Assembly (NCBI RefSeq): GCF_003428625.2
Contig: NZ_QVQT02000003.1
Span: 124,001 to 188,000 of the forward strand
Length of the DNA: 64,000 bases
Reading direction: 5' to 3'
DNA from: Paracidobacterium acidisoli
GTDB lineage: Bacteria; Acidobacteriota; Terriglobia; Terriglobales; Acidobacteriaceae
In this document: in pieces, positions 1 to 64,000 of the stretch
Numbering within the stretch: position 1 is the stretch's first letter
Layout: every line of letters begins with the position of its first letter
Position numbers and translations under genes: made by a program
The notes under the pieces: generated by a model
Told to the model about the DNA's origin: nothing
What the model saw: only the letters and a program-made list of their open reading frames with translations
Database searches by the model: none

Positions 1-2288
1 CGGCTCCCTATTACCGGACGGCAAAAAGCTATATTCCAGAAGAACCCTGGAATAACTCGACCTTCCCAAATACAAACGTCGCATCGAACGTTCCCTATTT
101 GGATCCAAATACAGGCAATACCAACATCGTTGCAGCTGGCGGTGGACAGAGCAGCTGTGTCGCTCAGGATCAGTTTGGAAATTGCGAGGCATACTCCAAG
201 CCGTCGTTTCAGACTTCTCTGACACCCAATGATCAGGTTCGCGATCTTCCTGACGTCTCCCTGCTTGCGGCTGACGGATTTTACGGAGCACTTTGGGCGG
301 TGTGCGCTGACAATGTGGCGGATGGAGATTCCTCTTCCACCTATACCGATTGCCAGACATCGGGAGGACAGATCACCGACCAGACTACATTCAGCGGATA
401 TGGAGGCACATCCGCTGCGGCTCCTGCATTTGCCGGCATGCTGGCGCTGGTGGAACAGAAGACGGGCTCGCGCCTTGGTCAGGCAGATTACGTGCTGTAC
501 AACCTGGCAAGCTCAAAGTACAGCACCGTCTTTCATGACGTTACGACTGGTGATAATTCGGTGGTGTGCACCGGCGGGACGGAGGCAGACTGCAACTCGG
601 CGGGCTTCCTGACTGGGTATAATGCCGGGACCGGGTATGACTATGCGTCCGGCCTGGGCAGCGTGGACGCGGCACAGATGGTGAACAACTGGAGCAGTGT
701 GTCGCTGGCGTCTACATCGACAAGTTTTGACATTAATGGATCGACAGCGGCAGTGAATGTTTCGCACGGTACAAGTCTGATGTTCAAGGTCGGGGTGACG
801 CCTGTTTCGGCGACCGGCGACGTGGCCATTGTGGATAATGCAGATGGTTCTGCCAACGGTCCGGTGAGCAGTAATAATGGCAACCAGACGGTGCTGACAC
901 TTTCAGGTGGAGCAGCGACCACCAACTACAATGGTTTGCCAGGCGGCAGCTATACCGTTTATGCCAACTATGCCGGAGACGCCTCTCATGCATCCAGCCA
1001 GTCTGCCGGCATCAGCGTCACGATCTCCGCTGAATCGAGTGCGACAAATCTGGTTGTGAGTGCATATGATCCGGTTGCGTGCGCGTCGGGATCGTGCGGG
1101 GCGATATCGGGAACTGCATTCACCTATGGACAGTTCATCTCTGCCGATGCCCAGATTCAGGGAACCTCTTCTGACGAACAGAAGAACGGGACAGAAGGAG
1201 TGGCGACTGGTTCGGTAGCTTTCCTGAATGGCTCGACGAAACTTGGCACCTCAAATGTAACCTCAGATGTCAGTGTTGCGTCCTACACCACGCCCAGTAA
1301 TGCGTTCCCGGCATTTCCGGTCGGCTCCTACAATCTGACCGCGCAGTATTCAGGAGATGCGAGCTATCACGCGAGTACGAGCAACGCAGTTGCCTTTACG
1401 GTTGCCAAAGGTTCAACCAGTCTCAGTGGGAGTGCCAGCAGCACGAGCATTCAGGCTTCCAGTTCAACTAACGTTACTGTACTGATCAGCACAGACAGCG
1501 AAGGCGCATTCCCTACCGGAACGATTACGCTGACGGCAAATGGCAAGACCGTAGGCACGGCTACCAGCTTTAACAATGGTTTTGAGACCAATAACACTTC
1601 CGCAGCTGAGGCGATTATCAGTGTGTCAGGCACCAGCCTGAACAGCGGAAGCAATACGATCACGGCCAGCTACAGCGGTGATGCCAACTATGCCGCGTCG
1701 AGCGGAGGCAGCGTAACAGTTGCGGTGAGCGGGACGACGGGCAGCGCCGGTTTCGGTGTGACTGCAGCGCCGCCTTCGCTTACGATCAATCCGGGAGCGA
1801 CGACAGGCAATACATCGACTATTGCCGTGACGCCGAGTAATGGTTTCACTGGCAGCGTGGCTCTGGCCTGCTCTGTGGCCAGTCCGGCGGGCGCGACCGA
1901 TCCGGCAACCTGCAGTCTTAGTTCAAGCTCGGCGAATGTAACCGGCGCAACGGCCGCCAATACCACGCTGACGATCAACACAACGGCTTCCAGTACTGCC
2001 CACAATAGTCTGCCGCTGAAGAAGTTCTTCACGACAGCGGGCGGAGTGGCTCTGGCACTGGTGGTGTTCTTCGGGATTCCAGCGCGGCGGCGGGGCTGGC
2101 AGACCATGCTGGGCCTGCTGATTGTGATCGTTACCCTGGCCGGAGTTGGCTGCGGCGGCGGCGGTGGCAACAGCGGCGGCGGCGGTGGTGGCAGCATGGG
2201 TACCACGGCGGGCACTTATACCGTGACCGTAACGGGCACCAGTGGAAGCCTCCACAGTAATACAACGGTGACGGTGACGGTGAACTGA
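1..2288 (+). CDS. Sedolisin (S53) family peptidase with Ig-like repeats, 5' end outside window
   Basis: The reading frame is open to the left edge, so the gene is truncated at its 5' end; a TTG at 99 is not the start. The first ~190 visible residues match the C-terminal half of an S53 serine-carboxyl peptidase: the nucleophile motif GGTSAAAPAFAG lies near residue 105 counted from the TTG, and the usual closing region (TGYDYASGLGSVDA) follows. The catalytic Glu/Asp part and propeptide would lie upstream. Then come about three Ig-like repeats of the Big_3 type, each ending in a YSGDA or YAGDA motif. The C-terminus has two hydrophobic helices separated by PARRRGW, then a glycine-rich stretch and a last beta strand. 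The protein is probably exported and surface-anchored. A terminator follows at 2318. Confidence 0.85.
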   Translation, partial: APYYRTAKSYIPEEPWNNSTFPNTNVASNVPYLDPNTGNTNIVAAGGGQSSCVAQDQFGNCEAYSKPSFQTSLTPNDQVRDLPDVSLLAADGFYGALWAVCADNVADGDSSSTYTDCQTSGGQITDQTTFSGYGGTSAAAPAFAGMLALVEQKTGSRLGQADYVLYNLASSKYSTVFHDVTTGDNSVVCTGGTEADCNSAGFLTGYNAGTGYDYASGLGSVDAAQMVNNWSSVSLASTSTSFDINGSTAAVNVSHGTSLMFKVGVTPVSATGDVAIVDNADGSANGPVSSNNGNQTVLTLSGGAATTNYNGLPGGSYTVYANYAGDASHASSQSAGISVTISAESSATNLVVSAYDPVACASGSCGAISGTAFTYGQFISADAQIQGTSSDEQKNGTEGVATGSVAFLNGSTKLGTSNVTSDVSVASYTTPSNAFPAFPVGSYNLTAQYSGDASYHASTSNAVAFTVAKGSTSLSGSASSTSIQASSSTNVTVLISTDSEGAFPTGTITLTANGKTVGTATSFNNGFETNNTSAAEAIISVSGTSLNSGSNTITASYSGDANYAASSGGSVTVAVSGTTGSAGFGVTAAPPSLTINPGATTGNTSTIAVTPSNGFTGSVALACSVASPAGATDPATCSLSSSSANVTGATAANTTLTINTTASSTAHNSLPLKKFFTTAGGVALALVVFFGIPARRRGWQTMLGLLIVIVTLAGVGCGGGGGNSGGGGGGSMGTTAGTYTVTVTGTSGSLHSNTTVTVTVN

Positions 2289-2317
2289 TAGCGCAGATGC
2301 CGTCTGATTCAGGGCGG

Positions 2318-2346
2318 GGCCGCATCTTTCGGGGTGCGGCCTTTTT
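2318..2346 (+). terminator. Rho-independent terminator of the S53 peptidase gene
   Basis: A 9-bp stem, GGCCGCATC paired with GGTGCGGCC (one G-U pair), has a 6-nt loop and is followed directly by five T residues. It starts 30 nt after the peptidase stop codon. Confidence 0.85.
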
Positions 2347-2453
2347 CCATTGAATTCCGGAAAAGACAGAATGCAACCATGCGCGCTGTTCAGGCGGCAG
2401 GTTTTCAGGATGCGTTCAGAGCAGAATTTGAAACGGAGGGCGGTGCAGCTTGA

Positions 2454-2630
2454 TCAGTGGCGGATGAAGTACATCAGCCAGCTGGCCAGGATAACGGAAC
2501 CGGCGAAGAGTACCCAGCAGAAGAGGCCGTAGCGGATCATGGCGCGGGGCGTGGCGCGCTGCGTGATGCCGAAAACCACGGATGCGAAGACGGCGTAGAT
2601 GAGAACGGCGGAGAAGTGGGAGAGTGTCAC
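2454..2630 (-). CDS. Small two-helix membrane protein, coupled to the DUF6677-type gene
   Basis: A 58-codon frame starts at a GTG at 2630. The GTG overlaps the TGA stop of the upstream gene in the arrangement GTGA, and GGGAGAAAA lies about 9-15 nt upstream. Translation begins VTLSHFSAVLIYAVFASVVF and ends SWLMYFIRH, giving two hydrophobic stretches around a short basic loop (TQRATPRAMIR). This is a typical two-pass membrane protein. The stop/start overlap implies translational coupling and a shared role with the neighbour. I do not recognise a named family, and function is unknown. Overlapping frames on both strands here lack this membrane-protein pattern. Confidence 0.7.
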   Translation of the reverse strand: MTLSHFSAVLIYAVFASVVFGITQRATPRAMIRYGLFCWVLFAGSVILASWLMYFIRH

Positions 2631-3079
2631 GAAGCTTTTCTCCCGATGCGAAGATTGTGAGCGTCAACGGCGGAGATGAAGTTCAGCAGCCCGGCAACGA
2701 CGGCGAACTTGGTTCCGTAGTCGGCGGTGGCCGTCTGCACGGCGGTGTGGCCCAGATTGAGAAGCTGCCCGATGAAGTAGAGAAGTCCGGTACCGAGATC
2801 ACCGGCAAAACCAAGCATGTCAAGCATGTCGCCGGTATTTGGCTGGTACAGCTTTGCCTGCATGGCCAGTCCGAGGGCAAACATGGTGGTGATGGAGGTG
2901 AAGAGAAGAAGTGCGCGTATCCAGTGCCGGGTGAGCAGATGCCCCGCGCCGGGGATGAGCCAGCCGAGCAGCAAAGCTCCGTAAACAAAGCCCTGGGACT
3001 CCTTCTTTTCAGGCACCTGAACCTTTGAGACCATCCCTTTGACTATACAGGAACCCAGTACGTCAGACAGAGATTCCAT
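2627..3079 (-). CDS. TM2/DUF6677-like membrane protein
   Basis: This is a 150-residue protein. Around residues 31-60 it carries a small-membrane-protein signature, YGALLLGWLIPGAGHLLTRH followed by a helix, resembling TM2 and DUF6677 proteins. Further hydrophobic segments follow near residues 100-130. The start is uncertain: ATG at 3079, or the internal ATG that begins MVSKVQVPEKKE; neither has a well-placed ribosome binding site. It overlaps the next small membrane protein by 2 nt. No biochemical role is known for the family. Confidence 0.7.
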   Translation of the reverse strand: MESLSDVLGSCIVKGMVSKVQVPEKKESQGFVYGALLLGWLIPGAGHLLTRHWIRALLLFTSITTMFALGLAMQAKLYQPNTGDMLDMLGFAGDLGTGLLYFIGQLLNLGHTAVQTATADYGTKFAVVAGLLNFISAVDAHNLRIGRKAS

Positions 3080-3150
3080 GTATGGTTTGCAGGAATCCGG
3101 GGCGGATGGTCAGGAGGTGGCCTGTTCTCCGGTGCCGGGCTAAGGGCTTC

Positions 3151-4329
3151 TTAAATTCTCACCAGATCGCGCTGGATTCGGCCTGTCGGTGCGGCGCTGT
3201 CGGTGGTGGTGATCATGTTCAGCTCGCTGCGCACGCCGAATTCGGGCAGGTAGATGCCCGGCTCGACGGAGAAGCAGGTAAAGGGCAGGATGAGACGCTC
3301 GTCGTGGGTCTCAAGATTATCGAGATGCGCGCCGCTGCCGTGCAGTTCGGTGCCGATGTTGTGGCCGGTGCGATGCGTAAAGTATGGAGCGAAGCCGGCC
3401 TTGCGGATGACCGAGCGGGAAGCGTCGTCGGCCTGCCAGCCGGCGATGGGATGTTTCGTGGCGAAGGCTTCTGAGATTGTGCTGACGGCGGCGTCGCGGG
3501 CGTCGCGCACGGTGGTGAAGACCTGTTGTTCGCGATCAGAGGGCTCGCGGCCGACGACACCGGTCCAGGTGATGTCATACCAGATGGTGCCAGGGCGGTT
3601 TTTGCGTCCCCAGATATCGATGAGAACAAAGTCGCCTTCGCGGATGGGCCTCGCGGTTGTGGATGTGGGCTCGTAGTGCGAGTCAGAACTGTTCTGATTG
3701 ACGGAGACATTGGGGCCGTTTTCCCAGACAAGATCGGCACGGCTCATGGCTTCCTGAAGCCAGAGAACCATGTCGTACTCCGTGGGCTGAGAGCCGGCGC
3801 GGATGCGGCGCCCGATCTCGCGAAAGCCTTCGGGAAGAATTTCGTCGAGTGCTCTTTGTGCTTCGTAGTGGCTTGCGATCTGTTCCTCAGAGAGTACAGC
3901 CTGGAAGTGGCTGACGAGATCGGCGGAGGAAACGATAGTTTTACCGAAGGCGCGGAGCAACTCGATGGTTCCGGCATCAACCATGGAGACGTACATGATG
4001 GCGTTGCGCGGGGAATACTGCATCGCGATGCGGCGATAAGGAGCGAGCATAGCGCCGAGTCCTGCTTCGAGCTCCTGCCAGGAGGAGTAGACGCCTTTCG
4101 AGCCAGGAAGCATGTCGAGTCGCCCGGCTTCGATTCGATGGACGAGCTTGCGGGGCTCACCTGTGGCGGGGATGACGTAATACCAGCGCCGCGTGACATG
4201 CGCGTCTTCGGGCAGGCCGAGGATGGCATAAGCCAGCGGGTCGCGGTGGTGGTGGTCATAGAAGAGCCAGGCGTCGAGCTGCTGCTCGCGGAGGGCGGAC
4301 TGGATCGCGTCGAGGTTCACGGTGGCCAC
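3151..4329 (-). CDS. M24 family metallopeptidase (aminopeptidase P / Xaa-Pro dipeptidase type)
   Basis: The 392-residue protein has a creatinase-like N-terminal domain and a pita-bread C-terminal domain. The five dinuclear-metal ligands are recognisable in order: Asp in VLIDIWG, Asp in WYDITWTG, His in HRTGHNIGTELHG, Glu in SVEPGIYLPEFG and Glu in VRSELN. It is therefore predicted to be an active metallopeptidase cleaving Xaa-Pro bonds in the cytoplasm; no signal peptide is visible. The start is GTG at 4329. Length fits the family. It could instead belong to a creatinase-like M24 subgroup with another substrate. Confidence 0.85.
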   Translation of the reverse strand: MATVNLDAIQSALREQQLDAWLFYDHHHRDPLAYAILGLPEDAHVTRRWYYVIPATGEPRKLVHRIEAGRLDMLPGSKGVYSSWQELEAGLGAMLAPYRRIAMQYSPRNAIMYVSMVDAGTIELLRAFGKTIVSSADLVSHFQAVLSEEQIASHYEAQRALDEILPEGFREIGRRIRAGSQPTEYDMVLWLQEAMSRADLVWENGPNVSVNQNSSDSHYEPTSTTARPIREGDFVLIDIWGRKNRPGTIWYDITWTGVVGREPSDREQQVFTTVRDARDAAVSTISEAFATKHPIAGWQADDASRSVIRKAGFAPYFTHRTGHNIGTELHGSGAHLDNLETHDERLILPFTCFSVEPGIYLPEFGVRSELNMITTTDSAAPTGRIQRDLVRI

Positions 4330-4434
4330 CGAGGATGAGTGTAACGCAGCTGGAGGGGGGCCGGCGGAGAACTGTGCAGACCGGATACCGGACGGGCTCG
4401 GCTACAATCGGTTCATACAGGCGCAGGAGCGACG

Positions 4435-4710
4435 ATGCAGCGAATCGCTGTGCAGATACTGAAGGGCCTGCTGATGGCCGCTGTTCTGCTTTATGCGGGA
4501 GACTGGGTAGTCTTTCACCTTCGAGCGATGCGGGGTATGGCGATGGGCTCGATTGAGGTTGATCAGTTTCTGGCGACCCCGCTGAAGGGCCACAAGGAAG
4601 AGTTCGACTACATGGGCAGCGCGGATGTGGCCTGCGCGCGCGCATTGTTTCCGCACGACGGAGCGCCGGCCTGCTGGTGGGTCGAACGGCATAAAACGCA
4701 CTGGGAATAG
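4435..4710 (+). CDS. Small single-pass membrane protein, conserved-hypothetical type
   Basis: This 91-residue protein begins MQRIAVQILKGLLMAAVLLY, one hydrophobic helix near the N-terminus. A soluble tail follows with two Cys residues (DVACARALFP and PACWWVERH). A good ribosome binding site (CAGGAG) lies 5-10 nt upstream of the ATG, and a TACAAT hexamer about 35 nt upstream could be its -10 box. It is divergent from the M24 peptidase gene. No function is recognised; the tail is probably periplasmic. Confidence 0.7.
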   Translation: MQRIAVQILKGLLMAAVLLYAGDWVVFHLRAMRGMAMGSIEVDQFLATPLKGHKEEFDYMGSADVACARALFPHDGAPACWWVERHKTHWE

Positions 4711-4780
4711 AACGGATGCGATGTCTATATGCGTGCCGATTCCTGAGTAACTGCGAACTATCCCGGCACGATGAAGAAAC

Positions 4781-6367
4781 CTACTTTTTCTCGTGATACT
4801 CCTGCTCGGTGTTGATCGCCCATAGCGCATCCTTGTCGAGATTTCCGACGAGGATGTTGTCCACGGCGGTCATCGCCGTGAGCATAGAGTGATCCTGATT
4901 GTTGTACTTGTGCATGCCGTTGCGGCCGACGAGGAAGAGGTTTTCAAAGCCATCCATGTAGCGGACGATTTCGTCGAAGCGGTGATACGTGCCGAAATAA
5001 GCGGGGTAGGTTTTCGGCACGCGCACAACGTGTGCGTCGAGTACATCGGAGGATTTCAGAATGCCGATCTTTTCAATTTCAGCGATGGCGAACTTTGCGA
5101 TCTTATCGTCGGGCATCTTCCACAGATCATCAGAGTCGTAGCAAAAATATTCGAGACCGATCCAGATTTTTGAGGGATCGGCAACCATGTATGGGCTCCA
5201 GTTATTGAAGATCTGCAGGCGGCCGACGAGAACATCGGGTTCCTGGATATAAATCCAGGTGTCTTTAAGAAGCGAACCGTCGGGCTCGGTCACTGTAAGC
5301 CGGTTGACGAGCAGGCCAACGGTGATGAAGTCGCGGTAGACGAGGCCGTCGGCGACTTCGCGGACCGAAGCGGGAACTTCTGTGCCCGGATTGGGGAAGT
5401 GCAGGCTGCGCAGCAGCTCGCGGACGGGCATGGTGGAGAAGACGTAATCGGCTTCGATGGTGCGGGTTTCTCCATGCTCGTTGATGGCCTCAACGGAAGC
5501 GATGCGATTGCCGGCGACATGGAGCCTGGTGACCCGCCAGCCGAGACAGACCTCGCCTCCCCTGTTCGTAACCAGATCGGCGACATGTTCCCAGAGCTGG
5601 CCTGGTCCATATTTCGGGTACAGGAACTTCTCGATGAGAGAGGTTTCTGTATCCTTTTGCGCAATATCCCCGGATTTCTTCGCGCGGAAAGTCTTCTTCA
5701 GAAAGTGAGCGATGGCCGTGCGCAGGGAAAGTCCCTTGATGCGCTGCGCACCCCACTCGGCGCTGATGTGGTCGCAGGGAACTCCCCAGACCTTTTCGGT
5801 ATAAGACTTGAAGAAGGTGAGATAGAGTTCGCGGCCGAAACGATTGATGAGAAAGTCTTCCAGAGTCTTTTCTTCGCGGCGCGGAAAGAGATGGGCTCGC
5901 AGATAGCTGAAGCCGATGCGTACCATGCGTCCCAGTCCAAGCTGGCGAATGGTCTGGCCATTCAGCGCGAGCGGGTAATCGAAAAAGCTGCGCAGGAAAT
6001 AGATACGGCTGCGACGGGGCCGCACCAGCATGACCAGATCAGAGTCAGGTGATGGGGAGCCGTTTTGCGAAATGGTTCGCTCACGGCTCTGATAGCGGAT
6101 GGAGTGCTCTTCGCTGTCATTCTCGCTGGAAGCGATGGGCAGCAGAGAGGTCCACCAGTCCATGACGCGATCGGACTTTGAGAAGAAGCGGTGGCCTCCG
6201 ATATCCATGCGGTTGCCGCAGTACTGGATGGTGCAGGAGATACCGCCAATGCGCTGCGTGGCTTCGAAAACGATGGGCTGAACGTCAGAGCGGCGCAGAA
6301 ATTCGAGGGCTGCGGTGAGGCCGGCAGGGCCGGCACCGATGATGACAGCGGTTTTGCCGGTGCTCAC
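4781..6367 (-). CDS. FAD-dependent oxidoreductase, UDP-galactopyranose mutase / amine oxidase-like
   Basis: With the GTG start at 6367 the protein has 528 residues and opens directly with the dinucleotide-binding motif [20 protein letters not shown]. The frame stays open to an ATG at 6484, but the extra 39 residues do not look conserved, and a GGAG sits upstream of the GTG. Other signs are [16 protein letters not shown], a central region resembling UDP-galactopyranose mutases, and a C-terminal FAD-contact region ([18 protein letters not shown]). It is probably a cytoplasmic flavoenzyme acting on a nucleotide sugar, carotenoid or similar substrate; the substrate cannot be told from sequence. 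The gene lies 249 nt downstream of the glycosyltransferase gene on the same strand. Confidence 0.8.
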
Positions 6368-6616
6368 TGGGCGGCTCCGGCGTTGCCGTGCAGGCAGAGA
6401 TGATACGGCGAAAGTGGTGCGCCGATGAGAAACAGACAATATTGCATATAAAACTATGTTCGAGCCAGCGGACCATCCAGGCAACCCGCATGCCGGCAGA
6501 GCGATCTGTATGGGGCTGGAGAGCGGCGGCCTCTTTCCTTGTTATTGCAACTATAGACGGAGCGGGGGCAAACAAGTCTGCCGACAGAGAAAGATCCCGT
6601 TTCAGACAACAAGCCG

Positions 6617-7816
6617 TTAGATGGCTGAGACGGCAGAGCCTCCTCGCCGTTCTTCGGCGATGGCGTGCATGAGGCCACCCGGCATCAGGCGATAAACTTC
6701 TCCGCGCCAAAGGATTTTGTTCGATCCATAACTCGCCATCCAGTAACAGAATCCGAGAAAGTCGCGCAGAGGATAAAGCAGGATGGTCCGCAACAGGTGT
6801 CGCTCTTCCACTACCGAGGCACCCACGATGGCGGCCAGGAGCATACGGATGACCAGGCTATAGAGCAACAGGGCGGAAGCGAGAAATGGATGATGGAGGG
6901 CCAGCGCCGCGACGAAAGACAACAGGCCAAAGGGCACCGAGAAGGTAAGTGCGGTGCCGAAGTGGCCTTTGGGGCGCGAGAAGCGGGTGGATTTCATCCA
7001 GCGGATCTGATGCTTCTGGGAGGCCGTAAAACTCAGGTTGAGGATGACATGATCGATGACGTGGGTGGAGAGAACGACGGTGTGCCCATGGGCGGCGATT
7101 TGATTGCCGAGCACGAAATCATCGGCGCAGTAAGGGCCGAGGATACGGAAGCCGCCAATCTCATCAACGCATGGACGACGCACGGCCATAGTAGGGCCGA
7201 GGGTGAACTGCATGCCTTCCATCATGTCCGCAACGAGGACGCCGGAAGTCATCTCGATGGACATACCGGCAGCTTCGAGCTTCGACCAGATGGTGCCTTT
7301 ATCGGCGACTCCGCGATAAAGGCAGGTGACAGCTCCGACATTGGCATCTGCGAAGGGAGCAACGACTGAGCGGATATAGTCCGGTGTAACACGGACGTCG
7401 CTGTCGCTGATGATGAACAGATCGTGGCGGGCTGCTGCAGCCATGCGCTCCAGTGAAGAGACTTTGGCGTTAATGTAGACAGGCTCCTCCGCGATGAGGA
7501 ACTGGACAGGGATCTGCGGATAGCGGGAGGCTACCTGACGGGCGATGGCCAGACCGGTATCCGTGGCGCTGCGGGCGCAGAAGAGGATTTCGTAAGAGGG
7601 ATAATCCTGGAGAAAGAAGCTCTCAAGATGGATGTCGAGATTTGGCTCTGCCCCGTGAAGCGGCTTAAGCAGGCTGACCGGCTGCTGAAAGGTCTGCGAT
7701 TCCGCTCTGTGTCTTTTGCGGCGAATGAAGCGTATGGCTCCGGCGATCACGAGGCCGGTGAAGACCGAGGAGGTGAGCAGGCCGAAGAGCCCGAGGCCGA
7801 GAAGAGCTTTCAACAT
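6617..7816 (-). CDS. hpnI: Ceramide glucosyltransferase-like (GT21) enzyme, HpnI type
   Basis: This 399-residue membrane glycosyltransferase has an N-terminal helix, then a GT2-fold domain. It shows DSDVRV (DxD metal site), CADDFVLG (second conserved Asp region) and HQIRWMKSTRFSRP, the (Q/R)xxRW signature of GT21 enzymes. Two or three hydrophobic helices follow near the C-terminus. This layout matches ceramide glucosyltransferases and the hopanoid-associated enzyme HpnI, which adds N-acetylglucosamine to bacteriohopanetetrol. No other hopanoid genes are in the window, so the hopanoid assignment rests on family resemblance only. It lies 118 nt downstream of hspR. Confidence 0.75.
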   Translation of the reverse strand: MLKALLGLGLFGLLTSSVFTGLVIAGAIRFIRRKRHRAESQTFQQPVSLLKPLHGAEPNLDIHLESFFLQDYPSYEILFCARSATDTGLAIARQVASRYPQIPVQFLIAEEPVYINAKVSSLERMAAAARHDLFIISDSDVRVTPDYIRSVVAPFADANVGAVTCLYRGVADKGTIWSKLEAAGMSIEMTSGVLVADMMEGMQFTLGPTMAVRRPCVDEIGGFRILGPYCADDFVLGNQIAAHGHTVVLSTHVIDHVILNLSFTASQKHQIRWMKSTRFSRPKGHFGTALTFSVPFGLLSFVAALALHHPFLASALLLYSLVIRMLLAAIVGASVVEERHLLRTILLYPLRDFLGFCYWMASYGSNKILWRGEVYRLMPGGLMHAIAEERRGGSAVSAI

Positions 7817-7934
7817 AAGAAATGGTCTGCCGCGCAGGGCTGCTGCAGCAGAAAATACCCTCTTCAGATTACAGGAGGTGTGATGACTCGTGCAGATAAA
7901 GAGAGGGACGTTATCGCGGTGTCATATCAGGACG

Positions 7935-8330
7935 TTAACGTCTGGCCTTCGCTGCCGGAACGTCAACGGGACGGCGCAGCGGAACCATAGCCGCGCCCTG
8001 CGGAGCGGCCTGCTGCATGCGTGAGAGCATCTCGGTACGAACGTAGTGTATGAAGTCCTGCATCTGCCGGTTCATCTCCTCCATGCGCTCGCGCATCTGC
8101 AGAATGATGGCGATGCCGGCAATGTTGACTCCGAGATCGCGTGCGAGATTGAGGATGAATTCAAGGCGCTCCAGGTCCTCATCGGTATAAAGGCGGGTAT
8201 TGCCTTCGGTGCGCGACGGCTTCAGCAGGCCTTCACGCTCGTAAAGACGCAGGGTCTGCGGATGGATGTCGTACATCTCGGCCACTGCCGAGATCATGTA
8301 TGCGCCTTTGGATTTGCGTTTGGTCGGCAT
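7935..8330 (-). CDS. hspR: HspR-like MerR family heat-shock repressor
   Basis: The 131-residue protein begins with a MerR-type winged helix: YMISAVAEMYDIHPQTLRLY, then EREGLLKPSRTEGNTRLYTD. A coiled dimerisation helix and an alanine/proline-rich tail follow. HspR proteins bind inverted repeats named HAIR (CTTGAGT-N7-ACTCAAG) upstream of dnaK or clpB, with DnaK as co-repressor in actinobacteria. It is the last gene of the minus-strand run fpg-dnaJ-unknown-hspR, 9 nt after the unknown gene. A HAIR-like site lies upstream of dnaK at 13250. Confidence 0.88.
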   Translation of the reverse strand: MPTKRKSKGAYMISAVAEMYDIHPQTLRLYEREGLLKPSRTEGNTRLYTDEDLERLEFILNLARDLGVNIAGIAIILQMRERMEEMNRQMQDFIHYVRTEMLSRMQQAAPQGAAMVPLRRPVDVPAAKARR

Positions 8331-8339
8331 AGGATCAGG

Positions 8340-8804
8340 TCAGCTGGTAAATAATTTTGCCCGGGCGTCAGTTGCTTCGATCTGTCCGAAGGCGATGCGG
8401 CGAGGCAACAGGTTACGAAGTTGTCCGCCGATGATGCGATAAGGAATGACGGCTTCGGTACAGTATCCGTTCTTCTGCTCGATATGAAGCAGCACTGCGT
8501 CGCGGTAACCTTCCTTCGAGGGCTGGCTGAGCGCGATGTTCGCCGCCATTACCGCAGCCTTGATGGAACCGCGGCGGGCCTCTTTCACGAGATATTCGCC
8601 GAGCAGATGATAGAGGCGCTCCGGATCGCGGGGAAGGCGTGGAATATCGAGTTTGGCGCGCTCTACCTGGCGATCGTTATCCATGAAGAAGCCGAACGGA
8701 CCCAGCTCGCCGTAACGGCGGAGTACGACGCGGGCAAAGGACATGGCGGCATTCAGCAGCTCATTGGCGACTTTCTGGTCCTGCGTCTGTTCGGTCACTG
8801 CCAT
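8340..8804 (-). CDS. Conserved unknown protein between dnaJ and hspR
   Basis: This is a 154-residue soluble protein with no family I recognise. The ATG at 8804 is chosen because GGGAG stands 9 nt upstream; the frame continues upstream into dnaJ but that part is an out-of-frame shadow of dnaJ. The sequence contains GPFGFFMDND, a segment rich in charged helix residues (RDPERLYHLLGEYLVKEARR) and a C-terminal part with YRIIGGQLRNLLPRRIAFGQ. It lies 31 nt after dnaJ and 9 nt before hspR. That placement suggests a heat-shock-linked function, but this is inference only. Confidence 0.75.
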   Translation of the reverse strand: MAVTEQTQDQKVANELLNAAMSFARVVLRRYGELGPFGFFMDNDRQVERAKLDIPRLPRDPERLYHLLGEYLVKEARRGSIKAAVMAANIALSQPSKEGYRDAVLLHIEQKNGYCTEAVIPYRIIGGQLRNLLPRRIAFGQIEATDARAKLFTS

Positions 8805-8835
8805 TCCCTGCTGCTCCCACAATTCATAAGAGACT

Positions 8836-10062
8836 TTACACCTTTGCCCACATGGACTCGCGGGGATCGTCAGGATTGAGTTTGGCGAATTCGCGGAGAA
8901 TCTCCTTGGATCGCTCGTCGCGCACCTGCGGCACCGTGATTTCGACGGTGACAATCTGATCGCCACGTGCGCCCTCGCGTGTTGCCGAGGCAACGCCGCG
9001 CTCCCGCATGCGCAGTTTCTGGCCGCTCTGCGTGCCGGGCGGAATCCTGAGCTGCGTGCGTCCATCGATGGTAGGAACTTCAATCTTTGCGCCCAGAGCA
9101 GCTTCAGCCACGGTAACCGGCACAATAATCCGAATGTCGTCACCTTCGCGGGAGAAGACCGGATGCGAGCCGGTACGGATAATGAGGTAGAGATCACCAG
9201 CCGGGCCGCTGTTCGTGCCGGCATTGCCGCGGCCGGCAAGACGGATACGCTGGCCGTCGCGCGTGCCGGCCTTGACGCGAAATTCGATGGTCTCGGTACG
9301 GTGCAGCGTGCCCTGGCCGTAACAGGTGGGGCAGGCATTCTGCACCTTGCCCGTGCCACCGCAGCGCGGGCACTGAATGTTGAACTTCATACGGCCGCCC
9401 ATCTGCGTGACGGTTCCGGAGCCGTGGCATTCAGGGCAGGTCTGCGCGCCGCCGGTAGAGGTTTTGCCTTTGCAGGTAGGGCACAGCTCCTGGCGCTGAA
9501 TCTGCAGACGGGCAGTACCTCCGCGAATAGCGGTCCAGAAATCAACGGTGGCCTGGTACTCGAGATCAGTGCCAGGCTGCGGGCCGGTCTGCTGGGGTGC
9601 GCCGCCCTGATTGAAGATGCCGGAAAAGATGTCCTTGAAGCCGCCCCACCCGGCGGTACCGGCGCTGCCAGCGCTGCCGGTCTGCTGGCGCTGTGTTCCG
9701 GCACCGGTGGCGAAGTCGGAGAAGTCGAATCCGCCAAAGTCAAACGGAACTTCCTGGCGGGAGGATGTGCCGCCGGTTCCGGGCGTGTATCCGGAGCGGG
9801 CAGCAGCCTCGGCAGCGGCTGGATCGATCTGATCGGAGTAAAAGCCGAACTGATCGTAAACCTTGCGTTTCTTCTCGTCGCTGAGGATGTCGTTGGCTTC
9901 GGAAATTTCCTTGAACTTCTCTTCGGCCTTTTTATCGCCGGGGTTTACATCGGGATGATACTTGCGCGCGAGCTTGCGGAAGGCTTTGCGAATCTCATCC
10001 GCGGTCGCCGTCTTTTTGATGCCAAGCGTGGCGTAATAATCTTTGTGCTGCGTTTGCGCCAT
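8836..10062 (-). CDS. dnaJ: Chaperone protein DnaJ
   Basis: The 408-residue protein is a complete type I DnaJ. The J domain covers residues 1-70 and carries HPD in RKYHPDVNPGD. A Gly/Ser/Gln-rich linker follows (about 85-165). The zinc-finger domain has four CxxCxGxG-type repeats (CPTCKGKT, CPECHGSG, CPRCGGTG, CPTCYGQG), and a C-terminal substrate-binding domain closes the protein. It delivers substrates to DnaK and stimulates its ATPase. The gene sits 33 nt after fpg/nei and leads into hspR, so chaperone and repressor are probably co-transcribed. No grpE is present in the window. The first zinc repeat ends in KT rather than the usual glycine. Confidence 0.95.
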   Translation of the reverse strand: MAQTQHKDYYATLGIKKTATADEIRKAFRKLARKYHPDVNPGDKKAEEKFKEISEANDILSDEKKRKVYDQFGFYSDQIDPAAAEAAARSGYTPGTGGTSSRQEVPFDFGGFDFSDFATGAGTQRQQTGSAGSAGTAGWGGFKDIFSGIFNQGGAPQQTGPQPGTDLEYQATVDFWTAIRGGTARLQIQRQELCPTCKGKTSTGGAQTCPECHGSGTVTQMGGRMKFNIQCPRCGGTGKVQNACPTCYGQGTLHRTETIEFRVKAGTRDGQRIRLAGRGNAGTNSGPAGDLYLIIRTGSHPVFSREGDDIRIIVPVTVAEAALGAKIEVPTIDGRTQLRIPPGTQSGQKLRMRERGVASATREGARGDQIVTVEITVPQVRDERSKEILREFAKLNPDDPRESMWAKV

Positions 10063-10095
10063 GTGTTTCTGCTCTCTTGTTCCTGCTGAGCGGGT

Positions 10096-10890
10096 TTAGT
10101 CTTTCTGGCACTCCGGGCACCAGTACACGGTGCGTCCACCCATATCGGCCTTCTTTATTGTTGCACCGCAGACGAAGCATGGCTTGCCGGCCCGGCGGTA
10201 AGCGTAGTGTACTTCGTGGTCCTCAGCGGGCCCGCGTTTATGCGGGCGATGCTTCGACCGGGTAGTCACGATGCGGCGATCGACCATCGCCTCGCGCATC
10301 AGAGTCTTCGCTTCTTTCCAGATGCCGCGCAGGGCTGTTGTTTCCGTCTGACCGCCAGGGCGCCAGGGATTGATCTTTGCGCGGAATAAAAGCTCCGCCC
10401 GAAAGATATTACCGATGCCGCCGAAGATGGACTGATCCATAAGCAAAAGGCCGACAGGGGCAGTCCGTTCTTTGATCCACGCGAAGGCCGGCTCCGGATC
10501 GGAGCCAGGCCGCAGAGGATCGGGGCCAATGCGGGCCATGAGCTTCTGCCACTTCTTTTCGTCGAAGAGTGAACAGTCCATAGCGCCGCGCAGCTCCATC
10601 CAGTCGCGAGTGGTCCACATGCGCAGCCGAAGCGCGCCCTTTTCTTCCGGCATGGGCATCCGGCCATCCCGGAAATCGCCATACATGCCGAGATGGATGT
10701 GCAGGATCAGATCGCGTCCGAAGAAATAACCAAGGTGCTTGCCATACGCTTCGACAGCCTGCAGCTTTCTGCCGTACAGAAGGGCTGCATCGGGGAAGGC
10801 GCCGTTGGGCGAATCCACCTGCACGCGTTTGCCCGCAAAGGCGGCTGCATGACGGTCGGCGAAGCGGTGGATTTCATTTCCCTCAGGCAT
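10096..10890 (-). CDS. Fpg/Nei family DNA glycosylase-lyase
   Basis: This 264-residue protein begins MPEGNEIHR; Pro2 and Glu3 are the catalytic residues of the family, exposed after Met removal. A helix-two-turn-helix region (MDQSIFGGIGNIFRAELLFR) and a C-terminal zinc finger (CFVCGATIKK, then YWCPEC) are present. It excises oxidised bases and cuts the strand at the resulting abasic site. The MPEGNE start and sequence fit the endonuclease VIII (Nei/Nei2) branch better than MutM. The gene lies 21 nt after the 56-residue gene and 33 nt before dnaJ, linking DNA repair with the heat-shock run. Confidence 0.88.
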   Translation of the reverse strand: MPEGNEIHRFADRHAAAFAGKRVQVDSPNGAFPDAALLYGRKLQAVEAYGKHLGYFFGRDLILHIHLGMYGDFRDGRMPMPEEKGALRLRMWTTRDWMELRGAMDCSLFDEKKWQKLMARIGPDPLRPGSDPEPAFAWIKERTAPVGLLLMDQSIFGGIGNIFRAELLFRAKINPWRPGGQTETTALRGIWKEAKTLMREAMVDRRIVTTRSKHRPHKRGPAEDHEVHYAYRRAGKPCFVCGATIKKADMGGRTVYWCPECQKD

Positions 10891-10911
10891 TCGTTTAGTT
10901 CCGGATCAGCC

Positions 10912-11082
10912 TTAATTCCAGACCATTCGGGCCTCGACGGGCTCCATACGCCAGAAGAGGTCGGGCTCCATTTTCTGCATCTGCGCGACGAAGCGCTCGG
11001 CTTCCTCACGGGTGTTGAACATCACTTTGTTGGTGACCGCGCCAGCCCGTAACTGCTCGCATTTCCATAATGTGTCGGTCAT
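10912..11082 (-). CDS. 56-residue conserved small protein
   Basis: The ATG at 11082 is preceded by AGAGGAAA at ideal spacing. The product begins MTDTLWKCEQLRAGAVTNKV and contains a helix REEAERFVAQMQKMEPDLFW. It is soluble and has one Cys. The larger overlapping frame starting at 11313 lacks a ribosome binding site and runs through the dnaK terminator, so it is not used. It stands 21 nt before the fpg/nei gene and is probably the first gene of that operon. Function unknown. Confidence 0.7.
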   Translation of the reverse strand: MTDTLWKCEQLRAGAVTNKVMFNTREEAERFVAQMQKMEPDLFWRMEPVEARMVWN

Positions 11083-11180
11083 CTGATTTCCTCTGACTGC
11101 CTTTCCGAAACTGATTTCTTCTGCCTGGGGTACGCAAAAAACTGCCGTTCCGGTTCTGCCTTCGTTTACATCCTGCTGAA

Positions 11181-11208
11181 AACCGGGGCGCTCCTTTCGG
11201 AACGCCCC
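11181..11208 (-). terminator. Terminator downstream of dnaK
   Basis: On the minus strand GGGGCGTTCC pairs with GGAGCGCCCC around a GAAA tetraloop (one mismatch) and is followed by GGTTTTC. It lies about 60 nt after the dnaK stop and separates dnaK from the small-protein/fpg/dnaJ/hspR run. The T tract is short, so termination may be partial. Confidence 0.65.
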
Positions 11209-11269
11209 ATACCAAATACCAGACTCAGTGAGCGGGCCCGCCTCGGATCTTCCGGGTGCAGGCACCGCC

Positions 11270-13192
<1,923 letters not shown>

Positions 13193-13508
13193 TGCTGTCC
13201 CTGCTCCTGAATAAGTCCCTGCGGGCTATTCTCCGTACCCAGCTTCGCACTTGAGTGACTTATTGTCAATGTATCTGATGCGAGAAAGTAATGGAAGGAT
13301 GCAGTAATGCTAAGTGTCATTAAATCTGCGAGATGAAGGTCTATAGGCAGCAATTTTTCAGATTCGGCCGCGAGGGCTGCATCCGTCAGCCAGGTTTGCG
13401 TATCCAACAGACAGAACAGGGCTTGATAGAAGTTTTGGGGTCGATTCGACTCCCGTCCATCGTTTAGATTCATAGACCGGCAGATTCCAAAGATTTATTC
13501 AGAGGCAG
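13193..13508. other. Divergent intergenic region dnaK / DHA2 permease
   Basis: These 316 bases hold the dnaK control region (HAIR-like repeat and TTGACA on the minus strand near 13264-13269). On the right side they hold AGAGG, the ribosome binding site for the permease. No credible gene is seen between them; a long minus-strand frame extending to 13473 is a shadow of dnaK. Confidence 0.7.
13250..13270 (-). promoter_or_regulatory. HAIR-like HspR operator upstream of dnaK
   Basis: The left half CTTGAGT (13250-13256) matches the HAIR half-site exactly. After a 7-nt spacer comes TGTCAAT (13264-13270), 4 of 7 matches to ACTCAAG. On the minus strand the second half overlaps TTGACA, a possible -35 box of dnaK, so repressor binding would block RNA polymerase. 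The hspR gene is in the same window. Confidence 0.6.
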
Positions 13509-15080
13509 ATGGCAGCCGAGAGCGACCAGCAGGCGCAAAACTTTGGCGTAAACCCCTGGCTCATCGCGGTTTCCGTGATGCTGGCGACGTTTATGGAGGT
13601 GCTGGACACCGCCATTGCATCGGTCGCGCTGCCCTATATCGCAGGGTCGCTCTCCGCTTCAAACGATGAGGCAACATGGGTTCTGACCAGCTATCTGGTG
13701 GCGAATGCGGTCATTTTGCCGGCCAGCAACTGGTTTTCGCTTCGTTTTGGCCGCAAGCGGTTCCTGATCACCTGCGTGATCATCTTCACGATCGCCTCAT
13801 TTTTCTGTGGAGCGGCGCCCACGCTGGCCTTCATTCTGATTGCGCGCATTATCCAGGGCGCCGGAGGCGGAGCGCTGCAGCCGCTGTCTCAGGCGATCCT
13901 GCTGGAGAGCTTTCCGCCGGCGAAGCGCGGAGCGGCAATGGCGCTGTTCGCCTTCGGGGTGGTGGTGGCCCCGATTCTGGGGCCGACGCTGGGCGGCTGG
14001 CTGACGGATACCTATAGCTGGCGCTATGCCTTCTACATCAATATTCCGGTAGGCGCGCTGGCGGTGTATATGATCAGCCGCTTTGTACACGATCCGCCCT
14101 ATGTGAAGAACGCGAAGGTCGGCGCCTTCGACAACCTGGGCTTCGGGCTGCTGGCAGTGTGGACGGGCTGCCTGCAGATAGTGCTGGACAAGGGGCAGGA
14201 AGACGACTGGTTCGGAGCGGTGTGGATTCGCTGGGCTGTCCTGATTCTGGTGATCGCGTTTGTCTGGTTTATCGTTCACTCCTGGCGCAGCAAAAGGCCG
14301 CTGGTCGATCTGCGAACCCTGAAGAACTGGAATTTCGCGATTGGATGCGCGCTGATCATGATGTTCGGCGTGTGTATCTACTCGATGATCACGATCCTGC
14401 CGCTGTTTTACCAGGAACTGCTGGGATACACCGCCTTTGCCGCGGGCATTGTGGTCGCGCCGCGTGGTATCGGGGCGATTCTCGGAATGCCGATCATCGG
14501 CTATCTGACCAATCGCCTGGATGCGCGTTATCTGCTGACGTTTGGCTTTATTGTCTTCGGATTTACTTCGCTGATCTTTGGCGACGTGAACCTGGGTATC
14601 AGCCCGACGACGCTGTTGTGGCCGATTATCATCACTGGGTTTGGGCTGAGCTTTGTTTTTGTGCCCATCACGACGCAGTGTTACAGCACGCTGCGGAATG
14701 AGCAGATCGGCAATGCCAGCGGCATCTTCAATCTGCTGCGCAATGTCGGCGGATCGATCGGCATTTCGGTAGCGCAGACGCTGCTGATACGACGATCGGC
14801 CATGCACCAGACGCAGATTGCGGGGCTGGCGACGCGATCGCAGTACTGGTTCGAGGAGCGGCTGGCACAGATCTCTGCCTATCTGAGCCATCACACGGCT
14901 TCTCCCAATGCAGGCGGAGCGGCGGCAGGACAGTTGTATGAGCAGCTTGGGCGGCAAGCGCTGCTGTGGGCGTATGTTGATATTTTTCGGTGGACGTCGC
15001 TGCTGGCATTTGCCTGCGTCATCCTGGTATGGTTCTTCAAAAAAGCACGTCCGGGCCGGGGACCGGCAGGAGCGCACTGA
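13509..15080 (+). CDS. DHA2 family drug efflux permease (EmrB/QacA type)
   Basis: This 523-residue protein has 14 predicted membrane helices. Family motifs are present: LDTAIASVALPYIAGSL in helix 1, WFSLRFGRKRF (motif A), GAGGGALQPLSQAILLE, and GPTLGGWLTDTYSWRYAFYI (motif C region). These proton-driven exporters usually work with an HlyD-type adaptor and often TolC. No adaptor gene is next to it; the only HlyD/TolC pair in the window lies near 32.5-35.3 kb and has no permease. The start ATG has AGAGG 4-8 nt upstream. Substrate unknown. Confidence 0.9.
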   Translation: MAAESDQQAQNFGVNPWLIAVSVMLATFMEVLDTAIASVALPYIAGSLSASNDEATWVLTSYLVANAVILPASNWFSLRFGRKRFLITCVIIFTIASFFCGAAPTLAFILIARIIQGAGGGALQPLSQAILLESFPPAKRGAAMALFAFGVVVAPILGPTLGGWLTDTYSWRYAFYINIPVGALAVYMISRFVHDPPYVKNAKVGAFDNLGFGLLAVWTGCLQIVLDKGQEDDWFGAVWIRWAVLILVIAFVWFIVHSWRSKRPLVDLRTLKNWNFAIGCALIMMFGVCIYSMITILPLFYQELLGYTAFAAGIVVAPRGIGAILGMPIIGYLTNRLDARYLLTFGFIVFGFTSLIFGDVNLGISPTTLLWPIIITGFGLSFVFVPITTQCYSTLRNEQIGNASGIFNLLRNVGGSIGISVAQTLLIRRSAMHQTQIAGLATRSQYWFEERLAQISAYLSHHTASPNAGGAAAGQLYEQLGRQALLWAYVDIFRWTSLLAFACVILVWFFKKARPGRGPAGAH

Positions 15081-15091
15081 GGAGCAGTGCG
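15073..15091. terminator. Hairpin between convergent genes
   Basis: CGCACTG and CAGTGCG form a perfect 7-bp stem around AGGAG, spanning the permease stop codon. It lies 13 nt before the stop of the convergent flavin reductase-like gene. There is no T run, so it may act only as a weak bidirectional terminator. Confidence 0.35.
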
Positions 15092-15103
15092 TCCGCCGGC
15101 CTG

Positions 15104-15784
15104 TCATTGCGCGGTGACTTCTTCAGCGACGGAGGGGTTGGGGCGCGCCGCTCTGTACATTGATTCGGGGATCTTCGCGAGAGTGGAATCGTGCAGTCGC
15201 GGTCCGAGACCATAAAAGTGCTGGAAGCTCATGATAAGCGGCCGCCACTTATCGGGATCAATCCGGTTGGTCTCGCCATCGAGCAGCAGGTTGTCGTCGA
15301 TGTGGACGCGCTCGATGCGAACCTCAAGCCCAAGGAGACGTCCTTTCATCGGCTCTTCGTCTTCCGCCAGCGGATGGATATGGGTAAGCCTGGCCTCAAG
15401 CTGTACAGGACATTCAAGGACACGCGGCGGGTTGACCAGCTCTGACGGCTGCTGCGTAAGGCCGGAGACACCGAACTTGTCGCGCTCGTGACGATAACCC
15501 ATTTTGATTTTGTGCTCGGGCACGGGGTCGGAGCCAGTGAGACGCGCCAGGCGGTTGACCTGCGCCACAATCTCAGCCGAGGGCAGGTTGAGGACGCATT
15601 CGCCGGTGCGGATAAGGTTCTGCGGCGTCTTTGAGCGTGCTCCCAGGCCGAGGAGACAGCGCCATCCAAGCCACCAGGCCGAAGACATGGGAGCAAGGTT
15701 CGGCGAGCCGTCCTCGTTCAGTGTGCTGATCAGCACGACGGGTGTGCCGAAGTAAAGAATTGCGGGTTCGATTGTCCGATGCAT
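15104..15784 (-). CDS. Flavin reductase-like FMN-binding protein
   Basis: The 226-residue protein fits the flavin reductase-like (split barrel) family: FGTPVVLISTLNEDGSPNLA at the N-terminus is the usual FMN-binding strand, followed by SAWWLGWRCLLGLGARSKTP and NLIRTGECVLNLPS. It probably binds FMN and either reduces it with NAD(P)H or acts as a small flavoprotein oxidoreductase. The C-terminal half (HIDDNLLLDGETNRIDPDKW) is typical of the subgroup with unknown substrate. Its gene converges with the efflux permease gene and has no obvious operon partner. Confidence 0.8.
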   Translation of the reverse strand: MHRTIEPAILYFGTPVVLISTLNEDGSPNLAPMSSAWWLGWRCLLGLGARSKTPQNLIRTGECVLNLPSAEIVAQVNRLARLTGSDPVPEHKIKMGYRHERDKFGVSGLTQQPSELVNPPRVLECPVQLEARLTHIHPLAEDEEPMKGRLLGLEVRIERVHIDDNLLLDGETNRIDPDKWRPLIMSFQHFYGLGPRLHDSTLAKIPESMYRAARPNPSVAEEVTAQ

Positions 15785-15960
15785 AGTCCTCTTCCTGATC
15801 GCCTGGGATATCGCCGGAGTGATTCCGTGCTGTTTTCACGATGAGGGAGAGGGCCGGTACCGCACTATCCGGAGCTTGCGGCCAAATTTGTAAAGTCGGA
15901 TCACTGGAATTCTTTTCGGCCTTACCGGCTACACTGTGTGGGCACCGGAGGCAGGAAAGA

Positions 15961-17487
15961 ATGGCCGGCAATACCAATGCTCCGAAAACTTCTTATGACA
16001 CGGTGGAATATCCGGGCTTTTCTTATCCCGATACGCATCCCGACCGGCTGGCGGTGATGGCCGCCCTGCATGGGCTGCAGCCTGCGCCGGTAGCGACGTG
16101 CCGGGTACTGGAGATCGGATGCAGCGAGGGCGCAAATCTGATTCCGATGGCGTACGAGCTGCCCGCAGCGGAGTTTACCGGCTTCGATCTGGCAGGGCTG
16201 CCCATTGCCCGCGGGCAGCAGCGTATCGGCGAGCTCGGTCTGACCAACATTCGGCTCTTCCAGGGAGACCTGATGGAGGCAGAAACCGCGCCTGAAAGCG
16301 GCGGCCTTGGCGAATATGACTACATCATTGTTCACGGCGTGTATGCCTGGGTCCCCGAGCCGGTCCGCGACCGTCTGCTGGCACTATGCAGCGCGCATCT
16401 GGCCAGGAATGGGGTAGCGTTCGTGAGCTACAACGCACTGCCGGGAAGCCACATGCGGAATATGATCCGCGAAGCAATCGTGTGGCGTGCGGAGCATGCG
16501 GCCGGGAACGCGATGGGACCGGAAGAGCAGGCGGCAGCGGGACTGGACCTGCTGGGCCTGCTGATACGGACGAGACCCGAAGAGGACCCATATCGGAGAC
16601 TGACGGAAGAACAGCTCACAAAACTGCGAAAGCGCAGTCCGAAGGTGCTGTTTCACGATGAGCTCAGTCCGGTCTATGCGCCGGTGTCCGTGGCAGCGTT
16701 TGTGCAGCATGCGCGCCGGCATGGTCTGGAGTATCTGAGCGAATCGGTGCTGCCGGTGCCGAATGATCCCTCTTTTCGGCCTGAGCTGATGGAGGCATTG
16801 CGGGAGATTGCCGGAGACGATACGGTCGCTCTGGAGCAGATGCTGGATTTTGCGCGGATGCGGATGTATCGCGAGACGCTTCTGGTCCATGCAGAGCAGC
16901 CAGTGCAGCGAGATCTCGCTGGTGATGTTTTACGCGAAATGCGATTTGCATCGCAGGCGACGCCGGCAGCGGGGGAGCGTGAAGGCGTGTGTGCCTACAA
17001 TCTGCCGGGTGGCCTGAAGGTGGGCTGTGATCAGGCTCCGGCCATTGGCGTGATGGAGCGGCTGATGACGGCCTGGCCGCGCACGCTGGGATATGAGGAG
17101 ATGCGGCAAACCGCGGCTGAAGACGGGCTGCGATCAGAAGCCCATGTACAGCGGTTGCTGCAGCAGATGGCGATCGCGCGGATGATTGAGCTGCATGTTT
17201 ATGAGCCCGCAGTAGCGGATGTGGTTTCGGAAAAGCCGAAAGCGACGGCGGTGAGCCGTCAGGAGGCGCGGGTTCATCCACATGCAGCAAACCTGTGGCA
17301 TGGAACGGTGCAGCTGGATGATATGAGAGTGCGCGGTCTGCTGCAGATGCTGGATGGCACGCGAGACCACGGAGAATTGCTGGCGCAGTTATGCGTGGAG
17401 TTTCCGGAGATGGGCGACGAGGAGCTGAAGCTGGGCCTGGAAGCGAATCTGACGCGCCTTCTGCGCGCTGCGCTGCTCGAGTCCTGA
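15961..17487 (+). CDS. SAM-dependent methyltransferase with regulatory domain
   Basis: The ATG at 15961 is chosen: GGAGGCAGGAAAG precedes it and the conserved protein starts at MAGNTNAPKTSYDTVEYPG. The longer frame from 15841 lacks such a signal. Residues about 45-150 form a class I methyltransferase fold with VLEIGCSEGANLIPMAYE (SAM motif I) and a second acidic strand FTGFDLAG. The middle part (RPELMEALREIAGDDTVALE and onward) resembles the methyltransferase regulatory domain family. A further C-terminal winged-helix-like part follows (residues about 350-508). The substrate is unknown. A TACACT box at about 15930 could be the -10 element. Confidence 0.8.
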   Translation: MAGNTNAPKTSYDTVEYPGFSYPDTHPDRLAVMAALHGLQPAPVATCRVLEIGCSEGANLIPMAYELPAAEFTGFDLAGLPIARGQQRIGELGLTNIRLFQGDLMEAETAPESGGLGEYDYIIVHGVYAWVPEPVRDRLLALCSAHLARNGVAFVSYNALPGSHMRNMIREAIVWRAEHAAGNAMGPEEQAAAGLDLLGLLIRTRPEEDPYRRLTEEQLTKLRKRSPKVLFHDELSPVYAPVSVAAFVQHARRHGLEYLSESVLPVPNDPSFRPELMEALREIAGDDTVALEQMLDFARMRMYRETLLVHAEQPVQRDLAGDVLREMRFASQATPAAGEREGVCAYNLPGGLKVGCDQAPAIGVMERLMTAWPRTLGYEEMRQTAAEDGLRSEAHVQRLLQQMAIARMIELHVYEPAVADVVSEKPKATAVSRQEARVHPHAANLWHGTVQLDDMRVRGLLQMLDGTRDHGELLAQLCVEFPEMGDEELKLGLEANLTRLLRAALLES

Positions 17488-17492
17488 TCCGA

Positions 17493-18149
17493 TCAGCTGC
17501 GGGGAGCCAGTATGGCCTCTTCCGGCAGGACGAACTCTTCGAGGGGCACGAAACGGCGGGCTTTCTGATCCCACGCCTCGATTGTGCCGGTGAGAATGTC
17601 GTAGTACCAGCCGTGAACCTGAATCGTTCCATACGTCAGGCCGCGGGCAATCTCAGGATGGGTCTTCAGATTTTCCATCTGGGCGATGACATTGGCATGG
17701 ATGAGCGCGGTGTGCAGCGCTTTGGGATCGTCTCTGGAGACGCCAGGATCGAGATAGTTCCAGGCGCTTTCAATGTAGCGAAGCCATTTTTCCGTCAGCG
17801 GTAACCGCTGAAGGGAATCACGATTGAGCGCTGCTTTCGCTGCTCCGCAGTCAGAATGGCCGCAGACGATGACGTGCCTTACCTTCAGCACCTCCACGGC
17901 ATATTCAATGGTGGAGGAGACGCCTCCTGGCAGCTCACCGGCCGGCGGAACGACATTCCCCACGACACGGCAAATGAAGAGATCTCCGGGCTCCGTCTGC
18001 AGAATCAGATCGGGCACAATGCGGGAGTCAGCGCAGGTGATAAAAAGCACTTCCGGCGACTGAATCTCCGAAAGAAGATGGAAGTGGTCTTTCCGCGGTT
18101 CAAACGCTTCGCGGCGGAACTTTGCGTAGCCCTCAAGCAGTCGCTTCAT
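17493..18149 (-). CDS. Beta-class carbonic anhydrase
   Basis: The 218-residue protein shows the beta-carbonic anhydrase zinc site: Cys in FITCADSRIVP with the CxDxR dyad, and His/Cys in VIVCGHSDCGAAKAA. It interconverts CO2 and bicarbonate in the cytoplasm. Length and spacing are normal for the bacterial family, and the C-terminal EAWDQKARRFVPLEE matches relatives. It is convergent with the methyltransferase gene, 5 nt apart, so the two transcripts probably overlap at their ends. Confidence 0.92.
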   Translation of the reverse strand: MKRLLEGYAKFRREAFEPRKDHFHLLSEIQSPEVLFITCADSRIVPDLILQTEPGDLFICRVVGNVVPPAGELPGGVSSTIEYAVEVLKVRHVIVCGHSDCGAAKAALNRDSLQRLPLTEKWLRYIESAWNYLDPGVSRDDPKALHTALIHANVIAQMENLKTHPEIARGLTYGTIQVHGWYYDILTGTIEAWDQKARRFVPLEEFVLPEEAILAPRS

Positions 18150-18199
18150 GTTCTTCCAGTGTACTCAGAACAGAGGCCAGTATTTATTGACACTGCATT

Positions 18200-19519
18200 T
18201 CAGAATGGCGGCCATTCTTCCGGCGAGCCTTCGAGGAGAGCAACGTGCTTTTCGATGCGATAAGTACCGTCATGGACGGCGAAGACGCGGGGTTTGCCGG
18301 TGGGACTGGTGTTCCAGAGAGAGACTCCGGCGTAAGCTCCATCTTTGCGCACGATGTAGTACTCCATATCGAGCAGCCGGATTTTCCGCATGTCGCCGTT
18401 GTAGTTGCGGACGATGCGGCGAAGCGCTTCGAGGCCGGCATCGCGGGGACTGAGACCATGGCGCATAAGCTCGACGATGGTGTGTGCGCCAACGACCTTG
18501 ATGTTCTCTTCTCCTGAGCCGGTGGCGCCGGCGGAGCCTACATCCTGATCGGTCCATGAACCTGCGCCGAGAATGGGAGAGTCGCCGAGACGTCCAGGCA
18601 GCTTCCAGGCAAGGCCGGAAGTGGTGGTAGCGCCGGATATTTCTCCTTTGGGATTCACCGCCGAGACATGGATGGTTCCGGTGGTGGGCCACAGAACCTG
18701 TTCTGCAGCGAAGAGGCGATCTTCGGATGGAATGCCAAGATCGGCAGCCATACGTGTGAGGCGTTCCATTTCGGCGCGAATTATGCCAGCCCATTCGGGG
18801 GTAGGGTGTCGTGGAATGGCACCCCATCGGACCGGCTCGGCTGGGCTTACAGGCATGGGTGAGGGTTGCAGTCTGGAGATGCCATGCAGATCAATCGTTG
18901 GTTTCGGAGCTGGTTTGCCGGCATAGGGATCTTTCCAGTCAGAGCTGGTCAGACCGGGCCCCCACCAATCCATCTGCGAATGATTCTCCTTCCAGAGCAT
19001 CCAGATTTTGCGAGCATCATCGGTGAGCAGGTCTTCGCGTTTGAAACCGAGATCGACGCCGAAGCGCTCGGCACCCTCGGCGGCCAGCATGACGTGGCTG
19101 GTGTGCTCGTAAACTTTGCGGGCAAGGAGGCAGACATTTCGGATGTTGCGCACACCGCCGACGGAGCCCGCATTTCTGGAGGGTCCGTGCATGCAGCAGG
19201 AGTCGAGTTCAACGACGCCTTCCTCATTGGGTAGTCCGCCGAGACCGACACTGTGATCCTTCGGATCATTTTCGCGGCCGAGGCAGACGTGATGGACGGC
19301 GTCAAGTGTGTCGGCTCCATCGAGCAGCATCTGATAGGCCTCCTGCACAGACTGATCGCCGGTAGTGCGCGTAACGATGACCGGCTGCCTGGGAGGGCGG
19401 AGCTGTTTGACACTTTCGGCGATGGCGGCTTCGCTTCCGGTCTGTGCCGGAGCGGCTTCAGCAGCGAGGCCGGCGGCGGTAAGTGCTCCCAGGGAGAGAA
19501 AGTCGCGGCGTGTGGTCAT
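18200..19519 (-). CDS. Tat-exported N4-(beta-N-acetylglucosaminyl)-L-asparaginase
   Basis: With ATG at 19519 the 439-residue precursor starts MTTRRDFLSLGALTAAGLAA, a twin-arginine signal peptide. The Ntn-hydrolase signature follows: GEISGATTTSGLAWKLPGRL, where the Thr after GA is the predicted nucleophile freed by autocleavage, then GDSPILGAGSW. Such enzymes cut the GlcNAc-Asn bond of glycopeptides. The precursor would split into alpha and beta chains. The C-terminus (AGVSLWNTSPTGKPRVFAV) fits the family. The gene starts 41 nt after the M28-like gene on the same strand; both products are exported, suggesting joint peptide or glycopeptide breakdown. Confidence 0.87.
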   Translation of the reverse strand: MTTRRDFLSLGALTAAGLAAEAAPAQTGSEAAIAESVKQLRPPRQPVIVTRTTGDQSVQEAYQMLLDGADTLDAVHHVCLGRENDPKDHSVGLGGLPNEEGVVELDSCCMHGPSRNAGSVGGVRNIRNVCLLARKVYEHTSHVMLAAEGAERFGVDLGFKREDLLTDDARKIWMLWKENHSQMDWWGPGLTSSDWKDPYAGKPAPKPTIDLHGISRLQPSPMPVSPAEPVRWGAIPRHPTPEWAGIIRAEMERLTRMAADLGIPSEDRLFAAEQVLWPTTGTIHVSAVNPKGEISGATTTSGLAWKLPGRLGDSPILGAGSWTDQDVGSAGATGSGEENIKVVGAHTIVELMRHGLSPRDAGLEALRRIVRNYNGDMRKIRLLDMEYYIVRKDGAYAGVSLWNTSPTGKPRVFAVHDGTYRIEKHVALLEGSPEEWPPF

Positions 19520-19559
19520 GCTGATCTCTCTTTCAGGACTTTTGGAAAGACTGAGTGTA

Positions 19560-20498
19560 TCAGTGAGGAGACATGGAGGCCGATGGGTGGACTGGAGAAC
19601 CGTTGCGTGCGGACCTGAGCCAATTTGACTCAGTTTCGTCGAGATGGCTGGCAAAATTGTCGAGCTCGATCAGAAAGGCGCAGAGCAGACGGTAGGAACG
19701 GTAGTAGGCATTGGGGTCGATAGCTGAAGGTATGTCCTGCGATGAGCCGGGCAGGCGGTACTGATTTATGGAGACGGAGTGGATCAGAATGGCAGGAATA
19801 CTGACCGAGCGAAAGGACTCGGTGTCGTCCGTGCGCAGCCACAGAGTGGGATCAACGGGCTGAGGCAGTTTTTTCTGAGTACCATCGACTTCGGCGGCGA
19901 GGCCAAGCACCTCCTGCAGATGAAGGGTCGCAAGTTGCGGAGATGGGCTGATAAAAGACGGGCTGAAATAGCTGGTATCGCCGAGCCCGAGCGCATTCAG
20001 ATCGATCATGGACTGGATGGAGCGCTGCTGTTGCTTTGTACGGGAGTGCATCCAGGCAGAGGCTCCCTGAGAATTCCAGGCTTCCACAAAGACGAAGGTA
20101 TGGTCGCGCTGCTGAGCCTGAAGGGCCTCAAAGAGAAATGGAAGAAGCATGGCTCCGCTCCAGTCATCGACAACACTTTGTCCATGACCCTCAAGCTGAT
20201 AATGAGCCGCGATGACGATAGTGTCGGGTGTGGTGCCAGGCAGAGTACAGATAAGGTTTTTGCCCTTAGCCTGGTGCCTGCCATGAACGATCTGCTCTTC
20301 CATGTGCCCGCCGCGGCAGCCAAGAGTGATGAAGGACTCCTGCAGGTGGGTGAAGCGTGCCGCATCGGTCTGCGGGACGGCGTGGACCTGCCCTTCAAGC
20401 TCGCTTCTGGGTACGGAAAAGTAAATGAGACCATGCTGCGCCGCGCCGGGTGAGGCTGTCGCGAAAAGCAGTGTGAGCGCTCTGAACAGGGGAAACAT
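19560..20498 (-). CDS. Secreted M28-like peptidase with altered active site
   Basis: The protein (312 residues from ATG 20498; ATG 20528 is also possible) starts with a Sec signal peptide, MFPLFRALTLLFATASPGAA. The M28 zinc-peptidase frame is visible: IVIAAHYQLEGHG (first His ligand), VVDDWSGAMLL (bridging Asp), and late PAILIHSVS (last His). Where active family members have the Glu-Glu pair (AEE.G) this one reads VEAWNSQGAS, so the general base and one metal ligand appear absent. It may be an inactive or unusual amidohydrolase-like protein. It lies directly upstream of the asparaginase gene. Confidence 0.7.
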   Translation of the reverse strand: MFPLFRALTLLFATASPGAAQHGLIYFSVPRSELEGQVHAVPQTDAARFTHLQESFITLGCRGGHMEEQIVHGRHQAKGKNLICTLPGTTPDTIVIAAHYQLEGHGQSVVDDWSGAMLLPFLFEALQAQQRDHTFVFVEAWNSQGASAWMHSRTKQQQRSIQSMIDLNALGLGDTSYFSPSFISPSPQLATLHLQEVLGLAAEVDGTQKKLPQPVDPTLWLRTDDTESFRSVSIPAILIHSVSINQYRLPGSSQDIPSAIDPNAYYRSYRLLCAFLIELDNFASHLDETESNWLRSARNGSPVHPSASMSPH

Positions 20499-20584
20499 GA
20501 AGGAATGCCCCGGCGGCAAGCATACCACTCTGCCTGCTCTTCGGCCTGTATGAACTGATACCCTTTTGAGTTCGGAGATACGTG

Positions 20585-22015
20585 ATGCGCCGTTTCGGAA
20601 TTTTCCTGCTCAGCTGTTCTTTCGGGGTGCTGCCGCTTCCCCTTTATGCCTCGAGTACACCCGCAGGTCTGGCGGTGGATACGATCCCGCCGGAGCTGAA
20701 GCTGAAGATCGATACTGCGGCGGGTCAGATTCTGTCGGATACAGGAGTGCCGAGTGCATCGATCGCAATCGTCGAGCACGGCAGCATCGTTTATACGCAT
20801 GGTTACGGCAAAGCGCGTCTTGATCCTCCGGAGATCGCCGCGCCGAAGATGCGGTACTCGATCGGATCGATTTCGAAGCAGTTCACGGCAGCGGCAATTC
20901 TGATGCTGGAGCAACAGGGAAAGCTGTCGATTGACGATCCGGTGTCGAAGTATCTGCCGGATCTGACGCGGGCGAATGAGGTAACGATCCGCATGTTGCT
21001 TTCACACACCTCGGGCTATCAGGACTATTACGCAGAGGACTATACGATGCCGCCGATGCGGGTAGCGACGACAGCGCAGCACATTCTCGATGTATGGGGA
21101 AAGAAGCCGCTGGATTTCGATCCAGGCACAAAGTGGCAATATTCGAATACCAATTACGTGATTGCCGGGCAGATCGTGGAGAAGGTAAGCGGAATGCCGC
21201 TGATGAAGTTTCTGCGGGCGCATGTTTTCAGGCCGCTGGATATGAAAGCCGTGTGGAATTCCGACGTGGAGAAGCTGGGCGATACGGATGCGCAGGGATA
21301 TGTGCGGTACGCTCTGGGACCGCTGCGTCCGGCTGTGGGCGAAGGCAAGGGCTGGATGTTTGCTGCCGGTGAGCTCGCGATGCCGGCCTACGACCTGGCG
21401 CAATGGGACATCAGCATGATGGATCGCTCGCTGCTCGCGACGAAGTCCTATGACGAGATGGCCGATGCGGTGAAGCTGAAGGACGGCAGCGATACGCACT
21501 ATGGGTTGGGCGTGTTTGTGCGAGAGCTCAGTGGCCATCCTTATTACGAGCATTCCGGCGAGGTGTCGGGCTTTGTCTCCGAGAATGAAGTCTTTCCGCA
21601 GGACAAAATCGCGATTGCTGTACTGACGAATCAGGATGCATCTCCGGCAGCGGAGCGCATTGCGCGGCAACTGGGACCGATCCTGCTGGGCGTCGAGGAA
21701 GCGCCGGCGAACAAGGCGGAAGAGCAGGCGCTCACGGTCTTTAAGGGTTTTCAGCAGGGAAGAATCGACCGCTCATTGTTTACAGAGAACTGCAATGCAT
21801 ACTTCAGCCAGCAGGCGGTAGATGACTTCCACAGCAGTCTGGCGCCGCTGGGTACGCCGTCAGGTCTGAAGCAGGTGGGTGAGGATGAACGTGGCGGCAT
21901 GACTTTCCGCATCTATCGCGTGGAGTTTCCGCACAGCAGCCAGCGGCTGACGATTACGACCTACACGATGCCGGATGGAAAGCTGGAACAGTACCTTGTG
22001 ATGCCGGCGGATTAA
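20585..22015 (+). CDS. Secreted class C beta-lactamase-family serine hydrolase
   Basis: The ATG at 20585 has GGAG 9 nt upstream and gives a 476-residue precursor with a Sec signal peptide (MRRFGIFLLSCSFGVLPLPL). The catalytic motifs are SxxK in GSISKQFTAAA, YxN in WQYSNTNYVIAG and HSG in YYEHSGEVSGF. These define the beta-lactamase/D-Ala-D-Ala carboxypeptidase/esterase (EstB-like) superfamily. The extra C-terminal ~110 residues form a separate domain often found in such periplasmic proteins. It is likely a peptidase or esterase rather than a true antibiotic beta-lactamase, but substrate cannot be read from sequence. Confidence 0.87.
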   Translation: MRRFGIFLLSCSFGVLPLPLYASSTPAGLAVDTIPPELKLKIDTAAGQILSDTGVPSASIAIVEHGSIVYTHGYGKARLDPPEIAAPKMRYSIGSISKQFTAAAILMLEQQGKLSIDDPVSKYLPDLTRANEVTIRMLLSHTSGYQDYYAEDYTMPPMRVATTAQHILDVWGKKPLDFDPGTKWQYSNTNYVIAGQIVEKVSGMPLMKFLRAHVFRPLDMKAVWNSDVEKLGDTDAQGYVRYALGPLRPAVGEGKGWMFAAGELAMPAYDLAQWDISMMDRSLLATKSYDEMADAVKLKDGSDTHYGLGVFVRELSGHPYYEHSGEVSGFVSENEVFPQDKIAIAVLTNQDASPAAERIARQLGPILLGVEEAPANKAEEQALTVFKGFQQGRIDRSLFTENCNAYFSQQAVDDFHSSLAPLGTPSGLKQVGEDERGGMTFRIYRVEFPHSSQRLTITTYTMPDGKLEQYLVMPAD

Positions 22016-22081
22016 GTGTGCGGCGATGTCTGCGAGTCCACTGCCACGGAATTAGCAATCCCAGTTGTCCACTGACTGTGC

Positions 22082-24067
22082 TTAATTGAGCGGACGGTCG
22101 GTGTAGAGCGTTTTATCAGAGACTTCCTGCAGCTCATGGAGCCGGCTGCCGAGCAGGCTTTTCACATGATCGTGAAAATCTGCAGGCACAAAGAGGAATT
22201 TGCGTTCGCCGGTTCCCCAGGTGGATTCGAGATCGGCATCATCGAGAAAGATGTGCGGCGCATCCGGGTAATCCGAACCCCAGATCATCGATGTTGTACG
22301 GCCATTGACGAGCAGTGCCTGGCGCCGCGTGTAAAAGATGATCGAAGAACCGTTCGCCTGATCGCCATAAAGGATAACCTGCGCATTTTGCTGCCCGGGC
22401 TCGGCTGTGATGTGGTTGATGGTGTCGGCCATGGCGCGCGAGGAGAGCATGGGCTGGAATCGGGCGAAGGCCAGATGCGCGGCGACGAGAAAAACGGCGG
22501 CGGTGAAGGCGACGGTTACGGTGGATTCAAAAGAATGACCACGGCGGCGGAGTCTCCATGCCACGAGCGGCCCGAGGAAGAGCGCGATGGCAGCAAGCGC
22601 AGCGGGCAGGCGCAGTGCGGCAAAGGAGGGTCCGGTGAGATCGAAGAAGTGCGATGTGGAGAGCGAGTAGTTGCCGACGGCGCGATGAGCGAGCAGCGTC
22701 CCGATGTCATGGACATAAGGGAGATGGCGCGAGGTCCAGAGTCCATAGGCAAGAGCAGCGGCTGAGACGATGCCGATGAAGGCGAAGAAGGCCTGGGCCC
22801 CGGTGAGCCAGCGGCTGGAGCCGGTCACGCGGCCAGGCGCGCTTTCCGGGGCTTCTTCTATTGCAGAGAGCGAGCCTGCGGTGAGCAGCAGAATCGCGAA
22901 CCAGGCCGGCCAGGTGTAGTACTCCTGATTAGTGGAGATGGCGAAGAAGATGAGGATAAAGCCGGCATAGAGCAGCAGCAGCAGGCTGGTGCGGGCGCGG
23001 AAGCGCAGCCGCGCCGCCATGGTAGAGGCTTCCCAGGCGGAGAGCTTTGGATCGAGATACTGGATCGTGTTGGTCGAGTCGTAGCGCAGATCCGAGGCAA
23101 AGATGCGGCGGTTTCGCCACGCGCGGCGGATGGCTACCGGCAGAAAAAGGCTCCAGGGAAAGAGCCAGACCAGCTGGCCGAGCCAGAAGGCAAACCACGG
23201 CTGCTTGTTGTAGTCGTGTGGATAGCGTTTGCCCAGAAAGCGCAGGAAATGCTCGTTGACGAAGTAGAAATAGAAGAAGCCGTGCACGTGGCCTGGCGTC
23301 GGCACATTGCCGACGGGATTGCCGTGGTCGGGATTACGAAGACCTGCGAGGATATGCCAGGGAGCTCCTATAGCGAGGAAGAGCAGCAGGCCGGTAAAGA
23401 GGCGGAACTCGCGCCAGCGGCGCCAGTCACCGGTAATGGCAAGATAGGGGACGATCGCAGCGACGAAGAAAACAGGCGCAATAAGTCCTTTGGCCAGCAG
23501 CGCGATGGCAAGCGAGCCATAGGCAAGATAGAAACGGGCAGGCTTGCGGTCTTCGATGCCGGTAAAGAAACAGTACAAAGCAAGAGCAAGGAAAAAGGTC
23601 AGCAGCGATTCGGGGATGAAGAAGCGCGTATAGAGAAAGATGCCAAGAGAAGTAAGGATGGCAAGCGCGGCGTAGAAGGCAGCGCGGTCTCCCCAGGCGC
23701 GGCGTGCCCAGAACCAGGCGAGGATGGCGCAGGCCAGTACGGCAAGGCTCATGGGCAGATGCGTGGCGAAGACATTGAAGCCGAAGAGGTGATAATCGAC
23801 TGCGGCCATCCAGTAGGGGAGCGGAGGCTTTTCAAGATAACGGATGCCGTTGACATAGAGAGTCACCCAGTCGCCAGTGAGGGCGATGTGCTGCGCTGCC
23901 TGGGCGTGGGTGGCGTCGGCATCATCGAGCAGCGCCGGTGTGAAGAGCGCGGCGAAGTGGACGGCGAGGAAAACGAGCAGAAGCAAAGTCCAGGCGCGCA
24001 CCGGCGATGAGAGCAGCGGCGGGCGCGTGGTGGTATCAGGCCGGGGCGAAAGATCAGAATCCGTCAT
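22082..24067 (-). CDS. GT39-type membrane glycosyltransferase (ArnT-like)
   Basis: With ATG 24067 this is a 661-residue multi-pass membrane protein. The signature region is LLDDADATHAQAAQHIALTG (acidic Asp pair of the first periplasmic loop) followed by YVNGIRYLEKPPLPYWM, which is diagnostic for GT39/PMT-like enzymes such as ArnT. About 11 hydrophobic helices follow, then a soluble C-terminal periplasmic domain (TINHITAEPGQQNAQVILYG and onward). Such enzymes transfer a sugar from polyprenyl phosphate to lipid A, glycan or protein. The frame is open to ATG 24118; neither start has a clear ribosome binding site. No aminoarabinose genes are nearby, so the sugar is unknown. Confidence 0.82.
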   Translation of the reverse strand: MTDSDLSPRPDTTTRPPLLSSPVRAWTLLLLVFLAVHFAALFTPALLDDADATHAQAAQHIALTGDWVTLYVNGIRYLEKPPLPYWMAAVDYHLFGFNVFATHLPMSLAVLACAILAWFWARRAWGDRAAFYAALAILTSLGIFLYTRFFIPESLLTFFLALALYCFFTGIEDRKPARFYLAYGSLAIALLAKGLIAPVFFVAAIVPYLAITGDWRRWREFRLFTGLLLFLAIGAPWHILAGLRNPDHGNPVGNVPTPGHVHGFFYFYFVNEHFLRFLGKRYPHDYNKQPWFAFWLGQLVWLFPWSLFLPVAIRRAWRNRRIFASDLRYDSTNTIQYLDPKLSAWEASTMAARLRFRARTSLLLLLYAGFILIFFAISTNQEYYTWPAWFAILLLTAGSLSAIEEAPESAPGRVTGSSRWLTGAQAFFAFIGIVSAAALAYGLWTSRHLPYVHDIGTLLAHRAVGNYSLSTSHFFDLTGPSFAALRLPAALAAIALFLGPLVAWRLRRRGHSFESTVTVAFTAAVFLVAAHLAFARFQPMLSSRAMADTINHITAEPGQQNAQVILYGDQANGSSIIFYTRRQALLVNGRTTSMIWGSDYPDAPHIFLDDADLESTWGTGERKFLFVPADFHDHVKSLLGSRLHELQEVSDKTLYTDRPLN

Positions 24068-24150
24068 TTGGCGTGAGGGAAGCACAAAGTTCAGAATAAC
24101 AGTTGGTCCCGGCGGCACGCTGTTTCGCCGTCATGAATACAGGTTGAGAA

Positions 24151-25101
24151 ATGAGCATCGATTCCGGACATTTCAGGGAACTGACGGCAAATCTGAAGGA
24201 GAATCTGAGCCGGTGCGCGCAGAACCCCGATGTGGATGCGGTGCATGACACGCGGACCGGCACGCGGCGAATCGAAGCCATGCTGGAGACGACGCTCCGC
24301 GAGCTGACACCGGCAAAGGAAGAAGTGCTTTATCAATCCATTCATTCACTGATGCGCCTGCTGAAGAAGATTCGCCGTGCCGCGGCTCCGGTGCGGGATC
24401 TGGATGTGCATCGCAAGCTGCTGGAAAAGCTGGTTCCACGGGAGAAGAATCACGAGCCGGCATCGATGGCGGACATTTTGCAGGATGTCCCGCTTGCTCC
24501 TGCGACGCAACAGGCAGAGGATCTGGATGCCTGGCTGAAACATCAGCGCCATGAAAATGAAGCACCGCTGCAAAAGAGCGCGGCAAAGTGGGCAGAGAAG
24601 CTGGAAAAACAGATGGCAGGTGTAGAAGATGCGCTGCGGGCAAAGGTGGCATCGCGCGGGGGACGGAGAGCTCCGGTAAAGCGTCCGGCGAAGGTGGCGC
24701 TGGACAACTTTGCACTGCTGGCGACCGAGATGCAGCTGCTCGACGCCCTGAATCTGCATGATTTTCGCAAGGGTGCAAAGAAGGCGCGATATGTGGCTGA
24801 GTCAGGCGGTGAGGATGAGAGCGCGAAGGCCGTAGGCGGCGCTCTGAAGCGGCTGCAGGATGAGATCGGGGACTGGCATGACTGGCTGGTTCTGGCGGAC
24901 GAGGCGCGCCGCGCACTCGGCGCGCAGGGCACGGAGCTCACCAGCAGGATTGAAACAGAGCGCGACCAGCATTACGACTCGGCGATGAAGATGGCGGCGC
25001 GCCTGCGAGGCAGGCTGATGGGCGAGTGGCTGGCAAAGGATCAGCCGCTTCGCCGTCAGCGGTTACCGCGCAGGCCCGCGACCACAAACAATGGGCAGTA
25101 A
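24151..25101 (+). CDS. CHAD domain protein
   Basis: The 316-residue protein is an all-helical CHAD domain: it starts with a helix carrying the conserved HDTRTGTRRIEAML, followed by RDLDVHRKLLEKLV and a later basic helix pair (DFRKGAKKARYVAES). CHAD domains carry conserved His and basic residues that bind inorganic polyphosphate, and the genes often sit beside polyphosphate enzymes. Here the exopolyphosphatase gene follows 86 nt later on the same strand. The protein has no CYTH phosphatase domain, so it is probably a polyphosphate-binding or granule-targeting factor. The ATG has TTGAG upstream. Confidence 0.87.
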   Translation: MSIDSGHFRELTANLKENLSRCAQNPDVDAVHDTRTGTRRIEAMLETTLRELTPAKEEVLYQSIHSLMRLLKKIRRAAAPVRDLDVHRKLLEKLVPREKNHEPASMADILQDVPLAPATQQAEDLDAWLKHQRHENEAPLQKSAAKWAEKLEKQMAGVEDALRAKVASRGGRRAPVKRPAKVALDNFALLATEMQLLDALNLHDFRKGAKKARYVAESGGEDESAKAVGGALKRLQDEIGDWHDWLVLADEARRALGAQGTELTSRIETERDQHYDSAMKMAARLRGRLMGEWLAKDQPLRRQRLPRRPATTNNGQ

Positions 25102-25187
25102 ACAGACTGAATCTGAATTTTCCCGGTTTCCGGCGGAGTTCTCCTGATCTCTGCTTTGTGTCGTGTATCTTTGCTCTCTGAAGACAT

Positions 25188-26714
25188 ATGCAGACGTTTG
25201 CGGCGATTGATATCGGCTCGAATTCGTGCAGGCTGAAAATTGCGCGAGTTGTTCAGCACAAACTGCGGGTGATTCACGAAGATCGCGAGGTAACGCGGCT
25301 CGGAGCGAGCGTCTTCGAGACGGGTCTGGTCTCTCCGGAAGCGATGTCGGCAACGCTGCGTGCTCTGAAGCGGTTTTACAAGGCGGTGCAGACGCACGGA
25401 GCCGACAGAATCCGCGCCGTGGCTACGGCGGCGATGCGCGACGCGCGGAACTCGCGTGCCTTCCTTGCATGGGTCAAGGACGAAACGGGGTGGGATGTCG
25501 AGATCATCTCCGGCATCGAGGAAGGACGGCTGATCTATCGCGGAGTGATGGCGAATGAGACCGGTGTGGCCGGGCGCTGTCTTCTGATCGATGTGGGCGG
25601 CGGGAGCTGCGAGATTTCTCTGTCGGAAAACCGGCGGCTGAAGGAGATCGTAAGCCTTCATCTGGGCGCGGTGCGGCTCACTGAGGAGTTTCTGCATGCC
25701 GATCCGCCGGCGAAAGAAGAGATTGCCCGGATGAAGCAGTTTATTGCCCATGAGCTGCGACGCGCGGAGCGCCGCATTGCCGGAGAAGGGGTGCGCACGG
25801 TGATTGCCACCTCAGGCACAGCAGCGGCATTGTCTGAGGCGAGCAAGGTGGGCAGGAAGATACGGGCCGGGCAGCCGTATGTCACGCCCGCCCACGATGT
25901 ACGGCGTCTGGCGGACAAGCTGACAAAGCAGAAGAACGCCGCGCGTATGGTGATTCCAGGGATTGGGCCGCGGAGATCAGAAATTATCGTCGCCGGAGCG
26001 CATGTATATGCGGAGCTGCTGGAGCGTTTTGGACTGCAGGGCTTTCGCTACTCCGATATGGGGCTGCGGGATGGGGTTCTGGCGCAGATGCTGGCCGAAC
26101 AGGACCCCCGGGCTTCGGCACATCTGCAGTTCGAGCGCGACCGCTGGGAGGGGGTGCTGGAGACCTGCCGCCGCTATGGAGTCGATCCAAAGCAGGCGGA
26201 GCCGGTCAGGCAGCATGCAGTGCAGCTGTTTCGCGACCTGCAGACGGTACATCAGCTTCCCGCCGAGTATCAAAGCTGGATGGAAGCGGCGGCCATGCTG
26301 CGCGATATTGGTAAGTTCATGAATTACCAGGGACATCACAGGCATGCGCAGTACATCATTGCGAACTCCGAGCTGTTCGGTTTTACGCCGCAGCAGAGGA
26401 TTGTGACGTCGGCGATTGCGCGGTATCTCGGAAAGAGCCGTCCGGAGCCGGAGGGACGGACGATGCGGCAGGTTCCACCTGAAGAGCACGAGCATGTGCG
26501 CAGGACGGTGGTGCTGCTCCGACTGGCAGTGGGCCTGAATCAGGACCGGGCCAGCGATGTGCTCCGGGTCCGCGTGCGGACCTATCCCAAACGGATTTTG
26601 CTCGAGGTCTTTCCAGGACGTACGGGCGCGGAGCTGGAGCTGTGGTCGCTGCGCAAAGAGGCAGTCTACTTTCGCGAGGTCTTCCGGCGAGAGCTTTTTG
26701 TCACTCTGGCATAG
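25188..26714 (+). CDS. ppx: Exopolyphosphatase (Ppx/GppA family)
   Basis: The 508-residue protein opens with AAIDIGSNSCRLKIARV (phosphate 1 loop of the actin-like fold). It continues with LLIDVGGGSCEISLSE (phosphate 2) and VIATSGTAAALSEASK, then a C-terminal HD-like helical domain (MLRDIGKFMNYQGHHRHAQY). It removes terminal phosphate from polyphosphate and may also hydrolyse pppGpp. The HD-like part has Arg where HD domains usually carry the first His (LRDIGK). It is preceded by the CHAD gene and its last 49 nt overlap the convergent sixA gene. Confidence 0.88.
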   Translation: MQTFAAIDIGSNSCRLKIARVVQHKLRVIHEDREVTRLGASVFETGLVSPEAMSATLRALKRFYKAVQTHGADRIRAVATAAMRDARNSRAFLAWVKDETGWDVEIISGIEEGRLIYRGVMANETGVAGRCLLIDVGGGSCEISLSENRRLKEIVSLHLGAVRLTEEFLHADPPAKEEIARMKQFIAHELRRAERRIAGEGVRTVIATSGTAAALSEASKVGRKIRAGQPYVTPAHDVRRLADKLTKQKNAARMVIPGIGPRRSEIIVAGAHVYAELLERFGLQGFRYSDMGLRDGVLAQMLAEQDPRASAHLQFERDRWEGVLETCRRYGVDPKQAEPVRQHAVQLFRDLQTVHQLPAEYQSWMEAAAMLRDIGKFMNYQGHHRHAQYIIANSELFGFTPQQRIVTSAIARYLGKSRPEPEGRTMRQVPPEEHEHVRRTVVLLRLAVGLNQDRASDVLRVRVRTYPKRILLEVFPGRTGAELELWSLRKEAVYFREVFRRELFVTLA

Positions 26715-27193
26715 ACGCCGCGCAGGATGCGGGGATCGACGAGCCAATGCAGAAGACCTGGACGGCGAGCGCAGTCGATACGGGCAATCGCTCCTTTGCG
26801 AAGACGAATGGCGGCTTTGCCCGGTGGAGCGATGATCGAACCAAGGAAGACAGGCAGATTCGGGTTGTGCCCGACGACCAGGACATTGTCGTACTTTGAG
26901 AGATCTGCAATCAGCTTCTGAAAGTCAGCGAGCGGCGCATTGGGCAGCAGTGCGTCGGAAATTACGATCTTCGAGTCATAGCCGACTTCGGTACCCACGA
27001 AAGAAGCGGTCTGCAGCGCACGCTTGAGCGGGCTCGAGACAATGACATCAAACTGCACCCTGAAAGCATTCAGATAACTGCCAACGAGCATGCACTGCTG
27101 CTTGCCTTCTTTATCGAGAGGGCGGCGAACATCAATGACAGGGTTGTCGCGCCGGATTCCGGCGCTGGCATGGCGGAGGATGTAAAGATTCAT
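26666..27193 (-). CDS. sixA: SixA-like histidine phosphatase
   Basis: The 175-residue protein shows the RHG/RHA phosphatase signature LYILRHASAG, the second Arg region VIVSSPLKRALQTASF and the catalytic His in VLVVGHNPNL. Short enzymes of this kind (SixA) remove phosphate from phospho-histidine. The gene converges on ppx with a 49-nt overlap, unusual for two full genes but both frames are well supported. The C-terminus is strongly basic (VTKSSRRKTSRK). Phosphate-box-like repeats lie about 50-80 nt upstream (27243-27271), which suggests phosphate-responsive control. Confidence 0.85.
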   Translation of the reverse strand: MNLYILRHASAGIRRDNPVIDVRRPLDKEGKQQCMLVGSYLNAFRVQFDVIVSSPLKRALQTASFVGTEVGYDSKIVISDALLPNAPLADFQKLIADLSKYDNVLVVGHNPNLPVFLGSIIAPPGKAAIRLRKGAIARIDCARRPGLLHWLVDPRILRGVYARVTKSSRRKTSRK

Positions 27194-27242
27194 GAGAAAT
27201 GATCCGAAAAGTCTGAAGGGCTGATCTGTATCGGGGTGTCAG

Positions 27243-27271
27243 TTGTAATCAACTGTAATAGCTGGTGTTAG
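27243..27271. promoter_or_regulatory. Direct repeats resembling a phosphate box upstream of sixA
   Basis: TTGTAAT (27243-27249) and CTGTAAT (27253-27259) repeat with a 10-bp period, followed by TGTTAG (27266-27271). A further TTAACA/TGTAAC pair lies at 27291-27306. Known PhoB and PhoP boxes are tandem 7-6 bp repeats at one helical turn (CTGTCAT or TTAACA types). Location in front of a polyphosphate-linked gene makes such a role plausible but unproven. Confidence 0.4.
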
Positions 27272-27361
27272 CGCAGAGCAGCGCATCCCGTTAACACGAT
27301 TGTAACAATGAAGAGGCAGCCCGAATGTTAATTTTCAGGGCAAATTTTGTCTGAGGCTGGC

Positions 27362-27497
27362 TCAGATCACGGGCGGGACAGGAAAGGGGCCTGGAAGGGG
27401 AACCGGATCGGGATCGGGAGCAGGGCTCGGTCGTGGGTCGGGTTCAGGCGCGGGACCGGGTAGTGGGGGAGGATCGATCGGGGGAACAGAGCCGCAA
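27362..27497 (-). other. Proline-rich +1-frame extension behind the methyltransferase
   Basis: After the methyltransferase stop, the +1 frame encodes about 42 residues ending PLPGPFPVPPVI, with some twenty CCN codons that use all four third bases. That variety suggests selection on the protein rather than a simple DNA repeat. The frame meets the methyltransferase frame at CCT TTT TAG, where a +1 slip lets the Phe codon re-pair with TTT. It could be a programmed frameshift tail, a recently broken C-terminus or chance. No independent start with a ribosome binding site is seen. Confidence 0.35.
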
Positions 27498-28235
27498 CTA
27501 AAAAGGGCCGGCGGGGGAGAAGGAAGGGCCATCTTTCGCGTAAGAATCATCAGCGGCAGCCGAAGTTGCCATGAACGTCCAGATTTCGCTGGTGAGGAGG
27601 CCGCCGAGCCAGGAGCGCTCATCGAAGCGTGAAAAGCCGGAACGCTCGAGAAGCATATCCCAGGCGGGCAGCTCCCGGACTTCAAGGCCGGTGAGGATGC
27701 CGAAGGCCCGATAGAGGCTGCGGACGAGGAAGCGGCTTAACGGCTCGACAATGCCGCCTTCAGGAACCTGAAATTCTGAGACCAGCCAGCGCGCACCAGG
27801 CACGAGATGAGGACGGAGCGTCGCGGTGAGACGGGAGAGATCGAGGTGCGTGAGGCAGTCGAGGAAGAAGTGAGTGACAACGAGATCGTAGCCTGTCGCA
27901 GTGAAGCTTTCCGGCGGCGAAAAATCGCGGACGTCGGCACGGTGAATGGCGACGCGGCTGTGTGCTTCCGTTCCAAGATTGCGGACACGCTGTTCGAGCA
28001 GCTTCAGCATTCCTGGGCTGAGGTCGATGACGTCAACCAGAACATCGGGATTGGACTGCAGAAGACGGGTGAGAAAGCGTCCGTCTCCATCGCCGATGAC
28101 AAGAGCGCGGCGCGCGCCGGTGATCTCGGGCAGACGGCTGAAGCGGCAGCGTTCGAGGTATGGGCCGAAGGTGAGGTATTCAAACCACCGGTAGGGGCGG
28201 GCGATGAAGTCAAAGTTGGGAGCCGGCTTCGTCAT
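27498..28235 (-). CDS. Class I SAM-dependent methyltransferase
   Basis: The ATG at 28235 overlaps the stop of the upstream UbiA-like gene (ATGA), giving a 245-residue protein. It starts MTKPAPNFDFIARPYRWFEY; SAM motif I is RALVIGDGDGRFLTRLLQ and the second strand ends in VDVIDLSPGMLKLLEQR. VVTHFFLDCLTH is the post-II region. The resemblance is to small-molecule (UbiE-like) methyltransferases. Coupling to a UbiA-like membrane protein suggests a prenylated or quinone-like substrate; this is inference. A proline-rich frame follows the stop in the +1 register. Confidence 0.8.
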   Translation of the reverse strand: MTKPAPNFDFIARPYRWFEYLTFGPYLERCRFSRLPEITGARRALVIGDGDGRFLTRLLQSNPDVLVDVIDLSPGMLKLLEQRVRNLGTEAHSRVAIHRADVRDFSPPESFTATGYDLVVTHFFLDCLTHLDLSRLTATLRPHLVPGARWLVSEFQVPEGGIVEPLSRFLVRSLYRAFGILTGLEVRELPAWDMLLERSGFSRFDERSWLGGLLTSEIWTFMATSAAADDSYAKDGPSFSPAGPF

Positions 28236-29209
28236 ATCAGGTGAAGCGGAAGCATCAGCAGAAGCGGGGTTAGCAGGGCCGCGTCGGCGGCGATGCGCAG
28301 AGAGAGGATGGAGAGGCGATTGCGCCGTATATGGAGCAGGCCAAGCACAGCCGCTGAGGCCAGCGCCGCACAATACAAACGTCCGGCCGCCGGTGCTGAA
28401 CGATGCGAGAGGAGCATGAGTGCAGCCGCCATGCCGCCGACAAAGAGAATCATCCACGAGAGATGCTGCTGCGCCCATCGCACGAGAGGCCGTCGCTGAT
28501 GAGCGGCAGAAGCGGAGGCGTGTTGCGCATGAGGAAGGCTTTCCCAGGCTTCGATGGCGAGACAGTTCAGACAGCAGAGTGCGCCGAACAGAAAGACCGG
28601 AAGAGCGAGAATGGTATGCGCGCCGAAATCTGCTGATGCGGTGAGATGTGTCTGAAGCATGCGGGACTGGGCCGGGACGGCCGTGGCAAGAGCGAAGAGC
28701 AGGCCGACTGCGAGCTCTTTCGGAAACCAGCGTTCAATATTTATGTTCTGCAGGCCACCGAGCAGGTGGATGACGGCGAAGTAAAGCAGGGCTGCGCCGA
28801 AGAGCCAGTAGTCTTCAAGACGCGCAACAGGAAGCATGCGGTTGAAGATGAGCCAGACCAGAGTTGTTCCGGCGGCAAGAGCTGCGAGCAGGAATGCCAG
28901 GCGATAGCGCGCGTGGAAGAAGTGGCGGCGCCGCAGTATGAGGATGCTTTTAGGGCGCAGGCCATCGAGAATACGGTCGGCGACATAGACCAGCCAGGTT
29001 CCCAGACCGAGAATAGCGAGCGATGCGGGAGACAGATGGACGTGAACGACGCGCGCGAAGCTCCATGCCCAGAGCACAGCCACAGTCGGAGCATCAAGAC
29101 TGAGCAGATGCCACCACTCCGGGAGCTGCATGAGAGCGCCGGGGAGGAGCCGGGTTGCGAGCCGCCGGGCCCGGATTTTTGCCGGCAGCGGGATCGCGGA
29201 GATGGCCAC
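28232..29209 (-). CDS. Multi-pass membrane protein, UbiA prenyltransferase-like
   Basis: The 325-residue protein starts at a GTG (29209) and has about eight hydrophobic helices. LVYVADRILDGLRP resembles the first Asp-rich motif of a UbiA subgroup, but the full NDxxDxxxD pattern is not there and the second motif is unclear. It may therefore be a diverged UbiA-fold protein or an unrelated membrane protein. It is translationally coupled to the methyltransferase gene downstream and follows ppk by 91 nt. Confidence 0.65.
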   Translation of the reverse strand: MAISAIPLPAKIRARRLATRLLPGALMQLPEWWHLLSLDAPTVAVLWAWSFARVVHVHLSPASLAILGLGTWLVYVADRILDGLRPKSILILRRRHFFHARYRLAFLLAALAAGTTLVWLIFNRMLPVARLEDYWLFGAALLYFAVIHLLGGLQNINIERWFPKELAVGLLFALATAVPAQSRMLQTHLTASADFGAHTILALPVFLFGALCCLNCLAIEAWESLPHAQHASASAAHQRRPLVRWAQQHLSWMILFVGGMAAALMLLSHRSAPAAGRLYCAALASAAVLGLLHIRRNRLSILSLRIAADAALLTPLLLMLPLHLI

Positions 29210-29300
29210 GTTTCCATGATAAAGCGATCAGGATGATGAGTGGGATCAGAGGGCGAGGGAGAAGAAATCTCTGATCCCGAGGGCTTTCAGAGCCGGTCTG

Positions 29301-31463
29301 TCAGTCTGCGGCGGCTTTGCGGACGGATTTTCCCGAGCGCCGCTGCGGAGCGGCCTGGCGTTGTACGGCCGATGTGGGAATATCGTCGGCTGAGGCTTTG
29401 GACTCGGCGACCTGCATGAAGAAATCCTGGGAGCTGAAGTGCGGCACGTTGCGATCCAGTTCTTCGGCTCGGGTGAAAGTGCCGTCCATTGCGAGCAGAC
29501 GTGCCTTGACGGTGTCGGCGAGATAGGCGGCAAGAATTTCGTTGCGAATGCGGGCTTTGATCTGCGGATCGCGAATGGGGAACACGACTTCGCAGCGCTC
29601 GAAGAGATTCCGGGGCATCCAGTCGGCGCTGCCGCAGTAAATCTCTTCGTCGCCTCCGTTATCGAAGCAGAAGATGCGGCTGTGTTCGAGGAAGCGCCCG
29701 ACGATGGAGCGGACACGGATATTTTCGCTGATGCCCTTCAGGCCGGGGCGGAGAGAGCAGATGCCGCGCACGATGAGATCGATCTGAACGCCTGCCTGCG
29801 AAGCGGCATAAAGCGCTTCGATGACGCTCGACTCCAGGAGTGAGTTCATTTTGGCGATGATGCGCGCCGGACGCCCCGCAGCAGCATGCTCCGTTTCGCG
29901 ATGGATAAGGCGAATGAAGTTTTCAGCGAGCGTGAGAGGAGCAACGAGCAGAGGCTTGTAGTCGTCGGATTCGGAACGGGCAGTGAGGTAGTTGAAGACG
30001 CTGTGCATACTGGCGGTGATCTCCGGGTCGGAGGTGAGCATGCTGAGGTCGGTATAGAAGCGGGCCGTATCCGGGTTGTAGTTGCCGGTACCGAGATGTG
30101 CGTAGCGGCGGATGACGTCGTCGGGATCGCGGCGAACAAGCAGGGCAAGCTTGCAGTGGGTTTTGAGGCCGACGATGCCGTGGAAGACCTGGACGCCGGC
30201 GTCTTCCAGATCGCGAGCCCAGCGAATGTTCGAGGCCTCATCGAAGCGTGCGGTCAGCTCGACGACAACGGTCACTTCCTTATTCTGAGCCGCTTCGACG
30301 AGCGCCTTGAACATAGGTGAATCGGCGCTGGTGCGGTAAAGCGTCTGCTTGATGGAGACAACATGCGGATCGAGAGCAGCGGCCTGGATGAAACCGACGA
30401 CAGCGTCATAAGAGTCGTAGGGATGGTGGAGCAGAATGTCGCGGTGGCGCAGCTCTTCGAAAAGATCGGCAGACTTGCGGTTCAGGCGCAGCTCATGAGG
30501 AGCAAAGGGCGGAAATTTCAGGTCGGGCCGGGCAACGCTGGAAAGCGTCATGAGGCGTGAGAGGTTGACAGGGCCGTCGGTGCGATAAACCTGAGACTCG
30601 TCGAGCTCAAAGTTGGTGCGCAGACGATCGATGATTTCTGGGTCTGCGCGGCGCTCGATCTCCAGACGGACGGCATCGCCCTTGCGGCGATTGTGTAGCT
30701 CGGAGCGAACAGTCTCGAGCAGAGTGCGCGACTCTTCTTCCTGGAAGTAAAGATTGCTGTTGCGAGTAACGCGAAAGGCGGCGCTGGAGAGGATCTCATA
30801 GCCGCGGTACATACCGGCGGCATACTGCTCGATGAGAACGTGGAGGAAGACGAAGTCGTGCGTGCCGGAAGCAGAGGGTACGGGCACAAGGCGCGGCAAT
30901 GCGCGGGGCACCGTGACCACGCCCAGTACGGAGCCGTCGGTGCCGCGGCGGCGGCGCTTCAGCAGCAGGGCGATGCACAGAGCCTTATTGAGAACGCGAG
31001 GGAACGGGTGTGCCGGATCGATCGTAATCGGTGTGAGCAGCGGGTCTACTTCACGCTGATAAAAAGCGGCGGCAGCCTTGCGGGCTTCGTCGTCGATCTC
31101 CTCCCAGGAGAGGACGCGAATGCCGGCAGAGTGCAGTGCCGGTAACAGCTGTTCATTCCAGCAGCGGTACTGCGCGTCTACAAACTGATGCACCTCTTCA
31201 GTAAGCTGGTCGAGAGATTGCTGGAGGGTGAGGCCGTCGGGCGCGGTTTCGTTGTATCCATCTTCCAGACGCTGCAGGATGCCGGCAATGCGAATTTCGA
31301 AGAACTCGTCGAGATTGCTGGCCGTGATGGCGAGGAATTTCGTCCGTTCGAGCAGCGGGTTGGAGGTGTCCTGTGCTTCTTCCAGCACACGGCCGTTAAA
31401 GCTGAGCCAGGATTCGTCCCGGCCAAAATAGAGGGTTTCCGGCTGATGTCTGGTTTTTGCCAT
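29301..31463 (-). CDS. ppk1: Polyphosphate kinase 1
   Basis: With ATG 31463 the product has 720 residues, normal for PPK1. It starts MAKTRHQPETLYFGRDESWL, the N-terminal domain leading into LSFNGRVLEEAQD. The phosphorylated His lies in RYAHLGTGNYNPDTARFYTD and the second active-site His in LEHSRIFCFDN; KQTLYRTS and FDEASNIRWARDLE are further conserved segments. It reversibly moves the gamma phosphate of ATP onto polyphosphate at the inner membrane. The frame is open to 31523 without a better start. A perfect inverted repeat lies just upstream (31494-31517). Confidence 0.94.
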   Translation of the reverse strand: MAKTRHQPETLYFGRDESWLSFNGRVLEEAQDTSNPLLERTKFLAITASNLDEFFEIRIAGILQRLEDGYNETAPDGLTLQQSLDQLTEEVHQFVDAQYRCWNEQLLPALHSAGIRVLSWEEIDDEARKAAAAFYQREVDPLLTPITIDPAHPFPRVLNKALCIALLLKRRRRGTDGSVLGVVTVPRALPRLVPVPSASGTHDFVFLHVLIEQYAAGMYRGYEILSSAAFRVTRNSNLYFQEEESRTLLETVRSELHNRRKGDAVRLEIERRADPEIIDRLRTNFELDESQVYRTDGPVNLSRLMTLSSVARPDLKFPPFAPHELRLNRKSADLFEELRHRDILLHHPYDSYDAVVGFIQAAALDPHVVSIKQTLYRTSADSPMFKALVEAAQNKEVTVVVELTARFDEASNIRWARDLEDAGVQVFHGIVGLKTHCKLALLVRRDPDDVIRRYAHLGTGNYNPDTARFYTDLSMLTSDPEITASMHSVFNYLTARSESDDYKPLLVAPLTLAENFIRLIHRETEHAAAGRPARIIAKMNSLLESSVIEALYAASQAGVQIDLIVRGICSLRPGLKGISENIRVRSIVGRFLEHSRIFCFDNGGDEEIYCGSADWMPRNLFERCEVVFPIRDPQIKARIRNEILAAYLADTVKARLLAMDGTFTRAEELDRNVPHFSSQDFFMQVAESKASADDIPTSAVQRQAAPQRRSGKSVRKAAAD

Positions 31464-31493
31464 ACGAGAGACGCTCGTTCCCGGTACAGGTGG

Positions 31494-31517
31494 GGGATAT
31501 CGAGGGGGCGATATCCC
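31494..31517. promoter_or_regulatory. Perfect 9-bp inverted repeat in the ppk1 leader
   Basis: GGGATATCG and CGATATCCC are separated by AGGGGG. The repeat lies 31-54 nt upstream of the chosen ppk1 start and about 150 nt from the divergent gene. It could be an operator or an mRNA hairpin; no known regulator site is recognised. Confidence 0.5.
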
Positions 31518-31669
31518 GTTCAAAGTCTACACAGATTGCTATACACTGTGGCGTCTCCGGGGATGTAAACAGGCTGCGAAAATGTACAGATGAGGGAGCG
31601 GGAAGGCATTCCGGACCCCATGGAAATCGTCCGGGACGATGGTAAGATGGGAGATTCCGGAGGTATTGC

Positions 31670-32248
31670 ATGACGGATCAGGGTTGCGGACAGGGAAGCG
31701 CCGGAGCGCACATGGCAGAAAATGCGGCTATGGAACTGTATCAGATTGCAGCGCTGATGCTGGGCAATGAGACGGAAGCTCTGGGCCTGGTCGAGGAGAC
31801 GATTGCCGGAGTGGAGATCGATCCCTGTGCAGACGCATCGGCGGCGGGGGAGATAGCGCAGCAGCGGTTGATCAGCGTGGCCATTCGCCGGATGGACGAA
31901 CAGAATCCGAAGGCCTTTGTACCGGCTCCGGCAGAGGCAGGACCAGCGGGCTGCATTCAGGAAGACGATATCGCTGCGGCCGGACTCTCAACGGAAAATA
32001 TGGCTGAGCTGATCAGCGGCAGTGGCCGGGACAGGCTGCGTGCCTGGCTGGATCAGCTTCCTCTGGCGCAGAGAGTGATCTTTGTGCAGCGGGCGGTTCT
32101 GGGCCGGGACAATGCGCGAACTGCGTACACGATGGACGAAAGCCTGCCTGCCTCGCGGGGCTGGAGCGCAGAACAGGTGAGCCAGCTGTTTCGTCAGGCG
32201 TTGTGCTCGCTGGCAAATTCGCTGGTGCATGCCGCCTCGATGGCCTGA
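31670..32248 (+). CDS. Unknown protein with sigma-factor-like helix
   Basis: The 192-residue protein has a strong ribosome binding site (GGAGG 6 nt before the ATG). It is acidic and alanine-rich. The stretch LRAWLDQLPLAQRVIFVQRA, followed by SAEQVSQLFRQALCSL, resembles the start of a sigma-70 region 4 helix-turn-helix, and MELYQIAALMLGNETEALGLVEETI resembles region 2 openings of ECF sigma factors. The core recognition residues are not clear, so it may be a degenerate sigma factor or a partner of one. It is divergent from ppk1. I can assign no definite function. Confidence 0.6.
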   Translation: MTDQGCGQGSAGAHMAENAAMELYQIAALMLGNETEALGLVEETIAGVEIDPCADASAAGEIAQQRLISVAIRRMDEQNPKAFVPAPAEAGPAGCIQEDDIAAAGLSTENMAELISGSGRDRLRAWLDQLPLAQRVIFVQRAVLGRDNARTAYTMDESLPASRGWSAEQVSQLFRQALCSLANSLVHAASMA

Positions 32249-32548
32249 ATCTCGTAACCGGCGTACGAAAGGGCTCTGTTCGACAGGGAAAGCCGGACTC
32301 AATCTGTGTTCTTTCTGAATTCTTTGGGGCGTTATAGCATCCAAAGCACGTACCCTGTTGAATCGCCCTGATTTTCCTGGGCAAATACCTTTTTCGTTAC
32401 GGGTGAATACTGCGTGTCAGAAGCTGGAACCATCCCAAAGAGGGAGAAAAGGTGGTCCCTGAGTACCCGGAATGCGCCGATAGACGCCGCTCCATCGGTT
32501 TTCGGCCGAAGCGCATGCTCTGAGGTCTGCGCAGCAAAGGATAACTCT
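32249..32548. other. Gap before the TolC-family gene
   Basis: These 300 bases carry an in-frame upstream extension of the TolC-family gene (open from 32414) that lacks a ribosome binding site. AAAGGA at the right end serves the GTG start at 32549. I see no separate gene, terminator or clear promoter here. Confidence 0.5.
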
Positions 32549-34021
32549 GTGCGGACTAGCGTGAAGACCGGCACGGGCTCCTGGCTGCCGCGTGTTCTTC
32601 CCGTACTTCCGGCAATGCTTCTTTTACTTCCGGCGATAACCGGGTTTGCGCAGGACAGCAGTTCAACCGTCATTCAGCCGCAGTCGCCTGTACCGATTCA
32701 GCAACCGCAGATCAGCAGCTCGACGTATCAGGGCAGCGTCTCCACAGAAAAGGCCACTGCAGAGACACTGCAGCTTTCACTCGACGAAGCCATTCAGCGC
32801 GGGCTGAAGCATAATCTGGGGCTGATCCTGACGGGTGAGAGCACGCAGACGGCAAAGGGCTCGGAGCTGGAACAGCTGCAGTCTCTGCTGCCGACGGTGA
32901 CAGCGGAAGGCAAAGTCGCAGTGCAGGAGACAGACCTGGCAGCGGAGGGGCTGCGTATTCCAGGATTTCCGACCATTATCGGACCGTACGGGAATACGGA
33001 TATTCGGGGCACGCTGAAGTGGTCGCTTCTGGATCTGTCATCGCTGCAAAATTACCTGGCGTCAAAGCATGATTTTCAGAGCACGAAACTCTCGGCCGAG
33101 GATGCGCGCGACATGGTCGTGCTGACGGTGGGGAATGCTTATCTGACGGTGATTGCGGATCAGGCGCGGATCGATTCCGACCAGGCACAGGTGAATACGT
33201 CAAAGGTCTCCCTCGATCAGGCTTCGGCGAATCATCAGGCGGGGACGGCTCCTCTGCTGGATGAGCTGCGGGCCCGGGTGGATTACCAGACCCAGGAGCA
33301 GACATTGATTACCGCGCAAAATGCCTTCGACAAGGACAAAATTGCGCTGGCGCGAGTTATCGGATTGCCTCTGGAGCAGAAGTTTGCTCTGACGGATCAG
33401 GCTCCTTATGCTCCGCTCGATCATCTCGATGCGGAGACGGCCATTCACCAGGCGCTGGACAATCGCAGCGACCTGAAGGCGATGCGTGAGGAAGTGACCG
33501 CGGCGGAGCACGCGCGCAAAGCCGCGACCGATGAGCGGCTGCCAGCGGTCAGTTTCTCCGGGGATTACGGCGATATCGGGATTAATCCTGCGACGTCGCG
33601 CGGTACCGGAAATGCGAGCGGTTCGATCGATGTGCCGCTGTTCGAAGAGGCAAAGCTGCGCGGCGATGCAAAGCAGGCACAGTCGACGCTCGACCAGAAA
33701 AGGGCGCGGCTGAGCGATCTGCAGGGACAGATCAGCGCGGATGTGCGCGACAGCATTCTTGATATTCAGTCGGCGCAGAAGCAGGTGGAAGTGGCGCGCA
33801 GCAATGTGCAGCTGGCGAATGAGGCGCTGAGCGAGGCGCAGCAACGGTACGCAGCGGGCGTCTCCGACAATCTGGCAGTCTCTCAGGCTCAGCAGACGGT
33901 TGCGCAGGCAAACGAGCAGTATGTGACAAGCCTTTATTCGCACAACATTGCAAAACTGTCGCTGGCGCGCGCTCTGGGTATAGCGCAGCGCAGCTACAGG
34001 GATTACGTTGGAGGAAAGTGA
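32549..34021 (+). CDS. TolC-family outer-membrane efflux protein
   Basis: The GTG at 32549 is preferred because AAAGGA stands 7 nt before it and the product then begins with a proper signal peptide (VRTSVKTGTGSWLPRVLPVL, then a leucine-rich core ending GFAQ). The 490-residue protein has two long coiled-coil repeats: LSLDEAIQRGLKHNLGLILTG at the start of the first and the matching AETAIHQALDNRSDLKAMRE in the second. Such proteins form the outer-membrane channel of tripartite pumps. It overlaps the HlyD-type gene at its 3' end and is probably co-transcribed. No inner-membrane transporter follows. Confidence 0.88.
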   Translation: MRTSVKTGTGSWLPRVLPVLPAMLLLLPAITGFAQDSSSTVIQPQSPVPIQQPQISSSTYQGSVSTEKATAETLQLSLDEAIQRGLKHNLGLILTGESTQTAKGSELEQLQSLLPTVTAEGKVAVQETDLAAEGLRIPGFPTIIGPYGNTDIRGTLKWSLLDLSSLQNYLASKHDFQSTKLSAEDARDMVVLTVGNAYLTVIADQARIDSDQAQVNTSKVSLDQASANHQAGTAPLLDELRARVDYQTQEQTLITAQNAFDKDKIALARVIGLPLEQKFALTDQAPYAPLDHLDAETAIHQALDNRSDLKAMREEVTAAEHARKAATDERLPAVSFSGDYGDIGINPATSRGTGNASGSIDVPLFEEAKLRGDAKQAQSTLDQKRARLSDLQGQISADVRDSILDIQSAQKQVEVARSNVQLANEALSEAQQRYAAGVSDNLAVSQAQQTVAQANEQYVTSLYSHNIAKLSLARALGIAQRSYRDYVGGK

Positions 34022-34023
34022 GC

Positions 34024-35259
34024 GTGGCCGAGCAAATGACGGACGAGCAAACCAGAAATGATGTGCCGCAGGCGGGCGAGCCTGACACGGTGCAGCCGAA
34101 GTCACGGCGGCGTTTTATCATCATCGGCGTGGTCGCCATCCTCGTGGTGGGAGCGGTACTGTTCTGGTGGCACTCCACGTATTACGAGGACACGGACGAT
34201 GCGCAGGTGAACGGACACCTGATCCAGATCAGCTCACGAATCTCCGGGCACGTGACCAGGGTGAACGTGGATCAGAACCAGTATGTCGATGCCGGAACCG
34301 TGATGGTGGAGATGGACCCGGCGGACTACCAGACTGCTGTCAATCAGGACGAGGCGAATCTCGAGAGCGCGGAAGCCAACTATGAGGCAGCGCGGGTGAA
34401 TGTTCCGATCACAAATGTGAACTCGGGCAGCAACATCAATACAGCCAATGCCGATGTGTCGAGTGCGCAGGCGGGTGTAGCCCAGGCAGAGCAGCAGCTC
34501 AGTGCAGCCCAGGCAGCCGTGGCCCAGGCGAAGGCCAATCACACCAAGGCAAAGCTCGATCTGGACCGTTACACTCCGCTGGTAGCGAAAGACATTATTT
34601 CGAAGCAGCAGTATGACGCGGCGGTCGCGGCAGCCGACGCGGACCAGGCGGCGGTGGAGCAGTCACAGGCAAATCTGCTGGCGGCTCAGGCAGCCGTGCG
34701 GATGAACCGGGACAAAGTGATTCAGGCGGAATCCGGCCTGCGCTATGCGAAGACAGGGCCGCAGCAGGTGGCGATTCAAAAGGCGAAGGCCGACCAGGCG
34801 GAAGCCCAGGTAGAGCAGGCGAAGGCCGCCCTGGCGCAGGCGCGTCTGAATCTGAGCTACACAAAGATCGTAGCTCCGGTAGCGGGCATTGTCACAGTGA
34901 AGAATGTGGAAGAGGGGCAGAACGTCGGTATCGGGCAGAACCTGGCGACACTGGTTTCGCTGGATGATGTCTGGATCACCGCCGACTTCAAGGAAACCCA
35001 ACTTGAGCACATGAGACCGGGGCAGGCGGTCACGATTCACGTGGATGCCTATGACCGGGATTATGACGGTAAGATCACGCAGATCGGCGGAGCAACTGGT
35101 TCGGTGCTTAGCCTCTTTCCTCCGGAGAATGCGACGGGTAACTATGTGAAGGTGGTCCAGCGTATACCGGTTCGTATTGATCTGACGAATGTGAAACAGA
35201 ACTCGGATCACCTGCTGCGGCCAGGTCTTTCGGTCGAGCCAAAGGTTCGGGTGAAGTAA
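34024..35259 (+). CDS. HlyD/EmrA-type membrane fusion protein
   Basis: The GTG at 34024 has GGAGG 9 nt upstream; an earlier GTG at 34018 overlaps the TolC stop (GTGA) but is only 3 nt from it. The ~411-residue protein has one N-terminal helix (RRFIIIGVVAILVVGAVLFW), the lipoyl half-motif QISSRISGHVTRVNVDQNQY, a long Ala/Gln-rich coiled-coil hairpin (about residues 95-260) and the second half-motif TKIVAPVAGIVTVKNVEEGQ. This is the EmrA layout of drug-export adaptors. The expected EmrB partner is missing here; the DHA2 permease at 13.5 kb is a candidate. Confidence 0.88.
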   Translation: MAEQMTDEQTRNDVPQAGEPDTVQPKSRRRFIIIGVVAILVVGAVLFWWHSTYYEDTDDAQVNGHLIQISSRISGHVTRVNVDQNQYVDAGTVMVEMDPADYQTAVNQDEANLESAEANYEAARVNVPITNVNSGSNINTANADVSSAQAGVAQAEQQLSAAQAAVAQAKANHTKAKLDLDRYTPLVAKDIISKQQYDAAVAAADADQAAVEQSQANLLAAQAAVRMNRDKVIQAESGLRYAKTGPQQVAIQKAKADQAEAQVEQAKAALAQARLNLSYTKIVAPVAGIVTVKNVEEGQNVGIGQNLATLVSLDDVWITADFKETQLEHMRPGQAVTIHVDAYDRDYDGKITQIGGATGSVLSLFPPENATGNYVKVVQRIPVRIDLTNVKQNSDHLLRPGLSVEPKVRVK

Positions 35260-35310
35260 CGGATTCAGGTTGTTCCCGCTCATCCCTTCGTAATATCGCT
35301 TCGTAAAACG

Positions 35311-35355
35311 GGGTCAGAAGCCTTTTCAGGAAGGTTTCTGACCCTGTAATTTTTC
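35311..35355 (+). terminator. Rho-independent terminator of the TolC/HlyD operon
   Basis: A 12-bp stem, GGGTCAGAAGCC with GGTTTCTGACCC (one G-U pair), has a 10-nt loop and is followed by TGTAATTTTTC. It lies about 50 nt after the HlyD-type stop codon. Confidence 0.88.
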
Positions 35356-35419
35356 AGGGGAGAGTCCTTCCTCACCTGACAGACATCTATACTGGCAACT
35401 GCATTTGCAGGAGCGCGCC

Positions 35420-36403
35420 TTGCCTGTCGCACTCGATTTCTTTATCCAATACGGCTATCTGATTCTGTTCCTCTGGGTACTGACGGAACAGATCGGCATT
35501 CCTGTGCCGAGTATGCCGATTATGATCACGGCGGGCACTTTGACGGCGACGCACAAGCTGAGTCTGCCGCTGGTGCTGCTGTCGGTCATGGCCGGCAGTC
35601 TGATCAGCGATTCGATCTGGTATTTCCTCGGCAAGCGTTTTGGCGGAACGGTGGTGAAGGTTCTGTGTCGGCTGTCGATGGAGAGTTCGACCTGCGTGCG
35701 CAAAACGGAAGGATACTTCACTAAAAATGGCGAAAAGGCGTTGCTGCTGGCGAAGTTCATTCCAGGGCTGGGAACGGTTGCGGCGCCGATTGCCGGACAG
35801 ATCAATATGAGGTATTCGACGTTCGCGTTTTACGACGCGGGAGGGGTCCTGCTGTGGGCGCTGGCGGCAACTCTCGGCGGAAGATTCTTCGGAGATGTGC
35901 TGAAGCGGCACCCGAATGCGTTGTCTTCCTCAGCACAGTATGCCGGGATTCTGTTCATTGTGCTGTTCGTGGGATTTCTGGTGTGGAGAGTGCTGCGCCA
36001 GCGTGCGTTTCTGAAGGAGATCCGGATGGCGCGGCTGGAGCCCCAGGATCTGAAGGGGATGCTCGATCACGGCCGCGAAGTATTTATCGTTGATCTGCGG
36101 CATCCGCTGGATTATCTTCCCGACCCGCGGACGCTTCCAGGAGCGATGCAGCTGACGCCGGATAAGCTGGTCGAGCACAGCGGCGAGATTCCGCGAGATC
36201 GGGATGTAGTGCTGTTCTGTACCTGCCCGAGCGAAGCGACGGCCGCGAAGATGGCTCTGGCGCTGCGGAAGATGGGCATCTACCGGGTGCGGCCACTGCG
36301 TGGCGGCTTCGACGAGTGGAAACGGTTGGGATATCCTCTGGTGGATATTCCGACGGAACCACTGGATGCGGAGACATCTTCCGGCAATGCAGTTTCAGCC
36401 TGA
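35420..36403 (+). CDS. DedA-family membrane protein fused to a rhodanese domain
   Basis: Translation probably starts at the TTG at 35420, 7 nt after AGGAG; a TTG at 35405 is an alternative. The first ~200 residues are a DedA/SNARE-associated domain: EQIGIPVPSMPIMITAGTLT, GSLISDSIWYFLGKRFGG and FIPGLGTVAAPIAGQINM are typical. From about residue 225 a rhodanese domain follows with active-site Cys in VVLFCTCPSEATAAKMA. DedA proteins move phospholipids or lipid carriers across the inner membrane; the rhodanese part would lie in the cytoplasm and handle sulfur or sense redox state. Confidence 0.85.
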   Translation: MPVALDFFIQYGYLILFLWVLTEQIGIPVPSMPIMITAGTLTATHKLSLPLVLLSVMAGSLISDSIWYFLGKRFGGTVVKVLCRLSMESSTCVRKTEGYFTKNGEKALLLAKFIPGLGTVAAPIAGQINMRYSTFAFYDAGGVLLWALAATLGGRFFGDVLKRHPNALSSSAQYAGILFIVLFVGFLVWRVLRQRAFLKEIRMARLEPQDLKGMLDHGREVFIVDLRHPLDYLPDPRTLPGAMQLTPDKLVEHSGEIPRDRDVVLFCTCPSEATAAKMALALRKMGIYRVRPLRGGFDEWKRLGYPLVDIPTEPLDAETSSGNAVSA

Positions 36404-36502
36404 TTCGCACGGTTCACGAAGAATTCTTCACGGATTCGGCTTCTTTGGGACGGGGAGCGGTTATGCTGATCCGGATCACGCATGATGGGATGAGGTGCAG
36501 AC

Positions 36503-36748
36503 GTGGCCTGGAATGAGATCTTCCGCTGCGATATTTGCGGCAAGGAAAAGAGCGAAGAAAGCGAAGACTGGTGGCTTTCCTGGACAGAGCGCCTTGCTCC
36601 GCTGCCAGGTGAACCGGAACAGCCGCTGCTGAAGATCACGCGCTGGCACACCTTCCTGTCGCACGATGCCTCTGTCCGGCATTTGTGCGGACAGCGGTGT
36701 GCGCAGACGCTGATGGACCGCTGGATGACCGCGAAGATCGACCGGTAA
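36503..36748 (+). CDS. Small zinc-ribbon protein
   Basis: The 81-residue protein starts at GTG 36503 with GAGGTG upstream. It contains two Cys pairs, FRCDICGKEK near the N-terminus and HLCGQRCAQTLMDRW near the C-terminus, that could together bind one zinc ion. It is Trp-rich (EDWWLSWTERL). No family with a known role is recognised; it could be a regulator or nucleic-acid-binding protein. It lies about 190 nt before ubiD on the same strand. Confidence 0.65.
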   Translation: MAWNEIFRCDICGKEKSEESEDWWLSWTERLAPLPGEPEQPLLKITRWHTFLSHDASVRHLCGQRCAQTLMDRWMTAKIDR

Positions 36749-36941
36749 TCGACAGGCTCGAGCGAAAAAGCGAAGTTGAAGTCAGGGATAGTCGAGCTTC
36801 CATATGACCAGTGATTCCACCCTGCCTGTATATCCCCACATATATATCGAGAAGTAAGAATCCGTTTGGCTTTTGCGCCGTTACGGAAAGAGGCAACCCT
36901 GCTGACGATAGTATGGAGAGTTGTTCCTGGAGGAAAAAAGC

Positions 36942-38519
36942 GTGGCCTACGACGACCTTCGCGACTGGATCAAAACTCTCGATAAAGCTGGCGAACTGAA
37001 ACGCATCCGAGAAGAGGTCGATCCGGTTCTGGAGATCACCGAAATTACCGATCGCGTTTCAAAGGCTGGACGCAGAGGCGGCGTAAAAGGGCATGCTCCA
37101 GGTGGTCCGGCGCTGCTGTTTGAGAAGGTGAAGGGGTATCCAGGCGCAAAGGTACTGATGAACCAGTTCGGCAGCGAGCGGCGCATGCGGCTGGCGCTGG
37201 GTGTGGACTCACTCGATGATATTGCCGGGCGGATTCGCACGCTACTCGAAGTGAAGTCACCGGAAGGCTTTCTGGAAAAGCTGAAGATGCTGCCGATGCT
37301 GGCTGACATCGGAAAGTTCTTTCCGAAGACCATTGCGGCAAAAGATGCAGCCTGCAAAGAAGTGATCCTCCGGGAAAATTTCAGTGTGCTGGGTTTTCCC
37401 GTGCTGCAGTGCTGGCCGCTTGATGGCGGACGCTTCATCACGCTGCCGTGCGTGGTGACGCGCGATCCGAAGACAGGAAAGCGCAACGTGGGCATGTACC
37501 GTATGCAGGTGTATGACGGGCAGACGACGGGCATGCACTGGCAGCGGCAGAAGAACGCGGCAGAGCATCTGCGGGAGCGGCTGAGAGCGGCGTCAGGCGC
37601 GTCGGCGGCAGATCACGTGCGTACGATGGCAGAGACAGCCGGTGGAACGAAATCGATCGCACTGGGAAATGTGAAGGATGACCGGATGGAGGTGGCCGTT
37701 GCCATCGGGACCGATCCGGCGACGACGTTCGCGGCAATTGTGCCGGCGCCGCCTGAGGTTGAAGAATTTCTGATTGCCGGATTCCTGCGGCAGCAACCGG
37801 TGGAGCTGGTGCAGTGCGAGACCGTCGATCTGCAGGTTCCGGCGCAGGCGGAGATTGTTCTCGAAGGTTATGTGAAGCTGGACGAGCTACGCAGCGAGGG
37901 GCCATTCGGCGATCACACCGGCTTCTACACGATGGAGGAGGAGTATCCGGTCTTTCACATCACCTGCATCACCCATCGTAAAGATCCCGTCTATGCGGCG
38001 ACGATCGTCGGTAAACCGCCAATGGAAGATGCATGGATGGGCAAAGCGGTGGAGCGGATCTTTCTGCCGCTGATGAGGCTGACGCTGCCTGAGATCGTGG
38101 ATATCAATCTGCCGGTAGAGGCGGTCTTTCATAACCTGATCATCGTGTCGATCCGGAAGAGCTATGCGGGGCAGGCGTGCAAGGTAATGAATGGCATCTG
38201 GTCGATGGGACAGGCGATGTTCTCAAAGTGCGTCATTGTGGTGGACGAGGACTGCGATGTGCAGGATCTGGCGGAGGTCACGCTCCGGGTGACCAATAAT
38301 ATCGATCCGGAGCGCGACATTCAGTTCACACTGGGACCAGTGGATTCGCTCGATCATGCGTCGCGGCTCCCGAATTACGGAAGCAAGATGGGCATCGACG
38401 CGACGCGCAAGTGGGCGGCGGAGGGATTTACGCGGCCCTGGCCTCCGATGATTGAGATGGACGAGGCAACGAAGGCTCGCGTGGATGCGATATGGAAAAA
38501 ACTGGGGATTGAGGACTAA
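36942..38519 (+). CDS. ubiD: UbiD family prenylated-FMN decarboxylase
   Basis: The GTG at 36942 sits 8 nt after GGAGG and gives 525 residues; the longer frame from 36921 is not needed. Typical UbiD segments are GPALLFEKVKGYPGAKVLMN, FITLPCVVTRDPKTGKRNVG, MHWQRQKNAAEHL, EVAVAIGTDPATTFAAIVPA and the active-site region SEGPFGDHTGFYT. These enzymes decarboxylate polyprenyl-hydroxybenzoate or related aromatic acids with prenylated FMN made by UbiX. No ubiX is in the window. In an acidobacterium, menaquinone-pathway or aromatic-acid use are both possible. Confidence 0.88.
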   Translation: MAYDDLRDWIKTLDKAGELKRIREEVDPVLEITEITDRVSKAGRRGGVKGHAPGGPALLFEKVKGYPGAKVLMNQFGSERRMRLALGVDSLDDIAGRIRTLLEVKSPEGFLEKLKMLPMLADIGKFFPKTIAAKDAACKEVILRENFSVLGFPVLQCWPLDGGRFITLPCVVTRDPKTGKRNVGMYRMQVYDGQTTGMHWQRQKNAAEHLRERLRAASGASAADHVRTMAETAGGTKSIALGNVKDDRMEVAVAIGTDPATTFAAIVPAPPEVEEFLIAGFLRQQPVELVQCETVDLQVPAQAEIVLEGYVKLDELRSEGPFGDHTGFYTMEEEYPVFHITCITHRKDPVYAATIVGKPPMEDAWMGKAVERIFLPLMRLTLPEIVDINLPVEAVFHNLIIVSIRKSYAGQACKVMNGIWSMGQAMFSKCVIVVDEDCDVQDLAEVTLRVTNNIDPERDIQFTLGPVDSLDHASRLPNYGSKMGIDATRKWAAEGFTRPWPPMIEMDEATKARVDAIWKKLGIED

Positions 38520-38589
38520 GCTGTCCCGCTTCCGGTCATCTGCTTGCGAGTGATTTCGCAGCACTGCTTTCGCAGCGGCTCGTGGATTG

Positions 38590-38626
38590 AGCTGTTCCCG
38601 ACGCAGATGGCAGGTCAGGAACAGCT
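38590..38626. terminator. Inverted repeat between convergent ubiD and PQQ dehydrogenase genes
   Basis: AGCTGTTCC and GGAACAGCT form a perfect 9-bp stem around a 19-nt loop, 9 nt before the end of the PQQ dehydrogenase gene. There is no T tract. It may act as a bidirectional terminator or 3' mRNA stabiliser. Confidence 0.4.
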
Positions 38627-38634
38627 ATGAGCGC

Positions 38635-40233
38635 TTAATTCCCCTGCCGGGTCGTGGCTGCTGATTCTCCGGCCGCATCGGGCAGTGCCCATGCAAAGAG
38701 CACTCCTCCACTGCCGGTGATGACGTACTGACGGCCATCTATCTCAATGGAAATCGGAGAGCTCTGCATGGGGGAGCCGGTGCCTGCATGCCACAGGGTT
38801 TTACCGTCTGCGGTGCTGAGGGCAAGGATGTTTCCGTCGGCATCACCGGTGAATGTGACTCCGGAGTCGGTGGTGAGCACGCCCGCTCCTGAACCATGCT
38901 GGCCAACCTCATGCTTCCAGCGGATTTTGCCGGTGTGGTAGTCGATGGCCTCGATGACACCTTTGCTCCAGACGCCATAATCTGCGCCCGCCCAGCCGAA
39001 GGTGCCATCGGCCGGCTTGGCGAAGTAAATGCCGTAACTGGGACGCGCATCGACGACGAAGAGTCCGGTCTTTGGATCGAAACTGGGTGAGCGGTAGTTC
39101 GTGAGGCCACCCTCATCCGGAGCGATCAGACGGCCATCCGGAGCCGGTTCTTTTTCTGTATTCGGAATGGGCCTGCCCTGATTGTCGAGGCCCAATGACC
39201 AGTTGACGGGGCCAAAGGTCGTGCTCAGAAGGCTCTTTCCGTTGGTGCGGTCAAGAACGTAGAAGTAGCCATTGCGCGAGGTCTGCATGAGCATCTTTCG
39301 CGGCTGGCCATGGAAGTCTCTGTCGACGAGTACCGGCGTTTCGACCGCGTCCCAGTCGTGGGTATCGTGCGGCGAGGCCGAGAAGGACCATACCAGTTTG
39401 CCGGTATCGGGGTTAAGAGCCACGATGCTGCAGGTGTACGGATCAAGGCCGGGGCGAGGCTTGCCATTGAGCACGGGAGTAGGATTGCCGGTTCCCCAGT
39501 AGAGCATATTCAGCTCAGGGTCATAGGTGCCGGTCATCCACGTCATGCCGCCTGTTGTCGAGTCGGGCGTGCCGACAGGCGGGGTGGCATTCCACTGCCA
39601 CTGAGTTTTACCGGTCTCGGCATCCACGGAGCGGAGGAAGCCGGTGAGGTTATCAAAGTCGCCCGAAACGCCCACGATGACATGGTTCCCGATAATCATC
39701 GGCGACATGGTGGTCCAGTAACCCTTTGTGACGTCGGCGACGACCACATCCCAGCGAACGGAGCCATCTTTCGCGTTCAGCGAGATCAGGTGAGCATCCG
39801 GAGTAAGGAAGTAGAGCCAGTCCCTGTAAATACTGACGCCGCGCTGGCCGATGTGAAGGCCTTTGTTCGGGTGATATTGGTAGTGCCAGATCCTGTGTCC
39901 GGACCGGACATCGACCGCCCAGACGTTATCGGGCACAGTGAAATACAGAATGCCATTGGCGACGATCGGTGTGGACTTGATCGAGGCGCCCTGGTCTGTC
40001 TGAAAGGCCCAGGCGAGACCGAGGCGATGAACGTTCTGCGGTGTGATCTGGGTCAGAGGGCTGTGACGTTTTCCGGAGTAGTCTCCGTGATAGATCGGCC
40101 AGCTGTCCGCGGACGGATGAAGAAGCTCTGGCGCGTCGACAGTCTTGTCCTGTGCGTTCAGCGGATGCGGCGATACAAGAACGGCCGTTGCGGCGGCAAA
40201 GGCAAGAAGGAGAGCAGTCTTTGAAAACTTCAT
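38635..40233 (-). CDS. Periplasmic PQQ-dependent dehydrogenase
   Basis: The 532-residue protein has a Sec signal peptide (residues 1-28) and eight-bladed quinoprotein propeller repeats, for example YFTVPDNVWAVDVRSGHRIW and LALSTADGKTLWHAGTGSPM. The metal-site Asn lies in LYWGTGNP (about residue 250) and the catalytic Asp in HDWDAVETP (about 295). The position two residues after the catalytic Asp is Val, not Asp, so a Ca2+ enzyme is more likely than a lanthanide one. The vicinal Cys ring of methanol dehydrogenase is absent. It would oxidise an alcohol or sugar in the periplasm. It is last in a five-gene operon, 128 nt after the cytochrome gene. Confidence 0.85.
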   Translation of the reverse strand: MKFSKTALLLAFAAATAVLVSPHPLNAQDKTVDAPELLHPSADSWPIYHGDYSGKRHSPLTQITPQNVHRLGLAWAFQTDQGASIKSTPIVANGILYFTVPDNVWAVDVRSGHRIWHYQYHPNKGLHIGQRGVSIYRDWLYFLTPDAHLISLNAKDGSVRWDVVVADVTKGYWTTMSPMIIGNHVIVGVSGDFDNLTGFLRSVDAETGKTQWQWNATPPVGTPDSTTGGMTWMTGTYDPELNMLYWGTGNPTPVLNGKPRPGLDPYTCSIVALNPDTGKLVWSFSASPHDTHDWDAVETPVLVDRDFHGQPRKMLMQTSRNGYFYVLDRTNGKSLLSTTFGPVNWSLGLDNQGRPIPNTEKEPAPDGRLIAPDEGGLTNYRSPSFDPKTGLFVVDARPSYGIYFAKPADGTFGWAGADYGVWSKGVIEAIDYHTGKIRWKHEVGQHGSGAGVLTTDSGVTFTGDADGNILALSTADGKTLWHAGTGSPMQSSPISIEIDGRQYVITGSGGVLFAWALPDAAGESAATTRQGN

Positions 40234-40361
40234 CCTGGTTTCAGACCTTTCGGAAAAAGGCAGCGGGTTTATTTTTTGATTTCCCCCATGAAGCCGGGTA
40301 TCCCGCGGGCAGTGCGGGGTCCGTTTGCCTTAAAAACGAACCCGGCAACAGAGATCAGGGC

Positions 40362-41432
40362 TTAGCGCAGCGTCTGCAGATAAGCCATGAGGTTGTGAAT
40401 ATCGTCGTCCGTGTACTTCGAAAGCTGATCGGCATGAGCTTCCACCGGCGCATCGACCGAATATTTCACGGTGGGAATCGACCAGGAACGATAGGTTCCG
40501 GTGGAGTCGCGGAGCCCGACCGTAAATTCATCGAGGTAGGCGAGGGTACCCGTGACAGTCTGACCGGAGGGAAGCGTGACGGTTACTTTGCTCTTTGCAT
40601 CATGAGGATAGAGCATCTGCTCTTCGAGGTGCAGGCCCTCATAGCGCGAAGCGACACCGGCAAGATCGCCTGTGGGCGAGTGACATGTGGAGCATTTGCC
40701 AGCGCCGTTGAAGTAGGCTTTTCCTGCCTCGACGTTTCCGGTCTGAAGGTCAGAGACATCGACACCGCGGCGGCTGCCCTGCTGTGCACTCGCCTTCGCG
40801 GCCTGAGAGTGGATAAAGGCGACGAGGCCGGCGAGATCCTGATCGGAGAAGTTGAAGGAGGGCATGCCCTTGTCCGGGCGCCCATTGCGAACCACCTGCG
40901 AGATCTTATCGCCGCCGGAATCGGACGCGACGAGTTTGGAACGCGTCAGATCGGGGCCGGTTTCGCCGCCGCCTGCATCACGGCCATGGCAGAACGAGCA
41001 GTTCTGCTGGAAGAGGGAAGAGCCAGCCTGAACCAGAGCAGCAGAGTCCGTTGAGGGAGCAGGGCTGGCGGGAGGGGCAGCAGGCGCTGCCGGTGCGGCG
41101 GGAGCTGATGGCGGTGCCGAGCTGGCGAGATAGCGCTGAATCTCCGCGATCTGCGCGTCGGTAAGCTGAGTAAATGCAGGCATGGCGCCGCCACCGTGAT
41201 GCACGCGATCGGTGATCTGCTGTGAGCTGAGGCGCTGGGTTACACCCACCAGGGAGGGGATCGCCGGAGGATTGCCCTCCATGCTGTCGCCGTGGCACAT
41301 AGAGCAGTTGTTCTTATAGAGAGTCTCTCCGGTCTGGGCCGCCTGGGCCGCATAACCAGACACAGGCGCGCTCAGAACGACGAACATCCCGGCAGCCATC
41401 GCCAACCACACAAAGTTTCCTGATTTTTTCAT
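40362..41432 (-). CDS. Triheme periplasmic cytochrome c
   Basis: The ATG at 41432 has AAAAGGA upstream and gives 356 residues with a signal peptide (MKKSGNFVWLAMAAGMFVVL). There are three heme c motifs: CSMCH (43-47), CSFCH (145-149) and CSTCH (247-251). The first two domains carry GGGAMPAF (Met84) and DKGMPSFNF (Met190) as likely axial ligands. A Pro/Ala-rich linker (about 106-128) separates domains 1 and 2. The third domain contains an inserted beta-rich stretch (about 281-320, KVTVTLPSGQTVTGTLAYLD and onward) before its last helix. It is probably the electron acceptor of the adjacent PQQ dehydrogenase. Confidence 0.9.
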   Translation of the reverse strand: MKKSGNFVWLAMAAGMFVVLSAPVSGYAAQAAQTGETLYKNNCSMCHGDSMEGNPPAIPSLVGVTQRLSSQQITDRVHHGGGAMPAFTQLTDAQIAEIQRYLASSAPPSAPAAPAAPAAPPASPAPSTDSAALVQAGSSLFQQNCSFCHGRDAGGGETGPDLTRSKLVASDSGGDKISQVVRNGRPDKGMPSFNFSDQDLAGLVAFIHSQAAKASAQQGSRRGVDVSDLQTGNVEAGKAYFNGAGKCSTCHSPTGDLAGVASRYEGLHLEEQMLYPHDAKSKVTVTLPSGQTVTGTLAYLDEFTVGLRDSTGTYRSWSIPTVKYSVDAPVEAHADQLSKYTDDDIHNLMAYLQTLR

Positions 41433-41525
41433 CGTTCCGATCATTCCTTTTCAATCCCAGGCGTACTGATACAACCTGCAAATTTTCTTACTGCAAAGCT
41501 GGTGCTTTGCACGACATCCCTGTTC

Positions 41526-42485
41526 CTATATCCACCATGCCGCGGCTGGAGCTTCGCGGACCACGGCTTCCTGCAGAAAACGGGCTGCTTTGCTGAGGCC
41601 TTCCTCGGGTGAAAGCAGGCTGTCTTCATGCTCGATGGAGAGCACATTGTCATAGCCGAACATTCTGAGCGTGGAGACGAACTCCTTCCACCATTCTGCG
41701 CCATGACCGTAACCGCAGGTGCGGAAGATCCATCCACGGTTACGCTCGTCAGTGTAAAGCTTCGTGTCGAGAACGCCGGTGCGGGGCAGATTTGCCGGAT
41801 ACAGCTGCGTGTCTTTGGCGTGAACGTGGAAGATGGCATCACCGAGAACGCGAATGGCGGCAACAGGATCGATGCCCTGCCAGAACATATGGCTGGGATC
41901 GTAATTGCAGCCAATGGCGGGTCCGGCGATGGAGCGGAGCTTCAGCAGCGTCTCCGGGCTGTAGACGACGAAGCCGGGATGCATCTCGATGGCAATTTTC
42001 ACGCCATGCTGAGCAGCGAATTCCGCGCGCTTTATCCAGTACGGAACCACAACTTCCTTCCACTGCCACTCAAGAATGTCGAGGTATTCCGGCGGCCAGG
42101 GGCAGGTAACCCAGTTGGGAAACTTCGCATGCGCCGAATCTCCCGGGCAGCCGGAGAAATCGACAACGACGGAGACGCCAAGCTTTTCTGCGAGCAGGAT
42201 AGTCTGCCGGCTGACTTCCTGAGCCTGCTTTGCCTTTTCAGGGTCAGGATGCAGCGGATTGCCATGGCAGCTCAGCGCACTGATGGATGTGCCATGATCC
42301 TTCAGCGTCTGCTGAAAGGCCTTCAGTGCTGCGGCATCGTCGAGCATGGAGAGCTTGCAGTGGGTATCGCCCGGATAATTGCCGGTCGCGAGCTCCACGG
42401 TGGTGATGTCGAGCGCCCTGAGCTTTGTAAGCACTTTGTCGAGCGGCAGCTGCGACAGCAAAGGGGTAAATACTCCAAGTCTCAT
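41526..42485 (-). CDS. Sugar phosphate isomerase/epimerase-type TIM barrel protein
   Basis: The 319-residue protein starts MRLGVFTPLLSQLPLDKVLT and has GGAGG about 10 nt upstream. Its TIM-barrel frame fits the xylose isomerase-like AP endonuclease 2 family: VELATGNYPGDTH, IAIEMHPGFVVYSPETLLKL (metal Glu), IGCNYDPSHMFWQGIDPVAA (metal Asp/His), IFHVHAKDTQLYP and SIEHEDSLLSPEEGL (last Glu). It lies 41 nt after the Gfo/Idh gene and is presumed to isomerise or epimerise the sugar handled by that enzyme. No signal peptide is visible, so it acts in the cytoplasm. Confidence 0.85.
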   Translation of the reverse strand: MRLGVFTPLLSQLPLDKVLTKLRALDITTVELATGNYPGDTHCKLSMLDDAAALKAFQQTLKDHGTSISALSCHGNPLHPDPEKAKQAQEVSRQTILLAEKLGVSVVVDFSGCPGDSAHAKFPNWVTCPWPPEYLDILEWQWKEVVVPYWIKRAEFAAQHGVKIAIEMHPGFVVYSPETLLKLRSIAGPAIGCNYDPSHMFWQGIDPVAAIRVLGDAIFHVHAKDTQLYPANLPRTGVLDTKLYTDERNRGWIFRTCGYGHGAEWWKEFVSTLRMFGYDNVLSIEHEDSLLSPEEGLSKAARFLQEAVVREAPAAAWWI

Positions 42486-42526
42486 CCGAATGGCTCCTCC
42501 ACTCCGGAGAGTGGTGCTTGCTTGTC

Positions 42527-43696
42527 TCAGGCGCCGGAAGCGCAGTTTACTTTCTGCCAGACTCCGCCGGCAGCGTGGCTTTTCAGCATCGCTTCCACCA
42601 GGCAGGTAGAACGATAGCCATCAAAGAATGTCGGCAGGAGCGCAGGCTTCGTTTCCGGAGCCGCTCCTTCACGAATCCAGCTGTAAGCATCGCGAATCAG
42701 GTTGAAAAAGGCGTCGGCCCACGCCTCCTGATGGCCGCCGGGCAGATGCGTGTAGGGCAAAACGCCTTTGGAAACCAGAGAAGGATCCTTGGCCATGGAG
42801 CAGTTCGGACGATCGTGATGACCGATCCATAATTCGTTTTGTTCTTCCTGCCGCCACTTCAGAGAGAGTTTTCTTCCGTTAAGCTCAAGCTGCAGATCGT
42901 TCTTGTGACCAGGCAGGACTTGTCCAACAGAGAATGATCCCTTCGCGCCATTTTCAAAACGCAGCAGAACGCTGGCGAGATCTTCTGCGTGGACCTGAAC
43001 GGGGACGCGATCTCCGGAGCTTTTGGCCGAAAATGCCTCAGCGGAAGCACCTGAGGAATATCGGGTGGGGATGACGGTCGTGAGATCCGCGAGAACGGAG
43101 TCGATCTTAAGGCCGGAGACATGCTCCGCCAGATCGCACCAGTGCGAGCCGATGTCGCCCAGAGCAGAGCTGACGCCGCCCTTTGAAGGGTCCGAGCGCC
43201 ACGAATAGACGTTCGGGTCGGTCATCCAGTCCTGCAGATAGTAACCGTGAACGAAGCTCAGATCGCCTGTTTCCCCACCCTCAATCATCAGGCGCGCCTG
43301 CTGAACGAGAGGATTGCCCCGGTAATTGAAGGTGACGACATGCGCCACCTTTGCCGCCAACGCCGCTTCGTAGAGTTTGCGGCCTTCTTCGGCATTGGGA
43401 GCGAGCGGTTTATCGGAGATGACGTGTTTGCCGGCCGCCAGCGCCGCCATGACGACGGGAAAGTGAAGATAGTTCGGCGTGGTGTTGTGGATGACGTGTA
43501 CGTCAGGGTCTGCAATCAGCGCATGGAAGTCGCCGTAGGCGCGGTCCACTTTATACTCCTGCGCTTTGCGTTCCGCCGATGCCTGCGACGAGCCGGCGAC
43601 GGCGACAACCTCTACATCGCCGAGACGGCGAACGGCATCGATATGGTGGGCAGCGACAAATCCAGGGCCGATGAGGCCCATTCCAAGTGTTCTCAT
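42527..43696 (-). CDS. Gfo/Idh/MocA family NAD(P)-dependent oxidoreductase
   Basis: The 389-residue protein has an N-terminal Rossmann domain (MGLIGPGFVAAHHIDAVRRL) and the family motif HVISDKPLAPNAEEGRKLYE, whose Lys is catalytic. A C-terminal alpha/beta domain follows with SALGDIGSHWCDLAEHV carrying the catalytic His/Asp. It probably oxidises or reduces a sugar or inositol derivative with NAD(P). It lies between the ThuA gene (60 nt) and the isomerase gene (41 nt), forming a sugar-catabolic unit. Confidence 0.88.
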   Translation of the reverse strand: MRTLGMGLIGPGFVAAHHIDAVRRLGDVEVVAVAGSSQASAERKAQEYKVDRAYGDFHALIADPDVHVIHNTTPNYLHFPVVMAALAAGKHVISDKPLAPNAEEGRKLYEAALAAKVAHVVTFNYRGNPLVQQARLMIEGGETGDLSFVHGYYLQDWMTDPNVYSWRSDPSKGGVSSALGDIGSHWCDLAEHVSGLKIDSVLADLTTVIPTRYSSGASAEAFSAKSSGDRVPVQVHAEDLASVLLRFENGAKGSFSVGQVLPGHKNDLQLELNGRKLSLKWRQEEQNELWIGHHDRPNCSMAKDPSLVSKGVLPYTHLPGGHQEAWADAFFNLIRDAYSWIREGAAPETKPALLPTFFDGYRSTCLVEAMLKSHAAGGVWQKVNCASGA

Positions 43697-43756
43697 AGAT
43701 TCAGATCAGAAGCACATTTCCTGTGACTGGAGCTGCAGAAACCAGGCTCAGTGATT

Positions 43757-44656
43757 TCAGTGATTGTTGTCGTCGGGCAGCGCCGGACGCGGATGCGATG
43801 CGGTGCTGCCTTCCGTCATGCCAAGTGCCCATTTAATCGCTTCAAAATACATCTTTCGGATATCGGGGTCCTGCCACGCTTCTTCGGTGTGACCAAGCGT
43901 TGAATAGAAGACCCGTCCCTTGCCATACATTTTCGACCACGCCACCGCGAAATCATGATCGGTGCGATGGACGCGTGGATTATTTTCATAGTCGAGCTTT
44001 CGGGGATCGAGGCTGAGCAGAACGTTTACCTTCGACCGCGACCAGTCTTTCGGCTGATAGATTTCATCATATTTCACGAATTCCTTCGGAAAGTGACGGA
44101 TGGCCGGAAAGCTGGGATCTTCATTGATAATTGGTGCGTTGAAGGTCATCCAGGGATGCTGGTCGAACCAGCCGCCGATCATCTCGCCGTATTCGGGCCA
44201 GGTGTAATTCGTGTCGAGCGCGGCGTGAATACCGACGAAGCCTTTGCCGTCGTCGTGGATGAACGACATCATGTCCGCCTTCTGGCTCGCGTCCATATCG
44301 AGCTCGCCGGTAGTGCTGGTGAATATGAGAAGGTCGAAGTAATTAAGGTTCTTCGCATTCCGGCCCAGGTCCTTCTTGGTCAGGAGCTCCGTGTCAGTGC
44401 GCATCTCGGTATCCCAGAGACCACTCTGCTGGCCCATCTGATAAATGGCGTCCATGGCCGCGGAGACGGAATCATGCTCGAAGCCTTTGGTCTCGCCGAT
44501 AACGAGAACGTGTTTCAGATGTGTTGGTTTGGCGTGAGGCGGGGGCGGTACGGTGAAGTCAGAAGCCGGTTGTACCTGCGCGGAGCCTGATGGGAGAAAG
44601 GCGCCGAAACCGAAAAGACACAGCAGGACGAAGAGTAAATTCCGATGACGGCGCAA
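43757..44656 (-). CDS. Exported ThuA-domain protein
   Basis: Translation starts at a TTG (44656) 5 nt after AAGGAG. The 299-residue precursor has a signal peptide (LLFVLLCLFGFGAFLPSGSA). The rest is a ThuA-like domain with a class I glutamine amidotransferase-type fold: HVLVIGETKGFEHDSV, YFDLLIFTSTTGELDMD, GFVGIHAALDTNYTW and VFYSTLGHTEEAWQDPDI. ThuA was named for trehalose use in rhizobia; the family is linked to 3-keto-sugar breakdown. It leads the operon with Gfo/Idh, isomerase, cytochrome and PQQ dehydrogenase. A palindromic operator-like site lies 28 nt upstream. Confidence 0.82.
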   Translation of the reverse strand: MRRHRNLLFVLLCLFGFGAFLPSGSAQVQPASDFTVPPPPHAKPTHLKHVLVIGETKGFEHDSVSAAMDAIYQMGQQSGLWDTEMRTDTELLTKKDLGRNAKNLNYFDLLIFTSTTGELDMDASQKADMMSFIHDDGKGFVGIHAALDTNYTWPEYGEMIGGWFDQHPWMTFNAPIINEDPSFPAIRHFPKEFVKYDEIYQPKDWSRSKVNVLLSLDPRKLDYENNPRVHRTDHDFAVAWSKMYGKGRVFYSTLGHTEEAWQDPDIRKMYFEAIKWALGMTEGSTASHPRPALPDDNNH

Positions 44657-44974
44657 GTGGTCTCCTTCAAAATCGTATCGCTCGAAAGCGTTTTCACGGG
44701 TATCGCTTCAATCCTGTGCAATCAGGCCCGTGGCATGGTTTTCGCAGCTTTCTGCGAGGCGTTTCCGAACATCAGAGGCCCGCATACTGCAGGACCGGGA
44801 ACAGAAAAATCTTCGGATAGCAGTGTATGAGCCAGCGACGGGAGACGCAACTCGGCTTTTCCTGACAGGGCGGCGGGGTATTTACCGGTGTGTGAGAGAC
44901 AGGCAGCGCAGCAGCCCTGGAACGAGCACTGCATGGCCACGACCGTACGGCTCAGGCTGTAGCATGAGAGCGGC
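44657..44974. other. Divergent intergenic region thuA-like / dtxR-like
   Basis: These 318 bases hold the ribosome binding site and operator-like palindrome of the thuA-type gene on the left. On the right, a GAGAG sits in front of the regulator ATG. Short frames in between have no ribosome binding site or protein-like composition. Confidence 0.6.
44684..44695. promoter_or_regulatory. LacI-family-like operator upstream of the ThuA gene
   Basis: GAAAGCGTTTTC is a near-perfect palindrome with the central CG step and flanking A/T runs typical of LacI-family operators. It lies 28 nt upstream of the ThuA start codon. No LacI-type gene is in the window, so the regulator would be encoded elsewhere. 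Confidence 0.35.
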
Positions 44975-45646
44975 ATGAGAGAAGCGATCACGATCTCGAA
45001 GGAAGACTACCTGAAGGCGATTCTGGAGGCGGAATCAGAGGGGCAGAATGTCATTCCGGTAACACTGTCGCACTGGCTCTCCGTCTCGCCACCGGCGGTG
45101 ACGATGGCGCTGAAGCGTCTCAAGCGGGATGGCTATGTGGATGTTCGCGGCGACGGCATCGTTCGCCTGACGGTGAAGGGCAGGGAGATCGCTTATCGAA
45201 CGGCGCTTCGTCATCACCTGATCGAGCGGATGCTGTCAGAGATCTTCGGGATGGAATGGTATCAGATCCACGACGAAGCGGAGCGGCTGGAGCATGCGGT
45301 TTCTCCGGCATTTGAAGCGAGACTGATCGAAAAGCTGGGTGAAAAGGGAACCTGCCCGCACGGCAACTCGGTGCTGCCGGAGAGCCCGGCTCAGCGGCGG
45401 AAGCGAGGACTGGTGCCGCTTTCCGACGCGTCTGAAGGGACTGAATATATCGTTTCGAGCCTGTATGAACGCGATCCAAAGCTGCTGCTGTTTTTACATG
45501 AAGCAGGCATCAGTCCAAATGCACGGGTGCATGTGCTGAACAAAAACTACGACGAGACAGTAGGAATTGAAACGCCCGCCGGCAAATCAACTCTCGGCAA
45601 GCCGGCAGCGGAAAAGGTATGGGTAAAGCGAAAGACGGCGAAATAA
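44975..45646 (+). CDS. mntR: DtxR/MntR-family metal-dependent regulator
   Basis: The 223-residue protein begins with a DtxR-type winged helix ([20 protein letters not shown], then [20 protein letters not shown]). A metal-binding and dimerisation domain follows ([38 protein letters not shown]) and then a C-terminal SH3-like/FeoA-type domain. Such regulators bind DNA when loaded with Mn2+ or Fe2+. The Nramp transporter gene follows 76 nt downstream, so Mn-responsive control of transport is the best reading. An iron regulator (IdeR) role remains possible. Confidence 0.88.
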
Positions 45647-45665
45647 TACAGGATTATATTTTCAT

Positions 45666-45695
45666 TTAACCTTAATTAACTCCGTATGGCATACT
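45666..45695 (+). promoter_or_regulatory. Candidate promoter/operator between mntR and mntH
   Basis: The AT-rich gap holds TTAACC (45666-45671) and the palindrome TTAATTAA (45672-45679). An inverted repeat GTATG-G-CATAC (45684-45694) leads into CATACT (45690-45695), a possible -10 box 18 nt after TTAACC. One of these repeats may bind the DtxR-type regulator. Confidence 0.35.
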
Positions 45696-45722
45696 GAAGC
45701 TAACGGAGCAGCTCGCCGATTT

Positions 45723-47060
45723 ATGCCGATCACCACCCCCGTGAAACAGCGCCGCGAAAGCGCACATCCGTCTATGCCGAATGTGCATTCGAGCGTGCGC
45801 GTTTCACAGTCGCCGCATTTCTGGCGCAGGGCGGTCGGCTTTCTGGGGCCAGGATTTCTCATTGCGGTCGGGTACATGGACCCGGGCAATTGGGCGACCG
45901 ACCTTGCGGCAGGCTCGCGCTATGGATACACGCTGCTGTCGGTCATCATGGCGTCGAACCTGATGGCGATCCTGCTGCAGAGCCTGGCGATAAAGCTGGG
46001 CGTAGCCACGGAGCGCGATCTGGCGCAGGCATGCCGCCAACATTACAGCCGCCCGGTATCGATTGCGCTGTGGCTGTTTGCCGAGATCGCGATTGGCGCC
46101 TGCGATCTGGCAGAGGTGATCGGTTCGGCCATCGCGCTGCAACTGTTGTTCGGGCTGCCGCTGCTGGTGGGCGTCATTGTGACCGGGCTGGATGTGCTGG
46201 CGATTCTGCTGCTGGAACATCGAGGCTTCCGCTGGCTGGAAGCACTGGTGATGGTGCTGATCGGCACCATTGCGGCTCTGTTTGCCATCGAAACAGTGCT
46301 GTCGCGGCCGGAATATCTTCCTATTCTGAAAAATCTGTTTGTACCGGCGCGAACAATCGTGGCCGATCCGGCGATGCTCTATATTGCGATCGGCATCCTG
46401 GGTGCTACGGTGATGCCGCACAATCTGTATCTCCACTCATCGATTGTGCAGACGCGCGATTATCCGCGGACACCGGAGGGAAAGCGGGATGCGATCCGGT
46501 TTGCGAATCTCGACTCGGCTCTCGCGCTGACGATCGCGCTGTTTATCAATGCGGCCATTCTGGTGGTGGCCGCAGCGGTATTTCATCGCAGCGGGCATAC
46601 GGAGGTTGCCGAGATCGGCGATGCATATAAGCTGCTGAGTCCACTGCTGGGCTTTACCGGAGCAAGCCTGATGTTTGCGCTGGCGCTGCTGGCCTCCGGG
46701 CAGAACTCGACCATTACCGGCACGCTGGCCGGCCAGGTAGTGATGGAAGGCTTTCTGGAATTTCACATGCCTGGATGGCTGCGCCGTCTGGTGACACGTT
46801 CGCTGGCGATTATTCCGGCAGTGATTGTGACGGCGCTGTATGGCGAAGAAGGAACATCGAAGCTGTTGCTGCTGAGCCAGGTGATTCTGAGCATGCAGCT
46901 CAGTTTTGCCGTGTTCCCGCTGGTCGCATTCACCAGCGACCGCCGACAGATGGGCGAGTTTGTGAATAAAAGCTGGCTGCGGATGCTGGGATATGGAGTC
47001 GCCGTTCTGATTGCTGCGCTGAACGGCTGGCTGCTGATTGAAGTCTTTCGGGGCCATTGA
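45723..47060 (+). CDS. mntH: Nramp-family divalent metal transporter
   Basis: The 445-residue protein has 11 predicted membrane helices. The metal-binding motif of helix 1 is present as [11 protein letters not shown], and helix 6 carries [16 protein letters not shown]. These define a proton-coupled Mn2+/Fe2+ importer. The N-terminal ~30 residues are soluble; the start at 45723 lacks a close ribosome binding site, and an internal ATG (45774) is an alternative. It follows the DtxR/MntR gene on the same strand. Confidence 0.92.
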
Positions 47061-47123
47061 GCGCAGAAGTTCCGCCGATCCGGCTGAATGGGACAACCTC
47101 GGATTCTGTTTCCGGAAAGGGTT

Positions 47124-47864
47124 TTACAAGCTCTCGAAATCAGACACTGGAGTATGCGCAACAGAGGCATCGATAGCTTTATTGCCGGGCCGGACAGCAA
47201 GACAGACGCTGATACCAGCAGCGGAGGCTGCGTCGAGCTCGGCGGGCGCATCGGAGAGAAACAGAATCTGCTCCGGACTCGTGTTTAAGGTGGAAGCGAT
47301 GTTCCGGTAGCTTGCGCTTTGTGTCTTGGGGCCGACGGCGGTGTCGAAGTACGCTTCGATCCATGGGGTGAGATCGCCTGCCTGCGTGTGGCGGAAGATC
47401 AGCTTCTGTGCGAGAACGCTGCCGGAAGAATAGATCGCAATGCCGCGCTTTTGCTCGCGCCACCGCTCGAAAGCGAGGGGGACATCGGGAAAGACAATGC
47501 TGTGGAGATCCCCGGCGGCGTAACCCGCTTCCCAGATGCGGCACTGGATGGATTTGAGAGCAGGAGATTTGCGGTCCTGATTCATGAGCCAGAGCAGATA
47601 TGCATGCGCCGTTTCCAGTTGCAGCGATACGGATGACAGGGCACCGGAAACAACCGGGACTGCAGCAAAAGTGGAAAGGTCGCGCACATTTTCTGCCCGC
47701 AGCAGATCGAGATCGTTATGTGTCGCCGGATCATCGACATGCTCACTGAGAAAGCTCAGCAGACGGGCGCGAGCATAAGGGAAGAGTACGTCATAGACGA
47801 AAGAAACAGGGGTGGTCGTTCCTTCAATGTCGAGAAGGACGACCGAGATCGCGGCCTGGTTCAT
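47124..47864 (-). CDS. mtnC: Acireductone synthase (enolase-phosphatase E1)
   Basis: The 246-residue HAD-superfamily enzyme starts with VVLLDIEGTTTPVSFVYDVL, where the first Asp is the phosphoryl acceptor and Glu replaces the usual second Asp, as in MtnC. IYSSGSVLAQKLIF is motif II, and SDAPAELDAASAAGI is motif III/IV. It enolises and dephosphorylates 2,3-diketo-5-methylthiopentyl-1-phosphate to acireductone in methionine salvage. Its start overlaps the mtnD stop by 4 nt (ATGA), so it is coupled to mtnD. Confidence 0.93.
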   Translation of the reverse strand: MNQAAISVVLLDIEGTTTPVSFVYDVLFPYARARLLSFLSEHVDDPATHNDLDLLRAENVRDLSTFAAVPVVSGALSSVSLQLETAHAYLLWLMNQDRKSPALKSIQCRIWEAGYAAGDLHSIVFPDVPLAFERWREQKRGIAIYSSGSVLAQKLIFRHTQAGDLTPWIEAYFDTAVGPKTQSASYRNIASTLNTSPEQILFLSDAPAELDAASAAGISVCLAVRPGNKAIDASVAHTPVSDFESL

Positions 47865-48439
47865 GCGGGAACATCGAAGGCGCCGGACTGGCGCGGTCCG
47901 ATATACGCCGGGCCAAAGCAGACGGGCTCATAGCGGCTGTCCACACCACTTGATGTGTAATACGGCGTCCAGCCCGTCTTGTCCTGGAAGAGGCGGATGG
48001 CGCGGATATTGTGATCGCTGCAAAGGTTGAACCAGTGGTGCGTGTCGCGGGGCACGCAGATAAGATCGCCTTCGGTAACCTCGATAGAAAAAACAGAACG
48101 GCCGTGCGGATGAATGTGAAAGAGGCCGCGGCCCCGCAGGGTGATGCGGACTTCATCTTCGTTGTGCCAGTGCTCGCGGTTAAACCTCGCAAGCATGGCG
48201 GCAAGGCCCTCCGTCTCCGGAGTGATGTCGATGATGTCGGCGGTGGTATAGCCGCCCTTCTCTTTCAGCGCATGGATTTCCGGAGCATAAGCGGCGAGAA
48301 GGTCATCAGCAGGAGCATCGGCGGAGATACGGCCGGTCTGCCAGTGCTGGTATTCGATGCCGACTTCGGCGAGATACGCACGGATCTTGCTTTCTTCGCG
48401 GAGAACGATTTTTTCATCGGGAATTTCGACGACGGCCAT
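47861..48439 (-). CDS. mtnD: Acireductone dioxygenase
   Basis: This 192-residue cupin enzyme carries the metal ligands in order: HWHNEDEVR (two His and one Glu) and THHWFNLCSD (last His). It cleaves acireductone with O2. The Fe2+ form yields the methionine precursor 2-keto-4-methylthiobutyrate plus formate; the Ni2+ form gives an off-pathway product with CO. Length and N-terminus are normal. It lies 20 nt after mtnB and overlaps mtnC, so the order is mtnB-mtnD-mtnC on the minus strand. Confidence 0.93.
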   Translation of the reverse strand: MAVVEIPDEKIVLREESKIRAYLAEVGIEYQHWQTGRISADAPADDLLAAYAPEIHALKEKGGYTTADIIDITPETEGLAAMLARFNREHWHNEDEVRITLRGRGLFHIHPHGRSVFSIEVTEGDLICVPRDTHHWFNLCSDHNIRAIRLFQDKTGWTPYYTSSGVDSRYEPVCFGPAYIGPRQSGAFDVPA

Positions 48440-48459
48440 GACGGGTCCTCCTGCAGTAG

Positions 48460-49098
48460 CTACTGTGCCTGCGCAAAGCGGCCGCGCAGCATGTCGGTGG
48501 TGCCAGCGACTTCCAGCAGAAATTCGATGATTTCGACGTGGCGCTGTGCTTCGGCGACGTCGGCTCCCCAGGTGTAGAGGCCGTGTCCCCGCAGGAGCAC
48601 ACCATGTATATCAGGATACTCGCGAAGAAGCGTTTCGAGCTCTGCCGATAACTGAGTATAGTTCTGCGAATTTTCGAGGACCGGCAGCCATTCGGAATGT
48701 TCGTGCGTGGTGACGCCGGAGAGTCCTTTGAGCATTTCGTAGCCGGCAATCGTGATGCCTTTGGCGCCTGCGTAGAAGCCGGAGAGGACCGTTGCCCAGG
48801 GAGAATGCACGTGCTGAACGGATCCGGCGCTGCGCTGGCGCACGATGACGGCGTGGAGAGCGGCCTCGGCAGATGGTCGTCCCTCGCCCTGCAGAACGCG
48901 GCACTGTTCATCGATATGCACGAAGCTCTGCGGGGTAAGATTGCCTTTGTTCTGACCGCTGGAGGTGATGAGCAGACGGAGTGGGTCGGAAGCAAGCGTG
49001 GCGCTGAGATTGCCGGAGGTGCCCTGCAGCCATCCCCGGCCGGCAAGCGCCGCTCCTGCCTGTGTAAGTTGTCTGACCGCTTCGGCTGCTTCCAGCAT
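48460..49098 (-). CDS. mtnB: Methylthioribulose-1-phosphate dehydratase
   Basis: The 212-residue class II aldolase-fold protein shows LQGTSGNLSA near the N-terminus, a zinc site in VQHVHSPWATVLSGF and RGHGLYTWGADVAEAQRHVE. It dehydrates 5-methylthioribulose-1-phosphate in methionine salvage. It is the first gene of the mtnBDC run. A strong hairpin lies 34 nt upstream (49132-49152). No mtnN/mtnP or mtnA is present in the window, so the early steps are encoded elsewhere. Confidence 0.92.
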   Translation of the reverse strand: MLEAAEAVRQLTQAGAALAGRGWLQGTSGNLSATLASDPLRLLITSSGQNKGNLTPQSFVHIDEQCRVLQGEGRPSAEAALHAVIVRQRSAGSVQHVHSPWATVLSGFYAGAKGITIAGYEMLKGLSGVTTHEHSEWLPVLENSQNYTQLSAELETLLREYPDIHGVLLRGHGLYTWGADVAEAQRHVEIIEFLLEVAGTTDMLRGRFAQAQ

Positions 49099-49131
49099 GC
49101 GTTGTGTGCTCCCCGTTGTTCTCCGATTTTA

Positions 49132-49152
49132 CTGAAGCCCGTGCGGCTTCAG
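49132..49152. promoter_or_regulatory. Perfect hairpin in the mtnB leader
   Basis: CTGAAGCC and GGCTTCAG form an 8-bp stem with a 5-nt loop, in the gap between mtnB (minus) and the divergent permease (plus). On the minus strand it is followed by TAAAATC. It may be an operator or a leader RNA stem; I do not recognise a riboswitch. Confidence 0.45.
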
Positions 49153-49319
49153 AACAGAGATGAGTGTCTGGTTTTACCTGCAAAAGTCGAAGCAGGGCGA
49201 TACAGGCGGTCCTTTCTCGTGTTGGCCGATTTCAAAAGAGGTGAAGGCGTCGAATTCGGGGTGTCGAGAGGAGACGGAGAAGATATAGTGAGTGCATTCT
49301 TGGCACATAGAAGGAGAGC

Positions 49320-50882
49320 ATGAGCCACTATCGCTGGTTTCGCGCAGGCGACCTGAATGCGTTTTTTGCGCTGATGTTCGATAACGTGGCAAATCTGGTG
49401 ATTCTGGCCAGCATTCTGATCGGTGCGTTCCAGTTTCCGCGTGAGATCGTGCTGTACAGGATGGTTCCGGGCACGGCGGTGGGAGTGCTCATTGGCGATC
49501 TGATCTATGCATGGATGGCTGGACGGCTGGCGCGCAGGACGGGCCGCGACGATGTGACGGCCATGCCGTTGGGGCTGAATGCGCCGAGCATCTTCGGCAT
49601 GTCATTTGCGGTGATCGGACCGGCCTATCTGCTGACGCACGATGCGATGCTGGCCTGGAAGATCGGTATGGCCGTTACAGTGCTGGCGGGAGTCTTTAAA
49701 ATTGCGTTGTCATTTGCCGGAAACCGCGTGCGATCGATTGTGCCGAGGGCCGCGCTGCTTGGGTCGATTGGCGGGGCCGGGCTGGCGCTGATCGGGGTGC
49801 TGCCCCTGCTGAAGGTCTTTGCCGATCCGGTTCCGGGCATGCTGGCGCTGAGCATTCTGCTGGTAACGCTGGTGGCCCGGATGCGCCTGCCGTGGAGGCT
49901 GCCAGGCGCGCTGATCTCGGCGCTTGCGGGGATCGCAGCGTTTTACCTGTTGCGGGAGATTCACCTGGGAAGTCCTCTCCTGACGGGAGCGGGACCGGTT
50001 TCCATGGCATTGCATCCGGCATTTCCCTGGCCGTCGTTTGCATTCCTGGGCGGTCTCTCGAAGGCATGGGCATTCCTGCCGATTGCGCTGCCGTTCTCGC
50101 TGTCGACGGTGGTGGGCGGCATCGACAACACAGAAAGCGCGGCGGTTGCCGGAGATGAATATGACACGCGAGCCATTCTGCTGACGGAGGGATTCTGCAC
50201 CCTGGCCGCGGGGTTGTGCGGTGGCGTGGTGGAGAGCACGCCATATATTGGCCATCCGGCATATAAGTCGATGGGGGCGGGCGCGGGATACGCCATCCTG
50301 ACCGGTCTGTTTATTGGACTCGGCGGGATGCTGGGCTTTCTGCCGTTCTTTGTCGGCGCAATTCCGGCTTCTGCGATTGCGCCGGTGCTGGTGTACATCG
50401 GGCTGGAGGTGATTGCGCAGGCGTTCCTGGCGAGCCCAAAGCGGCATGGCGTAGCTGTGGCGATTTCGCTGCTGCCCTCGCTGGCATTTCTGGTCGTGCT
50501 GCAGGTGAATGCGGTGATTTCGGCTGTCGGTGCGCAGATAAGTCAGATTACCGGTGAGACCGGCGAGTCACTGCACGCATTGATTCTGCTGAGCAACGGA
50601 TTCATCATTACAGCGATTCTGTGGGGAGCGGCAACGGCCGAACTGATCGACCGGCGCTTCCGGCACAGCGCGTTTTATCTTGTGACAGGAGCGCTGTTCT
50701 GTCTTTTCGGCGTGATTCATTCTCCCACGGCACAGGGGACCTTTGTATTGCCATGGCAGGCGGGATCGACGCTGCCGTGGCATTTTGCTGCTGCCTATCT
50801 GCTTGCAGCCGTTGCCGCCGGCGGAGCGTGCCTTTTGAAACGGGAGACAGACGCTCCGGAAGTATTCGAGGAGGGAATCTGA
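49320..50882 (+). CDS. NCS2/AzgA-like purine-type permease
   Basis: The 520-residue protein has about 12-14 hydrophobic helices. The N-terminus (RAGDLNAFFALMFDNVANLV) and the central GGIDNTESAAVAGDEYDTRA and VESTPYIGHPAYKSMGAGAG segments resemble the AzgA branch of the nucleobase-ascorbate transporters. AAGGAG precedes the ATG. It is divergent from mtnBDC; methionine salvage starts from methylthioadenosine, which releases adenine, so an adenine or hypoxanthine transport role is attractive. The TIR-Sel1 gene starts 16 nt after its stop. Confidence 0.85.
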   Translation: MSHYRWFRAGDLNAFFALMFDNVANLVILASILIGAFQFPREIVLYRMVPGTAVGVLIGDLIYAWMAGRLARRTGRDDVTAMPLGLNAPSIFGMSFAVIGPAYLLTHDAMLAWKIGMAVTVLAGVFKIALSFAGNRVRSIVPRAALLGSIGGAGLALIGVLPLLKVFADPVPGMLALSILLVTLVARMRLPWRLPGALISALAGIAAFYLLREIHLGSPLLTGAGPVSMALHPAFPWPSFAFLGGLSKAWAFLPIALPFSLSTVVGGIDNTESAAVAGDEYDTRAILLTEGFCTLAAGLCGGVVESTPYIGHPAYKSMGAGAGYAILTGLFIGLGGMLGFLPFFVGAIPASAIAPVLVYIGLEVIAQAFLASPKRHGVAVAISLLPSLAFLVVLQVNAVISAVGAQISQITGETGESLHALILLSNGFIITAILWGAATAELIDRRFRHSAFYLVTGALFCLFGVIHSPTAQGTFVLPWQAGSTLPWHFAAAYLLAAVAAGGACLLKRETDAPEVFEEGI

Positions 50883-50898
50883 ACCGCCGCAAAGATAC

Positions 50899-51990
50899 AT
50901 GGAAGAACCGATCAGGAGCGCTGCAATCACGCCGATGAATCATGTTTTTATCAGCTATTCGAATGCCGACCGCGCGGCGGTCGATACCATCTGCTCGTTT
51001 CTGGAGAGCGTGGGAGTTCCGTGCTGGATTGCTCATCGGGATGAGCCTGCAGCGGAGTTCTATCAGACCCCGATTGTTGAGGCAATTCAGAGCGCGGTGG
51101 CCTGTGTTTTCGTTCTGACGCGCAATTCTAACCGGTCGCGCGATGTTGCCAATGAAGTGCATCTTGCTTTCCGAAGCAAGCGCATTTTGGTGCCGTTTCG
51201 ACTGGAAAAATTTCAGCTTGGCGGCGACCTGCTTTACTACCTCGATCGGGTGCAAACAATCGATGCAACGGCGGGACTTAATGAAGTAGCGCTGAGGCAG
51301 CTCGGCGACGTTCTGAAAAGGCTTATCGGAGAGGCGTCTGTACAGAAGCAGGAAGGGGACCAGGACTGGCGGGCGTGTGAGGCGGCGGCCATGCGTGGAG
51401 ATGCTGAAGCACGATACCGGCTTGCTGTTCACTACTCGGATGAGCAGAGCGAGACACTCCGCCCTGCTGAGGCTGTCAGGTGGTTTCGGGCAGCGGCCGA
51501 GCAGGGGCATGCGGAAAGCGCGTGGAAGCTCGCGCTCGCTTACCGCAGTGGAAATGGCGTGGTGCGCAGCGAGCCTGAAGCCGCTCGCTGGATACAGACT
51601 GCGGCAAAGCTGGGTTACGCCCCGGCCGAGTTCGCCTGGGGGCAGATGTTGCTGCAGGAACGCGGTGAGTCTGCGAATGCACGCGAAGCTGCAGTTTGGT
51701 TTGATCGTGCGGCGGCACAGGGAATTACGGATGCCAGGTATAACCTGGCGTTGCTCTATCTGAATGGAAGGGGCGTCGAACGGAATTACCCGCGTGCTCT
51801 GGAGGCTATGCGTGAGTGCGCCGGTGCGGGCCATGCCGGGGCTGAGTATTATCTGGCGTGGATGCTGATGCATGGATACGGCGCGCCGGCCGATCACAGC
51901 GAAGCCCTGCTGTGGGCCGAGCGGGCTGCTGGTCAGGGACACGAAATGGCACGGCGTCTGGTACGAGAGCTTGGCTCAGAAGCCCTTTGA
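50899..51990 (+). CDS. TIR domain protein with Sel1-like repeats
   Basis: In this 363-residue protein, residues about 13-145 form a TIR domain: NHVFISYSNADRAAVDTICS is the opening strand-loop, PCWIAHRDE the second and VFVLTRNSNRSRDVANEVHL the fourth, whose Glu (about residue 86) sits where TIR NAD-cleaving enzymes keep their catalytic Glu. Residues about 165-355 hold five Sel1-like helical repeats (for example AEAVRWFRAAAEQGHAESAW), a protein-binding scaffold. No signal peptide or membrane helix is seen. Bacterial TIR-Sel1 proteins may signal, or deplete NAD in phage defence. It follows the permease by 16 nt; its own ribosome binding site is weak. Confidence 0.85.
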   Translation: MEEPIRSAAITPMNHVFISYSNADRAAVDTICSFLESVGVPCWIAHRDEPAAEFYQTPIVEAIQSAVACVFVLTRNSNRSRDVANEVHLAFRSKRILVPFRLEKFQLGGDLLYYLDRVQTIDATAGLNEVALRQLGDVLKRLIGEASVQKQEGDQDWRACEAAAMRGDAEARYRLAVHYSDEQSETLRPAEAVRWFRAAAEQGHAESAWKLALAYRSGNGVVRSEPEAARWIQTAAKLGYAPAEFAWGQMLLQERGESANAREAAVWFDRAAAQGITDARYNLALLYLNGRGVERNYPRALEAMRECAGAGHAGAEYYLAWMLMHGYGAPADHSEALLWAERAAGQGHEMARRLVRELGSEAL

Positions 51991-52071
51991 AGAAGAAGCA
52001 ATATTTGTGCTTCTTCTTTGGTTTCCCGTTTGCTACACTCTCGAATCATTCGCTCCCCCGGAGAGAACGAA

Positions 52072-52635
52072 ATGGCTTCAATCTGCACGAATCCAGAGTG
52101 CGACTACACGAAACGCCACGGGGTAATTCAAAATGCTGCGCTTGAATTCTGCCCGAACTGCGGACGCCGTCTGCAAAAAGTTGCCGATGTTGCAGCGATA
52201 ACTCCGGTGTCGCGTGGCCGTCGCTTCGGAGCCTATTTCATCGATTTTTGCATCGCGTTTCTCCTGGTTCTGGTCGGGACAATCCCGATTGTGGGGCTGA
52301 TTATCACGCCGATTATTGCCCTGTACTGGCTCTTACGGGACATTAATGGCGCGAGCCCGGGCAAGTCGCTTCTTGGCTTGGCGATCGTCAGCCGCGGCGG
52401 TGGCCGATCGACGACGATGCAGCGGATTCTGCGTAATCTCCCGTTTGCCATAATGGTATTGCCACTGCTGATTCCGTACATTGGCCTGACGGATTATCCC
52501 ATTCAGCTTTTCGTCATCCTGGTTGAAGCGCTGATGGTGATTCTGACTCGCGAAAGAATCGGAGACAAGCTGGCCGGCACCATGGTCGTATCGCATGATG
52601 TAGCTCAGGCACAATACGCTCCTGTGTCGGCCTGA
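52072..52635 (+). CDS. Zinc-ribbon RDD-family membrane protein
   Basis: The ATG at 52072 follows GGAGAG by 7 nt and gives 187 residues. The N-terminus has four Cys in pairs (SICTNPECDY and EFCPNCGRRL), a zinc ribbon. Next comes an RDD domain: GRRFGAYFIDFCIAFLLVLV, helix 2, NGASPGKSLLGLAIV and a last helix pair (LFVILVEALMVILTRERIGD). RDD proteins are small membrane proteins, several linked to transport or export. TACACT about 38 nt upstream may be the -10 box. It lies 81 nt after TIR-Sel1 and converges with the M48 gene. Confidence 0.8.
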   Translation: MASICTNPECDYTKRHGVIQNAALEFCPNCGRRLQKVADVAAITPVSRGRRFGAYFIDFCIAFLLVLVGTIPIVGLIITPIIALYWLLRDINGASPGKSLLGLAIVSRGGGRSTTMQRILRNLPFAIMVLPLLIPYIGLTDYPIQLFVILVEALMVILTRERIGDKLAGTMVVSHDVAQAQYAPVSA

Positions 52636-52674
52636 AGCGTTGCAGTGGCATGGGAGCGTTCTACCAGACGGAGT

Positions 52675-53760
52675 TCAGCTGCTGAGCGTGGCGGGGCCGC
52701 TCAGCGGGTTGCCGCAATAACCGCAGAATTTCGGCAGGGGATGTGGAAGGGGACTTCCGCATCGGGGGCAACTGTCCTCGAGCGGACTCACGTCCAGTCT
52801 GGTCTGGCAGTTACTGCAGAACTGACTGCCCGGAATCACCTTTGCTCCACAATTGGGGCAGCGGCGATCCGGAAGCGCCTGATCCAGGCGGGGATAAATT
52901 CCCGTGAGGATTGTTCGGTACATATCGGACTCGCCCCACATGAGAATTTTTCTGACTCTCTGAATCGGCAGTGGATGGGAGAGATAGATTTCGCTCTGCA
53001 GCATGTTGATGATCTTGAGCACGGCCGCAACAGAATCATTGTCCAGCTCGTCGTACTCTTCGCCCTGCTCGCGCAGGGCTTCAAAATCGATATCGCCGAG
53101 CGAAACCGGCCATCCGCCCAGCTTGGCAAGAAGGCTGGCGACGATTTTGGGATCCTGCACGACAAGAAGCGCAGCGCGATCGCAGCTAAGCTCTGCCATG
53201 CGGCTCCAGTGCTGAAGGTGAGCCATGATCGGAAAGAGTGCCGCTTCTCCCGCAATTGGAATCAGTTTGGCAACCCCTGCGACGCCGAACTGAGCGATCA
53301 TGCTGGCGATGGTTTTGTTGACCATGTGACCACACTTTACGTGGCCCAGCTCGTGGCCCAAAACGCCCATAATTTCGGGCATAGTCATGGTTTCAATCAG
53401 GTCGCGCGTCACCACTACTGAGTGATGATTCATCCCCATGGAGTAGGCGTTCACGCCGCTTTCAGGGCTGATGAAGAGTTCGGGTAGTTCCGGAATAGAC
53501 AGGATCTCCGCGGCCTTGACGTAGATACGGTACAGGCTGACCGCCTGAGACGGTCCCACCCGGATGGACTGGCAGAGATGATGGAGCCGGGTCGCCTTCT
53601 CTGTGACGCCGCCCGCGATGAACTTCACGATTGCGGGGAAGACCGGTACATTCTGTAATGTTGCTGTCGCCGCCAGATCGTCGGCATGCTGAAAGGCGTC
53701 GGGGCTAAGCTGCGGAAAGCTCTTCAGATCGGACAGCGAAAGCTGAGGTTGCGTGCTCAT
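52675..53760 (-). CDS. M48-family metallopeptidase with C-terminal zinc ribbons
   Basis: With ATG 53760 (AGAGGGAAA upstream) the product has 361 residues. The zinc-protease motif HELGHVKCGH lies near residue 140, and SRMAELSCDRAALLVVQDP downstream supplies the third ligand (Glu). Unlike HtpX there are only weak hydrophobic stretches (around AQFGVAGVAKLIPIAGEAAL). The last ~60 residues hold two zinc ribbons (RRCPNCGAKV...FCSNCQTR and DSCPRCGSPL...FCGYCGNPL). Convergent with the zinc-ribbon RDD gene (40 nt apart). It could cleave membrane or signalling proteins. Confidence 0.82.
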   Translation of the reverse strand: MSTQPQLSLSDLKSFPQLSPDAFQHADDLAATATLQNVPVFPAIVKFIAGGVTEKATRLHHLCQSIRVGPSQAVSLYRIYVKAAEILSIPELPELFISPESGVNAYSMGMNHHSVVVTRDLIETMTMPEIMGVLGHELGHVKCGHMVNKTIASMIAQFGVAGVAKLIPIAGEAALFPIMAHLQHWSRMAELSCDRAALLVVQDPKIVASLLAKLGGWPVSLGDIDFEALREQGEEYDELDNDSVAAVLKIINMLQSEIYLSHPLPIQRVRKILMWGESDMYRTILTGIYPRLDQALPDRRCPNCGAKVIPGSQFCSNCQTRLDVSPLEDSCPRCGSPLPHPLPKFCGYCGNPLSGPATLSS

Positions 53761-54025
53761 TTTCCCTCTTACCCGCGAAGATGGTTTACCTGTGTGGGCC
53801 GGTTGTGCGCGGCAGGCCGCGAAGGGGGAGGGCAGCCTGTGTGATTCCTGAATGACAGGTCTCATGCACAGGCTCCTCATATTAGCGCATTACGGTTACA
53901 CGTCAGCAGAAAATTGAAGGGCAAAGTGTTTTAAGAAAATCTGCAGATTGATTTGAGGGCTGCAATAGTCTTTTCCTGTTTCTTCGGTTTGATAAGCTGG
54001 TGGCTCGATCCGGGAGGTGCGATCA

Positions 54026-55339
54026 ATGAGGCGTCGGGAATTTCTGCTTGGATCGATTGCCGGTGCGGTCACAACTCTGGTTGCCGCCGCAGAGCCGCTT
54101 AATACTCCTGTCGGGATGCTCTTTGATTTTCAGCGAAGCAATGGGCCGCTGATCATCGATGAAGTAGAGCTGATCCATCTGGAAGGCCACCATACAGTGG
54201 ACATCGGCATTGACGATCAGTATCAGGTCAAAGGGGAATACATTTACGACGATATGCGGCCGCCGGAATATGTCGAGCATCCGGGGCAGATGCGGACTGT
54301 TCCGGTGTCGAGCACGTATGTCAGGTTGCGGACACGGCAGGGGCTCGATGGCCTGTTTGGTCCGATCGATGGAGATGCGCCATTGGTGCTGGGCCATTTC
54401 CGGAAGTTTTTGCTGGGACGCAATGCTCTGGCGCAGGAAACATTATGGGACGAGATGTATCGCTCGGCGCCGTTTGGCCGCGACGGTGCTCAGTGCATGG
54501 CTATCAGCTCGATCGACAATGCAATATGGGATCTGCGTGGAAAGTACTATGGCATACCGGTATATGCACTCCTTGGCGGCCCCGGGCGGCAGACCGTAGA
54601 GGCATATGCGAGCAATCTGAACTACTCCGTACAGCCGGATGCGCTGCGCAGGCGCGCAGAGATCAATAAGCAAAACGGTTACACAAAGCAGAAGTGGTTT
54701 ATTCCTTATGGGCCAGGCTCGGGCGAGGACGGGTTGAAGAAGAACATCGAAATGGTACAGATTCTCCGCGAGACAGTTGGAGATTATGACGATCTGATGT
54801 TCGACGCCTTTAACGGCTGGACGCTGAGTTATGCGCTGGAGTGGGCGCGCCGTGCAGAGCCGTATCATCCGCGCTGGATTGAGGAGATTGTCACCACCGA
54901 CAAGCTGGATGCGTTTCAGACACTGCGGCGGAGTACGAACATCCCTGTAGCTACCGGTGAGCATTTTTTCGGAAGATGGGATGCAGCGAAGTTTCTGGAA
55001 GCCGGAGCCATCTCCATTATCCAGGCTGACCCGGACTGGTGTGGCGGCATATCGGAGCTGGTAAAGATCGGTACGCTTGCTTCGGTCTATGAGATTCCTG
55101 TGGTGCCTCATGGTCATGGCGTGCATGCAGCTCTTCACACAATCTTCAGCCAGTCGCCGGCCAGCTTCCCTTTCGCGGAATACCTTCTGGCGCCCCCTAA
55201 AATGCCGACTTACTACTTTTTTGAAAAGCATCCACCAGAACCACTCCGCGCGCACTTTGCACTTCCGGCGGGGACCGGTTTCAATATCGAGTTTGATCCG
55301 GCGAAGGTGGAAAAGCAGACGGTTGTTGCAGCAGGCTAG
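54026..55339 (+). CDS. Tat-exported enolase-superfamily (mandelate racemase-type) protein
   Basis: The ATG at 54026 stands 8 nt after GGGAGG, giving 437 residues. The N-terminus MRRREFLLGSIAGAVTTLVA is a twin-arginine signal. The enolase-superfamily barrel follows: GYTKQKWFIPYGPGSG with a Lys pair on strand 2, DDLMFDAFNGWTLSYALEW (metal Asp), RWIEEIVTTDKLD (metal Glu), IPVATGEHFFGRWD (third Glu), and VVPHGHGVHAA (catalytic His). It resembles L-rhamnonate-type sugar acid dehydratases. Export of such an enzyme is unusual. No neighbour suggests the substrate. Confidence 0.8.
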   Translation: MRRREFLLGSIAGAVTTLVAAAEPLNTPVGMLFDFQRSNGPLIIDEVELIHLEGHHTVDIGIDDQYQVKGEYIYDDMRPPEYVEHPGQMRTVPVSSTYVRLRTRQGLDGLFGPIDGDAPLVLGHFRKFLLGRNALAQETLWDEMYRSAPFGRDGAQCMAISSIDNAIWDLRGKYYGIPVYALLGGPGRQTVEAYASNLNYSVQPDALRRRAEINKQNGYTKQKWFIPYGPGSGEDGLKKNIEMVQILRETVGDYDDLMFDAFNGWTLSYALEWARRAEPYHPRWIEEIVTTDKLDAFQTLRRSTNIPVATGEHFFGRWDAAKFLEAGAISIIQADPDWCGGISELVKIGTLASVYEIPVVPHGHGVHAALHTIFSQSPASFPFAEYLLAPPKMPTYYFFEKHPPEPLRAHFALPAGTGFNIEFDPAKVEKQTVVAAG

Positions 55340-55495
55340 GACATAATCTCTGCGCAACAAAGCACAGCATCTGCGGTTGCCCCAATAATCTGAAGAAGGA
55401 TGAAGATATTCCCGGCATGACGGGGCGGGAGTGAAGCGCCGTGTGCGATGAGCACTGGCTGTCCCCGGCGATGTTGTTACCTTCGACTCTTGAAA

Positions 55496-55539
55496 AAGAT
55501 CGTATTGAGATGTAAATTAGATCGTATCGCGATCTAATT
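55496..55539. promoter_or_regulatory. Two tandem MarR-type operators upstream of marR-clc
   Basis: AATTAGATCG (55515-55524) and CGATCTAATT (55530-55539) are perfect inverted repeats around TATCG. A degenerate copy, AAGATCG-TATTG-AGATGTA (55496-55514), lies 22 bp upstream, two helical turns away. The perfect copy ends 44 nt before the marR start. This suits autoregulation by the encoded MarR protein. Confidence 0.7.
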
Positions 55540-55583
55540 CCATTTCACCGCAGACTCCGGCCTGCGGTCCAGGCTCATCAGAG

Positions 55584-56096
55584 ATGAAACCGCTCATCGA
55601 TAACGAAATCATTCAGGATCTGGCGTGGTTCCGCTACAGCCTCCGGAAGTTCCTTAGATTTAGTGAGAACGCGGCCAGGGAATGCGGGGTCACTCCGCAG
55701 CGGCATCAGTTGATGCTGGGTATTGCCGGTTTTACCGGTACGGGCAAAGCGACGATCTCGGAGCTGGCCGAATTCCTCCAGGAAAAAAATAATTCAGTTG
55801 TCGGCCTGGTGGACCGCGCTGTGCAAAGTGGTCTGGTACGCCGGGAGAGCAGCGAATCTGACAGAAGACTCGTGGTGGTGTCTCTTACCTCCCAGGGGGA
55901 AAAGATTCTGTCGCGTCTGGCGCTGCTCCACCAGGAAGAGGTTCGGCGTGTGCGGGCCGGATCGCTGAACCCCCAAAAACGAAAGTCACAGCTGGCTGCA
56001 GGGCACGCGGCAACGGACGTTGCCGGGAGGCCAGCCCTCAGCAAACCCGCTCACAGATTGAAGAACTTTACCCGCGAAAAGGAAGACCGCAAATGA
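55584..56096 (+). CDS. MarR-family transcriptional regulator
   Basis: The 170-residue protein has the MarR winged helix-turn-helix: TPQRHQLMLGIAGFTG, ATISELAEFLQEKNNSVVGL (recognition helix), and wing region ESDRRLVVVSLTSQGEKILS. The C-terminal tail is basic and longer than usual. Its stop overlaps the ClC start by 4 nt (ATGA), so the two are one unit. Two inverted repeats upstream (55496-55539) are likely its own operators. The inducer is unknown; halide or acid stress would fit the ClC partner. Confidence 0.87.
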   Translation: MKPLIDNEIIQDLAWFRYSLRKFLRFSENAARECGVTPQRHQLMLGIAGFTGTGKATISELAEFLQEKNNSVVGLVDRAVQSGLVRRESSESDRRLVVVSLTSQGEKILSRLALLHQEEVRRVRAGSLNPQKRKSQLAAGHAATDVAGRPALSKPAHRLKNFTREKEDRK

Positions 56097-57502
56097 GAAG
56101 CAAGCCGGCGGAAGGGCAAAAACACAGAACGATGAGAGCGCTGAGGCATCCGCTGCTGCGCAGATATCTTCCTCTGGTGCACGAAGACCTGAGCGTGGTT
56201 TATGCGCGCGATCTTCGCAAGTGGCTCATTATTTCTCCGATCATCGGGGTGCTGACCGGCCTGATCATCACCGGAATTGCCGTCATCATTCTGGACAAGC
56301 TGTGGCCGGCGGTTCTCAGCTACTTTTTGCTTCATCACTGGGCGATTGTCCCCGGCCTGGTTCTGGGCTTCCTTCTTACCGGGCTCATCATGCAGTTTCT
56401 GACTCCGGACCCGAATGAGCACTCCACCGAAGAGATCATTCGTTCTTATCACGAGCACGAAGGCAAGATTGGGATGCGGTCTTTCGTGCCCAAGCTCCTG
56501 GCAGCCATTACTACGGTGGGCTTTGGCGGCAGTGCCGCCCTGGAAGGGCCGAGTATTTATGGCGGCGCGGCCATTGGCTCGTGGCTCTGGACGAAGCTGC
56601 GCCGTCTGCGTCTCAGCGATCGCGACCGGCGCATTATGCTGATCTGCGGCGCGGCGGCCGGAATGTCGGCGGTCTTTCGTGCGCCGCTTACCGGCATCGT
56701 ATTTGCGCTGGAGATGCCGTATCGCGATGACCTGGCGCACGAAGCACTGGTGCCGTCTCTGATTGCGTCGGTGGTTTCTTTTGTGACGCTCAGCTCATTT
56801 CTGGGAGCAGCGCCGCTCTTCAACTTCGCGAGCTCAAGATCGTATGCGCGCGTTGATCTTTACTGGAGCGCATTACTTGGCCTGCTGATCGGCCTGGTCG
56901 CTATGGCATTCGTGATCACATTTCGGCGGGCACGCAGCTTCTTTGTAAAGTGGGCTATACCCCACTGGCTGAAGCTTGTCATTGGCGGATTGCTGACGGG
57001 TCTTTGCGGCCTTCTCTTCCTGCATATATATCAGGGGAACCTTGTGCCTCTTGGGCCGAATTACGAGGCTGTGGGAGAGATACTCAACCAGCATCACGGC
57101 ACGGTTCAGCTGGTGATTTTCAGTGTGCTCAAGCTGGCGGCGACACTGTTTACTCTGGCCGCGGGCGGCGTCAGCGCGATGTTCGTCCCGCTGTTCCTGA
57201 CCGGTGGAAGTCTTGGAACGGCTTTTGCCCAGTGCATCGTCCACAGCTCCATTCCTGGTCTGTATGCCGCAGTGGGAATGGCCTCCTTCATTGCCGCCGG
57301 CTATAAGACGCCGCTTGCCGCGGTCGTCTTTGTCGCTGAAGCGACGGGGGGGCATGCGTTTATCATCCCTGCATTGATCGGAGCGGCTGTTGCCTATGCG
57401 GTTTCCGGCGACGCATCTGCATCCGGAGATCAGCGTCTGCACGAAGGTGCAAAAGCAATTGAGTTCGGAGAGGCATCTGAGGACGAAGCAGCGGAAAGAT
57501 AG
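56093..57502 (+). CDS. ClC-family chloride channel / H+ antiporter
   Basis: The 469-residue membrane protein has about 10-12 helices. ClC signatures are GGSAALEGPSIYGGAAIGSW (the gating Glu in the xEGP loop), AAGMSAVFRAPLTGIVFALE and GGVSAMFVPLFLTGGSLGTA (GxFxP-type anion site). It conducts or exchanges Cl- with H+ and often aids acid tolerance. Its ATG is coupled to the MarR stop. The C-terminus has no CBS domains. An N-terminal basic segment (~25 residues) precedes the first helix. Confidence 0.88.
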   Translation: MRSKPAEGQKHRTMRALRHPLLRRYLPLVHEDLSVVYARDLRKWLIISPIIGVLTGLIITGIAVIILDKLWPAVLSYFLLHHWAIVPGLVLGFLLTGLIMQFLTPDPNEHSTEEIIRSYHEHEGKIGMRSFVPKLLAAITTVGFGGSAALEGPSIYGGAAIGSWLWTKLRRLRLSDRDRRIMLICGAAAGMSAVFRAPLTGIVFALEMPYRDDLAHEALVPSLIASVVSFVTLSSFLGAAPLFNFASSRSYARVDLYWSALLGLLIGLVAMAFVITFRRARSFFVKWAIPHWLKLVIGGLLTGLCGLLFLHIYQGNLVPLGPNYEAVGEILNQHHGTVQLVIFSVLKLAATLFTLAAGGVSAMFVPLFLTGGSLGTAFAQCIVHSSIPGLYAAVGMASFIAAGYKTPLAAVVFVAEATGGHAFIIPALIGAAVAYAVSGDASASGDQRLHEGAKAIEFGEASEDEAAER

Positions 57503-57554
57503 CGCCAGAGCCGGCTGGTCCACTCGCACAGAAGCGCTTTCCTGACGCGGCCTG

Positions 57555-57989
57555 TCAGGAAAGCGCGATCAGGCTTTTCCGGAGATTGCCGGGATCGCCA
57601 TCAGGAATCAGCTTTTCAATCTCAAGGTGCTCGCGCTCCCAAATGGGAACGGCGCGAGCGAGCAAACTTCTCCCCTTTGGTGTAAGCGCCAGCAGCCGGC
57701 TGCGCCGGTCCGACGGATCGGCGGTGATGTGAATCAGGTCTCGCCGCTCCAGCGGCTTGAGCGCCGCGGTCAGGGTTGTTCGATCCATAGCAAGCAGAGA
57801 GGCAACAGAGCCCATTGCCGGTGGTTCCGGCCGATTCAGGGACATCATCAGCGAGAACTGGCCATTGGTCAGATCGAGCGGACGCAGCGCTTCGTCGAAA
57901 CGACGAGCTAATGCTCGCGCTGCCCGTTGCACATGCAGGCACAGGCAGCAGTCGCGGACCAGAAGCGTAGTTTCATAGGAAGGCTTCAT
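57555..57989 (-). CDS. MarR-family transcriptional regulator
   Basis: The 144-residue protein (ATG 57989; ATG 58001 is also possible) begins MKPSYETTLLVRDCCLCLHV, with three Cys clustered at residues 14-17 that could sense oxidants. The winged helix is clear: LTNGQFSLMMSLNRPEPPAM, SVASLLAMDRTTLTAALKPL, and the wing DPSDRRSRLLALTPKGRSLL. It is divergent from the DUF899 gene with a long palindrome between them (58007-58033), which is probably its operator. Confidence 0.87.
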   Translation of the reverse strand: MKPSYETTLLVRDCCLCLHVQRAARALARRFDEALRPLDLTNGQFSLMMSLNRPEPPAMGSVASLLAMDRTTLTAALKPLERRDLIHITADPSDRRSRLLALTPKGRSLLARAVPIWEREHLEIEKLIPDGDPGNLRKSLIALS

Positions 57990-58006
57990 GGTACTTGACA
58001 TGTGCC

Positions 58007-58033
58007 CAGAATAGTTGATATCAACGTATTCTG
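58007..58033. promoter_or_regulatory. Long palindromic operator between marR and the DUF899 gene
   Basis: The core GTTGATATCAAC (58014-58025) is a perfect 12-bp palindrome. It is flanked by CAGAATA (58007-58013) and TATTCTG (58027-58033), which are also complementary, with one extra G at 58026. It lies between the divergent starts at 57989 and 58067. Confidence 0.7.
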
Positions 58034-58066
58034 TCAAAGAACGAACGTCAGTGTGAGGTAATCATC

Positions 58067-58813
58067 ATGCAGAATCATCCTGTTGTATCCGGGGAAGAGT
58101 GGTTGATCGCTCGTCGCGCGCTGCTGGCGAAGGAGAAAGAAGCGACCCATCTGCGCGATCGCGTGAATGCAGAGCGGCTCGCGCTTCCCTGGGTAAAAGT
58201 CGAAAAGGAATACATTTTTGACACGCCCACAGGAAAGAAGAGCCTGTCGGAACTCTTTGAAAATCGCAGCCAGCTCATGGTCTATCACTTCATGTTCGGC
58301 CCTGGATGGGAAGCTGGCTGTCCGGGCTGCTCCTTTCTCGTGGATCACCTCGATGGAGCGCTCCCTCACCTCAATCATCACGACGTTACTCTGACCGCCG
58401 TATCACGCGCACCGCTTGCGGAGATTGAGACTTATAAAAAGCGCATGGGCTGGAAATTTCCGTGGGCTTCTGCATTTGGCAGTGATTTCAACTACGACTA
58501 TCACGTGTCGTTTGATAACGACGATCTGACAGCCGGAAAGCTTGCCTATAACTTCACTGAAACACCATTACCGCCTGGCTTCACAGGGACGGAGCTACCG
58601 GGCCTTAGCGTTTTCTACAAAGATGAGACCGGCGGCCTCTTCCACACTTATTCCACGTATGCGCGTGGTGGAGAGGAGCTGATCGGTACGCTGATGATTC
58701 TCGATCGCGCCCCAAAGGGACGCAATGAGAAGACGACGATGGATTTCGTCCGTCGTCATGATGAATACGAAGATATGCCAAAAGCATATGCCTGCTGCGC
58801 AGAGAAGGCCTGA
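58067..58813 (+). CDS. DUF899 thioredoxin-like protein
   Basis: The 248-residue protein matches the DUF899 family: it begins with GEEWLIARRALLAKEKEATH. RDRVNAERLALPWVKVEKEY follows, then GPGWEAGCPGCSFLVDHLDG, where a CxxC-like pair sits at the thioredoxin active-site position. The C-terminus (RHDEYEDMPKAYACCAEKA) adds two Cys. Function is unknown for the family; a disulfide or peroxide-related activity is inferred from the fold. It is divergent from a Cys-rich MarR regulator, consistent with redox-responsive expression. Confidence 0.85.
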   Translation: MQNHPVVSGEEWLIARRALLAKEKEATHLRDRVNAERLALPWVKVEKEYIFDTPTGKKSLSELFENRSQLMVYHFMFGPGWEAGCPGCSFLVDHLDGALPHLNHHDVTLTAVSRAPLAEIETYKKRMGWKFPWASAFGSDFNYDYHVSFDNDDLTAGKLAYNFTETPLPPGFTGTELPGLSVFYKDETGGLFHTYSTYARGGEELIGTLMILDRAPKGRNEKTTMDFVRRHDEYEDMPKAYACCAEKA

Positions 58814-58928
58814 CCGATCATCTCCTGCAAAGAGGAGAATCGTCTGCTTTCAGCTGGTACATATTGCCGTCAAACGAGATGTTTGCATAACCCTTCAGCG
58901 GTTCTGAGAACACCAGCGGCCCGCGTCT

Positions 58929-59555
58929 CTATGGCGCTCCCACTGTAGGCGTACCGGGAATGATTGTGGTGGAATGCCCACCCTGTGTAGCTGCGATGCC
59001 GATGGCTACACCTGCCCCAGCTACGGCACCACTAATAAGCACCCATTTCAAAATGGGATGGCCGGTTTGGGACGCGTGGCTGCCGGATCTTTCGCTGATA
59101 TTCTGCTGCGATATGGAGTTCTGTGCCTTCAGGTCGCCGTATTGGGCACGTACCTGAATCTGAAACTGACCGGTGGCGCGGTTGCTTACAAAGCCATGAG
59201 CTACAGCCTTGCCCTCTGCATCCGTGGTTACCTGGAGACTCTTTGCCCCATTCAGAAATGACCCGCCGGGACCGGAATCCGGCAGCAGGAAGAACACCAG
59301 GGCGCCGGCAACTGGTTTGTGGTTCTCGTCCTGCACCTGCACGATCGGTTCATGCGCTGTGCGCAGCTTAATGTTGTTGAGCGCGCCTTCGCCATCCAGA
59401 ATAACGATCTGCAGAGACTTCGGAGGCGCCGTTGACTGGGCACTGGCAGGCAACAGGTCTCCGCCGGCAAGCAGCATGCAAAGAGAGAGAGCGACAATCC
59501 GAAGAAACAGGCGATAAATAAGCATGGCTGTGTCTTTTCTTACGGCACGCGTCAT
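58929..59555 (-). CDS. Secreted Ig-like domain protein with C-terminal helix
   Basis: The ATG at 59555 overlaps the stop of the upstream FG-GAP gene (ATGA); an internal ATG at 59525 would give a cleaner signal peptide (MLIYRLFLRIVALSLCMLLA). The 208-residue product has an Ig-like or carboxypeptidase-regulatory beta domain (EPIVQVQDENHKPVAGALVF and onward) and a Gly/Ala-rich membrane helix (WVLISGAVAGAGVAIGIAAT). It ends in a short tail, IIPGTPTVGAP. It is probably membrane-anchored at the C-terminus with the beta domain outside. Confidence 0.75.
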   Translation of the reverse strand: MTRAVRKDTAMLIYRLFLRIVALSLCMLLAGGDLLPASAQSTAPPKSLQIVILDGEGALNNIKLRTAHEPIVQVQDENHKPVAGALVFFLLPDSGPGGSFLNGAKSLQVTTDAEGKAVAHGFVSNRATGQFQIQVRAQYGDLKAQNSISQQNISERSGSHASQTGHPILKWVLISGAVAGAGVAIGIAATQGGHSTTIIPGTPTVGAP

Positions 59556-62467
59556 TGAGCAGACGCGGGCTGTGATGATCCTGCTGAATTTGTAAGTATC
59601 ACGGTTACAATTTTAACATCTGTCGCGTCGCTGTCGAGAATAAATGGCTGCGTGTACTGAAACGCAGTACCGAAGGCGGTAGAGTCTTCATTCTGGTACC
59701 AGGTGGTGAAAGCACTGGTCAGCGTGACGGTCAGATCTTTTGTTTTGAGCGATGCTCCGGGAGCGGGCTCAAACTGGAACTGCGCATTGGACATGTCACG
59801 AGGAGATGACAGACCTGTGACCACGATCTGCATGCCCGTTCCGTTTCGCTGAAGCATGACGCTCATGATAATGGGCGCCACTGCCGGGACGTCGATGATG
59901 ACAGGAGCCAGCGCTGAGGGGGTGATATCCGTTCCATCGGCAGAAAGCTGGATGGTGATGGTGATGGTCCCCGCGGTTGAACCAGCCTGCAAATCAATGG
60001 ATGGAATAGCGGCCGAGGAGTTTGCAGGGACGACAAAGGTATCGGTCCTCGTTCCATTTGCGAACAGCACCTTCGGGTCGTTTGGCTGATCAGGCGAAGC
60101 TGGTGCAAAGCTGAGAGACGCCGTAACAGTTACAGGAGCCGGATACGGGCTCAGCGATAACTGAATGGATGGTTGTGAGCCAGGATCGCTCATAGCCGGG
60201 CCATTCGCAGAGGCGACTGCCGTGGGAGCAACAATTGCGAAGCTTTCCGAGCCGCTCACAGAGACCGGACCAGGATCTGTAACCGTAACAGAAGCTTTTC
60301 CGGTAGCGGTCAGCAGCGCCCCAGGCACCGTTGCCGTCAACTGGTTCCGGCTGACGAATGTTGTCGCGAGCGCTGTGCCATTCCAGAAGACAGAAGCCCC
60401 CTGCGTAAAACCCTGTCCATTTACGGTAAGAACAAAGGCGGGGCTGCCCAGATTTGCGCTTGTGGGTGAGATGCCCGTGAGCAGGGGTGGATTTACCGTG
60501 ATTGGAACGGAGCCAGTAAGTGGTGCATAGTCAAAGCTATCCGCGGGTGTGAAGGCAGTTGTGATCATTGAGACGCCGGGCAGCAAAACAGAACCTGCGC
60601 CGGGCTGGTAGGTAAAGCTGCCCGCCACGCTGGCTGTGGCATTGAGCTGTGCCGCTCCCAGAGGAGTGCCGTACTCGATTGCAGCGGGTGGCTGCCAGGT
60701 AAGGACAGGTGTAGCCTGTGTAACCGCAACGGGGACCTCAGGCGATGTGCTGGAAATGAAATTAGCGTCTCCCGGGAAGGTGGCAGTCAGTGCATGGTTT
60801 CCCGCCGGCAGCGTCTGCGCTGCGGTGGAGAGAACGGCCTGTGCGGATGCTGTGCTGAGTTGAATGGCAACTGAAGCCAGGGTCTCCTGATCGCTGTCGG
60901 ATGGAGGTGGTTGCAGAACCGTTACATCCGGAAGTCCATCTGCATTCATGTCCTTCGCGAGAATAGCGATCGCCGGACCTGTGCCGGTGTAGATAAGGAC
61001 AGGAGCAAGAAGCTTACCCGTGCCATCATTCATGAGGACATAGGTATTGCCATCTCCATTTGAACCGTTGTTATTTCCGCTGTCGCCGATGACGACATCG
61101 GGGTAACCATCTCCATTGAAATCGGCGACCTGCAGTGTTGATGGCGCATTGCCCGCGGAGATGGTAAAGGCCTGGGTGGAAAAGGTTCCATCGCCCTTGC
61201 CGTAGAGGATTTCGACGGTATTATCGGTCGCGTCAGCGACGACAACATCGTCGTTTCCATCCAGATTAAAGTCGGCCACACCCACGGCTGCCGGATTGCT
61301 GCCAAGTGAAAGAGCAGGCTGAGCTGCGAGACCGCCCTTGCCATCGCCAAGGAGCAGAACAAGATGACCCATAGCGACGGGGTATCTGCAGTCACCGGGA
61401 TACAAGCCCGACGAAGGAATATTCGTATATGCAGTCTGCTGGCCGACAGAAACTACATCGAGATTGCCGCCTTTACGGAAACGGCCGACTGCGATGGCAT
61501 TGGGGCAATACGTATCTGTCAGCTTATTTGAAAGCACATCCGGAAATCCAGGAAGTACGGCATTCGCGCCAAAGGTGAAACCCGATTGAGTATTGTTAAT
61601 GCCGATGCGAATGATCGGAACCTCAACCCGATAGACGCCATCTGTGACGTTTTCAAGGGGCGCTCCGGCGCTTGTTACGAGTGAGGCCACATCATCAAAG
61701 CCATCTCCGGTGAAATCGCCGACGGCCAGATTCTCCGCGTCGGGATCATACTCATCGCAGGAGCCATCCTCCGTAGTACCCAGGCAATTCGGAAGAGGCG
61801 TTTGTGTGGAAACCGTGTTGAGTGCGGAATCGACAATAACAAGCTGACCATTGAAAGAAGACGTTTCAGAGCTGAAAAGGTAGGGCGTGAGGTGAATGAG
61901 AAATTCGCGATTAGCGTCGTTGTTGAAATTGCCGCTGGTTACGGCGTCAATATAGTAGCCGGCGGGCAGCGTCTGCAGAGTCTGTACGGAAGAGGCACTG
62001 AAGCCTCCGCGGCCGAGTGTGGGAAAAATAGCCAGCACCGGACCATCTTCCTGGCTCAGAACCTGAAGATCAGAAAGAGCGATATTGATGGGACCGGTTT
62101 GAGTAAAGCCCGAGGCCCCAAAGGCGTATGGATTCGTTCCGTAGCTAAGGGTGCGCGTCAGTCCGGCAGGGAATAACTGTGTCTTCGGAAGAATGGACAA
62201 AGAAGCGCTGCCCAGAGAATTTGTGCCGTCATAGAAGAAGCTGACCTTGCCGGTGGGCATACCGCCGCCTTTGGGAGCGGAGACCACAGAGGTCAGTGTG
62301 AGGCTGCCGGGAAGCGTGAGCGAAGGACTGCTCGAAGTGAGAGAGGTGGCACTTGCGGACGCCGCGGGCGGCGGGACAGTTTGGGCGCGCAGCAGAACAG
62401 AAGAAGCCGCCGCCGCGATGACGAACCCAATGCTGCAACGAGTGGCGATATGGCGAAGGTGCTTCAT
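59552..62467 (-). CDS. Large secreted FG-GAP/VCBS, Ig-like and IPT domain protein
   Basis: The 971-residue precursor has a signal peptide (residues 1-29), then an Ig-like strand set (LTLPGSLTLTSVVSAPKGGG). Integrin-alpha type FG-GAP repeats follow with calcium motifs DPDAENLAVGDFTGDGFDD, DFNLDGNDDVVVADATD and DFNGDGYPDVVIGDSGNN. The second half has Big_3/MBG-like repeats (PPAAIEYGTPLGAAQLNATA) and an IPT/TIG domain (SPTSANLGSPAFVLTVNGQG). Both ends overlap neighbours by 4 nt, so it is the middle gene of a coupled operon. It is likely a cell-surface adhesion or glycan-binding protein. Confidence 0.85.
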   Translation of the reverse strand: MKHLRHIATRCSIGFVIAAAASSVLLRAQTVPPPAASASATSLTSSSPSLTLPGSLTLTSVVSAPKGGGMPTGKVSFFYDGTNSLGSASLSILPKTQLFPAGLTRTLSYGTNPYAFGASGFTQTGPINIALSDLQVLSQEDGPVLAIFPTLGRGGFSASSVQTLQTLPAGYYIDAVTSGNFNNDANREFLIHLTPYLFSSETSSFNGQLVIVDSALNTVSTQTPLPNCLGTTEDGSCDEYDPDAENLAVGDFTGDGFDDVASLVTSAGAPLENVTDGVYRVEVPIIRIGINNTQSGFTFGANAVLPGFPDVLSNKLTDTYCPNAIAVGRFRKGGNLDVVSVGQQTAYTNIPSSGLYPGDCRYPVAMGHLVLLLGDGKGGLAAQPALSLGSNPAAVGVADFNLDGNDDVVVADATDNTVEILYGKGDGTFSTQAFTISAGNAPSTLQVADFNGDGYPDVVIGDSGNNNGSNGDGNTYVLMNDGTGKLLAPVLIYTGTGPAIAILAKDMNADGLPDVTVLQPPPSDSDQETLASVAIQLSTASAQAVLSTAAQTLPAGNHALTATFPGDANFISSTSPEVPVAVTQATPVLTWQPPAAIEYGTPLGAAQLNATASVAGSFTYQPGAGSVLLPGVSMITTAFTPADSFDYAPLTGSVPITVNPPLLTGISPTSANLGSPAFVLTVNGQGFTQGASVFWNGTALATTFVSRNQLTATVPGALLTATGKASVTVTDPGPVSVSGSESFAIVAPTAVASANGPAMSDPGSQPSIQLSLSPYPAPVTVTASLSFAPASPDQPNDPKVLFANGTRTDTFVVPANSSAAIPSIDLQAGSTAGTITITIQLSADGTDITPSALAPVIIDVPAVAPIIMSVMLQRNGTGMQIVVTGLSSPRDMSNAQFQFEPAPGASLKTKDLTVTLTSAFTTWYQNEDSTAFGTAFQYTQPFILDSDATDVKIVTVILTNSAGSSQPASAQ

Positions 62468-63534
62468 TGCGCCGCTCCCTGAGTAACGGAGCGAACTCCG
62501 GGGATAAACAAAGTGCGTGGAGTGACAGCATCACCATTAAAGACCCAGGCAGGACCGGATGATGGATCGGAGAGCAAAAAGGTACTATTGCCGCTGAGCG
62601 GGCGCAGGTTTGCCGCTGCACAGCGGCATGCAGTTTGCGTGATAGAGGTTTGACCCGTAAGGTCGATCCGCATCAGAGATGTGCCTCGGAGATTAGCGAT
62701 GGTCAGCCATCGTCCATCGGCGGAGGCAGCAATAGCCGATGGCTGTGAGACCCCCTGTTCGGTGCCGGCGATAGGTTGCAGCGATACAGCAGATGTGAGA
62801 TTCGACGCGAGCCAGACTGTACCTTTCGAGCCGTCCGCAATGACTGCGCTCTCATTCTGAGGTGCAGCAGCAGATGCGATGAACGTCATGCCCGCCAGAG
62901 TGGCAACATTCGTCACAGTCGAGTAGCTCTTTGAGGAGAGTACATCGATGGCGATCTCGCCACCGGGCTGGCCAAAGGCTGCGAGAACCATTCCCGCATC
63001 ACTGACTGCAGCCGCGGTCAGGGAACCGGAAGACGGCAGCTCCATAGTCTGCACCTGGGGCGCCGCAGGCAAGCCGGTAATCAGGACCGCACCGGCACTG
63101 TCCTGCGCATAAAGAAGCGCTGCAGAGCAGGATGGGCTTAGAGCAATCTGCTCCTTTGCTCCTGACTGAGCAGTGATCGTTACAGGCGTGCCCGCGGGGA
63201 GTTGAGCGAGGAAAGTTTGACCTTTTGTGCCCGTGAAAAGCGCATAACTCTTCTGCATGCAGACGGAAGCATTGCTGTAACCCATTCCGGCATACTGCGG
63301 TGATCCGAACTCTGCAGCTCCGGGCACTCCGTAGATCGGTCGAAGTCCGGATGCCGTGCTGTCCCAGGCATAACCCAGCATGGGGCCGGCGGTGACGCCA
63401 ACAGAGGCAGAGCCGGAGGGAGAAACGGGAACCCCGGTGGGAGTTGTCCCACAGCCTCCTGCAAGGATCAATAGCATTGCAGCGATGCTGACCGCAGGAT
63501 TTCGCAGAATATCGGGAAAAGCTTCGTTGGACAT
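62464..63534 (-). CDS. Beta-propeller lipoprotein
   Basis: The 356-residue protein has a signal sequence ending in the lipobox MLLILAGGCGTT, so the mature N-terminus is a lipidated Cys. The body is a set of beta strands of the type found in propellers (for example SAIAASADGRWLTIANLRG and VSDAGMVLAAFGQPGGEIAI). No catalytic motif is seen. Its stop overlaps the start of the large FG-GAP gene (ATGA). It is first of the three-gene operon and probably anchors or displays partners at the outer surface. Confidence 0.82.
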   Translation of the reverse strand: MSNEAFPDILRNPAVSIAAMLLILAGGCGTTPTGVPVSPSGSASVGVTAGPMLGYAWDSTASGLRPIYGVPGAAEFGSPQYAGMGYSNASVCMQKSYALFTGTKGQTFLAQLPAGTPVTITAQSGAKEQIALSPSCSAALLYAQDSAGAVLITGLPAAPQVQTMELPSSGSLTAAAVSDAGMVLAAFGQPGGEIAIDVLSSKSYSTVTNVATLAGMTFIASAAAPQNESAVIADGSKGTVWLASNLTSAVSLQPIAGTEQGVSQPSAIAASADGRWLTIANLRGTSLMRIDLTGQTSITQTACRCAAANLRPLSGNSTFLLSDPSSGPAWVFNGDAVTPRTLFIPGVRSVTQGAAQ

Positions 63535-63775
63535 AGAGCCTCAATCGGTTTGCAGGTGCGCGATGCGGCAGGTGTCAACACGAGAGCGCGGCCATTATCG
63601 CCCTTGCTTCAATCGGCGAGCAAATAAATTTAAAAGACTGCGAAATGGCGGTTATAGCCATGCATGAGCCGTCACGCAGAACGTCTGCCGGGATAGTGTG
63701 TGCATCCTTCAAATCGTTTCCAGGTGCAGAACATCATTCCGCCGCATCTTCAAAGGGCGCGTTTAGTCCAGGTCG

Positions 63776-63781
63776 TATAAT
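63776..63781 (+). promoter_or_regulatory. Consensus -10 box placing a start of transcription at the kinase ATG
   Basis: TATAAT ends 9 nt before the ATG at 63791, so transcription would begin at or beside the start codon. There is no Shine-Dalgarno sequence, suggesting a leaderless message. No clear -35 box is seen at the usual distance. Confidence 0.45.
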
Positions 63782-63790
63782 GGCGAACCA

Positions 63791-64000
63791 ATGCGAATGG
63801 AAGAAATGCAGCTTGCACAGCTGGAAGCTCTGCTCGGAGAGAAGTATCAGATCATGCGCCGCATCGGAGGCGGAGGCATGGCTCAGGTGTTTCTTGCCCG
63901 TCATCGCCGTCACGGCGGCGCATTTGCAGTGAAAGTATTGTCCGAATATCTTGCGCAGGACCCGCAGATTGTGGCGCGCTTCGAGCAGGAAGCGAGGACG
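63791..64000 (+). CDS. PknB-like serine/threonine protein kinase, 3' end outside window
   Basis: Only the first 70 codons are visible. The frame runs MRMEEMQLAQLEALLGEKYQ and then shows the glycine-rich ATP loop RIGGGGMAQVFLARH and the subdomain II lysine in FAVKVLSEYLAQD. This is the N-terminus of a bacterial Hanks-type kinase. ATGs at 63791, 63797 and 63806 are all in frame; 63791 is chosen on the promoter position. It is divergent from the surface-protein operon. Confidence 0.85.
   Translation, partial: MRMEEMQLAQLEALLGEKYQIMRRIGGGGMAQVFLARHRRHGGAFAVKVLSEYLAQDPQIVARFEQEART

What the first reader, a model, noticed from the sequence alone, without database searches (positions are those of the whole stretch)
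50899..53760. TIR-Sel1 gene next to two zinc-ribbon proteins (RDD membrane protein and M48 protease)
The sequence shows a TIR domain with a Glu at the expected catalytic position fused to five Sel1 repeats. Next come an RDD membrane protein and a convergent M48 protease that both carry zinc ribbons. TIR domains cleave NAD in several defence systems and Sel1 repeats bind proteins. The paired zinc ribbons suggest that the membrane protein and protease recognise the same partner. A sense-and-cleave module is inference.
Basis: partly seen in the sequence, partly recalled or inferred. Interest (0 to 1): 0.55.

Follow-up and report, generated by a model that had tools for sequence, protein, structure and literature searches.

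The report
Lone TIR–Sel1 protein, unlinked neighbours
A bacterium carries a protein that joins a likely NAD-cutting domain to a protein-binding repeat arm; it looks like a one-gene sensor-effector, and the two genes beside it do not appear to belong to it.

Summary
The gene at 50899-51990 encodes a TIR_2 domain (Pfam 3.6e-18) and five Sel1 repeats (7.1e-26). An RDD membrane protein with an N-terminal Cys4 segment and a convergent M48 protease with a double zinc ribbon follow. The Glu (residue 74, codon 51154-51156) is present in all 39 distinct sequences aligned there; two further rows are gapped.

The three-gene "sense-and-cleave" module is not supported. Around 16 M48 relatives there was no TIR and one RDD, 2.6 kb away and without a ribbon; around 7 RDD relatives neither TIR nor M48; around 15 TIR loci neither RDD nor M48. 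The 7 RDD relatives lack the Cys4 segment. An 11-bp hairpin at the TIR stop codon precedes RDD. The ribbons differ in type and position.

Best reading: a stand-alone TIR effector under a Sel1 sensor, probably a conflict/defence protein. Catalysis and defence are untested. I found no other TIR-Sel1 fusion among the TIR proteins fetched. One relative has two TIR genes and a Sel1 gene beside a GTPase conflict system, a hint that the two parts work together.

The parts
50899..51990 (+). TIR-Sel1 gene, 363 aa from the first ATG; 351 aa from the more likely start at 50935
   Evidence: Pfam TIR_2 3.6e-18, Sel1 7.1e-26; AF2 model pLDDT 84.1; starts of homologues
50935..51366 (+). TIR domain
   Evidence: alignment A1 with 15 relatives; VIA-align Z 16.8 to SPARTA TIR-APAZ
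51154..51156 (+). codon of the Glu (E74 counted from 50935) at the TIR NADase position
   Evidence: 16 of 16 rows; all 39 distinct sequences aligned there, 2 further rows gapped; aligned with a Glu of Cat1
51403..51942 (+). five Sel1 repeats of 36 residues (residues 157-336 from 50935)
   Evidence: Pfam, 5 stretches; helix pairs in the model; repeats written out
51990..52018 (+). 11-bp perfect inverted repeat with a 7-base loop at the TIR stop codon, terminator-like
   Evidence: fold of 51960-52050 -36.5 kcal/mol, z -5.39; one of 14 such stems in 448 kb against 1 in a shuffled copy; not listed by the consensus terminator scan
52072..52635 (+). RDD membrane protein with N-terminal Cys4 segment; neighbour, probably not part of the TIR system
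   Evidence: RDD 6.1e-10; Cys pattern; 7 relatives lack it and lack TIR/M48 neighbours
52675..53760 (-). M48 protease with HELGH and C-terminal double zinc ribbon; convergent neighbour, probably not part of the TIR system
   Evidence: Peptidase_M48 1.8e-21, DZR 1.1e-9; motifs; surroundings of 16 relatives
49320..50882 (+). membrane-protein-like gene ending 16 bases before the first ATG of the TIR gene (52 before the likelier start), same strand; possible co-transcription
   Evidence: positions; no Pfam match; nearest relative lies at a contig end, so its next gene is unknown

Best explanation
The TIR-Sel1 gene is a stand-alone sensor-effector. The Sel1 solenoid binds a protein (phage product or misplaced host protein). 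Binding brings TIR domains together, and the assembled TIR cleaves NAD+ to nicotinamide and an ADP-ribose product, stopping growth or sending a signal. RDD and M48 are independent neighbours. Shown here by sequence or model: domains, predicted fold, Glu, both parts in one protein, no conserved three-gene neighbourhood in the loci examined. Inferred: enzyme activity, ligand, oligomerisation, defence role.
For: TIR and Sel1 families and folds. Glu in all 39 distinct sequences aligned there, 2 further rows gapped, and aligned with a Glu of Cat1, a CARF-TIR that cleaves NAD+ according to the start of the abstract of PMC12162218 in a search listing. TIR relatives in the phylum carry other modules: NACHT-like (L115), FGE-like (L113), TolB-like propeller (L111) (module names by eye), the usual pattern of one effector with varied partners. 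The better of the two relatives that the genome-contig scan found (L087) sits with a second TIR gene and a Sel1 gene beside genes matching DO-GTPase2 and GAP1-N2, parts of conflict systems in PMC7159879 (passages and section 29 read). In Avs5 a repeat region with a Sel1 motif is needed for activation and proposed as sensor (PMC12931631, passages). Patchy distribution: 12 of 396 phylum genomes match the TIR domain at 1e-6, own included.
Against: No PADLOC model matches over its length (best 36.6 bits, residues 7-93), and none of the neighbouring genes that I scanned was named as a defence family. [quoted passage not shown] The BB loop reads PAA where 10 of the 15 relatives read PG, and residues 36-43 of the model have pLDDT under 50. 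No relative of the TIR domain in plasmid records or in the viral-contig scan; one phage record has a 27.8% identical match, E 6e-11.
Confidence: 0.5

Rival explanations
1. The TIR domain is a non-catalytic scaffold: TIR and Sel1 arms assemble signalling or envelope complexes without cutting NAD+.
For: Several tested bacterial strains had TIRs without detected activity (PMC9092222 passages); BB loop lacks the common PG.
Against: Glu in all 39 distinct sequences aligned there, 2 further rows gapped; fold matches NAD-binding TIRs.
Confidence: 0.25
2. Three-gene sense-and-cleave module: RDD and M48 share a partner through zinc ribbons and act with TIR-Sel1.
For: The three genes lie side by side and all are rare in the family: M48 2 of 120 and RDD 1 of 120 genomes, own included; in the whole-protein search of 120 no listed row but the own one reaches into the TIR domain; the TIR domain alone matches 3 of 21 relatives, own included, at 1e-5. 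Joint acquisition is possible.
Against: 0 TIR and 1 RDD around 16 M48 relatives; 0 TIR and 0 M48 around 7 RDD relatives; 0 RDD and 0 M48 around 15 TIR loci. Hairpin between TIR and RDD; M48 convergent; different ribbon types. An unrelated adjacent pair in the sampled 448 kb carries the two-CxxC pattern (DnaJ-like and Fpg-like, named by eye).
Confidence: 0.07
3. TIR-Sel1 works with the upstream membrane-protein-like gene (49320-50882), with which it is probably co-transcribed.
For: Same strand, 16 or 52 bases between them.
Against: Weak: only 2 of 60 family genomes hold the gene at 1e-60, own included. In the 71% identical relative (G003) the 198 bases left on the contig hold no TIR coding sequence, so any next gene is further off than here; an ATG stands at the very contig end and that gene is unknown.
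Confidence: 0.08
4. An effector that acts on eukaryotes such as soil protozoa, as some Sel1 proteins do.
For: Among the solved Sel1 structures that match the repeat arm are proteins titled as effectors of host-associated bacteria.
Against: From the likelier start MNHVFISY leads straight into the first TIR strand, leaving no room for a signal peptide; no secretion system gene was seen by eye among the window genes.
Confidence: 0.05

Closest known systems
SpbK and other single-gene TIR defence proteins (PMC12847820, start of the abstract in a search listing; further details recalled)
   Same: one protein with a TIR domain and its sensing part in the same chain
   Different: here the partner is a Sel1 solenoid; only a trace match to the spbK model (11.1 bits, E 0.048)
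SPARTA TIR-APAZ
   Same: best solved match of the TIR part (Z 16.8, rmsd 2.3-2.9 over 123-129 residues)
   Different: Sel1 repeats in place of the APAZ part; the adjacent genes are RDD and a membrane-protein-like gene
Cat1 CARF-TIR
   Same: best PDB sequence hit of the TIR profile, Glu aligned
   Different: no CARF family among the Pfam matches here
GAP1-N2 / DO-GTPase conflict systems; L087 has TIR and Sel1 genes beside such genes (Kaur et al. 2020, PMC7159879, passages)
   Same: related TIR and Sel1 parts next to each other
   Different: parts are separate genes there; GAP1-M not found in this genome
Sel1-repeat proteins HcpC, c5321, LpnE
   Same: 36-residue helix-pair solenoid
   Different: matches cover only the repeat part of this protein

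Membership tests
TIR_2 domain (PF13676) | profile score above curated cut-off | tested here: met
   66.7 bits against 28
TIR NADase | Glu at the catalytic position | tested here: met
   16 of 16 rows; all 39 distinct sequences aligned there, 2 further rows gapped
TIR NADase | NAD+ cleavage | not testable with these tools
   needs an assay
Sel1 repeat protein (PF08238) | tandem 36-residue helix pairs above cut-off | tested here: met
   90.1 bits against 30.7, 5 stretches; model
Known PADLOC defence systems with TIR (ThsB, SAVED-TIR, Aga TIR, SpbK) | full-length match to the system's protein model | tested here: not met
   best is 36.6 bits over residues 7-93, positions 7-94 of a 404-position model
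GAP1/DO-GTPase conflict system | GAP1 present in the genome | tested here: not met
   GAP1-M: 0 of 1 own genome (97% complete) at 0.01; control rings in 1 of 14. GAP1-N2 and the GTPases were not searched
Three-gene TIR/RDD/M48 module | conserved neighbourhood in relatives | tested here: not met
   distant relatives only, no orthologue of the whole set was available
Zinc-ribbon RDD protein | ribbon profile above cut-off | tested here: not met
   best 14.7 of 22.9 bits; Cys4 pattern visible
Zinc-ribbon M48 peptidase | HExxH plus ribbon above cut-off | tested here: met
   M48 77.3 bits against 20.3, DZR 38.7 against 27.3; HELGH
Anti-phage defence | protection against phage | not testable with these tools
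   needs plaque assays

The most novel reading that the evidence does not exclude
TIR-Sel1 is a fused, one-gene version of a TIR-plus-Sel1 effector set that elsewhere (L087) sits as separate genes beside a GTPase/GAP1 conflict system. The Sel1 arm has replaced the GTPase switch as the direct sensor of a phage or host protein.
Probability: 0.1. Interest if true: 0.5.

Novelty: new member of a known kind. Interest (0 to 1): 0.25.

Why it matters
If active, it would add a Sel1 solenoid to the sensor arms that control TIR NADases in bacteria, and would give a small single-gene system in which ligand, assembly and NAD+ cleavage could be studied directly. It also shows that zinc ribbons on two neighbouring genes are weak evidence of a shared function.

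Tried and rejected
Shared-partner zinc ribbons: rejected. By a two-CxxC pattern, 8 of 367 non-overlapping ORFs of at least 100 aa in 448 kb of this genome (window included) carry one, and the only adjacent pair the pattern finds, of 346 pairs, is a DnaJ-like and an Fpg-like gene (named by eye). The RDD gene does not match the pattern because its first pair is CX4C. The ORF picker is crude: at the TIR gene it took the longer antisense frame.

Foreign island by composition: GC of the TIR, RDD and M48 genes (0.594, 0.548, 0.576) is in the range of the flanks. No tRNA in the window. The upstream gene is also rare in the family (2 of 60), so an insertion boundary could not be drawn.

Phage or plasmid carriage: TIR domain no match in 72,556 plasmid records at 1e-5; 1 of 50,697 phage records, 27.8% identity, E 6e-11, not followed up; none in viral contigs for the window TIR, the L087 TIR or the M48 (pattern-based scans, close relatives only). 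The whole protein matches 259 plasmid records; the 40 listed rows begin at residue 58 or later, nearly all in the Sel1 part.

Other TIR-Sel1 fusions: blastp of the Sel1 part (E up to 0.1) against the TIR ORFs of fetched loci found only this protein. Those loci cover a part of the places listed. Literature searches listed no paper on such a bacterial fusion. I did not check domain-architecture databases and recall that TIR-Sel1 architectures exist there.

Neighbour search by picked ORFs missed the M48 gene of one locus (L080), so I repeated it with tblastn on the DNA; the result stood. The Glu count (41 of 43 rows) held one protein twice; one search counts distinct sequences instead. Hits of two other TIRs of the own genome (L155, L156) fell below the threshold of that search and are not in the count.

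RDD structure: single-sequence model poor (pLDDT 57.3), not used beyond the N-terminus. Papers on ribbon M48 or ribbon RDD proteins: none by two searches.

Full report
What is there. The window is G000:C9:124001-188000 of a 5.0 Mb genome. The TIR-Sel1 gene at 50899-51990 scores 3.6e-18 for TIR_2 and 7.1e-26 for Sel1, with five repeats. The AlphaFold2 model (alignment A3, four sequences; pLDDT 84.1, pTM 0.59) shows a TIR domain, a long helix and a five-repeat solenoid. In the VIA-align second look, residues 1-135 match SPARTA, RUN1 and SARM1 TIRs with Z about 15-17, and residues 137-351 match HcpC and other Sel1 proteins with Z up to 21.6 (Foldseek). The Glu at 51154-51156 is invariant in 16 of 16 aligned rows. 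In a wider set from fetched loci it is E in 41 of 43 rows and gapped in 2. One protein was counted twice there; by distinct local sequence it is E in 39 of 39, with the same 2 rows gapped. One gapped row is another TIR of the same genome and one lies at a contig edge. The residue lines up with a Glu of Cat1 in the profile match. The genome has four TIR_2 matches over the cut-off.

The neighbours. RDD (52072-52635) scores 6.1e-10. Its N-terminal CTNPEC...CPNC is a Cys4 pattern, but no ribbon family passes its cut-off. M48 (52675-53760, minus) has HELGH and a C-terminal double ribbon, DZR 1.1e-9. The two ribbons therefore differ in type and in end.

Do the three genes belong together? In 120 genomes of the family (own included) the whole TIR-Sel1 query hits 35, but every listed row except the own one starts at residue 144 or later, that is, in or just before the Sel1 part. 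The TIR domain alone hits 3 of 21 relatives, own included, at 1e-5. M48 hits 2 of 120 and RDD 1 of 120, own included. In the phylum the TIR domain hits 12 of 396 (1e-6) or 39 of 396 with the profile A1 (1e-12); M48 hits 42 of 396 (1e-25); RDD hits 8 of 297 (1e-6); all counts include the own genome. I fetched 16 M48 neighbourhoods: 15 of the 41 other genomes, and G062 (most about 7 kb on each side, less at contig ends). tblastn with the window proteins found no TIR there and one RDD (L073, 2.6 kb from M48, no CxxC). Around the 7 other RDD hits there was neither TIR nor M48, and none of the 7 RDD proteins shows the Cys4 segment. Around 15 TIR loci (13 from this phylum, plus L087 and L088) there was neither RDD nor M48. 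The set is thus not a conserved neighbourhood among the relatives examined. Against this reading: these are distant relatives, no other genome of the genus was drawn, no orthologue of TIR-Sel1 or of the Cys4 RDD was found, and three rare genes side by side could still be a joint, recent gain.

Transcription. An 11-bp perfect stem with a 7-base loop starts at the last base of the TIR stop codon (51990-52018). The 91 bases around it fold at -36.5 kcal/mol, z -5.39, 0 of 200 shuffles as good. Stems of at least 11 pairs number 14 in 448 kb, against 1 in a block-shuffled copy. The consensus scan did not list it, and its T-run is short. I read it as a possible terminator that parts TIR from RDD. Upstream, a membrane-protein-like gene without a Pfam match ends 16 bases before the first ATG of the TIR gene (52 before the likelier one). 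Its 71% identical relative in G003 has 198 bases left on its contig with no TIR coding sequence in them; an ATG stands at the contig end, so its next gene is unknown.

What it most likely does. Relatives of this TIR are joined to many different partners, the pattern of an effector with exchangeable sensors. The strongest contextual hint is L087 (a Marinilabiliaceae bin): two TIR genes and a Sel1 gene in a row, divergent from genes matching DO-GTPase2 and GAP1-N2. These are parts of the GTPase-centred conflict systems of PMC7159879, of which I read passages and section 29. In the window TIR and Sel1 are one protein. This is one case only, and GAP1-M is not found in the own genome. In Avs5 a repeat region that includes a Sel1 motif is needed for activation and proposed as the sensor (PMC12931631, passages). 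I therefore favour a Sel1 sensor controlling a TIR NADase, confidence 0.5. Catalysis, ligand and defence remain untested. Cautions: the Glu is common in TIRs (PMC7075850 passages), strains with TIRs of no detected activity are listed in PMC9092222 (passages), and the BB loop here lacks the PG found in 10 of 15 relatives.

Verdict. An attractive but not unusual kind of TIR effector, a new member of a known kind; the three-gene module is not supported.

Noticed in passing
L188 (G000:C14:160000-168000), 2984-4513 + and 4523-8001 +: Another TIR of the same genome is fused to DUF4062 and followed directly by an nSTAND1 gene. DUF4062 is described as a TIR-like NADase family in an anti-phage system in PMC13174449 (abstract read), so this is a better defence candidate than the finding.
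   Followed up: partly
L189 (G000:C10:64000-73000), 4130-5461 + and 5481-5978 -: A TIR gene with a stretch that looks membrane-spanning (by eye) lies convergent with a DUF4231/SLATT gene (7.2e-27 for DUF4231), a TIR plus predicted pore pair.
   Followed up: partly
L190 (G000:C9:332000-341000), 2901-4577 -: The fourth TIR protein of the genome matches the PADLOC candidate PDC-S66 (201 bits) and ThsB models (best 120 bits) over its TIR part.
   Followed up: partly
L111 (G404:C30:5500-24500), 3923-12884 -: Four TIR genes in tandem; three continue into what looks like a TolB-like beta-propeller after a hydrophobic stretch (by eye), the fourth is shorter.
   Followed up: partly
L087, 2652-8949: Two TIR genes and a Sel1 gene with a Cys-rich start next to DO-GTPase2 and GAP1-N2 genes.
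   Followed up: partly
L071, 6225-8920: The M48 relative with zinc ribbons lies one ORF away from an ion channel (Ion_trans 1e-34) that ends in two CxxC pairs; its ribbon match is below cut-off (DUF7575 17.4 of 28.5 bits).
   Followed up: no
window 47124-49098, - strand: Methionine salvage genes mtnC and mtnB (NCBIfam above cut-off for both), with a gene between them that no NCBIfam model named, point away from the unrecognised gene at 49320.
   Followed up: no
window 50608-51942, - strand: A 444-codon open frame lies antisense to the TIR-Sel1 gene and the end of the upstream gene; not searched for relatives.
   Followed up: no
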